Part shown: piece after piece, positions 1 to 37,168 of the stretch
Layout: every line of letters begins with the position of its first letter
How positions within the stretch are numbered: the first letter of the stretch is position 1
Source: Candidatus Gastranaerophilales bacterium
GTDB taxonomy: Bacteria; Cyanobacteriota; Vampirovibrionia; Gastranaerophilales; Gastranaerophilaceae
Length of the DNA: 37,168 bases
Reading direction: 5' to 3'
NCBI GenBank assembly: GCA_944323595.1
Contig: CALUTF010000017.1
Location: 1 to 37,168, forward strand
Program-made: the position numbers and the translations under genes
The notes under the pieces: model-generated
Seen by the model: only the letters and a program-made list of their open reading frames with translations
The model's database searches: none
Told to the model about the DNA's origin: nothing

Positions 1-31
1 CAAAATGACACCTTGTGAATACAGAAAATAC

Positions 32-93
32 CTTGAAATGTCCTACTGACCGATTACATTTTAGTGGGGACATTTCAAGTATGCCCAACCGAC
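32..93. repeat. Palindromic intergenic repeat, copy 1
   Basis: A perfect 12-bp inverted repeat, CTTGAAATGTCC (32-43) and GGACATTTCAAG (68-79), is separated by 24 bp. Its right arm runs into an 18-nt string (76-93) that, reverse-complemented, is GTCGGTTGGGCATACTTG. The same 18 nt occur at 8524-8541 and, with one change, at 8715-8732, so this is a member of a dispersed repeat family. It lies downstream of the minus-strand gene ending at 161, where a hairpin could also stop transcription, but there is no clear U-run. Confidence 0.7.
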
Positions 94-160
94 TTGTCCT
101 ACATTACTCGGCAGAGTCTTAATGAAAGGAAATCGGTTAAAATATCCGTTATTTTACATC

Positions 161-559
161 CTAAGGTGTTGGCGGCGGTGTTCCGGCCCCGCGTCCGCGT
201 TTAAACAGATTGGATATTTTTGTGCCAAGATTTTTCAAGCATGCAGGCATTTTGATTTTAAACCCGGCAACCCGCCCTATAACATATAAAACGGCGGCGG
301 CTATTGTTCCGCCAAAAGCCCATTTTTTCCATGATGAATTTTTTACTATTTCATTATCTTTCTTGTCTGTGTTTATAAATTCGTCTGATGACGGCGTGAC
401 ATTAAACGGCGACATTTGCGGCATATCAGGTACAAACGGAACACTCAAAGGATTCCCTACATACCTTGGTTTTGTGCCTTGAACGTATGCGGCTGCATCA
501 AAATCCAGAACCCCTGACATTGCTAAATAATCTAAGTCTGATATCCAGGACATAACCAT
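161..559 (-). CDS. Hypothetical small single-pass membrane protein
   Basis: I do not recognise this 132-aa protein. Residues 1-70 are polar and rich in Pro, Asp and aromatic residues. One hydrophobic segment at about 79-97 (begins KKWAFGGTIAAAVLYVIG) is a likely transmembrane helix, followed by a basic stretch (KNLGTKISNLFKRGRG) and a Pro/Thr tail. The positive charge after the helix suggests the short C-terminus is cytoplasmic. Two ATGs, at 559 and 553, are possible; AAGG lies about 7 nt before the second, which makes 553 the slightly better start. It stands alone and is divergent from the glycosyltransferase gene at 645. Confidence 0.6.
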   Translation of the reverse strand: MVMSWISDLDYLAMSGVLDFDAAAYVQGTKPRYVGNPLSVPFVPDMPQMSPFNVTPSSDEFINTDKKDNEIVKNSSWKKWAFGGTIAAAVLYVIGRVAGFKIKMPACLKNLGTKISNLFKRGRGAGTPPPTP

Positions 560-644
560 ACCTTTTCTTTTCTACACATGTATTTAAAGTTAATTTTTTG
601 TCAGAAATTGCGTTTTTTTTAAATATTTGTTACATTTTATTAAT

Positions 645-2273
645 ATGAATAAGGTTTTAGAGAATAGATATTTAATTGGATTATGTATTTTAACACTAAT
701 TGCCGTGTTTGTTTTTGCGGGGCATTATAGTGAAATTCTGCTGGATTTCGGACGGGAGGTTTATTATCCGGAGAGAATTCTTGAGGGTAAAGTCCTTTAT
801 AAAGATTTATTCAATATTTACGGACCGTTTTCATATTTATGGAACGCGGTTTTGTTTAAAATCTTCGGGAGTTCGCTTAATACGCTTTATGTTTCCGGCG
901 GTGTTTGTTCACTGCTTGCTGTCAGCGGAATTTATTTAATCTCAAGAAAATATCTTTCTGAAATTTTGAGTTTCTCCGTCGGAATTTTTACAATTGCAGC
1001 CGGTGTGTGCGCGGTTAACTTATTTTCGTATACATTTCCTTATTCCTGGGGAATGCTGTACGGGCTGGTTGCTTTTTTGTACTCGTTTTTATTTTTAATA
1101 AAATACGTTAAGGGCGGGGAAAACAGTAAAATATTCTTATATATAAGCGCTTTTCTGGGCGGGCTTGCTGCTGCAAATAAATATGACTTTATTCCTTATC
1201 TTATATTGATAATTTTTGCTGCGGCAAAGGGAAAAGATTGGAGAGTTATTCTTAAAACCCTTGGCTCAATGATTGCGGTACCGGTTTTATGTATGGTAGT
1301 TTTGTTTCTTCAGGGGATGAAAATTTCTGATTTTATTAACTATCTTTTGACTGTAAAGAAAATGGCAGATACGGAAACTTTGCGTTATTTTTATCTGACG
1401 CAGGGTGTTTATTTTAATAAAAATGCAATTCCGGTCTGGATTGTAAGTCTTATCAAAACAGGCTTGACGCTCGGCGGTGTTATATGGGGTGCTTCGTTAT
1501 TTGAAAAGAGAAAAATTCTTTCCGAGACTATTGTTGCGCTTTCAATTTGTTTGGGCTTTTCATTTATGTCACCTGTTTCATTTTCATTTTTTGTAATTAT
1601 AACGGCTGGCATGATGATGTTCAGACTGAAAGATTATAATCTTTTGATTCTTGCCGTCGGTGCCGTACTTGTAAGCCTTAAATCTTTCTGGGGGCTTTCG
1701 TATATGAATTACGGAAACTATTACCTGCCTGTTATTTTAACCGCATTTTTTGCTTTATTATTTTCATTTGTGTCCGGAAAATTTCAAAAGATTACGGCTG
1801 TTTATATGTTTGTGATTGCTTTTGCTGTTTTGTACGGGAATATTCAGTCGTTTAAAAATCTTGATTATAAAATTACTACTTCGAAAGGTACAATATACAC
1901 TAATAAAAGTCTTGCGGAATCCACAAATGCTCTTGTGGCTTATACTGATGCCAAATTTGATAAAGATGCGCGGTTTGTAATTTTTCCTGAGGGGTTAATA
2001 GTGAATTTTCTTACCGGCAGAAAATCAGAGGATTTTTATAATTCAATGCTTCCGTTATATGCGGAAACTTTCGGAGAGGATAATATTACTGCCTATTTTA
2101 GTCAAAACAAGCCTGATTACATTATTTTCAACAACAAAAGTATGAAAGATTATTATTTTGAATATATTTGTAAAGATTATGCTCTTGGATTCTGCGGGTT
2201 TGTTCAGGAAAATTATTCAATGGAAAAATTTATTCAGAACGGTAATAATTACCTGATTTTCAGAAAAAATTAA
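645..2273 (+). CDS. GT-C type membrane glycosyltransferase (GT39/ArnT-like)
   Basis: A 542-aa polytopic membrane protein with roughly 10-12 hydrophobic helices and a soluble C-terminal third. Asp34 and Glu38 (LLDFGREVYYPERIL) just after the first helix match the acidic motif in the first periplasmic loop of GT39/PMT-like enzymes, which transfer sugars from polyprenyl-phosphate carriers; the following KDLFNIYGPFSYLWNA block is typical of that family. The acceptor cannot be read from the sequence. A TTG at 627 would add six residues, but the ATG at 645 is preferred because TACATT (631-636) looks like a -10 box 8 nt before it, which would make the mRNA leaderless. The stop overlaps the stop of the convergent protease-like gene by 4 nt. 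Confidence 0.7.
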   Translation: MNKVLENRYLIGLCILTLIAVFVFAGHYSEILLDFGREVYYPERILEGKVLYKDLFNIYGPFSYLWNAVLFKIFGSSLNTLYVSGGVCSLLAVSGIYLISRKYLSEILSFSVGIFTIAAGVCAVNLFSYTFPYSWGMLYGLVAFLYSFLFLIKYVKGGENSKIFLYISAFLGGLAAANKYDFIPYLILIIFAAAKGKDWRVILKTLGSMIAVPVLCMVVLFLQGMKISDFINYLLTVKKMADTETLRYFYLTQGVYFNKNAIPVWIVSLIKTGLTLGGVIWGASLFEKRKILSETIVALSICLGFSFMSPVSFSFFVIITAGMMMFRLKDYNLLILAVGAVLVSLKSFWGLSYMNYGNYYLPVILTAFFALLFSFVSGKFQKITAVYMFVIAFAVLYGNIQSFKNLDYKITTSKGTIYTNKSLAESTNALVAYTDAKFDKDARFVIFPEGLIVNFLTGRKSEDFYNSMLPLYAETFGEDNITAYFSQNKPDYIIFNNKSMKDYYFEYICKDYALGFCGFVQENYSMEKFIQNGNNYLIFRKN

Positions 2274-5200
2274 GAATATATAATTCCTTTTTTGGTTTTG
2301 TCCATGATATCCCAGAGAATTTTATCTACAAGTTCTAATTCTTCCTGTTTTTCCGGTGTTTGGGCGGCTTTCCAGTCTGCAAGTTCTTTTCTGAAAATAT
2401 CGCCGTCAACCAGACAGTCGCCTGTTCCTACACGGGAAGAGTATTTTTCGGTGAATTTCTGATTGAAATCAGCGTATGCTTCGGTTATAAAATCTGAGGC
2501 GGTGGAAGCATTTCTTAAAATTATATTCATATCTGCATCAAGGGCTGCTTTTCTGAGTTGTGACATTTGCCCGTCAGAGGTGTCAATATGAATTTTACCT
2601 GTATGTTTGCCCAGTCCCATTTCTGTAATCATAGCTTCTGCAAGGTATGTTGCGTTTTTAAGGTCACCTGATATTCCGTAAGAACCGTCTATCCCGAAAA
2701 ATTGATGTTCAGCGGAATTTCCTCCGTATGAGCAAACTATATTGGAGAATAATTTTTCAAAAGATTGTTCGCCGTTATTGTCTTTATGGTGATACATTGC
2801 ACCTCCGAATATTCCGCGCGGGTCAAGAGTTATGAAGTTAACTTTATCAGGAATATGCCATGGTTTGCCCATTTGTTTTATCAGATTATTCATAACTTCT
2901 ATGTTTACTGCATGACCGCATTCGTGGGAAGTAACAATCATTTTTTCATGCGGTTCCATGTGATTATTTGCCGGTCTGCCTGTTGATATTTGCAGGTAGG
3001 CTTCAGTAAAATCATCTTTTCCCACACTTCTATGACCTCGTTCAAGTGCTACTGCCTGTGCACGTTTGACAAAGTTTTTCAGGTATGTGAACGGAAATCC
3101 GTTTGTTGTCATTGCGATTGATTGGATTATATTTTTGCGTTCTTCAGGTGTTTTGGCTGCAAGTTTAATTTTATTTTCTTTCAGCGTACTTTGGATAACT
3201 TCTGCGCGTTCTTTACTGCTGAATGCGGGGGTAGTAACTTCAAGCCGGTCAACAAATTTTACGGAATTTCTTGCGGCTTCGCTTAATATTTGTGCTCTTG
3301 AGATGGAGCCGGCAACAAGAATGTTAAAACCTGCTTTTTCGGCTTTCTCCATTTCACTTACCAGCTGCGCCATAGCTCTTTGGTGATATCTGTTCAGGTA
3401 TTCGCCCAGAATAAAGTTATCAAATTTATCTATGAAAAGTACGGCAGATTTGTTAGGGTTTGCATCTGCCTGTGTTGTCAAAAGGGAGAATACTTTCTTT
3501 ACTGCGGCTTCCGGTGTCATTGCGGAGGCTTCTCCGAATATGTTTACGCCCTCAGAACCAAAATAGTTTGCATCTATTTCTACATAAGGAACTTTTGCTT
3601 CTCCTGCTATTGCTTGAGCCGTAAATCTTCTGCCGCTTCCTGCCATAGGGTCAAGCGAATACAGAATTATTCCTTTTGTGCCCATTTTGTTTGATTTAAT
3701 CTGGCGGACTATAGACATTGCTTCTTTTTTTGTAGCTTCTTTGCCTATTATATCTTTTATTCTTTTACCTGTGTCAAAGATGATATCTACGGAGCTGTCA
3801 TCATTTGTTTTTTTGAACAAATCTTTGGCTTCCTTTACGTATTCTGCAACGTCTTTTTCATTAATTTCACGTTTGTCGATGTAGTAACTGACTATTTTTT
3901 TCATCAGACGCTGGGTTTTGTCTGGGAAAATACCGTCAAGCATTGCTGAGGCTTCTACGGTTTTTTCAAGTGCACCTTTTGTGAAACTCTTTTTAATATC
4001 TTTTCTTAAGAGCGGTTGTTCTTTGAACTCTTTTATGACATCTTCCGTACTCAAAACGGGGATGGAGGCTTCTTCAAAGTTCTGGTACATGTTCTGGATG
4101 ATAGGATTTTGAATTTGTTTATACAAATTATCTCTTGTATCAAACATTATAAATTTTATATTGTTTGGCGGATTTTTCATAAGGTTGACGTATTCTGATG
4201 AAAATGCATAAACACCGTTTCCGGCTTCCTCTAAAGATGCCGAATTTACAAGCATATTGGCAGGATACATCATTATTATATGGGTTTTTGTCTTGTCTTT
4301 TGCAAGATTTTTTATTTTTTCATATAAATAAGTATCTTTTATTGCTGTATTTATTTCTACAATATTGGTATTATCTTTGTTAATACGACCAAAGCCGTTT
4401 GGTTCATCATTTAATACATGGTAAAGGCTCGGTATAAAATATTGGGGAGTAGTTTTTTGAGGTTCAAATGTTACGTACATATTTGTACCGAGTGAAAGAT
4501 TTTTCCATACATTACGGGCTTTTTCGTCATATCTTCTAAAATGAGGTCTGTTTTTTAACGGTGTTGATTCCAGCATTAGAGTGTCATTTAATTCATAAAT
4601 AACGGAATTTGTAAATTTTCTGACATCATCCTTATTTCTTGCAAAAATAGCAGCATTTACTATATTAAAGTTTTCAATTGGTTCGTTATCGCTTTGACGG
4701 TATGCAAGGATATCGCTTACAAGCCCTTTTGATAATAAATGATCAGGATTAGGGTTGATTTTTTCTTTTGGCAGTCTTTTGATAATACTGTCAACTTCCC
4801 GTAATTTTTTTTGGACTACTTTTTTTACTTTTTTTCTGGCATCTTTATCTTTAAACATTGCGCCGGTAGTATAGTTTTCAAAAAGTCCTATGACGTTATT
4901 TCTGTCCAGAGAATCATAGTCGGTCTGTTCTTCATCAAGAGATTTTATTACTGATGCAACTTCTATCAGTGCGGCTTTTATTATGTGATAGTGGTTGATT
5001 TCATTTTGACCTGATGCATTTGCAATTTCTTTGGCTTTATTAATAAAGTCGGTTGCCGTATCAGTAGCATGGTATTTTATAATGTCTTCTTTTGTTTTTA
5101 TTTTGACTATAGGAGTGTCATCCTGACCTTTAAAGCTAAGGGCGTAATTTTTATATGAATTAGCAAAATTTTTATCCATCAAGGGATTTTGTGTGTAAGA

Positions 5201-5287
5201 TGTATTATTTTGAGGGGTTGATTTTTTATTTTTGTTATTCTGCGGGGCAGACTTTATGTTAAATTGCGGTATTATTTTATTTATCAA
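2270..5287 (-). CDS. FtsH-like zinc metalloprotease with degenerate AAA module
   Basis: A 1005-aa protein whose C-terminal half follows FtsH: linker (F..DIIGKEATKKEAMSIVRQIK), AAA module (about 525-730), then peptidase M41. The zinc site is intact: HECGH at 788-792 and the third-ligand Asp875 in SGDLKNATYLAEAM. The ATPase is not: Walker A reads GSGRR (550-554; K and T replaced by Arg) and Walker B reads FIDKFD (Asp620, catalytic Glu replaced by Lys621). Residues 75-115 resemble a Clp N-domain helix pair, and 330-510 could be a second, more eroded AAA or ClpB-like domain. No transmembrane helix is visible, whereas FtsH normally has two. The start is TTG at 5287 with AAGGAG 7 nt upstream. Protease activity without ATP-driven unfolding is inference; a regulatory or structural role is the alternative. 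Confidence 0.75.
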   Translation of the reverse strand: MINKIIPQFNIKSAPQNNKNKKSTPQNNTSYTQNPLMDKNFANSYKNYALSFKGQDDTPIVKIKTKEDIIKYHATDTATDFINKAKEIANASGQNEINHYHIIKAALIEVASVIKSLDEEQTDYDSLDRNNVIGLFENYTTGAMFKDKDARKKVKKVVQKKLREVDSIIKRLPKEKINPNPDHLLSKGLVSDILAYRQSDNEPIENFNIVNAAIFARNKDDVRKFTNSVIYELNDTLMLESTPLKNRPHFRRYDEKARNVWKNLSLGTNMYVTFEPQKTTPQYFIPSLYHVLNDEPNGFGRINKDNTNIVEINTAIKDTYLYEKIKNLAKDKTKTHIIMMYPANMLVNSASLEEAGNGVYAFSSEYVNLMKNPPNNIKFIMFDTRDNLYKQIQNPIIQNMYQNFEEASIPVLSTEDVIKEFKEQPLLRKDIKKSFTKGALEKTVEASAMLDGIFPDKTQRLMKKIVSYYIDKREINEKDVAEYVKEAKDLFKKTNDDSSVDIIFDTGKRIKDIIGKEATKKEAMSIVRQIKSNKMGTKGIILYSLDPMAGSGRRFTAQAIAGEAKVPYVEIDANYFGSEGVNIFGEASAMTPEAAVKKVFSLLTTQADANPNKSAVLFIDKFDNFILGEYLNRYHQRAMAQLVSEMEKAEKAGFNILVAGSISRAQILSEAARNSVKFVDRLEVTTPAFSSKERAEVIQSTLKENKIKLAAKTPEERKNIIQSIAMTTNGFPFTYLKNFVKRAQAVALERGHRSVGKDDFTEAYLQISTGRPANNHMEPHEKMIVTSHECGHAVNIEVMNNLIKQMGKPWHIPDKVNFITLDPRGIFGGAMYHHKDNNGEQSFEKLFSNIVCSYGGNSAEHQFFGIDGSYGISGDLKNATYLAEAMITEMGLGKHTGKIHIDTSDGQMSQLRKAALDADMNIILRNASTASDFITEAYADFNQKFTEKYSSRVGTGDCLVDGDIFRKELADWKAAQTPEKQEELELVDKILWDIMDKTKKGIIYS

Positions 5288-5295
5288 AACAGACT

Positions 5296-5308
5296 CCTTA
5301 GACTAAGG
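5296..5308 (-). promoter_or_regulatory. Hairpin overlapping the ribosome binding site of the FtsH-like gene
   Basis: On the minus strand CCTTA-GTC-TAAGG forms a small stem whose right arm contains the first bases of the AAGGAG ribosome binding site of the TTG-started protease-like gene. It could dampen translation, but the loop is only 3 nt and the stem 5 bp, so it may be chance. Confidence 0.3.
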
Positions 5309-5387
5309 TATAAAAAATTATTTATTCTATTAAACCGCTAAAATGATTTTTTTTGTTATTTATGTAATAAATCGTTACATAAAAATA

Positions 5388-5409
5388 GAGGAAGCTTTTA
5401 GGCTTCCTC
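5388..5409 (-). terminator. Intrinsic terminator after enolase
   Basis: Perfect 8-bp stem GAGGAAGC/GCTTCCTC with a 6-nt loop. Read on the minus strand it is followed by TATTTTTATG. It begins 8 nt past the eno stop codon. Confidence 0.85.
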
Positions 5410-5416
5410 CAAAAAT

Positions 5417-6739
<1,323 letters not shown>

Positions 6740-6804
6740 TTACCATTAGTACCCTTATTTTATCTATGTGAATTTTGCCATAAAACTTTTATCTTTGCAA
6801 GTAA

Positions 6805-8172
6805 CTAGGTATGTAATTTTGCTTTTACTTTAAAGATAATATGTTTGATGCTTCCAAAATAACCGAGAAACAGAATAGAAGATGCGCTTACCCAGGCAAT
6901 AGGTCCTGAGTAGAACATTCCGATGTATCCGAATTTTACGGCAAGATAAACGGCGGCAAATGAGCGTACAAGCAGTTCTGCAATACATGCCAACAACGGG
7001 AACAGAGTTTCACCCATTCCTTGCAGAGCGTTTCTGTATATAAAAATTTGCCCGAGGAAGAAGTAAAAAATGGTACTTATCAAAAGATATTTGTGAGCAA
7101 TATCAATAATTTCTTTTGTGGCAGTACCGATGAAAGCCGCAATGATATGAGTCCCCCAGAAGCGCATAACAAAAGCCATTAAGATACTTAGAATTACGTT
7201 TATTGTAGATGTTTTAATGACGCCGAGCCGTATTCTTTTGAATTTTCTGGCTCCGAAGTTTTGGGCTACGTATGCCGCGAGCGCTACTCCAAACGACATC
7301 ATAGGCATAGTAGCAATTTGTTCAATTCGAAGAGCGGCTGTTACTGCGGCAATGACATTTGAGCCGAAAGTGTTACAAACACTTTGTATAATGATAATTC
7401 CTATTCCAAGTATTGAAAATTGAACTGCCATAGGAAACCCTATGCGTAGATGTTCATAAGCGGAGTCATAGAATTTTTTGTCAAATTTAATAAGCCAGTC
7501 CGTTTTTTTTAAATGAAGAATAGGCAGTCTGCTTTTAATAAAAACCAGACACATAATAACGGAAATTGCCTGTGAAAGGATTACAGCGATTGCAGACCCC
7601 GGCACACCCCAGTGGAAGACTTCGATAAAAACAAGCGCAAGGGCAATATTAATCACTGATGCAATAATCAGTATATATAATGGAGTTTTGCTGTCACCAA
7701 GGGCGCGGATAATGCTTGCCAGCAGGTTATAAAGAGTAGTTGCCAGCAAGCCGATAATAACAATTTCAATATACCAGTAGGCTTCATGGTAAATATTTTC
7801 CGGAACATTTAGCCAGTGTAAAATAGGATTCATAAAAATAGTGCAAAGCACTGTACAAAATACCGTAACAATTGTACTCAAAATAGTTGAAACTACCGCG
7901 GAATCTCTTACCCCGACATAATCTTTAGCCCCGAAACGCTGACCTGTTACAACAGCAAATCCGTTTGTAAATCCGACAATAATAAAAGTGATGAGAAAAA
8001 ATAAAGGCGCGACAGCACCAACCGCCGCAAAGGATTCGACTCCAAGCAGCCTGCCTACTATTACCAGATCTGCAATATTGTATAACTGTTGAAAAATATT
8101 CCCTATTAACAACGGAACAGAGAAAATCAGAATATGTCTAAGCGGGCTCCCTTTGGTCATGTCGGTAATCAT
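6805..8172 (-). CDS. MATE family multidrug/cation efflux transporter
   Basis: A 455-aa protein with about 12 transmembrane helices. The N-terminus (MTKGSPLRHILIFSVPLLIG, then NIFQQLYNIADLVIVGRLLG) is the classic start of the bacterial DinF/NorM-like MATE branch, and the two-fold repeat is seen again near residue 230 (LRIGFPMAVQFSILG). MATE proteins export cationic drugs or metabolites by Na+ or H+ antiport; the substrate here is unknown. A perfect -10 TATAAT (8179-8184, minus strand) lies 6 nt before the ATG and no Shine-Dalgarno site is present, so the transcript is probably leaderless. An internal ATG at codon 5 is a less likely start. Confidence 0.93.
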   Translation of the reverse strand: MITDMTKGSPLRHILIFSVPLLIGNIFQQLYNIADLVIVGRLLGVESFAAVGAVAPLFFLITFIIVGFTNGFAVVTGQRFGAKDYVGVRDSAVVSTILSTIVTVFCTVLCTIFMNPILHWLNVPENIYHEAYWYIEIVIIGLLATTLYNLLASIIRALGDSKTPLYILIIASVINIALALVFIEVFHWGVPGSAIAVILSQAISVIMCLVFIKSRLPILHLKKTDWLIKFDKKFYDSAYEHLRIGFPMAVQFSILGIGIIIIQSVCNTFGSNVIAAVTAALRIEQIATMPMMSFGVALAAYVAQNFGARKFKRIRLGVIKTSTINVILSILMAFVMRFWGTHIIAAFIGTATKEIIDIAHKYLLISTIFYFFLGQIFIYRNALQGMGETLFPLLACIAELLVRSFAAVYLAVKFGYIGMFYSGPIAWVSASSILFLGYFGSIKHIIFKVKAKLHT

Positions 8173-8178
8173 AATTAG

Positions 8179-8184
8179 ATTATA
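8179..8184 (-). promoter_or_regulatory. -10 box of the MATE gene, leaderless arrangement
   Basis: TATAAT on the minus strand, 6 nt upstream of the ATG at 8172. TTATAA 17 bp further upstream is a 4/6 match to a -35 element. Transcription would start at or next to the ATG. Confidence 0.55.
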
Positions 8185-8247
8185 CAGTAAAATAACAGAA
8201 TTATAAAAAGTGCTTGAAATTTAAAAATTTTTATGAGAAGATAAAAC

Positions 8248-8352
8248 CTGTCAATTGATGGCAAGGTAGTTTCCGTGAGCGAAGCGAACAAACTACAAAA
8301 TTTGTGAGAGCAACGCTCGAGACAACTGAGCCTGTGACAATTGAATAAAGTT
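8248..8352. repeat. Structured segment with a copy of the tRNA 5' end
   Basis: The 11-nt string TGGCAAGGTAG at 8259-8269 is repeated exactly at 8361-8371, where it forms the first bases of tRNA-Met. Between them lie GTAGTTT...AAACTAC (8266-8297), GAGC...GCTC, and a near-direct repeat CTGTCAATTGA / CTGTGACAATTGA. This could be a small insertion flanked by a duplicated target, or the remnant of a duplicated tRNA. No protein is encoded. Confidence 0.45.
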
Positions 8353-8361
8353 AAAAAATAT

Positions 8362-8435
8362 GGCAAGGTAGCTCAGTTGGTGAGAGCGCACGGCTCATAC
8401 CCGTGAGGTCGAGAGTTCGAATCTCTCCCTTGCTA
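8362..8435 (+). tRNA. tRNA-Met (anticodon CAT)
   Basis: A 74-nt cloverleaf: acceptor GGCAAGG with CCTTGCT (G1-T72 wobble) and discriminator A; D arm GCTC...GAGC; anticodon stem CACGG/CCGTG with loop CTCATAC, anticodon CAT; T stem GAGAG/CTCTC with TTCGAAT. CCA is not encoded. The anticodon stem lacks the three G-C pairs of initiator tRNA, so it is an elongator tRNA. A lysidine-modified tRNA-Ile2 also carries CAT and cannot be fully excluded. Confidence 0.93.
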
Positions 8436-8437
8436 AT

Positions 8438-8470
8438 AAAAAAGAGATAGGTTTAGTCTATCTCTTTTTT
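8438..8470 (+). terminator. Terminator after tRNA-Met
   Basis: Stem AAAAAAGAGATAG/CTATCTCTTTTTT with a 7-nt loop, starting 2 nt after the tRNA. A-rich and U-rich flanks make it usable on both strands. Confidence 0.85.
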
Positions 8471-8523
8471 ATTGTCAGGGATATTATCTTTTTTTGAGTA
8501 ATTTGGTCGGAAGTAAATCAAAT

Positions 8524-8547
8524 GTCGGTTGGGCATACTTGCCCAAC
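8524..8547. repeat. Palindromic intergenic repeat, copy 2
   Basis: GTTGGGCA-TACT-TGCCCAAC (8528-8547) is a perfect 8-bp hairpin. With the preceding GTCG it contains the same 18 nt found, in reverse complement, at 76-93. Confidence 0.75.
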
Positions 8548-8708
8548 AACTCTATATTACAGTGGTCGGAAACTGCATGATGTTATATTTTTAAACCGGC
8601 TTAAATTGGACTTTATTAGGACATAAAATTATAAAAAATGTTTTTAAATCAAACTAAAAACTTTCAAAATCAAAAAAATTCAGAGTCTGCTTAATGTCCA
8701 AATTTACC

Positions 8709-8732
8709 GTTGGGCAGGTATGCCCAACCGAC
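8709..8732. repeat. Palindromic intergenic repeat, copy 3
   Basis: GTTGGGCA (8709-8716), loop GGTA, TGCCCAAC (8721-8728), followed by CGAC. It is the reverse orientation of the copy at 8524-8547, with one base changed in the loop, and shares GACATGTCC/GACTTGTCC flanks with copy 1. Confidence 0.75.
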
Positions 8733-8891
8733 ATGTCCGATTAAATTTTTTGATGATATAAGAAAGGTTAACAACAAATAAATAAGGAATAAATATTTAA
8801 CTTGTTGTTTACTACAATGTTTTTACAATATTAAAATTTCAAACAGCGTATTACTTACATTAATTTATATTTTTACGTTTAGAGAAGTAAA

Positions 8892-9338
8892 CTATAAAAT
8901 TTTTTTTAAATAAATCATATCCTTTAGTTGTTTCCCATCTTCAAAAATTGGATGTGAGTAGTTATCAATAAAAAAATTTTTTATCCGGTGGGTTTCTTGA
9001 AAACCACGTTTTTTATAGAATTCCAGTGTTTTATTATTTTCTCCGGTTCCAAGAATTAAGTATTTAAATTCTGTTTTGTACTTATTACATACAAAATTGA
9101 TTAATGCTGTTGCATAACCTCTATTCTGGTATTCAGGATATGTTGCAAGATTTTTTATTTCAATGGTTTCATTGTCTGTCTGTATAACAGCGCACGCAGA
9201 AGTTAATGCATTATTCTCATATAAAGCAAAAATAGTTGACTGCTTTATATATTTATTAATCATCTTTTCATCTTCATCGCCGATTAACAAAATATCCGTA
9301 TAATCAGTTTTGTTTGTAGAGATTTTCTTAATTTGCAT
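8892..9338 (-). CDS. GNAT family N-acetyltransferase
   Basis: A 148-aa GNAT protein. The acetyl-CoA pyrophosphate-binding motif A is clear: NLATYPEYQNRGYATALINF (Q/RxxGxG/A as QNRGYA), followed by the motif B region LGTGENNKTLEFYKKRGF. Residues 1-60 form the less conserved acceptor side, so the acceptor (amine, antibiotic, or protein N-terminus) cannot be named. TATATT (9345-9350, minus strand) lies 6 nt before the ATG with no Shine-Dalgarno site, fitting a leaderless mRNA. It is transcribed alone, with 250 bp to the cat-like gene upstream. Confidence 0.85.
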   Translation of the reverse strand: MQIKKISTNKTDYTDILLIGDEDEKMINKYIKQSTIFALYENNALTSACAVIQTDNETIEIKNLATYPEYQNRGYATALINFVCNKYKTEFKYLILGTGENNKTLEFYKKRGFQETHRIKNFFIDNYSHPIFEDGKQLKDMIYLKKIL

Positions 9339-9344
9339 AAATTA

Positions 9345-9350
9345 AATATA
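9345..9350 (-). promoter_or_regulatory. Putative -10 box of the GNAT gene
   Basis: TATATT on the minus strand, 6 nt before the ATG at 9338. No good -35 was seen. Confidence 0.35.
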
Positions 9351-9553
9351 TCATAATTGATACAAAACGAATATACATGCTGTCGACCCGCAACAAGCTT
9401 TGGAATGGTGGATGTAAAACTTTAACATAATATAATCATTGATTGAGTAAGTATGCTAAGCTCTGTAATCAAAGTTTGAATTTTGTATTTAAAATCTTCT
9501 TTATCTTTTAGTATTATCCGGTTTGTAATATGTCTGAAGTATATATAAATAAA

Positions 9554-9583
9554 GACAAAGAGGCAAACTATTACCTCTTTGTC
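9554..9583 (-). terminator. Intrinsic terminator after the cat-like gene
   Basis: Perfect 10-bp stem GACAAAGAGG/CCTCTTTGTC with a 10-nt loop. On the minus strand it is followed by TTTATTTATATAT and starts 6 nt after the stop codon. Confidence 0.85.
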
Positions 9584-9588
9584 AAGAA

Positions 9589-10227
9589 TTAGTTTTTAAA
9601 AGAATCCATATATTCCTGCAATTCAATAAAAAATCTTGAAAGGTGAAATCCATCTGCCACCGCATGGTGAATATTGAATGATAGGGGTATTATAACTTTA
9701 TCATCAGCTTGTGTATATTTCCCCCAGGTCACAACCGGTGCAAGATATTTACCTTCATCAAACACATGGATATCAAAACTTTTGTAATGAATCCAGGGTA
9801 AACACGATACATTAAATACGTTTTTAGGTACATTCTTGAAATCAAATGCCCTGCAATCTTTATATTTTTCCAGAGTATTCATAAAGTTATTATGAAATGT
9901 AGCCAAATTCTCATTGTATTCTGTAAAAAGCAGTACACATTGCTCATCTTCTTTGTAAAAATGAGCAAAATAGGGATGTATAATGTCATAACACCCGACT
10001 TGATTTTCATCATTCCAGCCAAGTTTGAATTCTTCGTGGGAATTTATTATTTTGCTTACAGCCCACATAAAACCCGGATAAAATCTGTAATTATTCTTTT
10101 TTACGTAATCTAAAAAGCCTGTTATCTCAATATCACAGGTCATACTTATAACGTTACGTAAATTGTCGATATAATGTCGGAATATATTATATCGTTTCCA
10201 GTTGTTATCTTTTATTTCAAATTTCAT
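9589..10227 (-). CDS. Chloramphenicol acetyltransferase-like (type A CAT fold) enzyme
   Basis: A 212-aa protein collinear with classical CAT (about 215-220 aa), which O-acetylates chloramphenicol from acetyl-CoA as a homotrimer. The catalytic motif is complete: HHAVADGFH at 187-195, with His188 the general base, followed by the usual helix SRFFIELQEYMDS. Also typical are FYPGFMWAVSKIINSHEEF near residue 50 and PYFAHFYKEDEQ. AAGGAGGT lies 5 nt before the ATG, so unlike its GNAT neighbour this mRNA has a conventional leader. No mobile element flanks it. Whether it confers resistance or acts on another substrate is not decided by sequence, as divergent chromosomal CAT homologues are common. Confidence 0.85.
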   Translation of the reverse strand: MKFEIKDNNWKRYNIFRHYIDNLRNVISMTCDIEITGFLDYVKKNNYRFYPGFMWAVSKIINSHEEFKLGWNDENQVGCYDIIHPYFAHFYKEDEQCVLLFTEYNENLATFHNNFMNTLEKYKDCRAFDFKNVPKNVFNVSCLPWIHYKSFDIHVFDEGKYLAPVVTWGKYTQADDKVIIPLSFNIHHAVADGFHLSRFFIELQEYMDSFKN

Positions 10228-10362
10228 TTTAACCTCCTTAAATATTACTAGCTAAATATTTAAAGAGGTTTTTGCAATTCCAATTTTTGATGACTTTTGT
10301 GTTTTCATAATTTGATTATAACATATATGAGAAAAATACGTATTTCTGTTAGAATTATTAGT

Positions 10363-11478
10363 TTATCCCAGTTTTCTTTTAAAAGTGCGTCCTGCAAGGG
10401 TTAGAGTTATAGCTGCAATTATAATCAACGGAATAAGATTTGTTATAACGTCTTCTATACCCATACCTTTCAGGAAAATCCCGCGGGTTAAGACCATAAA
10501 GAAACGAACAGGGTTAAGCCACGTCAAATACTGCAAAGCAACGGGCATATCCTCAATAGGAGAAATAAATCCTGATAGAAGCACCGCGGGCATCATAAAT
10601 GTCATTGCTGATAAAATTGCCTGCTGCTGGGTATTACAAATTGCAGAAATATATAATCCTACGCCTACTATTGCAAGAAGCGAAATTAAAATCGCAATCA
10701 TAAATAAGAAAAAAGAACCGGCAAACGGTATGTGGAAAGATACAATTACAATACCTGTCATTACCATAGTTAAAGCCATTGCAATAATCAACGGAGGAAT
10801 AGATTTTCCTAAGAGGATTTCTAAAGATGATAGCGGGCTTACAATTAACTGGTCAAATGTTCCGAGTTCACGTTCTCTGGCGATTGATAATGCCGTTAAA
10901 ATTAAAGTTGTAACCAGTGACAACATGGCAACAATTACGGTTAAGATATACCACTTGTATTCAAGATTCGGGTTAAACCAGTTACGTACAGATGCATTTA
11001 TGCTTGCACCGCTTGTTTTTGGAGAAATTTCTGCTCCGTAGCCTGTGATTATTTGTGAGGCATAACCGGATGCAATTGAGGCTGAATTTGTCTGCCTGCC
11101 GTCTGCTATAACCTGAACGGAGGCAATATTTCCTGATTTAATGTCACGTGAAAAATTGTTATTTATCATTATTCCTATCTGGACTTTTTGAGTATCAAGT
11201 TTCTTTTTAAAATCTGCTTCATTATCAACGTAATAAAAATTTCTAAACCTCGGGGAGTTTTCAAATTTTGATAAAAGTTCTCTTGACTCAACGCTTTGTG
11301 AACGGTCAAGTGTAACCACATCAATATTTTGTACTTCCATTGTCGCCGCGTTTGAGAATATCAAAAGCTGTACTATTGGCAGTCCGATAATTATGCCTTT
11401 TGTTTTAGGATCGTTCCATATTGTTATAAATTCTTTTTTCATTAAAGCAAAAACTCTGCGGAAAAAATCTCTTATCAT
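10363..11478 (-). CDS. ABC-2 type efflux permease (YbhR-like), second subunit
   Basis: A 371-aa permease with the family layout: one N-terminal helix (about 27-46), a large extracytoplasmic domain to about residue 170, then five helices. The cytoplasmic motif SIARERELGTFDQLIVSPLSS is diagnostic of ABC-2 transporters of the YbhS/YbhR and drug-export type. It overlaps the preceding permease gene by 4 nt and is the last gene of the efflux operon. It would pair with the other permease and the double ATPase to export hydrophobic or cationic compounds. Confidence 0.92.
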   Translation of the reverse strand: MIRDFFRRVFALMKKEFITIWNDPKTKGIIIGLPIVQLLIFSNAATMEVQNIDVVTLDRSQSVESRELLSKFENSPRFRNFYYVDNEADFKKKLDTQKVQIGIMINNNFSRDIKSGNIASVQVIADGRQTNSASIASGYASQIITGYGAEISPKTSGASINASVRNWFNPNLEYKWYILTVIVAMLSLVTTLILTALSIARERELGTFDQLIVSPLSSLEILLGKSIPPLIIAMALTMVMTGIVIVSFHIPFAGSFFLFMIAILISLLAIVGVGLYISAICNTQQQAILSAMTFMMPAVLLSGFISPIEDMPVALQYLTWLNPVRFFMVLTRGIFLKGMGIEDVITNLIPLIIIAAITLTLAGRTFKRKLG

Positions 11479-12623
11479 TTTTTTACCTGCCTTTCCTCCG
11501 GCTGACGGGCGTGAACTTTTTCCAGTCTCATTGAAGTATTTTTGTAAACTGCAGCGAAAAACAGCAGACCTAAAATTGTTAAATAAATTGCATTTTCCAG
11601 TCTGATACTGTTAACACCGCCTGCCATAAACTCACTTTCAACAAATGAAACGTAGTATCTCGGCGGTAAAATTCTGGTCAGATGCTGGAAAAATACAGGC
11701 ATGGAATTTATCGGGAACATTAAGCCGGAAAGCATCAGAGCAGGCATAAATCCGACACTCATTGCCACCATACTTGCCAGAAACTGGTTTTTTAATACGG
11801 AAGAAACATTCAGTCCTATACCGAGTGATGTAAAAAGGAAAAGACCGCTTACTACCAGTAAAACAAGATAGCTTCCTCTAAAAGGTATTTGAAAAATTAC
11901 TACGCAGAGAAAAATATTAAATACCAGTGACAACATTCCTAAGATAAAATACGGTATGTATTTACCTAAGACTATATGGATTGTTTTGACAGATGTAGAA
12001 AGCATAGCTTCCATAGTACCGCGTTCCCATTCACGGGCGACCACAAGCGAGGTTAGCAGAATTCCTATTAACGTCATTGTAATAGCAATTGACCCCGGAA
12101 CAATAAAATAGTGGCTGTTCAAATCAGGATTGTACCAGGTGCGGATTTCGGCATTGATTACGGGCTGTTTGGCAGATGCTGAATATTTACTTGTTCCAAG
12201 CCAGTTATTGGCAATGGCAGTTGCATAACTTTGAACATAATTTGCGGTATTCACCTCCGAGCCGTCTGTAATAACAAGCAAATCTGCACTTTGACCTCTT
12301 GCAAGTTTTGTTGAAAAATCGTTCGGTATTATAACGGCTCCTTTAATTTTTGAACGTATAATTGCATTTTCAATATCTTTTATATTGTCAAAATAAATAG
12401 AGTTCACATATTTGCTGTGTCCGAAAGATTTTACAAGCGTCGCGACCTCCGGATTCGGGTCATCGTTTTTAATCCCCATGGTTACTCTTACGGAATCCAG
12501 GTTTATGCCGTACATGTAAATCATAATTGAGATAAACGGCAGTACAAACGCGATTATTATACTGCTTGGATCGCGGAGAATTTGTTTTATTTCCTTTTTT
12601 ATGAGTGCTAAAAGTATTTTCAT
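11475..12623 (-). CDS. ABC-2 type efflux permease (YbhS-like), first subunit
   Basis: A 382-aa paralogue of the next gene, with the same plan: N-terminal helix (about 22-42, preceded by KKEIKQILRDPSS), extracytoplasmic domain, and five C-terminal helices. The motif VVAREWERGTMEAMLSTSV corresponds to the coupling region that contacts the ATPase. The C-terminus is highly basic (KVHARQPEERQVKK). Start and stop overlap both neighbours by 4 nt, implying translational coupling and equal dosage of the two permeases. Confidence 0.92.
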   Translation of the reverse strand: MKILLALIKKEIKQILRDPSSIIIAFVLPFISIMIYMYGINLDSVRVTMGIKNDDPNPEVATLVKSFGHSKYVNSIYFDNIKDIENAIIRSKIKGAVIIPNDFSTKLARGQSADLLVITDGSEVNTANYVQSYATAIANNWLGTSKYSASAKQPVINAEIRTWYNPDLNSHYFIVPGSIAITMTLIGILLTSLVVAREWERGTMEAMLSTSVKTIHIVLGKYIPYFILGMLSLVFNIFLCVVIFQIPFRGSYLVLLVVSGLFLFTSLGIGLNVSSVLKNQFLASMVAMSVGFMPALMLSGLMFPINSMPVFFQHLTRILPPRYYVSFVESEFMAGGVNSIRLENAIYLTILGLLFFAAVYKNTSMRLEKVHARQPEERQVKK

Positions 12624-14155
12624 TCTTTTTCACTCTCCTTTATCAGTGTGATGAATGTTTCTTCCATGGTCGGAAGTTCTCCCTCGCCATTTGCTGGAGA
12701 GGACTGGGGTGATGGGTTAATTAACCTCAATGCCTTGCGTTTTAATTCATCCGGCGTACCCAGAGCTATTGTTTCTCCGTGATAGAAAAGGCTTATTCTG
12801 TCGCAGTATTCCGCTTCATCCATAAAGTGTGTTGTAACAAGAATGGTTACTCCTTTTTTAGCAAGAGATGTAATATGGTTCCAGAAATCACGGCGGGTAA
12901 GAACATCAACTCCGGATGTAGGTTCATCAAGAAATAAAACCGGCGGATTATGTATAAGAGCACATGCCATTGAAAGCCGCTGTTTTAACCCGAGAGGAAG
13001 TTCTTCACTTTTCTGGTTTTCATAATCTTTTAGACCGAAGACATTAATAATTTCCTCAACTCTTGTGCTGCGGTTTTTAAATTTTATGCCGTAAGCAGAT
13101 GCAAAAAATTCAAGGTTTTCTCTGACTGTCAGGCTTCCGTACAGAGAAAATTTTTGTGCCATATAACCTAAATTTGAGCGGGCTTTTTCAGGGTCTTTTG
13201 TAATATCAATACCCATAATTCTTGCGGTTCCGTTTGTAGGTTTTGCCAGTCCGCACATCATCTTAAATGATGTTGATTTGCCGGCGCCGTTAGGCCCGAG
13301 CAAACCAAAGATTTCACCTTTTTTAATGCAGAAAGAATTATTTTTTACTGCGTAAAAATTTCCGTATTTTTTTTCTAAATGGTCAGCTTCTACAGTCAAC
13401 TCAATTTCAGGCGCTTTGTAATTATAATTTTTAGCAATGAGGGATTCTTCTTTTTTATATCCGCCCATAAGCTCAATAACTTTTTCTTCAAACTCTTGCG
13501 GCGTGGCAGCCAGAGCATGCGGTTTACCTTCATAAATCACTTTCCCTTTATCAATAACAACTGCAGTATCAAAACTGTGTGCTTCGTCTAAATACGCAGT
13601 TGACCATAAAACTGTTGTTTCGGGATTAATCATCTCCCGTACCATTTTCATTAAATCTCTGCGGGAAATAGGATCAACTCCGACAGACGGTTCGTCAAGC
13701 AATAAAAATTCCGGATTACCTAGAAGCGTACAGGCTAAACCCAATTTTTGTTTCATTCCGCCCGACAATGCTCCTGCAAGGCGCTCTTGAAATGGTGCAA
13801 GAGTTGTAAATTCAAGCATTTTATCAAAATCATGCGGAACAGCCTTTAAATCTGCATAAAGTCTTAAATTTTCGATAACAGTTAAATCTTCATACAACCC
13901 GAATTTTTGCGGCATATATCCGATAAGAGGAGTTAATTTGTCTTTTTGAGTCACAGGATTGAATCCGAGAGTTGAAATCTCTCCTTTATCCGGAATTAAA
14001 AGCCCTATGATTGTTCTTAAAAGAGTGGTTTTCCCTGCACCGTCCGCGCCTATTAACCCTGTAATTTTACCTTTTTCAATGTTTAGAGAAAGGTTATCAA
14101 GAGCAGTGATTTTACCGAAAGTTTTTGTCAGGTTTTTTATTTCTACTGTATTCAC
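12620..14155 (-). CDS. Double ABC ATPase of the efflux pump (YbhF-like)
   Basis: A 511-aa protein with two nucleotide-binding domains in tandem. NBD1 has Walker A GADGAGKTT (about 36-44), signature LSGGMKQKL and Walker B FLLLDEPSVGVD. NBD2 has GPNGAGKST (about 287-295), the modified signature LPLGLKQRL usual for this family, and LFLDEPTSGVD. The start is GTG at 14155, 3 nt after the adaptor's stop. Residues 480-495 (NPSPQSSPANGEGELP) are an in-frame insert from a dispersed palindromic repeat, placed in the linker before the conserved tail TMEETFITLI. It lies outside both catalytic domains, so function is probably kept. Confidence 0.95.
   Translation of the reverse strand: MNTVEIKNLTKTFGKITALDNLSLNIEKGKITGLIGADGAGKTTLLRTIIGLLIPDKGEISTLGFNPVTQKDKLTPLIGYMPQKFGLYEDLTVIENLRLYADLKAVPHDFDKMLEFTTLAPFQERLAGALSGGMKQKLGLACTLLGNPEFLLLDEPSVGVDPISRRDLMKMVREMINPETTVLWSTAYLDEAHSFDTAVVIDKGKVIYEGKPHALAATPQEFEEKVIELMGGYKKEESLIAKNYNYKAPEIELTVEADHLEKKYGNFYAVKNNSFCIKKGEIFGLLGPNGAGKSTSFKMMCGLAKPTNGTARIMGIDITKDPEKARSNLGYMAQKFSLYGSLTVRENLEFFASAYGIKFKNRSTRVEEIINVFGLKDYENQKSEELPLGLKQRLSMACALIHNPPVLFLDEPTSGVDVLTRRDFWNHITSLAKKGVTILVTTHFMDEAEYCDRISLFYHGETIALGTPDELKRKALRLINPSPQSSPANGEGELPTMEETFITLIKESEKE
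12671..12718 (-). repeat. Palindromic repeat inserted in frame in the ABC ATPase gene
   Basis: The minus strand reads CCATCACCCCAGTCCTCTCC, loop, then a GGCGAGGGAG arm, forming CCTC.CCA/TGG.GAGG. It matches 18 of 20 positions of the left half of the element in the tandem array at 31233 and later (CCTCACCCTAGCCCTCTCC). It encodes residues 480-495 of the ATPase. Confidence 0.65.
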
Positions 14156-14158
14156 CCC

Positions 14159-15010
14159 TTACCCCTCACCGGCTAAATCGACCTTTATCGTTACAGGCAT
14201 ACCCTGACGCAAATATTCATCTATGTCATAAATATAAACTCTTATGCGGTAAACCAGATTTGTTCTGATATCTGTTGATTGAACTGTTTTAGGTGTAAAT
14301 TCTGCAACCGGCGAAATATATCCAATCTGACCTTTGTATTCTCTTTTTTTGCCAGTTTCCGGATCTACAGTATCAGTATATACATTTACCCCCTGACCGT
14401 ATTTGATGTTTCCTAAATCGGTTTCGTTTACATAAGCCCTTACCCAGACCGGTTTTGTTTTTGCCATAGTGTAAACCGGCTGGCCTTTGGAAACATTTGC
14501 ACCCGGCTCCTGAACCCGTATCATTATGATGCCTTCTTCCGGAGCATAAACTTTTGTATAATCAAGCTGATTTTTTGCAAAGTTTTTCTGTGCAACTGCT
14601 GCATCATAATCAGCTTTTGTTCTGTTTTTTGTGTTTAAAAGGGTGTCATAATCCTGTTTGGAAATTGTGTTATCGTTAACCAGCGGTGCCTGACGTTCAA
14701 ATTTAGATTCGGCATCAGATTTCAGCGCAAGAGTCCTTTCAACATCCGCCTCCGCTTTTTCCAGATTTGAGACATAATCTTTATCGTCTAATACGGCAAG
14801 CAATTCGCCTTGCTTTACTGTATCCCCCTCTTCTTTGAGTAATTTTTCTATTTTACCTGCGACCTGAAAACTCAAATCGACCTGACGGATTTCAATATTG
14901 CCGTAGAGTGTTAGTTCATTGTCAACCTTACGGTTTTTGAAATATAAAAATACTAGAGTTCCGCAAACGATTAAAATTAATAATATCAAAACTATTGCTT
15001 TTTTCTTCAT
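14159..15010 (-). CDS. HlyD/YbhG-like membrane fusion (adaptor) protein
   Basis: A 283-aa periplasmic adaptor linking the inner-membrane ABC pump to the outer-membrane channel. An N-terminal anchor helix (KKKAIVLILLILIVCGTLVFL) is followed by a biotinyl-lipoyl half (GNIEIRQVDLSFQVAGKIEK... EGDTVKQGELLAVLD), a coiled-coil hairpin at about 80-150 rich in Ala, Lys, Asp and Glu, the second lipoyl half (YAPEEGIIMIRVQEPGANV) and a beta-barrel domain. It is shorter than AcrA-type adaptors but normal for YbhG. The ATG overlaps the TolC gene's stop (ATGA) and has GGAGGT 5 nt upstream. Confidence 0.93.
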   Translation of the reverse strand: MKKKAIVLILLILIVCGTLVFLYFKNRKVDNELTLYGNIEIRQVDLSFQVAGKIEKLLKEEGDTVKQGELLAVLDDKDYVSNLEKAEADVERTLALKSDAESKFERQAPLVNDNTISKQDYDTLLNTKNRTKADYDAAVAQKNFAKNQLDYTKVYAPEEGIIMIRVQEPGANVSKGQPVYTMAKTKPVWVRAYVNETDLGNIKYGQGVNVYTDTVDPETGKKREYKGQIGYISPVAEFTPKTVQSTDIRTNLVYRIRVYIYDIDEYLRQGMPVTIKVDLAGEG

Positions 15011-16323
15011 AGTTGACCTCCAACGGCTTTATATAATGTGAAATAATTTACTATTCTCTGTGTTTTTGCCTGTGCATAATTTGTTTGTGAATTTATAAGT
15101 TTATTTTCTTCCAGCAAATATTCAGGTTCTGAAATTACACCGCGGCTAAGTTTTTTTTCTGTATTTTGAAAATTTTGTGTTTCATAATTAAGCTCTGCTT
15201 TTGTGTTATCTTCCACTTTACGGTCGTGTTTGATTATACACAGGGCTGTATTAACTTCTTTTACTGCTTCTAAATTCGTCTGGTTGTAATCTTCAAAAAG
15301 TTCTTCATACTTTGCTTTTTGAATTTTTAAAGTGGCAACTTTCATGCCGCCTTTAAAAATATCCTGCGTTGCACCCGCTAATATTGCAGCAAGTGAAGAT
15401 TCCCACGAGAAAAATGTTCCCGGAGCTATTGTATTGAATGCCCATATTCCGACAATATTAAATCTCGGGAAAAATTCTTTTTTAGCAACTCTTACATCAA
15501 TTTTAGCCTTTTCAAGATTTGCTTCTGCCATTTTTACATCAGGGCGTGAGAAAATTATATCCGAACTTATTTCATCAGGAATTTTTCCGGAATATTCAAA
15601 ATTATCTAAATCTCCGACTTTCATATCCGCAATATTTGAGGAGGTTTTTCCTGTGAGAACAGCCAGCTGCATCATTGCCGTTTCACGTTCCTTTTGTAAG
15701 TTTTCAAGGGTACTTCTGCTGGTTTCAACAATTTTTTTTGCATTATTTAATTCTGTTGAATTTATTACTCCGCGTTCAAATTTTTTATTACTTTTATTTA
15801 GAATTTCTTCCTGATTTTGCAAAATTTTCGATTGTTTTTCAATCAGGTCGTCATACTGCAAAATGTTTGTATAAACTGTCGCCACATCGCTCAATAAGGC
15901 AAGGTAAACAGCTTTTTCATTGAATTTTGAAGCTTCATAACTTTTCTTTATTGCCTTTGTTTTGTCACGATTTTTCAAAAGAAAATCTGCCTCATAACTT
16001 GCAATAAAAGGCAGTATAAAGGCATTATCTTTCAATTGAAAATTATCTAATTCAGGGACTTTTACGCCCAGATAATTTGCGCTGACACTCAATGACGGTA
16101 GTTCTCTGCCAAGAGAATATTTTGTCTGCTGCCTGTATTGTTCAACAACATGTCCTGCTTTTTTCAATTCGTGATTGTTGTTTAAAGCTTCCTGAATATA
16201 GCAGTTCAAATACTCATCGTTGAACCTCGTAAAGAAATCAATGTTCAATTCCTGCACATCGACAGCAAAACAGCTTTGAGCCATAAACAATAAACTAAAT
16301 ACAAGGAGGAATTTTTTAATCAT
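15007..16323 (-). CDS. TolC family outer-membrane efflux channel
   Basis: A 438-aa protein with a cleavable signal peptide (MIKKFLLVFSLLFMAQSCFA, cut before VDV) and two OEP repeats of alpha-helical barrel segments, e.g. YIQEALNNNHELKKAGHVV in the first half and SRPDVKMAEANLEKAKIDV in the second. The RPDVKxAExxL motif is a family hallmark. It gives this operon its own channel and shows that the cell has an outer membrane. It overlaps the regulator gene by 8 nt and the adaptor gene by 4 nt. Confidence 0.95.
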   Translation of the reverse strand: MIKKFLLVFSLLFMAQSCFAVDVQELNIDFFTRFNDEYLNCYIQEALNNNHELKKAGHVVEQYRQQTKYSLGRELPSLSVSANYLGVKVPELDNFQLKDNAFILPFIASYEADFLLKNRDKTKAIKKSYEASKFNEKAVYLALLSDVATVYTNILQYDDLIEKQSKILQNQEEILNKSNKKFERGVINSTELNNAKKIVETSRSTLENLQKERETAMMQLAVLTGKTSSNIADMKVGDLDNFEYSGKIPDEISSDIIFSRPDVKMAEANLEKAKIDVRVAKKEFFPRFNIVGIWAFNTIAPGTFFSWESSLAAILAGATQDIFKGGMKVATLKIQKAKYEELFEDYNQTNLEAVKEVNTALCIIKHDRKVEDNTKAELNYETQNFQNTEKKLSRGVISEPEYLLEENKLINSQTNYAQAKTQRIVNYFTLYKAVGGQL

Positions 16324-16957
16324 TTTTACCCCTGCCCCCTTCTTTTAAAATTGCATTAATATATAGTTTCACATTTTCTTTTATGATTTTGATATCTTCC
16401 TCGCAGAAGTCTGTCTGCCCGAGCGGTCTAAGTGAAAATGCCGGTAAAATCCGCGGAGAATTCACCTGTGAAAGCATAAAAAGCGTTTTAAATATAACAA
16501 GCCTGTCATTGACATCTTTATTTAAAATTCTGGCAACTACGCTTCTCATATAATCCAGTACCGGTGATTTAACTATAAAATCAAGTTTTTGCTGTTCTTT
16601 CAAAAGTATAACTATCAAATCTGACGATACATTTGTATAGAAAAAATTGACAAGCCTGTCTGATATAGTTATTAATAAATCTACACATTCTTTTGTGCTC
16701 ATATTTTGAGGATTTCTGTTTAAATCGAGAAAACTTTTGGAATATTCGATTTGTTTCTCTATTAAATCCTCAATAATCCCGTTATAAAGTTCCTGTTTAC
16801 CTCCCCAGTAATATGAAATCATGCAAAGATTAACGTCAGCCAACTTGCAAATTTCTCTGATACTTGCGCCGTCAAATCCTTTTTGTGCAAAGAGTTTAGT
16901 AGCAGCTTCTAAAATTCTTGATTTTGAATTTTCATCCTTTTTTGTATCAGTGTTCAT
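16316..16957 (-). CDS. TetR family repressor of the efflux operon (CecR-like)
   Basis: A 213-aa regulator. The N-terminal helix-turn-helix is canonical: SRILEAATKLFAQKGFDGAS then IREICKLADVNLCMISYYWG. The rest is an all-helical ligand and dimer domain with a CecR/YbiH-like layout. As first gene of the pump operon it should repress its own transcription until an exported substrate binds. An upstream in-frame ATG (16993) is rejected as start because a promoter and palindromic operator lie between it and the ATG at 16957, and the -10 box sits 7 nt before that ATG. The arrangement matches E. coli cecR-ybhGFSR, with a tolC homologue added. Confidence 0.93.
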   Translation of the reverse strand: MNTDTKKDENSKSRILEAATKLFAQKGFDGASIREICKLADVNLCMISYYWGGKQELYNGIIEDLIEKQIEYSKSFLDLNRNPQNMSTKECVDLLITISDRLVNFFYTNVSSDLIVILLKEQQKLDFIVKSPVLDYMRSVVARILNKDVNDRLVIFKTLFMLSQVNSPRILPAFSLRPLGQTDFCEEDIKIIKENVKLYINAILKEGGRGKND

Positions 16958-16964
16958 ATTTTTG

Positions 16965-16993
16965 ATTATAAAACAAACGTTTGATTTTATCAA
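16965..16993 (-). promoter_or_regulatory. Promoter and TetR operator of the efflux operon
   Basis: On the minus strand, TTGATA (16988-16993; 5/6), a 17-bp spacer, and TATAAT (16965-16970; 6/6). The spacer contains the perfect 10-bp palindrome CAAACGTTTG (16974-16983), which extends to an 18-bp imperfect palindrome (16970-16987). TetR binding there would block RNA polymerase. The ATG lies 7 nt after the -10, so the transcript is probably leaderless. Confidence 0.8.
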
Positions 16994-17161
16994 TAATTAT
17001 TTTTTAAACAATTTTATATAAATGAACAACATTTTATCCCAAGCAAATTTGAATTTTGTATGAAATTTGTACTTTATTTAATAATCATATAAAATATGGG
17101 TAAAAGTTATTATTAGTCTTTGACATGTATATTTTTTAATTTATTATTTCTTATGTCTAGA

Positions 17162-17881
17162 TTAAGAATTTAACCAATTCAGGCAGATTTTGGAGAAGTC
17201 GTGTTTAAAGTGCAGGAACAAATCTTCGGCGTGGCAGCCGTTTTGGTAGAATTTATATTTTTTGGGGCAGAGTGCTTTATTATACAATTCTTCCGTATGC
17301 CAGAAATGTACTGTAGGGTCTTTTCCTCCTGCAATAAATAGTGTCGGAGCTTTTATTCTTGTAACGACATCTATTGGCTTAATTTTTTCTTTAGGTATCG
17401 GGTATGGTCTAATTGATGCAAATCTTTCAAGTTCAAATTTTTTAAAAGTTTCTGCCCATGCTTCTTTTTTCCACATTTCGTTTTCAATTTTGCTAAAATC
17501 TGCAGGTGCTGATACTGCTATAACTTTATCAATAAATCTGCTTTTTGATGCGTAAATTAGTGATATCGCAGCACCCAGTGAAAATCCGGTAAGATAAATT
17601 TTCTTATAATGCTGTTTCCTTGCAAAGCGGACAACTGCATCCATATCCATAATTTCTACTGCTGTAAATGTATAAAATCCGCTACTTTTGCCGTGTCCGC
17701 GAAAATCAAAAGTTATAACATCAAAGTGTTTGGCAAAAAATTCGGAAATATCCGTAAAAGCATTTGAATCTTTTGTCATACACCAGCCGGGTGCGATAAT
17801 AACAACTTCTTTATGATGATTGTTATAATAATTAAGGGCTATTGTTGTTTTATCTTTTGTTTTAATCCTAAAATTTTCCAT
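17162..17881 (-). CDS. Alpha/beta hydrolase
   Basis: A 239-aa cytosolic serine hydrolase of the alpha/beta fold. The oxyanion region is PGWCMTKDSN with the FRGHGKS strand-loop at 60-66. The nucleophile is Ser101 in GFSLG, the acid is the Asp in FIAGGKDPTVHF, and the base is the His in NGCHAEDLF. Substrate unknown; carboxylesterase or thioesterase-like activity is possible. A TTG one codon upstream is also in frame, but AAGGA placed 5 nt before the ATG at 17881 supports that ATG. It is monocistronic; the HEAT-protein terminator lies just upstream. Confidence 0.88.
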   Translation of the reverse strand: MENFRIKTKDKTTIALNYYNNHHKEVVIIAPGWCMTKDSNAFTDISEFFAKHFDVITFDFRGHGKSSGFYTFTAVEIMDMDAVVRFARKQHYKKIYLTGFSLGAAISLIYASKSRFIDKVIAVSAPADFSKIENEMWKKEAWAETFKKFELERFASIRPYPIPKEKIKPIDVVTRIKAPTLFIAGGKDPTVHFWHTEELYNKALCPKKYKFYQNGCHAEDLFLHFKHDFSKICLNWLNS

Positions 17882-17914
17882 CAATATCCTTTTTATTTAT
17901 TCTTATAAGACTAA

Positions 17915-17947
17915 GAAAGCTTCCGCATTATATATACGAAAGCTTTC
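17915..17947 (-). terminator. Terminator after the HEAT-repeat gene
   Basis: Stem GAAAGCTT/AAGCTTTC with an inner CG/CG pair and an AT-rich loop. The minus-strand tail TTAGTCTTAT is only moderately U-rich. Confidence 0.6.
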
Positions 17948-17985
17948 CTATTATAACAATTTCGGGATTGCTATGTTTAAAATTT

Positions 17986-18846
17986 TTAGAAAGTTGTGGC
18001 AACCGGTTTCTTTTGAGCTGTGGCTCCAGGGATAGCCTGCCAGTTTGCAGCCATAATTTTCTTGAATGATTTTAATGCTGTGTCTTCAAGTTCACCGAGT
18101 TCTTCAGCTTCCATAATTAATTCTCTTAAAGGAAGCAGTGCTCTTTGATCTCTTAAAACACCTAATGCAGCGGCAGCACCTGCTCTTACCAATTCATTTT
18201 CATTACGGTTTTTCATAACATCTATTAAAGCCGGAACTGCTTTTGTATCGTTCAATTTACCCAGTGAAGTTACTGCATAAATTCTTACGTTAACCCATTC
18301 ATCGTAAAGCATATTGATAACTTTATCAACGGCTTTTTTGTTGCCGATTTCGCCGAGAGCTCTTGTTGCATCGCAGCGGACATTTACTTTTTCGTGGTCT
18401 AAAGATGCAATCAAAGCATCAGTAGCAACATCACCGATTTCAATTAAAGCATCGGTTGCTGTGATACAAACTTGAGGGTTTTCGTCATTAAGAGCTTCAA
18501 CAAGCGGTTCAACAACGATTTCTCCGCCCAAACGTCCTAACGCACGGGCTGCACGAACTCTTACATCAACATTTCTGTCTTCACGTAAAGATTCAATTAA
18601 GTGGGTTGTAGCTTTTGAATCACCCAGTTCACCGAGTGCACGGGCAGCATATAATCTTACAGAACCGTTTTTATCGTGTTTTAAAACTTCAATAAGCGGC
18701 TCTACTGCTTTGGAATCGCCCATTTCACCAAGAATTCTTGCTGCATTATATCTTACTTTTTCCGAATTGCTTGTACGTAAATCCATTAATAATTCATCAA
18801 AAGTTTTTTTAACTTGCTTTTTCTTGCTGTTAACACTAATTGTCAT
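17986..18846 (-). CDS. HEAT-repeat (PBS lyase-type) scaffold protein
   Basis: A 286-aa protein made of about seven to eight HEAT-like repeats of roughly 31 residues (pattern VRxxAARALGELGDSKAVEPLIEAL), spanning residues 20-265. This repeat type was first described in cyanobacterial phycobilin lyases (CpcE/F), but no lyase partner or phycobiliprotein is present, so a protein-binding scaffold is more likely. The tail (PGATAQKKPVATTF) is disordered. GGAGGA lies 6 nt before the ATG. Transcribed alone; the target is unknown. Confidence 0.88.
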   Translation of the reverse strand: MTISVNSKKKQVKKTFDELLMDLRTSNSEKVRYNAARILGEMGDSKAVEPLIEVLKHDKNGSVRLYAARALGELGDSKATTHLIESLREDRNVDVRVRAARALGRLGGEIVVEPLVEALNDENPQVCITATDALIEIGDVATDALIASLDHEKVNVRCDATRALGEIGNKKAVDKVINMLYDEWVNVRIYAVTSLGKLNDTKAVPALIDVMKNRNENELVRAGAAAALGVLRDQRALLPLRELIMEAEELGELEDTALKSFKKIMAANWQAIPGATAQKKPVATTF

Positions 18847-19161
18847 CTACATTCCTCCGACACTACATTATCATTCTACCTACACTTCTTTATAAAAAAT
18901 TTTTGGAGAATGATATTGCCTTTTTTACCTACTTTTATTAACTTATGTAAACAATTATTTTTTGTTATCGGTTTAGTGTTTGTTTCAATTAGGAGTTTTT
19001 ATTAAGGGTAACACAAACACTTTATATTATAATAATAACATATTTTTCTAATCTTCGCTTGCATTATATGTATTATTTATAAAACTCGTTTGAATGTTTT
19101 TTTAATATTAAGGTTTATTCAAATATATCAACACGATTTCTGTAATATTTGTTTACAAATG
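18847..19161. other. Non-coding gap between kinase and HEAT gene
   Basis: AT-rich 315 bp holding the leader and promoter region of the HEAT gene and the 3' flank of the histidine kinase. A short ATTTGT/ACAAAT inverted repeat (about 19147-19160) follows the kinase stop without a U-run. Nothing else was recognised. Confidence 0.5.
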
Positions 19162-20823
19162 CTACTCACCAGAGATAGTAATAATAAACTCCGTTCCTAC
19201 CCCGACCTCACTGTTTACAGTAATTTCACCGTGATGTTTTTCTATGATTTTTGTGCATATTGCAAGTCCAAGTCCGGTGCCTACGCCTACACCTTTTGTA
19301 GTATATCCGGCTGTAAATATCTTGTGAAGCTCATTTTCAGGAATTCCTTTTCCTGTATCTTTTATTTTTACGATTAATTTATTATCCTGAAAATCCGTGC
19401 TGATAGTTATTTTTCCTTGCCCCTCTATTGCCTGGCAGGCATTTATCAATATGTTTGTGAAAACCTGATTAAGCATATTGGGGTAGCATTTTATCATCGG
19501 GATATCCCCGTAAAGTTTGACTATATCTATGCGATTCTTTGTTTCGTGTCTGATTAAATTCAGTGTTAAATCGAGTTCTTTGTTTATATCTGCTTCTTGT
19601 AATTCTGCTTCATCAAGGCGGACAAATTTTTTCAGGGATACTACGATATTGCTTATTCTCTTTATTGCATCAGAATCAATTTCATTGATTTCTTTGAATA
19701 TATCAGCGATTTCGGGATCTGAAATTTGCGGGATAAATTTTGCCATGATACCGTTATTTGATTTGATAGATGCTACAGGGGTATTAATTTCATGTGCTAC
19801 ACCTGCGACGAGTTGACCGAGAGATGCCATTTTTTCTGAATTTATCAATTGGATTTGGGTTTCTTTTAATTCTTTGAGTGCTTTTTGTAATTCCTGAACG
19901 GTGCGGATGTTTTTCTGGTAGAGTTCGGCTCTTATGATTGCACTTCCGAGCTGGGAAGATATTGCTTCCAGAATTTCGATTTCATCAGGGAGTTCTCTAA
20001 TCTGGCGGGTCAGTAAAACTATGATGCCTGTTACGTTTTGCATATTATGAACAGGAACTATTATCCTCATGACAGGTTGTTTTAAGGGCGTGGCGCCAAT
20101 GTATTCTATAAGACAGTTATTTACTGAAATCTCGCGTGCTGCAATAGTTTCCATTGTCTTTTTATCAAATTGTACGGTCTGCCCTGCTTGTGTACGAGAA
20201 GTGTCTCCGAAAGCTTCTTCTATTTTAAATCCGTCTTCGGAACTTGATGCATAATATGCACTGTATGCTCCAAACATCATGGAAAGTTCAGAGAGTGTCG
20301 ATTGGAGAATTGTAGATATATCTATAGATTCTCTTATTATGTTGGAAACTTTGTTTATGAGTGCAATACGGATAGCCTGCGATTGTGCATTTTTTTTAAT
20401 TTTTTGAAGCTCTTCGTTTTCAAAACTCAGCGTTTCAAGATTTTTATTCAGGAGATTTAATCTTCTGTTAAGGGTTTCATTTTGGACTTGTTCTGTTACA
20501 TCAGAAAAAATCATAATGGTGTATTTGTTTCTTTTGATGGCAGTTAAGTCAAAAAACTTTGTCTCTGACGGCGGAACCTGATATGAAATCCGTGAGAAAA
20601 AATCTTCCTTTGAATTAATTGCATTAAAAATAGGTGAATAATTTTCAATGCCATCATTACTCAAAGGGCAAATTTCAAAGTTAGTATTATGTGAGAATTT
20701 TTTTATATCCGTAAAGTTTTGGAAAACCCGTTCAAATGAATGGTTTTTATAAATAACATTATATTTGTTATCCGTGACTATTACAGCATCCCTGAACTGA
20801 CTGAAAAAATCAAACTTTCTCAT
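19162..20823 (-). CDS. PAS-GAF sensor histidine kinase
   Basis: A 553-aa soluble kinase without transmembrane helices. Order: PAS (about 5-110, starting DFFSQFRDAVIVTDNKYNV), coiled coil (about 115-155), GAF (about 165-300), second coiled coil, HisKA with His344 in LVAGVAHEINTPV, and HATPase with N box NILINACQAIEG, G1 DTGKGIPE and G2 GVGTGLGLAI. All catalytic motifs are intact, so it should autophosphorylate in response to a cytoplasmic signal or small ligand. No response regulator is adjacent. An ATG at 20847 is in frame, but 20823 is preferred: TATAAT (20830-20835) lies 6 nt before it. Confidence 0.92.
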   Translation of the reverse strand: MRKFDFFSQFRDAVIVTDNKYNVIYKNHSFERVFQNFTDIKKFSHNTNFEICPLSNDGIENYSPIFNAINSKEDFFSRISYQVPPSETKFFDLTAIKRNKYTIMIFSDVTEQVQNETLNRRLNLLNKNLETLSFENEELQKIKKNAQSQAIRIALINKVSNIIRESIDISTILQSTLSELSMMFGAYSAYYASSSEDGFKIEEAFGDTSRTQAGQTVQFDKKTMETIAAREISVNNCLIEYIGATPLKQPVMRIIVPVHNMQNVTGIIVLLTRQIRELPDEIEILEAISSQLGSAIIRAELYQKNIRTVQELQKALKELKETQIQLINSEKMASLGQLVAGVAHEINTPVASIKSNNGIMAKFIPQISDPEIADIFKEINEIDSDAIKRISNIVVSLKKFVRLDEAELQEADINKELDLTLNLIRHETKNRIDIVKLYGDIPMIKCYPNMLNQVFTNILINACQAIEGQGKITISTDFQDNKLIVKIKDTGKGIPENELHKIFTAGYTTKGVGVGTGLGLAICTKIIEKHHGEITVNSEVGVGTEFIITISGE

Positions 20824-20829
20824 AATATT

Positions 20830-20835
20830 ATTATA
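20830..20835 (-). promoter_or_regulatory. -10 box of the PAS-GAF kinase gene
   Basis: TATAAT, 6 nt before the ATG at 20823; TTAACT 17 bp upstream is a 4/6 -35. It lies inside the longer in-frame extension, which argues for the shorter protein. Confidence 0.55.
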
Positions 20836-20904
20836 TATAAATATCATGAGAAAGTTAATATATAAAAACTTATATTATTAATGAATTATCACTGCAAATA
20901 ATTT

Positions 20905-21345
20905 TTATTTGAACAAACCAGTGATTCCGTTCCAAACCCATTTAGCAGCTTTGGCTATACCGTTGCCTATCCATTTCATGCCATTCCATATTCCGTTACC
21001 GAGCCACTTCATGCCGTTCCAAATGCCTTTGCCAGCCCATTTTAATCCGTTCCAGATACCTTTTCCGATAACACCGACACCTTTAATTATTCCGGGCAGC
21101 GCAAGACCTACGCCCATTCCGAGTCCGATACCTGCACCTATAGCCCATGGATTAGGACCGCAGCATCCGCCAAACATTACCGGTGGAGGACAAAAACCGC
21201 CTATTAGCATCGGAGGTCTGCAAAATCCGCCGAAAATAGGACCCATCGGCATTGGTGCTACAGGAATGCATGGTCTGCAGAACCCGCCAAATCCCGGTCT
21301 CATATTATAATTATTGAAGCTGTTGATTATCCCGACGTAACTCAT
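20905..21345 (-). CDS. Gly/Cys-rich protein with 11-residue Trp repeats
   Basis: Not recognised. The 146-aa protein has three parts. Residues 1-65 carry repeated GGFCRP/GGFCPP blocks and end in GGCCGPNPW, with six Cys in total. Residues 67-92 are a Gly-rich hydrophobic stretch (AIGAGIGLGMGVGLALPGI) able to span a membrane. Residues 94-137 are four 11-residue units of the form GxGIWNGMKWx, the last degenerate, followed by WNGITGLFK. The repeats are regularly spaced Trp/Lys/Gly units and could form an amphipathic or membrane-associated helix. GGAG lies only 1 nt from the ATG, so the start is uncertain. It is divergent from the reductase gene at 21515. Confidence 0.6.
   Translation of the reverse strand: MSYVGIINSFNNYNMRPGFGGFCRPCIPVAPMPMGPIFGGFCRPPMLIGGFCPPPVMFGGCCGPNPWAIGAGIGLGMGVGLALPGIIKGVGVIGKGIWNGLKWAGKGIWNGMKWLGNGIWNGMKWIGNGIAKAAKWVWNGITGLFK
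20935..21066 (-). repeat. 33-bp coding tandem repeat
   Basis: Four 33-bp units encode the 11-residue GxGIWNGMKWx repeats. The units differ at several bases, so this is not a recent slippage expansion. Confidence 0.7.
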
Positions 21346-21514
21346 TCTCCGGTTATCCCCAATTTAAATCCCATGTATATAAAGTATATTTATATGGAAA
21401 AATTGCCTGTAATATTTTTACATGTTACAAAAAATTAACAAATTTTCAGTGCATCTGATACTATGAAAATATTTACTATGTGGTAAAATACAGTTGTAAA
21501 AAGGAGTGCTTGAG

Positions 21515-22141
21515 ATGAAAGTTTTAATGATTAACGGAAGCTGCAACAAAAACGGTTGTACATATACTGCTCTTAGTGAGATCGCAAAAGTTTTAAATGA
21601 AGAGAATATAGAAACAGAGATTATTCAAACGGGAAATGCTCCGATTAGAGATTGTATCGGATGCGGCGCCTGCCGCAAAACAGGTAACGGCTGTGTATTT
21701 AAGGATGATATAGTCAATGAAATTATTGAAAAGGCAAAAAGTGCTGACGGTTTTATATTTGGCACTCCTGTTTATTATGCACATCCAAGCGGCAGAATTC
21801 TTTCATTGCTTGACAGAGTATTTTATGCAGGCGGTGCAAATTTTGCCTATAAACCCGGGGCTGCCGTTACTTCTGCAAGACGCTCCGGAACAACAGCTTC
21901 TTTTGATGTATTAAACAAGTATTTTACTATATGTAATATGCCTGTAATATCATCAAATTACTGGAACAATGTTCATGGAAACACTCCTGATGAAGTAAGG
22001 CAGGATTTGGAAGGGCTTCAGGTTATGCGTAATCTCGGACGCAATATGGCATGGATTCTTAAATCTATTGAAGCCGGTAAAAATGCCGGAATTACAATGC
22101 CTGTACAGGAAGAGCGTATATACACAAATTTTGTAAGGTAA
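21515..22141 (+). CDS. Flavodoxin-like NADPH-dependent FMN reductase family protein
   Basis: A 208-aa protein of the NADPH-dependent FMN reductase / iron-sulfur flavoprotein family. It starts with the FMN phosphate loop (MKVLMINGSCNKNGCTYTAL), has a Cys motif at about 47-59 (CIGCGACRKTGNGC), then GTPVYYAHPSGRILSLLDR and the domain-core AYKPGAAVTSARRSGTTAS. Such proteins move electrons from NAD(P)H to flavin, quinone or unknown acceptors, mostly in anaerobes. Whether the Cys residues hold a cluster is open. A GTG at 21506 is in frame, but it lies inside the AAGGAG ribosome site 8 nt before the ATG at 21515. Co-transcribed with the next gene, 1 nt away. Confidence 0.85.
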   Translation: MKVLMINGSCNKNGCTYTALSEIAKVLNEENIETEIIQTGNAPIRDCIGCGACRKTGNGCVFKDDIVNEIIEKAKSADGFIFGTPVYYAHPSGRILSLLDRVFYAGGANFAYKPGAAVTSARRSGTTASFDVLNKYFTICNMPVISSNYWNNVHGNTPDEVRQDLEGLQVMRNLGRNMAWILKSIEAGKNAGITMPVQEERIYTNFVR

Positions 22142-22142
22142 T

Positions 22143-22724
22143 ATGATTGAAAATTACGAACAATATCTGGATTTTTTAACCGGAAAACTGAATAAATTTT
22201 TTGAAGCGCAGGCTCCGTATATTTTTTGCAAAAGAGGCTGTGCAAAATGCTGTCAGGAGGGTGAATATCCGTTCTCTCAGATAGAGTTTGATTATTTGAT
22301 AAGAGGTTTTACCTCTTTGCCTAAAGAAACCAGATTTGAAATATTGAATAACATCGCGCAAATTAAATTAGCAAAGAAGAATTCAACAGAAGAAAAATTT
22401 TTGTATCAATGTCCGTTTTTAATAAATAATGAGTGTTCTGTTTATGCGTACAGAGGCATAATATGCCGTTCATTCGGCTTGATATATACAGTTGCGGGAG
22501 AAGCGAAGCCCAAAATTCCTTTCTGTGCATATAAGGGTTTGAATTATTCAAATGTTTTTGATACTGAGACCGGCATGATTCCGACAGAAAAATACAAAGC
22601 TTTGAATATAGACAAAGAGCCTCTTGCTTATAATGTAAGTTATAATTTTCTCACAAGCGAAGATTTCGAAAAAATGTTTAAGTTCAAATTCGGAGATAAA
22701 AAGCCGCTTATTGATTGGTTTTGA
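22143..22724 (+). CDS. YkgJ family cysteine cluster protein
   Basis: A 193-aa protein of the YkgJ/Fli B-like CxxxCxxCC family, thought to bind zinc or an Fe-S cluster. Cys ligands: CKRGCAKCC at about 30-38, then CPFLINNECSVYAYRGIICR at about 84-105. The later part contains PFCAYKG and a hydrophilic tail. The biochemical role of the family is unknown. It starts 1 nt after the reductase stop, so the two products probably work together, perhaps in cluster-dependent redox chemistry (inference). Confidence 0.85.
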   Translation: MIENYEQYLDFLTGKLNKFFEAQAPYIFCKRGCAKCCQEGEYPFSQIEFDYLIRGFTSLPKETRFEILNNIAQIKLAKKNSTEEKFLYQCPFLINNECSVYAYRGIICRSFGLIYTVAGEAKPKIPFCAYKGLNYSNVFDTETGMIPTEKYKALNIDKEPLAYNVSYNFLTSEDFEKMFKFKFGDKKPLIDWF

Positions 22725-22738
22725 TATTCTGGTATAAT
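22711..22738 (+). promoter_or_regulatory. Promoter of tRNA-Thr (and probably ilvE)
   Basis: TTGATT (22711-22716), a 16-bp spacer and TATAAT (22733-22738). The start point would fall near 22745, just before the tRNA. The -35 lies within the last codons of the Cys-cluster gene. Confidence 0.7.
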
Positions 22739-22748
22739 AAATATGTGA

Positions 22749-22821
22749 GCCGATATAGCTCAGATGGTAGAGCAGCTCATTCGTAATGAGCAGGTCAAGG
22801 GTTCGAGCCCCTTTATCGGCT
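22749..22821 (+). tRNA. tRNA-Thr (anticodon CGT)
   Basis: A 73-nt cloverleaf: acceptor GCCGATA/TATCGGC, discriminator T, D arm GCTC/GAGC, anticodon stem GCTCA/TGAGC with loop TTCGTAA (anticodon CGT), T stem AAGGG/CCCTT with loop TTCGAGC. CCA is not encoded. No terminator separates it from ilvE, 30 bp downstream, so the two are probably made as one transcript and processed. Confidence 0.95.
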
Positions 22822-22851
22822 TTAATTTTAAAGATTGGAGATGAGATTTTA

Positions 22852-23880
22852 ATGGAAACAAAAATGAATATTGACTGGGCTAATCTTGGTTTTGGGTATT
22901 TAAAAACAGATTACCGTTTTGTAACAAATTACAAAGACGGCAAATGGGATGATGGTGAACTTTCTACTGATGCAACAATAACATTGAGTGAAAGTGCCGG
23001 TGTTTTACAGTATGCGCAAACATGTTTTGAGGGCTTGAAAGCTTACAGAACTGTTGACGGGCATGTTGTATGTTTCCGCCCTGATTTGAATGCGCAGAGA
23101 ATGGCAGATTCCTGCCGCAGACTGGAGATGCCGGTTTATCCTGTTGAAAAATTTGTTGAAGCTGTGGAAAAAGTTGTTAAAGCTAACATTGATTATGTAC
23201 CTCCTTACGGCACAGGTGCAACTTTGTACTTAAGACCTTATATGTTCGGCAGCAACAATGTAATCGGCGTAAAGCCGGCAGAAGAATATCAGTTTAGAAT
23301 TTTTGCAACTCCGGTCGGACCTTATTTTAAAGGCGGAGCAAAGCCTATTACTGTCAGAATATCTGATTTTGACAGAGCAGCTCCTCGCGGTACAGGACAC
23401 ATTAAAGCAGGATTAAATTATGCGATGAGTCTTCATGCAATAGTTGATGCTCATAATCAAGGTTTTAACGAAAATATTTACCTTGATCCTGCTACTAGAA
23501 CCAAAATTGAAGAAACAGGCGGTGCAAATATTATTTTTGTAACTAAGGATAATAAAGTTATTACACCGAAATCAAATACAATTCTTCCATCTATTACAAG
23601 ACGTTCTTTAATGTACGTTGCAGAGCACTACCTCGGGTTAAAGGCAGAAGAGCGGGAAATACGTCTTGAAGAAGTTAAGGACTTTAAAGAATGTGCACTT
23701 TGCGGTACAGCAGCGGTTCTTTCTCCTGTCGGCAAAATTGTTGACCACGGAAAAGAAATACTTCTTCCGTCCGGCATGAACGAAATGGGTGAAATTACAA
23801 GAAAACTTTATGACACCTTAACCGGTATTCAAATGGGAAGAATAGAAGCGCCTCAAGGCTGGCTTAAAGTTATTGAATAA
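22852..23880 (+). CDS. ilvE: Branched-chain amino acid aminotransferase
   Basis: A 342-aa PLP enzyme of fold type IV that catalyses the last step of Leu, Ile and Val synthesis, or the first of their breakdown, with 2-oxoglutarate/glutamate. It is of the longer BCAT type: FEGLKAYRTVDG, FRPDLNAQRMADSCRRLEMP, the PLP lysine Lys185 in GHIKAGLNYAMSLHA, and the cofactor/substrate loop CGTAAVLSPVGKI. A frame running back into the tRNA is rejected; the ATG at 22852 has GGAG 11 nt upstream. A bidirectional terminator follows. Confidence 0.96.
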   Translation: METKMNIDWANLGFGYLKTDYRFVTNYKDGKWDDGELSTDATITLSESAGVLQYAQTCFEGLKAYRTVDGHVVCFRPDLNAQRMADSCRRLEMPVYPVEKFVEAVEKVVKANIDYVPPYGTGATLYLRPYMFGSNNVIGVKPAEEYQFRIFATPVGPYFKGGAKPITVRISDFDRAAPRGTGHIKAGLNYAMSLHAIVDAHNQGFNENIYLDPATRTKIEETGGANIIFVTKDNKVITPKSNTILPSITRRSLMYVAEHYLGLKAEEREIRLEEVKDFKECALCGTAAVLSPVGKIVDHGKEILLPSGMNEMGEITRKLYDTLTGIQMGRIEAPQGWLKVIE

Positions 23881-23914
23881 TTTTTATTTTTGATACCGGC
23901 AATTATATATATAA

Positions 23915-23953
23915 CAAGTAAAAAGTCCTGCGACAACAGGACTTTTTTACTTG
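23915..23953. terminator. Bidirectional terminator between ilvE and the glycosyltransferase
   Basis: A 16-bp stem (CAAGTAAAAAGTCCTG and its complement with one extra T) and a 6-nt loop. It serves both convergent genes; the last codons and stop of the minus-strand gene (TAA at 23947-23949) lie inside the stem. Confidence 0.9.
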
Positions 23954-25800
23954 TTTTTATGGCTGTATATTCTATATGCAGATTCAGGCGGGATGCTTCC
24001 TGCCGCAAATATGTCTGCATAATTATTTTTGTTCAAGAGATACGAAAGAACAGCTGTGTTCTGAACATTATAGTCGTTAAGCAGTTTTTGCCATTCGTCT
24101 GCAATTTTAATTACATCACTATCATTATGATGACGGTAGATAAATTTATCAGAAAATAGGATTGATTTTTTAGGGAATTTTGATTTTACCAGCAGTTCTT
24201 TAAATTTCATTAAATCTTTAAAATTATATTTACCTGTTTTTACAAGATAGTCAAGCTGTTCATAAATTGATTTATACTCTTTGTCAGCGGTGCAAAGAAT
24301 TTTTGTATTGAAGCTATCCAAATATTCAAATATTTCATTGTTCAAAATATCCATATTGGCGTTCAGATACAAACTTTCATCATAGTCGGGCAGAACAACA
24401 TGAGGATTTATTTTATAAAAAGCAGCGCTTGATGCGGAATTTTTATCATAATAATCAGCATAAACAATTTTCCATGCCCCGACACGTTTTAGCTGCAGTA
24501 ATTCCATATTGTCCGTAAAATATACATAGTCCCATTCCGGATTAACAAATGTTGGATTGATAAAATTATCATAGCTTCCGATATTACAGGTGTATACAAC
24601 TTTTTTTGTTTTGCGTTCCTGATTAGGCGGCGCTGTAATGTTTTTTAATATAACTTTTGGCGCATCCGGCAGTTTTGCTGATTTTTGCTTTTCTGTGGGC
24701 AGAAAGAATTTTATTGTATATAAAAGTCGCTGTTTTATAACATATAAATCATCTTTTTCAGTAATTCTGAAAATATTTATAAATCTTGAAAAATTTTTGT
24801 TGTGAGAAATGAAAAAATCCCAGAAACTTCTGCCGTCCAGTTTGTGAGTCAGATAAAAGGTGTTGAGAGTGAGAGCTGAAAATCTTTTTATCCATACAAG
24901 AAGGAAAAATCCGGATTTTTTCATTATTAATTCTTCTGTCTTATATTCTTGCAGTTCAATCGGTATATTATTGTAAGGAGATTTCATATAATACATATAC
25001 CAGCGCAGGCTGAACGGTAAATTATTGTATATCCATGGTTTTTTAAAGCCTGTGTAGTGAAAGATTACGGGATCTTCCGCGGCTTCAAGAACCTCCCTAT
25101 CGGAGTATACAATCTGGGTCTGTTTCCTGTCTTTATATATAGGGAAATTTATCTGTGTAACATTAAACTTGCATGGCAGAAATTTTACTCTGCCATAGCA
25201 TACTTTGTTATAAATATACTGGTCAACTGACCCTTTGAACTGTCCGATATAAGTTTCAAGTTTTTGTTTGAGATTATCACTTCTCATCAGTTTTAGATTC
25301 ATAAGCATGACACCGGCATTGAAAAAACAGCTCATATCCGGAATGTCTAATAAATTTACAACGAAACTGTGTTTCATATAATGATATAAACTGAATACTC
25401 CGCCTACGTAATTATTATGGAGCTCTACAGAATAAAGTTCAGTCAGGTCTTTATTTATGAGAGTGTCAGTATCAATATAGAGAACTTTATCATAATCAGG
25501 CAGCAATTCCGGAATTAAAAATTTATATAAAGATGCGTTTGTGACATATTTATGCCTGCAGGGCTTATTTTTGTAAGGCTCACCCACGTCAAACATTTTG
25601 AAAGAACAATTGTCGTAATTTTCACAAATTGATGCAATTTTGTTTCTGTCTTCCTCTTTTACTTTACTGTCCACAATACAGTAGATATCATAAAAAGTGT
25701 CGGGGGTTGCATTTTCAAGAAGTGAAATTAAAGTAACGGCTGTTGAAAAACAATATCTCTCATCCGTTATCATGCATATAGGAATTTTTTGCTCTCTCAT
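23947..25800 (-). CDS. Two-domain glycosyltransferase: GT8 plus DUF616/TOD1-like
   Basis: A 617-aa protein. Residues 5-290 are a GT8 (LgtC/glycogenin-like) domain: the metal-binding DTD at 110-112 (VLYIDTDTLI), FFNAGVMLMNLKLM, SVDQYIYN, and the closing HYTGFKKPW. GT8 enzymes retain configuration and use UDP- or ADP-sugars, often on LPS core or cell-surface glycans. After a linker rich in aromatic and basic residues (290-395), residues 397-600 match the DUF616/TOD1-MUCI70 glycosyltransferase-like fold: VVYTCNIGSYDNFINP, YVYFTDN, FYKINPHVVLPDYDESLYLN, SIYEQLDYL. In that domain the expected acidic residue of LY[ID]DAN appears as Asn (LYLNANMDI). TAAAAT 6 nt before the ATG suggests a leaderless mRNA. 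Confidence 0.85.
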   Translation of the reverse strand: MREQKIPICMITDERYCFSTAVTLISLLENATPDTFYDIYCIVDSKVKEEDRNKIASICENYDNCSFKMFDVGEPYKNKPCRHKYVTNASLYKFLIPELLPDYDKVLYIDTDTLINKDLTELYSVELHNNYVGGVFSLYHYMKHSFVVNLLDIPDMSCFFNAGVMLMNLKLMRSDNLKQKLETYIGQFKGSVDQYIYNKVCYGRVKFLPCKFNVTQINFPIYKDRKQTQIVYSDREVLEAAEDPVIFHYTGFKKPWIYNNLPFSLRWYMYYMKSPYNNIPIELQEYKTEELIMKKSGFFLLVWIKRFSALTLNTFYLTHKLDGRSFWDFFISHNKNFSRFINIFRITEKDDLYVIKQRLLYTIKFFLPTEKQKSAKLPDAPKVILKNITAPPNQERKTKKVVYTCNIGSYDNFINPTFVNPEWDYVYFTDNMELLQLKRVGAWKIVYADYYDKNSASSAAFYKINPHVVLPDYDESLYLNANMDILNNEIFEYLDSFNTKILCTADKEYKSIYEQLDYLVKTGKYNFKDLMKFKELLVKSKFPKKSILFSDKFIYRHHNDSDVIKIADEWQKLLNDYNVQNTAVLSYLLNKNNYADIFAAGSIPPESAYRIYSHKNK

Positions 25801-25806
25801 ACTAAA

Positions 25807-25812
25807 ATTTTA
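25807..25812 (-). promoter_or_regulatory. -10 box of the two-domain glycosyltransferase gene
   Basis: TAAAAT, 6 nt before the ATG at 25800; TTATCA 17-18 bp upstream is a 4/6 -35. No Shine-Dalgarno site is present. Confidence 0.45.
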
Positions 25813-25851
25813 TCATAGATAATATCTTTTGATAAAAAAAATAAATAATTT

Positions 25852-26991
25852 TCAGTTATTTGGTATAGAAAATTGGAATGTAGTAAAATTATTTGCCGAA
25901 CTTTTTACGCTGATACTGCCGCCGTGTGCAAGTATTGTTTCTTTTGCAACATATAATCCTAAGCCTGTTCCTACTTTTTTGTGTTTTTTAGCGTAAGAAA
26001 TATATTTGTCAAAAACGTCGTTAGGGTTCTTCAGATTAATTCCGGGACCGGTGTTAGTTATTGAAAAATGGGCAGCTTGCTCATCCTGATAAAGCTCTAT
26101 ATCAATATTTGTGCCAAAGGGGGCGTATTCAACGGCATTACTCATAAGATTCAGGATTACTCTTGACATTTCCATCTCATCGGCCATAATTTTTATTTCC
26201 GAAGCATTGCAGTGCAAGTTGACCGGTTGTTTTTTATCATTTGACAAAAATTCAATTTGCCTGATGCATTCACATACAAGTTTTTTAAGACAAATCATTC
26301 GTTTTACAACTTCAAGTTTCCCGTTTTCAATTTTTGAACGAGTAAGAATGTTATCTATCATTAGTTTAGAATATTTAACCGAACTGAAAATCTGGGACAT
26401 AATTTCCTGCCTGTCGGATTCTTCCTGAACTTCGTTATTCATTAAAAGATTGAAAGCAAGTATGGATGCGTTTACCGGAGTTTTTAAATCGTGAGTCACC
26501 ATCGCCAGAAAAGATTCTTTCATTTCCATACTGTTCATATAATCTGCTTTGCGTTCAATTAAATGGTGAATTTCCGCTACCAGAATATTTTGATTGAAAG
26601 GTTTTGTCAAATATAAATCAGCACCATGTTTATATGCGTGTTCAATATAATTAACGTCGTGTTTTTTAGCAATAAAAATTACAGATGGCACCCGAACCTT
26701 TTGCGCTTCAAGGTTTTTGATGTATTTTAAAAGTTTATAAAAACTTTTTAATTTTTTGTTGCAGCATAAAATGCAAACGTCTGCAGATTGCAAAGAGAGT
26801 GTATTTGCGCCTGTATTAATATGGTTTATATTACAAAATCTTACGTTAAACCTGTGCAGAATACATTTGTAATAAGAAATATGCCTGTCCTCTTCTACAA
26901 TAACAAGAATTTTGGAGAGCTTTAAAGGGTTATTGTTCAATAACTGGTTCTGAATATTATTCTCCTCATTTTTGTTAATTTGCCAGAGCAT
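25852..26991 (-). CDS. Histidine kinase with N-terminal pseudo-receiver domain
   Basis: A 379-aa soluble protein. Residues 26-146 follow a response-regulator receiver: acidic pocket VEED (32-35), a beta-3 strand ADVCILCCN, and Lys130-Pro131. The phosphoacceptor position, normally Asp, is Cys76, so it cannot be phosphorylated in the usual way. Residues 155-370 are a full kinase: His167 in MVTHDLKTPV, N box NLMSNAVEYAP, G1 NTGPGI and G2 KVGTGLGLYVAK. The pseudo-receiver may bind a partner or ligand, as in cyanobacterial CikA, where however the order is reversed. No partner regulator lies nearby. TAAAAT 6 nt before the ATG suggests a leaderless mRNA. It is divergent from dnaG. Confidence 0.87.
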   Translation of the reverse strand: MLWQINKNEENNIQNQLLNNNPLKLSKILVIVEEDRHISYYKCILHRFNVRFCNINHINTGANTLSLQSADVCILCCNKKLKSFYKLLKYIKNLEAQKVRVPSVIFIAKKHDVNYIEHAYKHGADLYLTKPFNQNILVAEIHHLIERKADYMNSMEMKESFLAMVTHDLKTPVNASILAFNLLMNNEVQEESDRQEIMSQIFSSVKYSKLMIDNILTRSKIENGKLEVVKRMICLKKLVCECIRQIEFLSNDKKQPVNLHCNASEIKIMADEMEMSRVILNLMSNAVEYAPFGTNIDIELYQDEQAAHFSITNTGPGINLKNPNDVFDKYISYAKKHKKVGTGLGLYVAKETILAHGGSISVKSSANNFTTFQFSIPNN

Positions 26992-26997
26992 ATATAG

Positions 26998-27003
26998 ATT
27001 TTA
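26998..27003 (-). promoter_or_regulatory. -10 box of the pseudo-receiver kinase gene
   Basis: TAAAAT, 6 nt before the ATG at 26991, with TTGTAT about 16 bp upstream. Divergent from the dnaG promoter; the intergenic space is 90 bp. Confidence 0.4.
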
Positions 27004-27069
27004 TATATAAAAAAGTAATATACAATTACCCATTATGGTAATAAGCTTTGCTTAAAAAAAATTTGATGA

Positions 27070-27075
27070 TAAAAT
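27070..27075 (+). promoter_or_regulatory. -10 box of dnaG-rpoD
   Basis: TAAAAT, 6 nt before the dnaG ATG at 27082; the -35 is weak (TTGCTT at 16 bp). No Shine-Dalgarno site precedes dnaG. Confidence 0.4.
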
Positions 27076-27081
27076 TTTATT

Positions 27082-28971
27082 ATGGCTGACACAATGGAAG
27101 AACTCATATCACAGATAAAAGACCGGCTTGATATAGTTGAAACGGTATCAGAACAGGTCATTTTAAAGAAAAACGGCAGTCACTACTGGGGATTATGCCC
27201 GTTCCATAAAGAAAAGACCCCGTCATTTTCAGTAAATCCAAGTCTTGGTATTTACAAATGTTTTGGCTGCGGTGAGGGTGGTGACGCACTTTCTTTTATT
27301 ATGAAGACAAAAAACATCGAGTTTATGGATTTAATAAAAGAACTTGCCGAAAAGTACGGTCTTGAAATGCCTGCAAGCTTTAAACGGAGCAGTACGTCAA
27401 AAGATTTGAAAGAACACATGATGGAAGCGTGCCGGAAAGCTGCAGAGTTTTATCATAAAAGACTGCTGAAAGACGTATCCACAGAAACCGGAAAAGTTTT
27501 GAAATATTTGAACGGGCGGGGAATTAATGAAGATATTATAAAGAAATTTACCCTCGGTATTGCCCCGAAGTCATTTACGACACTTTATGATACATTGAAG
27601 AATGAATTTTCTGATGAAGTTCTGGAAAAAGCAGGTCTTGTATTGAAAGACCGTGAGAACAAATTTATAGATCGTTTCAGAAACAGAGTTATAATTCCTA
27701 TCCAGAATGAATTCGGTGATTATGTGGCATTTGGTGCACGCGCTGTGGAAGAGGGACAATCTCCTAAATATCTTAATTCGTCAGACTCTGCTATTTACAA
27801 TAAGAGCAAATTGCTCTACGGGCTTTATACTGCAAAAGATGCTATAAAAGCCGAAGACAGCGTAGTTTTAATGGAGGGATACTTTGACGTAATTTCCGCA
27901 CAGGCACATGGTATCGAAAACTGTGTTGCAGCCTGCGGAACGGCTCTTACGTCTGACCACGTAAAATTATTGTCGCGTTATACAAAATCAAGAAGAATAT
28001 ACCTGTCATTTGATACTGATTCCGCAGGCCAAAAAGCTACCGAGCGCGGTGCGGAAATTATACGGGAAGCGTTTGAGGGACTCGGAGATATTAAACAGTT
28101 TGACGAAACTTACACAACCTCATCTGATGACAAATATTCCTGCGAAATCAGAGTTATTGCACCGCCGGAGGGTAAAGACCCCGATGAATTCATCCGTACG
28201 GCAGGTGCTGAAAGCTATAAGGCTTATATGCAGCACGCGCCGCTTTTGATAGATTTTCAAATGAATAATATCCTGAAAAGTAAACACGAAATAAAAACAC
28301 CTCTGGATAAAACAAATCTTGTAAAGAAAATTATCCCCGTCTTACAGGAAATAAAAAATGATATAGTACGCGCCGAATATGCCAAAATGGCAGCCCACGC
28401 ACTGGAAATAGACGAAACAGCCCTTATGCGCGAAATACAAAAATCAACCATTACGGTGAGCCGTCCTACAGATAATATTGTTAAAATTGTAACAAAAAAT
28501 TCATCAATTCTCGAAAAAGCGCAAAAAAATTTATTGAGCATTTTTTTTGTAGCAGACAATCGTTTCAACCTGCAGCAAATAGATAAAATGATAGGCGAGA
28601 TGCAGCTTGATGACGAAACGTTAATAATTGTAAAATCTACAATTGACAAATTTTTATGTAGCGTAAATAATGTAAAAGAATTGATTGAACATTTATATAC
28701 AGAATTTCTTCAAAAGCCGGAAGCACAAAAGGTATTGACAGATTTAATAACAACATCACAGATGTATAGCCATTTGTCCGAACAGGACATGCAAACAGCA
28801 ATAGAAGAAACTAAACGCAAAATAAATCAAATTCAACACGAAAAAGAACGCGAACAGTTAAGAAATTTGTACAAAAGCGCAAATGATGATGAAATAGAAG
28901 CCCTTAAACTTCAGATGCAGCTAAGAGATAAAATAAATAACAGAAATAAATCGGAGAAAATGAATGACTAA
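27082..28971 (+). CDS. dnaG: DNA primase
   Basis: A 629-aa primase that makes RNA primers at the replication fork. The N-terminal CHC2 zinc finger is complete (Cys39, His42, Cys60, Cys63: [12 protein letters not shown]...[11 protein letters not shown]). The catalytic core follows with [20 protein letters not shown], and the TOPRIM metal sites in [12 protein letters not shown] and [16 protein letters not shown]. An acidic/polar stretch ([14 protein letters not shown], about 345-360) interrupts the TOPRIM domain relative to E. coli. The C-terminal helicase-binding region is poorly conserved and highly charged. The gene overlaps rpoD by 8 nt, as in the macromolecular-synthesis operon, but without rpsU. 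Confidence 0.97.
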
Positions 28972-30067
28972 AAAAAGACAACCCAACTCCTCAATTGTAA
29001 GTATTTTAGATGAAGATAATCTGGATTTACACGAAATTGATGAGGATGGAGCATTAGGCTCTGAAAATGATAGCGTAAATTACATGAATATGGACATCAG
29101 TACTGATAACATTGAAGATATCGTTACCGAAAAAATGGGTAATAAAATGAATCTTGATGATATCTACATGATGAACGATTCAAGTGAAGAGGAAGACGAC
29201 AGCGATTTTGAACTTCCTAAAGGTATTGCGGTAGACGATCCTGTAAGACTTTATCTTAGAGAAATAGGCAGAATAAAATTATTATCTGCAAACGAAGAGA
29301 TTGAACTGGCAAGAAAAATTCTTCAGGGCGGTACACCCGGCGCTATTGCAAAAAGAAAACTGGTACAGGCAAACTTGCGTCTGGTAGTAAGTATAGCTAA
29401 AAAATATGTAGGACGCGGTATGCTGTTTTTAGACCTTATTCAGGAAGGCAACCTTGGTTTAATCCGTGCGGCAGAAAAATTTGATCACGAAAGAGGTTTT
29501 AAATTCTCAACTTATGCAACATGGTGGATTAGACAGGCAATTACAAGGGCAATTGCCGATCAGGCAAGAACAATCCGTATCCCTGTTCACATGGTGGAAA
29601 CAATTAATAAACTGAAAAAAGTTACACGCCGTCTTGCTCAGGAACTTTCAAGAAAACCGACCGAAGATGAACTTGCAATTGAAATGAATGTTTCAATCCC
29701 TAAACTTCGTGAAATCATTAAAATTGCACAGGAACCGCTTTCTCTTGAAACTCCAATCGGAAAAGAAGAAGATTCCCGTCTCGGTGATTTTATTGAAGAC
29801 AAAGAAGCAGATGCACCAATCAAAACAGTTGCATCAGAACTTTTGAGAGAAGATCTTGCAGAAGTTCTCTGCACACTTTCTCCAAGAGAACGTGATGTTT
29901 TGAGACTTCGTTTTGGAATGGATGACGGACGTCAGAGAACTCTGGAAGAAGTTGGACAGCTCTTCGGTGTAACACGTGAACGTATAAGACAAATTGAAGC
30001 AAAAGCTTTGAGAAAACTACGTCACCCGAACAGAAGCAAACGCTTGAGAGAATATGTAGAATCATAA
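28964..30067 (+). CDS. rpoD: Primary sigma factor RpoD/SigA
   Basis: A 367-aa housekeeping sigma factor. An acidic N-terminal region (1-85) replaces region 1.1. Region 1.2 is [18 protein letters not shown]; region 2 has [20 protein letters not shown] and the -10-reading segment [20 protein letters not shown]; region 3 includes [13 protein letters not shown]; region 4.2 is [20 protein letters not shown]. It therefore should read TTGACA/TATAAT promoters, matching those seen in this window. The ATG (28964) has GGAG 7 nt upstream and overlaps the dnaG stop, implying translational coupling. Confidence 0.97.
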
Positions 30068-30089
30068 AAACACACAATATATAAAATCT

Positions 30090-30143
30090 AAAAAGATTCT
30101 TCGAAACCGGTTATTTTGACCACAACGGAGAATCTTTTTTTTT
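30090..30143 (+). terminator. Terminator of dnaG-rpoD
   Basis: Outer stem AAAAAGATTCT (30090-30100) with AGAATCTTTTT (30129-30139), inner CCG/CGG pairing, and a run of nine T. Confidence 0.85.
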
Positions 30144-30234
30144 ACTTAAAATTTAATGTCATAGAAAGATTGATTTAGAATTTTGGGTTATATATTCGAT
30201 GGACAAAAAGCGAGATTTTTTTATGGAAATATGT

Positions 30235-30240
30235 TATAAT
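30235..30240 (+). promoter_or_regulatory. Extended -10 box of the prepilin-like gene
   Basis: TGTTATAAT (TG-n-TATAAT), 7 nt before the ATG at 30248. No Shine-Dalgarno site; leaderless arrangement. Confidence 0.55.
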
Positions 30241-30247
30241 AGAATAT

Positions 30248-30934
30248 ATGAAAAAGCTTGGATTCAGTTTAGCGGAAGTATTATTTACCTTAGGTATAAT
30301 CGGTGTTGTTGCTGCTGTGACGCTGCCGACATTGATAAATAATTACAGGGAAAAAGAAACGGTAACCCGTCTGAAAAAAGTATATTCCACAATACAAACT
30401 GCGTATAATTACACAATGATGGAGGAGGGTCCGACAAAGTTCTGGGGGGCTTTAAGGGGTGTTGAAACCGGCGGTGAACTGGTATTGCTTGACAAATTTT
30501 CTAAATATATGCATTTTACAAAAGTATGCGGACACGATAGGGGCTGTTTTCCTGATCAGCATTATTTGACCGTAAAAAATACCGAATATGCAAACTGGAA
30601 TGAACTGGGAGACAGGGCAAAAGCAATTCTTCCTGACGGGACACTTATTATGTTTAATATGACCAAGGCAGGAGAATCCGATGCACAGATTTATGTTGAT
30701 CTGAATGGATTTAAAGGTCCGAATAAATTAGGGGATGACTTCCATTACTTTTTTGTTTACGACAACAAAATAATTCCTGCAGGTGCGCCGGCCACTCAGG
30801 GCGAGGAATATTTTGTACAGTATTGTTTGACTGAAAAAGGTTATGGCTGTACTGCCTGGGCGTTATATAACGAAAATTTGGATTATTTACACTGCACTGA
30901 CCTTGACTGGAACGGTAAGAAAACGTGTAAATAA
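30248..30934 (+). CDS. Type IV pilin-like protein with prepilin N-terminal methylation motif
   Basis: A 228-aa protein with a class III signal: MKKLG^FSLAEVLFTLGIIG, where PilD-type peptidase would cut after Gly5 and methylate Phe6, and Glu10 is the conserved +5 residue. The hydrophobic helix 6-27 anchors it and drives assembly into a pilus or pseudopilus. The globular part (40-228) has two Cys pairs (VCGHDRGC near 95, and CLTEKGYGC, CTDLDWNGKKTC near the end) that could form disulfides, and DGT/MFNMTK motifs common in Gram-negative pseudopilins. No pilus assembly genes are nearby; it is one of the scattered pilins typical of this bacterial group (family knowledge). Confidence 0.85.
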   Translation: MKKLGFSLAEVLFTLGIIGVVAAVTLPTLINNYREKETVTRLKKVYSTIQTAYNYTMMEEGPTKFWGALRGVETGGELVLLDKFSKYMHFTKVCGHDRGCFPDQHYLTVKNTEYANWNELGDRAKAILPDGTLIMFNMTKAGESDAQIYVDLNGFKGPNKLGDDFHYFFVYDNKIIPAGAPATQGEEYFVQYCLTEKGYGCTAWALYNENLDYLHCTDLDWNGKKTCK

Positions 30935-30994
30935 ACGCTGGCTTTTTTAATTTCGTTAATCTTTTGTTAAATACGGCTGAGTATATAGTGTTGT

Positions 30995-31029
30995 ATGCAA
31001 ACGAAATGTTTGCACCTCACCCTAGCCCT
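30995..31029. repeat. Detached partial unit of the tandem array
   Basis: GCAAACGAAATGTTTGC followed by ACCTCACCCTAGCCCT. The last 16 nt (31014-31029) are repeated at 31232-31247 where the array proper begins, so the 202 bp between look like an insertion or an older diverged unit. Confidence 0.65.
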
Positions 31030-31231
31030 GTTGGCACCCTGTCTTGGATTTGCTCCACGCTCACGGATACTCGGCAAAAAGCCTGTCGGCTAAGCTGTCT
31101 CGTTCCGTTTGCAATCCGGACTAACTTCGTGTCGTCTGTCCGCAAATCCGCTCTCCAAATTGGGCGAGCGGAAAGACAGACTATATTGTCATGCTGAACT
31201 TGTTTCAGCATCTTAGCTTGTAGAATGTCAT
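31030..31231. repeat. 202-bp non-coding segment between 16-bp direct repeats
   Basis: Bounded by ACCTCACCCTAGCCCT on both sides. It contains GGATTTGC (31046-31053) with GCAAATCC (31142-31149), and the hairpin ATGCTGAA-CTTGT-TTCAGCAT (31191-31211), a type of intergenic palindrome common in many genomes, whose translation gives the well-known spurious peptide MLKQVQHD. Its base composition is less AT-rich than the surroundings. Confidence 0.5.
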
Positions 31232-31232
31232 A

Positions 31233-32107
31233 CCTCACCCTAGCCCTCTCCTACTTAGGAGAGGGGAGTATAATTTACACAAAAGCCGGCATTTAAATGG
31301 TATACAAATTCCTTTGAACATCTAATACAAGCGACAATTCCAATGTTGAGGAGTAGCAATGATGCAAACGAAACGTTTGCACCTCACCCTAGCCCTCTCC
31401 TACTTAGGAGAGGGGAGTATAATTTACACAAAAGCCGGCATTTAAATGGTATACAAATTCCTTTGAACATCTAATACAAGCGACAATTCCAATGTTGAGG
31501 AGTAGCAATGATGCAAACGAAACGTTTGCACCTCACCCTAGCCCTCTCCTACTTAGGAGAGGGGAGTATAATTTACACAAAGCCGCCATTTTAAAGATGT
31601 TTAAAATTTTTTGAACACCTAATATAGGCGACAATTCCAATATTGAAGAGTAGTGTTGATGCAAACAACAAACTTAAAATCTGCAAGTTTTAACTATTTT
31701 GTTAAGCTCTTACGATTTCTATAAAAGCCGCCATTTAAATGGTATACAAATTCCTTGAACATCTAATATAGGCGACAATTCCAATATTGAAGAGTAGTGT
31801 TGATGCAAACAACAAACTTAAAATCTGCAAGTTTTAACTATTTTGTTAAGCTCTTACGATTTCTATAAAAGCCGCCATTTAAATGGTATACAAATTCCTT
31901 GAACATCTAATATAGGCGACAATTCCAATATTGAAGAGTAGTGTTGATGCAAACAACAAACTTAAAACCCGTAAGTTTTAACTATTTTGTTAAGCTCTTA
32001 CGGTTTCTACAAAAGCTGGCATTTAAATGATATACAAATTCCTTGAACATCTAATACAGGCGACAATTCCAATATTGAAGAGTAGTGTTGATGCAAACTT
32101 ATGTTTG
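31233..32107. repeat. Mosaic tandem repeat array, 149-bp and 144-bp units
   Basis: A common core of about 90 bp (AAAGCCGGCATTTAAATGG, ...GAACATCTAATA..., ...GCGACAATTCCAAT...TTGA.GAGTAG..., ...GATGCAAAC) is repeated about six times. Starts at 31233, 31382 and 31531 have period 149 and a linker with CCTCACCCTAGCCCTCTCC...GGAGAGGGGAG. After a diverged core, GCAAACAACAAAC at 31661, 31805 and 31949 and GCAAACTTATG at 32093 have period 144 with a different, AT-rich linker. The first 149-bp units are nearly identical, so expansion is recent. Cores contain the palindrome CCATTTAAATGG. The array ends at GCAAAC-TTAT-GTTTGC (32093-32108), which touches the rseP stop codon. No reading frame. Confidence 0.9.
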
Positions 32108-33592
32108 CTAGATTTTTTGGGTAAATATTGCATAGAAATCATTGCATAGCATAAATATCATCAACAAAATCAGCATCATAAAGAATGTTGAGCTAATTTT
32201 TTCCATAACTTTTTCATCGACGGGTTTTCCGTGAATTTTCTCTAAAATAAGGAAGAGTGCGTGTCCGCCGTCAAGCGCGGGTATAGGTAAAAAGTTAAAT
32301 ATGGCAAGGTTCATGGAAATCATTGCAGTAAGCAGCAGTCCGTAGAAGATTCCCTGATTGTCAATAATATTTCCGCCGATTTTTGTGACAACTACAATAC
32401 TGTGAAGATATTTAAGCGGAATTTTACCTGTAAATAATTGTTTCAGAGTAATAAGCATGCCGCTGGTTTCGTTATACAGATACTTGTAACTAACGGCTAT
32501 GGCAGAAAATACCCCTTTTACCGGCATCATTTTTTCATCAGCAACATAAGAAATACCGATTAATCCTGATTCATTCGGATAAATTGTATTGAGGTCAATA
32601 CGCTGTCCCATCCGTTCGACCGTCATTTCCAAAGGATGAACATTATCGGCAAGCGCGTATGCAATATCGTTTAAAGAACTTTCTCCGTCTGCAATCCAGT
32701 ATTTAGGATTTTTAATTGAATCCCGAATATTTTTTTGTTTATCGTTAAGTTCAATTTGTTTATCCTGATAGATAGCTACACCGCGCAAAACATTCCGATC
32801 AAGATAAATTTTTTCTTCTCTTTGCTGCTGTGGAAGTTTAACAAGCGAATCTTTCAGTATAATTTCATTACGCTCATAAGCGTGGTTGTAACTTTTCAAT
32901 CTTTGATAAACAGATTCCAGCTGACTTTCGGTAACTTTACCATCATTTTTAGCGCTGTACATTGCGTACAACCTTAATGCGTATCTGGAAGTTACGTCAG
33001 AACCGTTAATTTTAACAATTTTATCACCTTTTTGTGCTCCTGAAGTTTCTGCTGACGGTGATACAGATTTTCTGTATAAATATTCAATTAATTCGTCACT
33101 GTCTTTTGTAAGAGAATCCGTTAGAGGTAGCAGCTTTTCGCCGTTATAACTTAAATCAATTGTATTAAATGAAATATTAGATTTTTCAACAACTTTTTCA
33201 AATTTAATATCATAAGTGTTTGACGGCAGTTGCCCCCATAAAAGAGCGGTAATAAATACAATAACAAACGCACAGACAACGTTAGCGAGAACACCTGCAG
33301 ATATTACGATAAATCTCTGATAAACCGGTCTGTTTGCAAATCTGTCAGGGGAGTCTTTCGGGAGTTTGTTTTCGGGTTCGTCGTCAGGGAATGATACATA
33401 GCCGCCAAGTAAAAATGCATGAATTCTTACAGTTAAATCTCCAAACTGTTTTTCCCATAATGTTGGTCCGATAGGCAAACCAAATCCGAATGCGGACACT
33501 TTCATTTTAAACATTTTTGCCGCAAAAAAGTGCCCTGCTTCGTGTACAAGAACCAGTATACTTAACAGCAATATCATTATGATTATTGACAT
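32108..33592 (-). CDS. rseP: Site-2 protease RseP (M50 metalloprotease)
   Basis: A 494-aa intramembrane zinc protease that cuts anti-sigma factors or signal peptides within the membrane. The zinc site His17-Glu18-x-x-His21 (LVHEAGHFFAAKMF) lies in the first helix and the second ligand motif NFLPIPALDGGH at 433-444 (Asp441). A PDZ-like domain begins at GAQKGDKIVKINGSDV but is interrupted by about 100 charged residues (215-310) before continuing at ADNVHPLEMTVERMGQ, which makes the protein longer than usual. The ATG has AAGGGG 5 nt upstream. The tandem array starts at its stop codon. Confidence 0.93.
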   Translation of the reverse strand: MSIIIMILLLSILVLVHEAGHFFAAKMFKMKVSAFGFGLPIGPTLWEKQFGDLTVRIHAFLLGGYVSFPDDEPENKLPKDSPDRFANRPVYQRFIVISAGVLANVVCAFVIVFITALLWGQLPSNTYDIKFEKVVEKSNISFNTIDLSYNGEKLLPLTDSLTKDSDELIEYLYRKSVSPSAETSGAQKGDKIVKINGSDVTSRYALRLYAMYSAKNDGKVTESQLESVYQRLKSYNHAYERNEIILKDSLVKLPQQQREEKIYLDRNVLRGVAIYQDKQIELNDKQKNIRDSIKNPKYWIADGESSLNDIAYALADNVHPLEMTVERMGQRIDLNTIYPNESGLIGISYVADEKMMPVKGVFSAIAVSYKYLYNETSGMLITLKQLFTGKIPLKYLHSIVVVTKIGGNIIDNQGIFYGLLLTAMISMNLAIFNFLPIPALDGGHALFLILEKIHGKPVDEKVMEKISSTFFMMLILLMIFMLCNDFYAIFTQKI

Positions 33593-33669
33593 ATATTCCC
33601 CTTTAAAGTCTCACTCTCTTTATATTTTACCATAAAAGCAAAACAAGATAATAATCATGATATTTAATT

Positions 33670-34905
33670 TTACGAATTCTGAATTTTTGCGCGTTCCAGC
33701 AGGTTTGTCGGCATATTTTTCTGTTCCTGATTGTATCTGTACTGTGTGAAAGCCCGTGAAACTCCTGCTACAAACATCCCCATAAACAACATTCCGAATA
33801 AGAATGGCACACTTGTTATTAGAGCTTTTTGTTTACAAAGTTTGGCAAATTCATTTTCTACGGTTGTTTTATTTTTTTCTGCCAGTTTTTTTGCAAGTTC
33901 CGGAAGTTCTTTGTACGCCGGCACGTGTATGTCTTGAGATATAGTATCTTTAAAGCTGTCTTTTTTGCGTAATATTTTTTTGAAGCCGCGTTCGAACATT
34001 TCACTGCCGGTTACTACATAAAATCCTACCAGAGGGAATCGGAATAATGTTTCTAAAAAGTTTTGTTTTCCTCTGTCTGCTGAAGAGCCGAAATATCCTG
34101 CTCCGCCAAGCAGAACGCATGACGTTAATTGTCCGTGGCTCAGGCTAAGTTTTCCTTTGTCATCACGAAAATCTAAGCTGAAATATTTATTTACTGTTGC
34201 TGCTTTTTTCTCATTATTTTTAAACAATACGCTTCCCGGTGTCAAAATTATATCGCTTAATTTTTGCAATGCTTTTGAACTCTTACCTTTCTTTACCAGC
34301 AACAGTGATGTCAGCATACATCCGCCAAATGCAGCGGCCGCGCCGAGCATGTGATTTATTGCGCTTTTCTTAACTTTTTCCTGTTTTGACTGTTTTTCAA
34401 TTTTATCTTTATTCAGGTTTGCTATATTATTAAAGTCTGCCTGATGGAATACTTTTAGAGTGAACAGGTTTTTCAGGTAACAGAGGGAATATTCTGCAAG
34501 CGGAATTATCATACAGCTTGCGGCTATAGCGGCTTTGACAGGTTTTATTTCTTTTAATTTATCAGCAGAAATTGCTGCATCCCTGTTAAGCTCTGTCATT
34601 GGCGTGGAAATTTTTTGTTTTAATGATGCATCAAGACCCTTTTGATATATCGGGCGAAATACTCCGTTGCCCAATAATTTCGGGGTATAATATACAAGAA
34701 CGCTTTCTCCAACTTCCTGAAACGAATTCTCGCTCAAATCAGCGAAACTGCGTGCAAAAGTTGCTTTAGGTATAAGGTTTGTCACGGTGTCCTGTACAAA
34801 TCTGACATGTGACAACGATTCAGACTGTTCCTGTTTGGCAAGGAATTTTGTCGTCTTTTTTAAAAGCTTATTGGGTAACGTATTGATTAAATTATTTATC
34901 TGCAT
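33670..34905 (-). CDS. Hypothetical multi-pass membrane protein behind a Trp-codon leader
   Basis: Not recognised. The 411-aa protein has a hydrophilic N-terminus (1-120), likely helices at about 124-146, 184-204 and 362-386, weaker hydrophobic segments at 258-275 and 285-300, and long basic loops (e.g. 160-182, 305-320). It has no signal peptide and no enzyme or transporter motif I can name. The ATG at 34905 has GAGGT 9 nt upstream. Upstream on the same strand lies what looks like a complete tryptophan attenuator, so its expression may rise when charged tRNA-Trp is scarce. That suggests a link with tryptophan supply, but the sequence itself gives no support for transport or synthesis. Confidence 0.7.
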   Translation of the reverse strand: MQINNLINTLPNKLLKKTTKFLAKQEQSESLSHVRFVQDTVTNLIPKATFARSFADLSENSFQEVGESVLVYYTPKLLGNGVFRPIYQKGLDASLKQKISTPMTELNRDAAISADKLKEIKPVKAAIAASCMIIPLAEYSLCYLKNLFTLKVFHQADFNNIANLNKDKIEKQSKQEKVKKSAINHMLGAAAAFGGCMLTSLLLVKKGKSSKALQKLSDIILTPGSVLFKNNEKKAATVNKYFSLDFRDDKGKLSLSHGQLTSCVLLGGAGYFGSSADRGKQNFLETLFRFPLVGFYVVTGSEMFERGFKKILRKKDSFKDTISQDIHVPAYKELPELAKKLAEKNKTTVENEFAKLCKQKALITSVPFLFGMLFMGMFVAGVSRAFTQYRYNQEQKNMPTNLLERAKIQNS

Positions 34906-34941
34906 TTTTTTTAAACCTCATTAAATATCTGAATTTCCTAC

Positions 34942-34974
34942 AAAAAAAGCCCGTTCAGACTCTCTCGAACAGGC
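34942..34974 (-). terminator. Attenuator terminator
   Basis: 8-bp stem (34967-34974 with 34949-34956, one G-U), 10-nt loop, U7 tail (34942-34948), 36 nt before the start of the 411-aa gene. Confidence 0.85.
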
Positions 34975-35010
34975 TATTTTATTGTTGTATGTTTTTTATT
35001 ATTCAAATAT

Positions 35011-35088
35011 TTAACGCCAACAAAACGTGCCTGCTCTTTTTTGCAGCCACCACCAGTTTTGAGTTTTGTTTTGTTGGATGTAATTCAT
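35011..35088 (-). CDS. Trp-rich leader peptide, 25 aa
   Basis: ATG at 35088, TAA at 35011-35013. The peptide begins MNYIQQNKTQ, has Trp at 12, 13 and 14 (TGG TGG TGG) and again at 24, and ends FCWR. Four Trp in 25 residues, three in a row, is the pattern of trp leader peptides in several phyla (e.g. NWWW in actinobacterial and SIWWW in alphaproteobacterial trpE leaders, from family knowledge). AAAGGA lies about 14 nt before the ATG, so the ribosome site is weak or leader translation uses another signal. The peptide is probably only a sensor. Confidence 0.7.
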   Translation of the reverse strand: MNYIQQNKTQNWWWLQKRAGTFCWR

Positions 35089-35191
35089 AATTAGTATGGT
35101 TTTCCTTTTTGTACAGATACATAATAACATGAACAAAAAATTTTTTGCGTTTTTTTTATAAAACTTTAAAAATTATTTACTAACGGAAAGT

Positions 35192-35227
35192 AAAAAACAC
35201 TCTTTGCAATAACAAAGAGTGTTTTTT
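35192..35227. terminator. Bidirectional terminator after reverse rubrerythrin
   Basis: Perfect 15-bp stem AAAAAACACTCTTTG/CAAAGAGTGTTTTTT with loop CAATAA. It separates the rubrerythrin transcript from the attenuator region downstream. Confidence 0.92.
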
Positions 35228-35248
35228 CGTTAATCATTTCGTTTCAAA

Positions 35249-35788
35249 CTATGAAAAGTATCTTTTCAAAAGTCCATCGAAACCTTTACCGTGACGAGCT
35301 TCATCTTTAGCCATTTCATGAACTGTGTCATGGATTGCGTCATAGCCTAATTGTTTTGCACGTGCTGCGATTGCGAGTTTACCTTCGCAAGCACCGTGTT
35401 CTGCTTCAGCACGAAGTTCAAGGTTTTTCTTTGTAGAATCAGTTACAACTTCGCCGAGAAGTTCAGCAAATTTTGCTGCGTGTTCAGCTTCTTCAAACGC
35501 ATATCTTTTGTATGCTTCTGCAATTTCAGGATAACCTTCTCTTTCAGCCACTCTTGACATTGCAAGATACATACCTACTTCTGTGCATTCGCCGTTGAAG
35601 TGTGCTCTTAAGCCTTCCATAACTTCAGCATCTTCAACCTGACCGTCACCTACTTTATGTTCACAAGCATATACTTTTGCGCCGCCGCCAACTTCTTTAA
35701 ATGTAGTTGCTCCGCATAAAGGGCATTTTTCCGGAGCTTTATCTGCTTCTGTTGACCAGCCGCATACTGTACATACAAATTTTGCCAT
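35249..35788 (-). CDS. Reverse rubrerythrin
   Basis: A 179-aa cytosolic protein with a rubredoxin domain at the N-terminus (Cys6, Cys9, Cys22, Cys25: VCTVCGW...KCPLCGA) followed by a four-helix diiron domain (about 50-175) with ligand motifs [30 protein letters not shown] and [10 protein letters not shown]. This order is the reverse of classical rubrerythrin. In anaerobes such proteins reduce H2O2 and O2 with electrons from NADH via a reductase. A longer frame starting at 35830 is rejected: AAAGGTGG lies 6 nt before the ATG at 35788. Single gene with its own terminator. Confidence 0.93.
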
Positions 35789-35935
35789 TCTTAACCACCT
35801 TTCTTTTTCAAGTACAAATTCATTATACAATCATAAATTCAATTTGTAAAGTAGGAATTATTCTCATTTTTTAAAATTTGTTACAATTGACTTTTGTTTT
35901 TATGTTAAAATTAACTGAAAGAGAGGGAGAATTTA

Positions 35936-36901
35936 ATGAAAGCAGTTGTATTTAGCGAAGAATTAAAACTTGTAAATGATTATCCAAAACCTGTTCCTAA
36001 AAAGGGCGAGGCGTTAGTAAGGGTTACCCTTGCAGGGATTTGTAATACAGATTATGAGATTACAAAGGGATATATGGGATATAACGGAATTCTCGGACAC
36101 GAAGCCGTCGGTGTGGTTGAAGAAATTAATGATGAAGATAAATCTCTTCTTGGAAAGCGTGTTGTATCTGAGATAAGTTACGGATGTAAAGAGCCTGACT
36201 GCGAGTGGTGTGCTCAGAAACTATACAGACATTGTCCTAACCGTCATACTCTTGGTATCTGGCAAAAGGACGGGTGTTTTTGTGAATATTTTACCATGCC
36301 GTTGGAGGTACTTTTTGAAGTTCCTGAAAATGTCGAAGATGAGCAGGTTGTTTTTGTAGAACCTCTTGCTGCAGCAATTGAAATTACCGAACAATTACAC
36401 ATCAAACCTATGGACAAAGTTGTTATACTTGGAGATGGAAAGCTCGGTTTAATAACAGCACTTGCGTTAAATGCACTTAATATCAATGTAACTCTTGTTG
36501 GAAAGCATCAGAATAAGCTTGATATAGCTAAAAAACAGGGTGTTGAAGTTAGGTTACTAAATAACTTTGAGATTAAAAAAGAGTATGACATTGTAATAGA
36601 AGCAACGGGTTCTGTATCCGGATTTGAAACAGCTATGGCGCTTACAAAACCGCGCGGGGTACTGGTGTTAAAAAGTACGGTTGCGGCATCTAAAGAATTT
36701 AATCTTGCGCCGATTGTGATTGATGAAATTACTGTTTTGGGCTCAAGATGCGGGCAATTCCCGCCGGCACTGAGGCTGTTAAAATCAGGTAAAATTGATT
36801 TGAAGCCTATGATTTCGGCAACTTATTCAATCGATGACGCACTTAAGGCTTTTGAAAAGAATAAGGAAAAAGATGTCTTAAAGGTACTTTTAAAGTTCTA
36901 A
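35936..36901 (+). CDS. Zinc-type alcohol dehydrogenase family (MDR) oxidoreductase
   Basis: A 321-aa medium-chain dehydrogenase. GroES-like domain 1-130 with catalytic zinc ligands Cys36-region (AGICNTDYEI), GHEAVG, and four structural-zinc Cys (CKEPDCEWCAQKLYRHC). The NAD(P)-binding Rossmann domain has VVILGDGKLGLITALAL (GxGxxG), and the tail KSTVAASKEF, VLGSRCGQFPPALRLL is typical of the threonine/sorbitol dehydrogenase-like branch. It oxidises or reduces an unknown alcohol. GAGGGAG lies 7 nt before the ATG. Single gene, followed by array-type repeats. Confidence 0.88.
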   Translation: MKAVVFSEELKLVNDYPKPVPKKGEALVRVTLAGICNTDYEITKGYMGYNGILGHEAVGVVEEINDEDKSLLGKRVVSEISYGCKEPDCEWCAQKLYRHCPNRHTLGIWQKDGCFCEYFTMPLEVLFEVPENVEDEQVVFVEPLAAAIEITEQLHIKPMDKVVILGDGKLGLITALALNALNINVTLVGKHQNKLDIAKKQGVEVRLLNNFEIKKEYDIVIEATGSVSGFETAMALTKPRGVLVLKSTVAASKEFNLAPIVIDEITVLGSRCGQFPPALRLLKSGKIDLKPMISATYSIDDALKAFEKNKEKDVLKVLLKF

Positions 36902-36940
36902 TTAAAATAGTTTTACTCTGTGAGTGAGAATCGGTTTATA

Positions 36941-37008
36941 TAAAAGCCGCCAATACAAAGCTATTAAAAACTTTTTGAACACCTAATACAAGGCGACTCC
37001 TCGACATT
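36941..37008 (+). repeat. Diverged copy of the array core, forward
   Basis: TAAAAGCCGCCAATACAAAG..., TTTTTGAACACCTAATACAA, GGCGAC...CGACATTGG match in order the core of the units at 31233-32107, about 5 kb away. It lies 40 bp after the dehydrogenase stop. Confidence 0.75.
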
Positions 37009-37051
37009 GGAAATCTATTCCCCTCGCCCCGTCAATTGACCTCTGTGGGGG

Positions 37052-37150
37052 GCAAACATAAGTTTGCATCAACACTACTCCTAAATATTGGAGTAGCCGC
37101 CTGTAAAAAATGTTCAAGAAGTTTTCAACATCTTTGAAATACCGGCTTTT
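37052..37150 (-). repeat. Copy of the array core, inverted
   Basis: Reading the minus strand: AAAAGCCGGTATTTCAAAG, TTCTTGAACATTTTTTAC, GGAGTAGTGTTGATGC, and GCAAAC-TTAT-GTTTGC (37052-37067). The end is identical to the array end at 32085-32108. Together with the forward copy it makes an inverted pair around a GC-richer centre. Confidence 0.8.
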
Positions 37151-37168
37151 CAATGATGTTGAAAAATT

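Follow-up and report, generated by a model that had tools for sequence, protein, structure and literature searches.

A probable tryptophan-codon attenuator before an orphan gene of Gastranaerophilales, and related leaders of other amino-acid content before its paralogues

The region upstream of the gene of a 411-aa protein in the window (the whole stretch of 37,168 nucleotides that was analysed, from a Candidatus Gastranaerophilales bacterium) is very likely a ribosome-mediated transcription attenuator (probability about 0.9), by which the gene would be turned on when charged tRNA-Trp runs out. This response to starvation is inferred, since no RNA-seq or reporter data are available. The logic of attenuation itself is known; what is new is that an orphan protein family is controlled and that the sensed amino acid changes among its paralogues. 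The elements of the putative switch and its surroundings are the following, in the direction of transcription.

35192..35227, minus strand: terminator of the upstream rubrerythrin gene (terminator scan)
35101..35107, minus strand: Shine-Dalgarno-like AAGGAAA of the leader reading frame (sequence reading only, function inferred)
35011..35088 (read 35088-35011), minus strand: leader reading frame of 25 codons, MNYIQQNKTQNWWWLQKRAGTFCWR, followed by a stop (read from the sequence; translation itself inferred)
35068..35077, minus strand: 5' strand of the protector helix (segment 1), CCAACAAAAC (complementary over 10 bp, without mismatch, to 35026-35017, GTTTTGTTGG)
35047..35055, minus strand: tandem regulatory Trp codons TGG TGG TGG (sequence; orthologue conservation)
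35043..35046, minus strand: inner strand of segment 1, CTGC, which abuts the Trp codons on their 3' side (pairs with GCAG of segment 2 in the fold)
35017..35036, minus strand: segment 2, made of the antiterminator strand GAGCAGGC (35036-35029) and GTTTTGTTGG (35026-35017) (pairs with 34984-34967 when a ribosome is on the Trp codons, by folding)
35017..35019, minus strand: fourth, terminal Trp codon TGG, directly 5' of the leader stop (sequence and leader comparison)
34967..34984, minus strand: segment 3, CAATAAAAT-A-GCCTGTTC, both the partner of the antiterminator strand and the left terminator arm (pairing, covariation)
34942..34975, minus strand: intrinsic terminator hairpin AGCCTGTTC...GAACGGGCT (segments 3:4), with the hairpin at 34975-34948 and T7 at 34948-34942 (sequence and terminator scan)
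33670..34905, minus strand: regulated gene with its ATG at 34905, 411 aa, no known family, Trp-free

An earlier note, made from the sequence alone, had described the 25-codon frame with four TGG codons, the 10-bp inverted repeat, an 8-nt strand able to pair with the terminator, the U7 terminator and the 36 nt that separate it from the ATG of the 411-aa gene, and all of these held base by base. The antiterminator of the window is in fact bipartite and of about 17 bp, longer than that 8-nt segment. In it, GAGCAGGC pairs with GCCTGTTC of the left terminator arm over 8 bp, one of them G-U, and GTTTTGTTG has two alternative partners, the upstream repeat (as protector) or CAATAAAAT (34984-34976), which lies beside the terminator arm. 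The claim that the antiterminator strand is located inside the leader coding region held only in part, since it applies to the long form of the leader and the leaders of many relatives stop earlier. A mechanical scan of the region, in which 0.3 terminator-like sites were expected, rendered two, the second being that of the rubrerythrin gene, and the leader folded better than 200 out of 200 shuffles (z -3.2). Because the rubrerythrin gene ends in a separate terminator (35227-35192), the leader is probably driven by a promoter of its own; a scan of the leader region found no sigma-70 consensus promoter.

In the mechanism that we propose, a ribosome would traverse the leader when Trp is ample, and segment 2 would be either covered or taken back into pairing with segment 1. 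Segments 3 and 4 would then form the terminator, and transcription would halt 36 nt 5' of the gene. Under Trp scarcity, the ribosome would stall at the tandem UGG codons and mask segment 1, and the freed segment 2 (GAGCAGGC plus GTTTTGTTG) would pair with segment 3 (CAATAAAAT plus GCCTGTTC), which would block the terminator and let the 411-aa gene be transcribed. The 411-aa protein is devoid of Trp, so that it could be produced while Trp is absent.

Folding of the leader, a check that the earlier note had asked for, was carried out on the full-length leader of the window. The antiterminator was predicted for a ribosome placed on each of the three TGG codons of the tandem, and the terminator for the ribosome-free RNA and for a ribosome on either the stop or the terminal Trp. 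Over 108 leaders, full-length equilibrium folding with a stalled ribosome favoured the antiterminator in only 21, the terminator winning in most, and the switch must therefore depend on the order of synthesis; timing also matters in the classical attenuation system. As full-length equilibrium folding separates the states poorly, truncated RNAs were used. With the RNA cut before segment 4 and a ribosome on the tandem codons, the mean antiterminator probability in the 108 leaders was 0.79, in comparison with 0.42 for the free RNA and 0.35 for a ribosome at the stop; with segment 2 shuffled it was 0.25. The leader of the window showed no separation by this measure (0.55 under stall and 0.55 at the stop).

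The tandem-Trp leader is conserved. It was found in all the Trp-type orthologues for which upstream DNA was available, with the exception of one lineage (L025, L192) that has a single Trp, and same-genus orthologues of about 90% identity retain MNYIQQNKTQNWWWLQ(K/I)(R/G)AGTFCWR in the leader. The two tandem W are the sole fixed positions over 89 distinct Trp-type leader peptides, the rest having diverged with no other position close, although it should be noted that tandem WW (89/89) was the criterion by which that scored set was selected. A degenerate leader pattern run on 286 genomes matched in 64 of them, once in each, and 63 of these 64 matches were located directly 5' of a family gene of the Trp type. 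When the pattern was reversed, the same genomes rendered zero matches. Further Trp leaders in the genome of the window were searched for by this kind of pattern only. The genes that flank the leader and its gene differ between genomes and are not conserved, and leader and gene therefore move as a unit. Operon context was considered as a clue to function and dropped, the neighbours being variable among genomes.

Two forms of the Trp leader can be distinguished. Long-form leaders stop about 36-48 nt past the tandem codons and end in ...CWR or ...LSWQ, and short-form leaders, which end in ...WWRL or similar, are the majority among the distinct leaders and terminate shortly past the tandem Trp. 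A terminal Trp codon is present in 33 of 33 long-form and in none of 56 short-form Trp leaders, and a terminal Met codon is present in 41 of 45 Met leaders (see below). An extra cognate codon before the stop was also observed at the ends of long-form Ile leaders. A ribosome modelled at the terminal Trp of the window (35019-35017) favours the terminator; it is possible that this codon sharpens the response, and its presence remains unexplained.

The pairing strands covary. In a set of 99 representative leaders, segment 2 was compared for its pairing with its own and with swapped terminator arms, and its own arm was preferred within the Trp leaders (p=2.9e-9), within the Met leaders (p=3.2e-9) and across types (p=1.5e-10 and 4e-13), p values that ignore shared ancestry. 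Antiterminator pairing was better than in shuffles in 87 of the 99. The strand pairs that change together include GAGCAGGC/GCCTGTTC, ATACAGG/CCTGTAT, GTGCAAGC/GCTTGCAC, GGCGGTC/GACCGCC and GTCAGCTTCA/TGGAGCTGAC, among others. The same comparison supported the inner-strand 1:2 pairing in 75 Trp leaders (p=5e-14) and the outer protector helix in long-form Trp leaders (p=1.6e-6); in the Met leaders the protector 1:2 pairing was weak or absent and did not reach significance. The earlier note had proposed the logic of trpL attenuation and had named beforehand, as a check on it, the conservation of Trp codons and of compensatory changes between antiterminator and terminator in relatives; this comparison was run across the order and passed, and the proposal held. 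The chance adjacency of a short Trp-rich frame and a terminator, in favour of which there is nothing beyond the view of a single sequence, is refuted by the conservation of the tandem Trp, the covariation of the strands and the pattern scan of 286 genomes, and can be all but discarded. These comparisons weigh much more heavily against chance than do the terminator scan and the shuffle test of the single leader.

The leader could also encode a small peptide with a function of its own, or the RNA that results from termination could act in trans as an sRNA, as described for Sinorhizobium meliloti rnTrpL/peTrpL, a Trp-codon attenuator leader whose peptide has functions in trans (PMC7298713). The S. 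meliloti rnTrpL attenuator serves trp biosynthesis. In contrast to it, no sign of control of trp biosynthesis or of a trans function of the peptide was seen here. This possibility is supported by the recurrence of the C-terminus of the long form (GTFCWR, LSWQ), but only the tandem Trp are fixed, the majority of the distinct leaders stop soon after them, the conserved C-terminal nucleotides are accounted for by the strands of the helices, and the covariation can be explained by regulation in cis alone. We consider it very unlikely.

It can also be the case that part of the family is controlled at translation, by occlusion of the start site, or by Rho, and not by intrinsic termination. In favour of this, several short-form leaders have no clear U-tract terminator and carry a hairpin at about 20 nt from the gene start; against it, a stable terminator with a U-run is present in the leader of the window and in most other leaders, albeit not in all, and we regard this alternative as unlikely. 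The short-form leaders concerned (L017, L051, L064, L118 and others) keep the tandem Trp and the pairing without a clear U-rich terminator, which possibly hints at a different output, by translation or Rho.

Transcription attenuation remains the preferred reading for the window, and it is best compared with the trpL leader of the Escherichia coli trp operon. That leader is a ribosome-mediated attenuator (Rfam RF00513, Trp_leader). Our leader satisfies the sequence and pairing criteria of the trpL type, namely a tandem-codon leader, a terminator before the gene, mutual exclusion of antiterminator and terminator with covariation and, in the Trp leaders, protector pairing; the remaining criterion, a rise of read-through on starvation for the cognate amino acid, is inferred. 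Like trpL, it is short, carries tandem Trp codons, can form mutually exclusive 1:2, 2:3 and 3:4 helices and has its terminator 5' of the gene; unlike trpL, it acts on the gene of an orphan membrane-type protein, its host lacks TrpE and TrpA, and its long form has segment 2 within the coding region and an extra Trp codon before the stop. No Rfam family matched the window at gathering score except tRNAs, RF00513 being not matched there. The best RF00513 score in a related locus was 25.2 bits against a gathering score of 41 (L030, a Met leader), and no other relevant Rfam family was found in the related loci searched. The Pfam Trp_leader peptide families stayed below their cut-off (PF08055, E 0.36, 11 bits against 25). 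A T-box riboswitch was looked for in 12 loci, among them that of the window (L002), and rejected, with no T-box match at E values up to 1.

Leader peptides have been surveyed in Proteobacteria and Actinobacteria and, as a novelty at that time, in Firmicutes, where histidine leaders were found before hisS and hisZ and sensor switching was also discussed (PMC2965389). Those leaders are similar to ours in being attenuators outside the classical proteobacterial biosynthesis operons, but they precede genes of the histidyl-tRNA synthetase type, whereas here the sensed codon varies among paralogues of an orphan family. TnaC of the E. coli tryptophanase operon is likewise a Trp-linked leader peptide (PMC8429421), and the operon that it controls includes a Trp permease. 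Free Trp is sensed there by nascent-chain arrest, with induction at high Trp, whereas the tandem codons found here point to induction at low Trp. No methionine-codon leader attenuator, and nothing on the family of the 411-aa protein, was found in the open-access literature searched; as subscription journals were mostly not covered, this is weak evidence of novelty. Our results would bring leader-peptide attenuation to a gut lineage within the cyanobacterial phylum and place Met codons among its sensors.

The change of sensed amino acid among paralogues (Trp, Met, Ile) lay beyond the view of the earlier note. A second copy of the gene, about 42% identical and with a Met-rich leader, is present in genome G000 and in many relatives, and examples of its leader are MSDMMMDMQMMMCMSASVCRM (G000, L032) and MQNNTMMMQMMMMQSLMSGGHCYADRMC (L172).

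G000:C8:5000-9000 (L032), together with L028-L041 and L158-L195: sister paralogues with a Met-rich leader (matching antiterminator and terminator layout)

Beyond the first residue, 45 distinct Met leaders contain a mean of 8.4 Met codons. In the protein tree, the Trp-type proteins form a clade (support 100) and the Met-type proteins a grade, and nested among the latter is a copy of genome G015 (L040/L205, in G015:C33) with an Ile leader, MITSLNIAIISLIIISLLDSKRLLYCECEI, for which matching strands AAGCGGCTTT and AAAGCCGCTT could be read from the sequence. A distant third subfamily of about 350 aa (L042, L198, L206 and similar) has no leader rich in an amino acid. As further observations, the Ile-type protein bears C-terminal repeats, and one Met-type protein (L162, genome G165) has an apparently decayed leader with no Met run left upstream.

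The clades tend to avoid the amino acid that their own leader would sense, which is to be expected if each protein must be made while that amino acid is missing. No Trp occurs in 90 of 96 Trp-type proteins, and all 48 Met-type proteins contain it (means of 0.06 and 2.85 Trp per protein, respectively). Met-type proteins have a Met content of 0.72%, Trp-type proteins one of 1.4% and 24 proteins of the window one of 2.55%. The Ile-type protein has regained Met, with 15 residues within its first 440 against a Met-type maximum of 6. Shared ancestry inflates the p values here, but the composition pattern is consistent in direction for the three amino acids. The sensor changes amino acid while the composition of the controlled protein follows.

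As the earlier note had stated, the controlled gene belongs to no known family: searches of Pfam, NCBIfam and PDB sequences rendered no match for the 411-aa protein, and no sequence match was found in curated families of amino-acid transporters. AlphaFold produced a confident helical model (pLDDT 87.3, pTM 0.81), for which Foldseek found nothing in the PDB at E under 0.001. The best VIA-align Z was 5.7 over 149 residues, below 8, a value that demonstrates neither a known fold nor a new one. The description as a multi-pass membrane protein is plausible and held in part, being weaker than had been put: hydropathy gives three clear membrane segments (about 120-138, 186-204 and 361-379), with a further two or three that are marginal, in a basic protein (62 basic and 36 acidic residues, GRAVY -0.22). 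The protein is unlike a classical transporter, and a role in acquisition therefore rests on regulation and auxotrophy alone.

The closest named relatives are Candidatus Gastranaerophilales metagenome-assembled genomes, with 88-90% identity over the protein. Homologues are present in 29 of 59 relatives and, within the order, in 158 of 286 genomes; outside the order, a sample of the phylum rendered two weak matches only. In the genome of the window (2.05 Mb, 98.5% complete), neither the model of the TrpE N-terminal family nor that of TrpA found a match, while both matched in 14 of 14 control genomes. The host is therefore very probably a Trp auxotroph, with no trp operon for the attenuator to serve, and the claim that the controlled gene is not one of trp biosynthesis held. 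A Trp-type gene is found in one of the 15 relatives, out of 59, that have TrpA, in comparison with 25 of the 44 that lack it (Fisher p=0.0007, uncorrected for ancestry). G046, the single case, keeps its Trp-leader gene in spite of having TrpA and so departs from the auxotrophy pattern. Many Trp auxotrophs have no member of the family at all.

A similar correspondence was found for the other leaders. MetH (Met_synt_B12 domain) and MetE were missing in most of the genomes tested within the order; MetH alone is weakly informative, being absent from half of the control genomes, and MetE was therefore added. Of six genomes tested, IlvC was absent only from G015, which has the Ile leader, a single case. 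The amino acid of the leader thus fits the pathway that the cell lacks, as far as can be judged from single marker genes, a sample of genomes and, for Ile, one genome.

Attenuators are a good clue to function. The Trp, Met and Ile leaders tie an unrecognised family to starvation and make its role directly testable, and the presence of such switches before sister proteins suggests that these help in obtaining amino acids that the cell cannot make. The earlier note had put the protein forward as a candidate for Trp uptake or stress adaptation; a role in Trp acquisition is strengthened by the absence of TrpE and TrpA and is still inferred. Our best guess is that the task of the family is to acquire the amino acid named by the leader, a guess without structural or sequence support, unproven, and slightly more likely to be wrong than right. 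It is possible, on the other hand, that the switch is real and that the protein takes part in a general response to amino-acid starvation, such as an adaptation of the envelope or dormancy, and not in uptake or salvage. In agreement with this, no transporter family or fold was matched, the sequence is strongly basic and moderately hydrophilic with about three clear membrane segments, and many auxotrophs are without the family. But such a response would not need paralogues that are each bound to one amino acid, and the sensed residues match what is missing, that is, TrpE and TrpA, MetE and MetH (in most relatives tested) and IlvC (in the Ile-leader genome only, of six); the balance tilts slightly against it. 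Amino-acid acquisition, our best guess, admits a bolder version, in which Gastranaerophilales have an undescribed acquisition family with paralogues told apart by the leader codon, a copy gaining an attenuator as its lineage loses a pathway (Trp, Met, Ile) and the protein then shedding the residue, and which includes perhaps the first methionine-codon leader-peptide attenuators. Taken as one joint claim, this is only slightly more tentative than our best guess, and somewhat more likely to be wrong than right.

A short N-terminal motif similar to SFKG/TFKA recurs in Met-type proteins (e.g. L028, L030, L035). It was also observed in a 1005-aa AAA/FtsH-like protein of the window (2270-5287, minus strand) and in some neighbouring genes, and might be a sorting signal.
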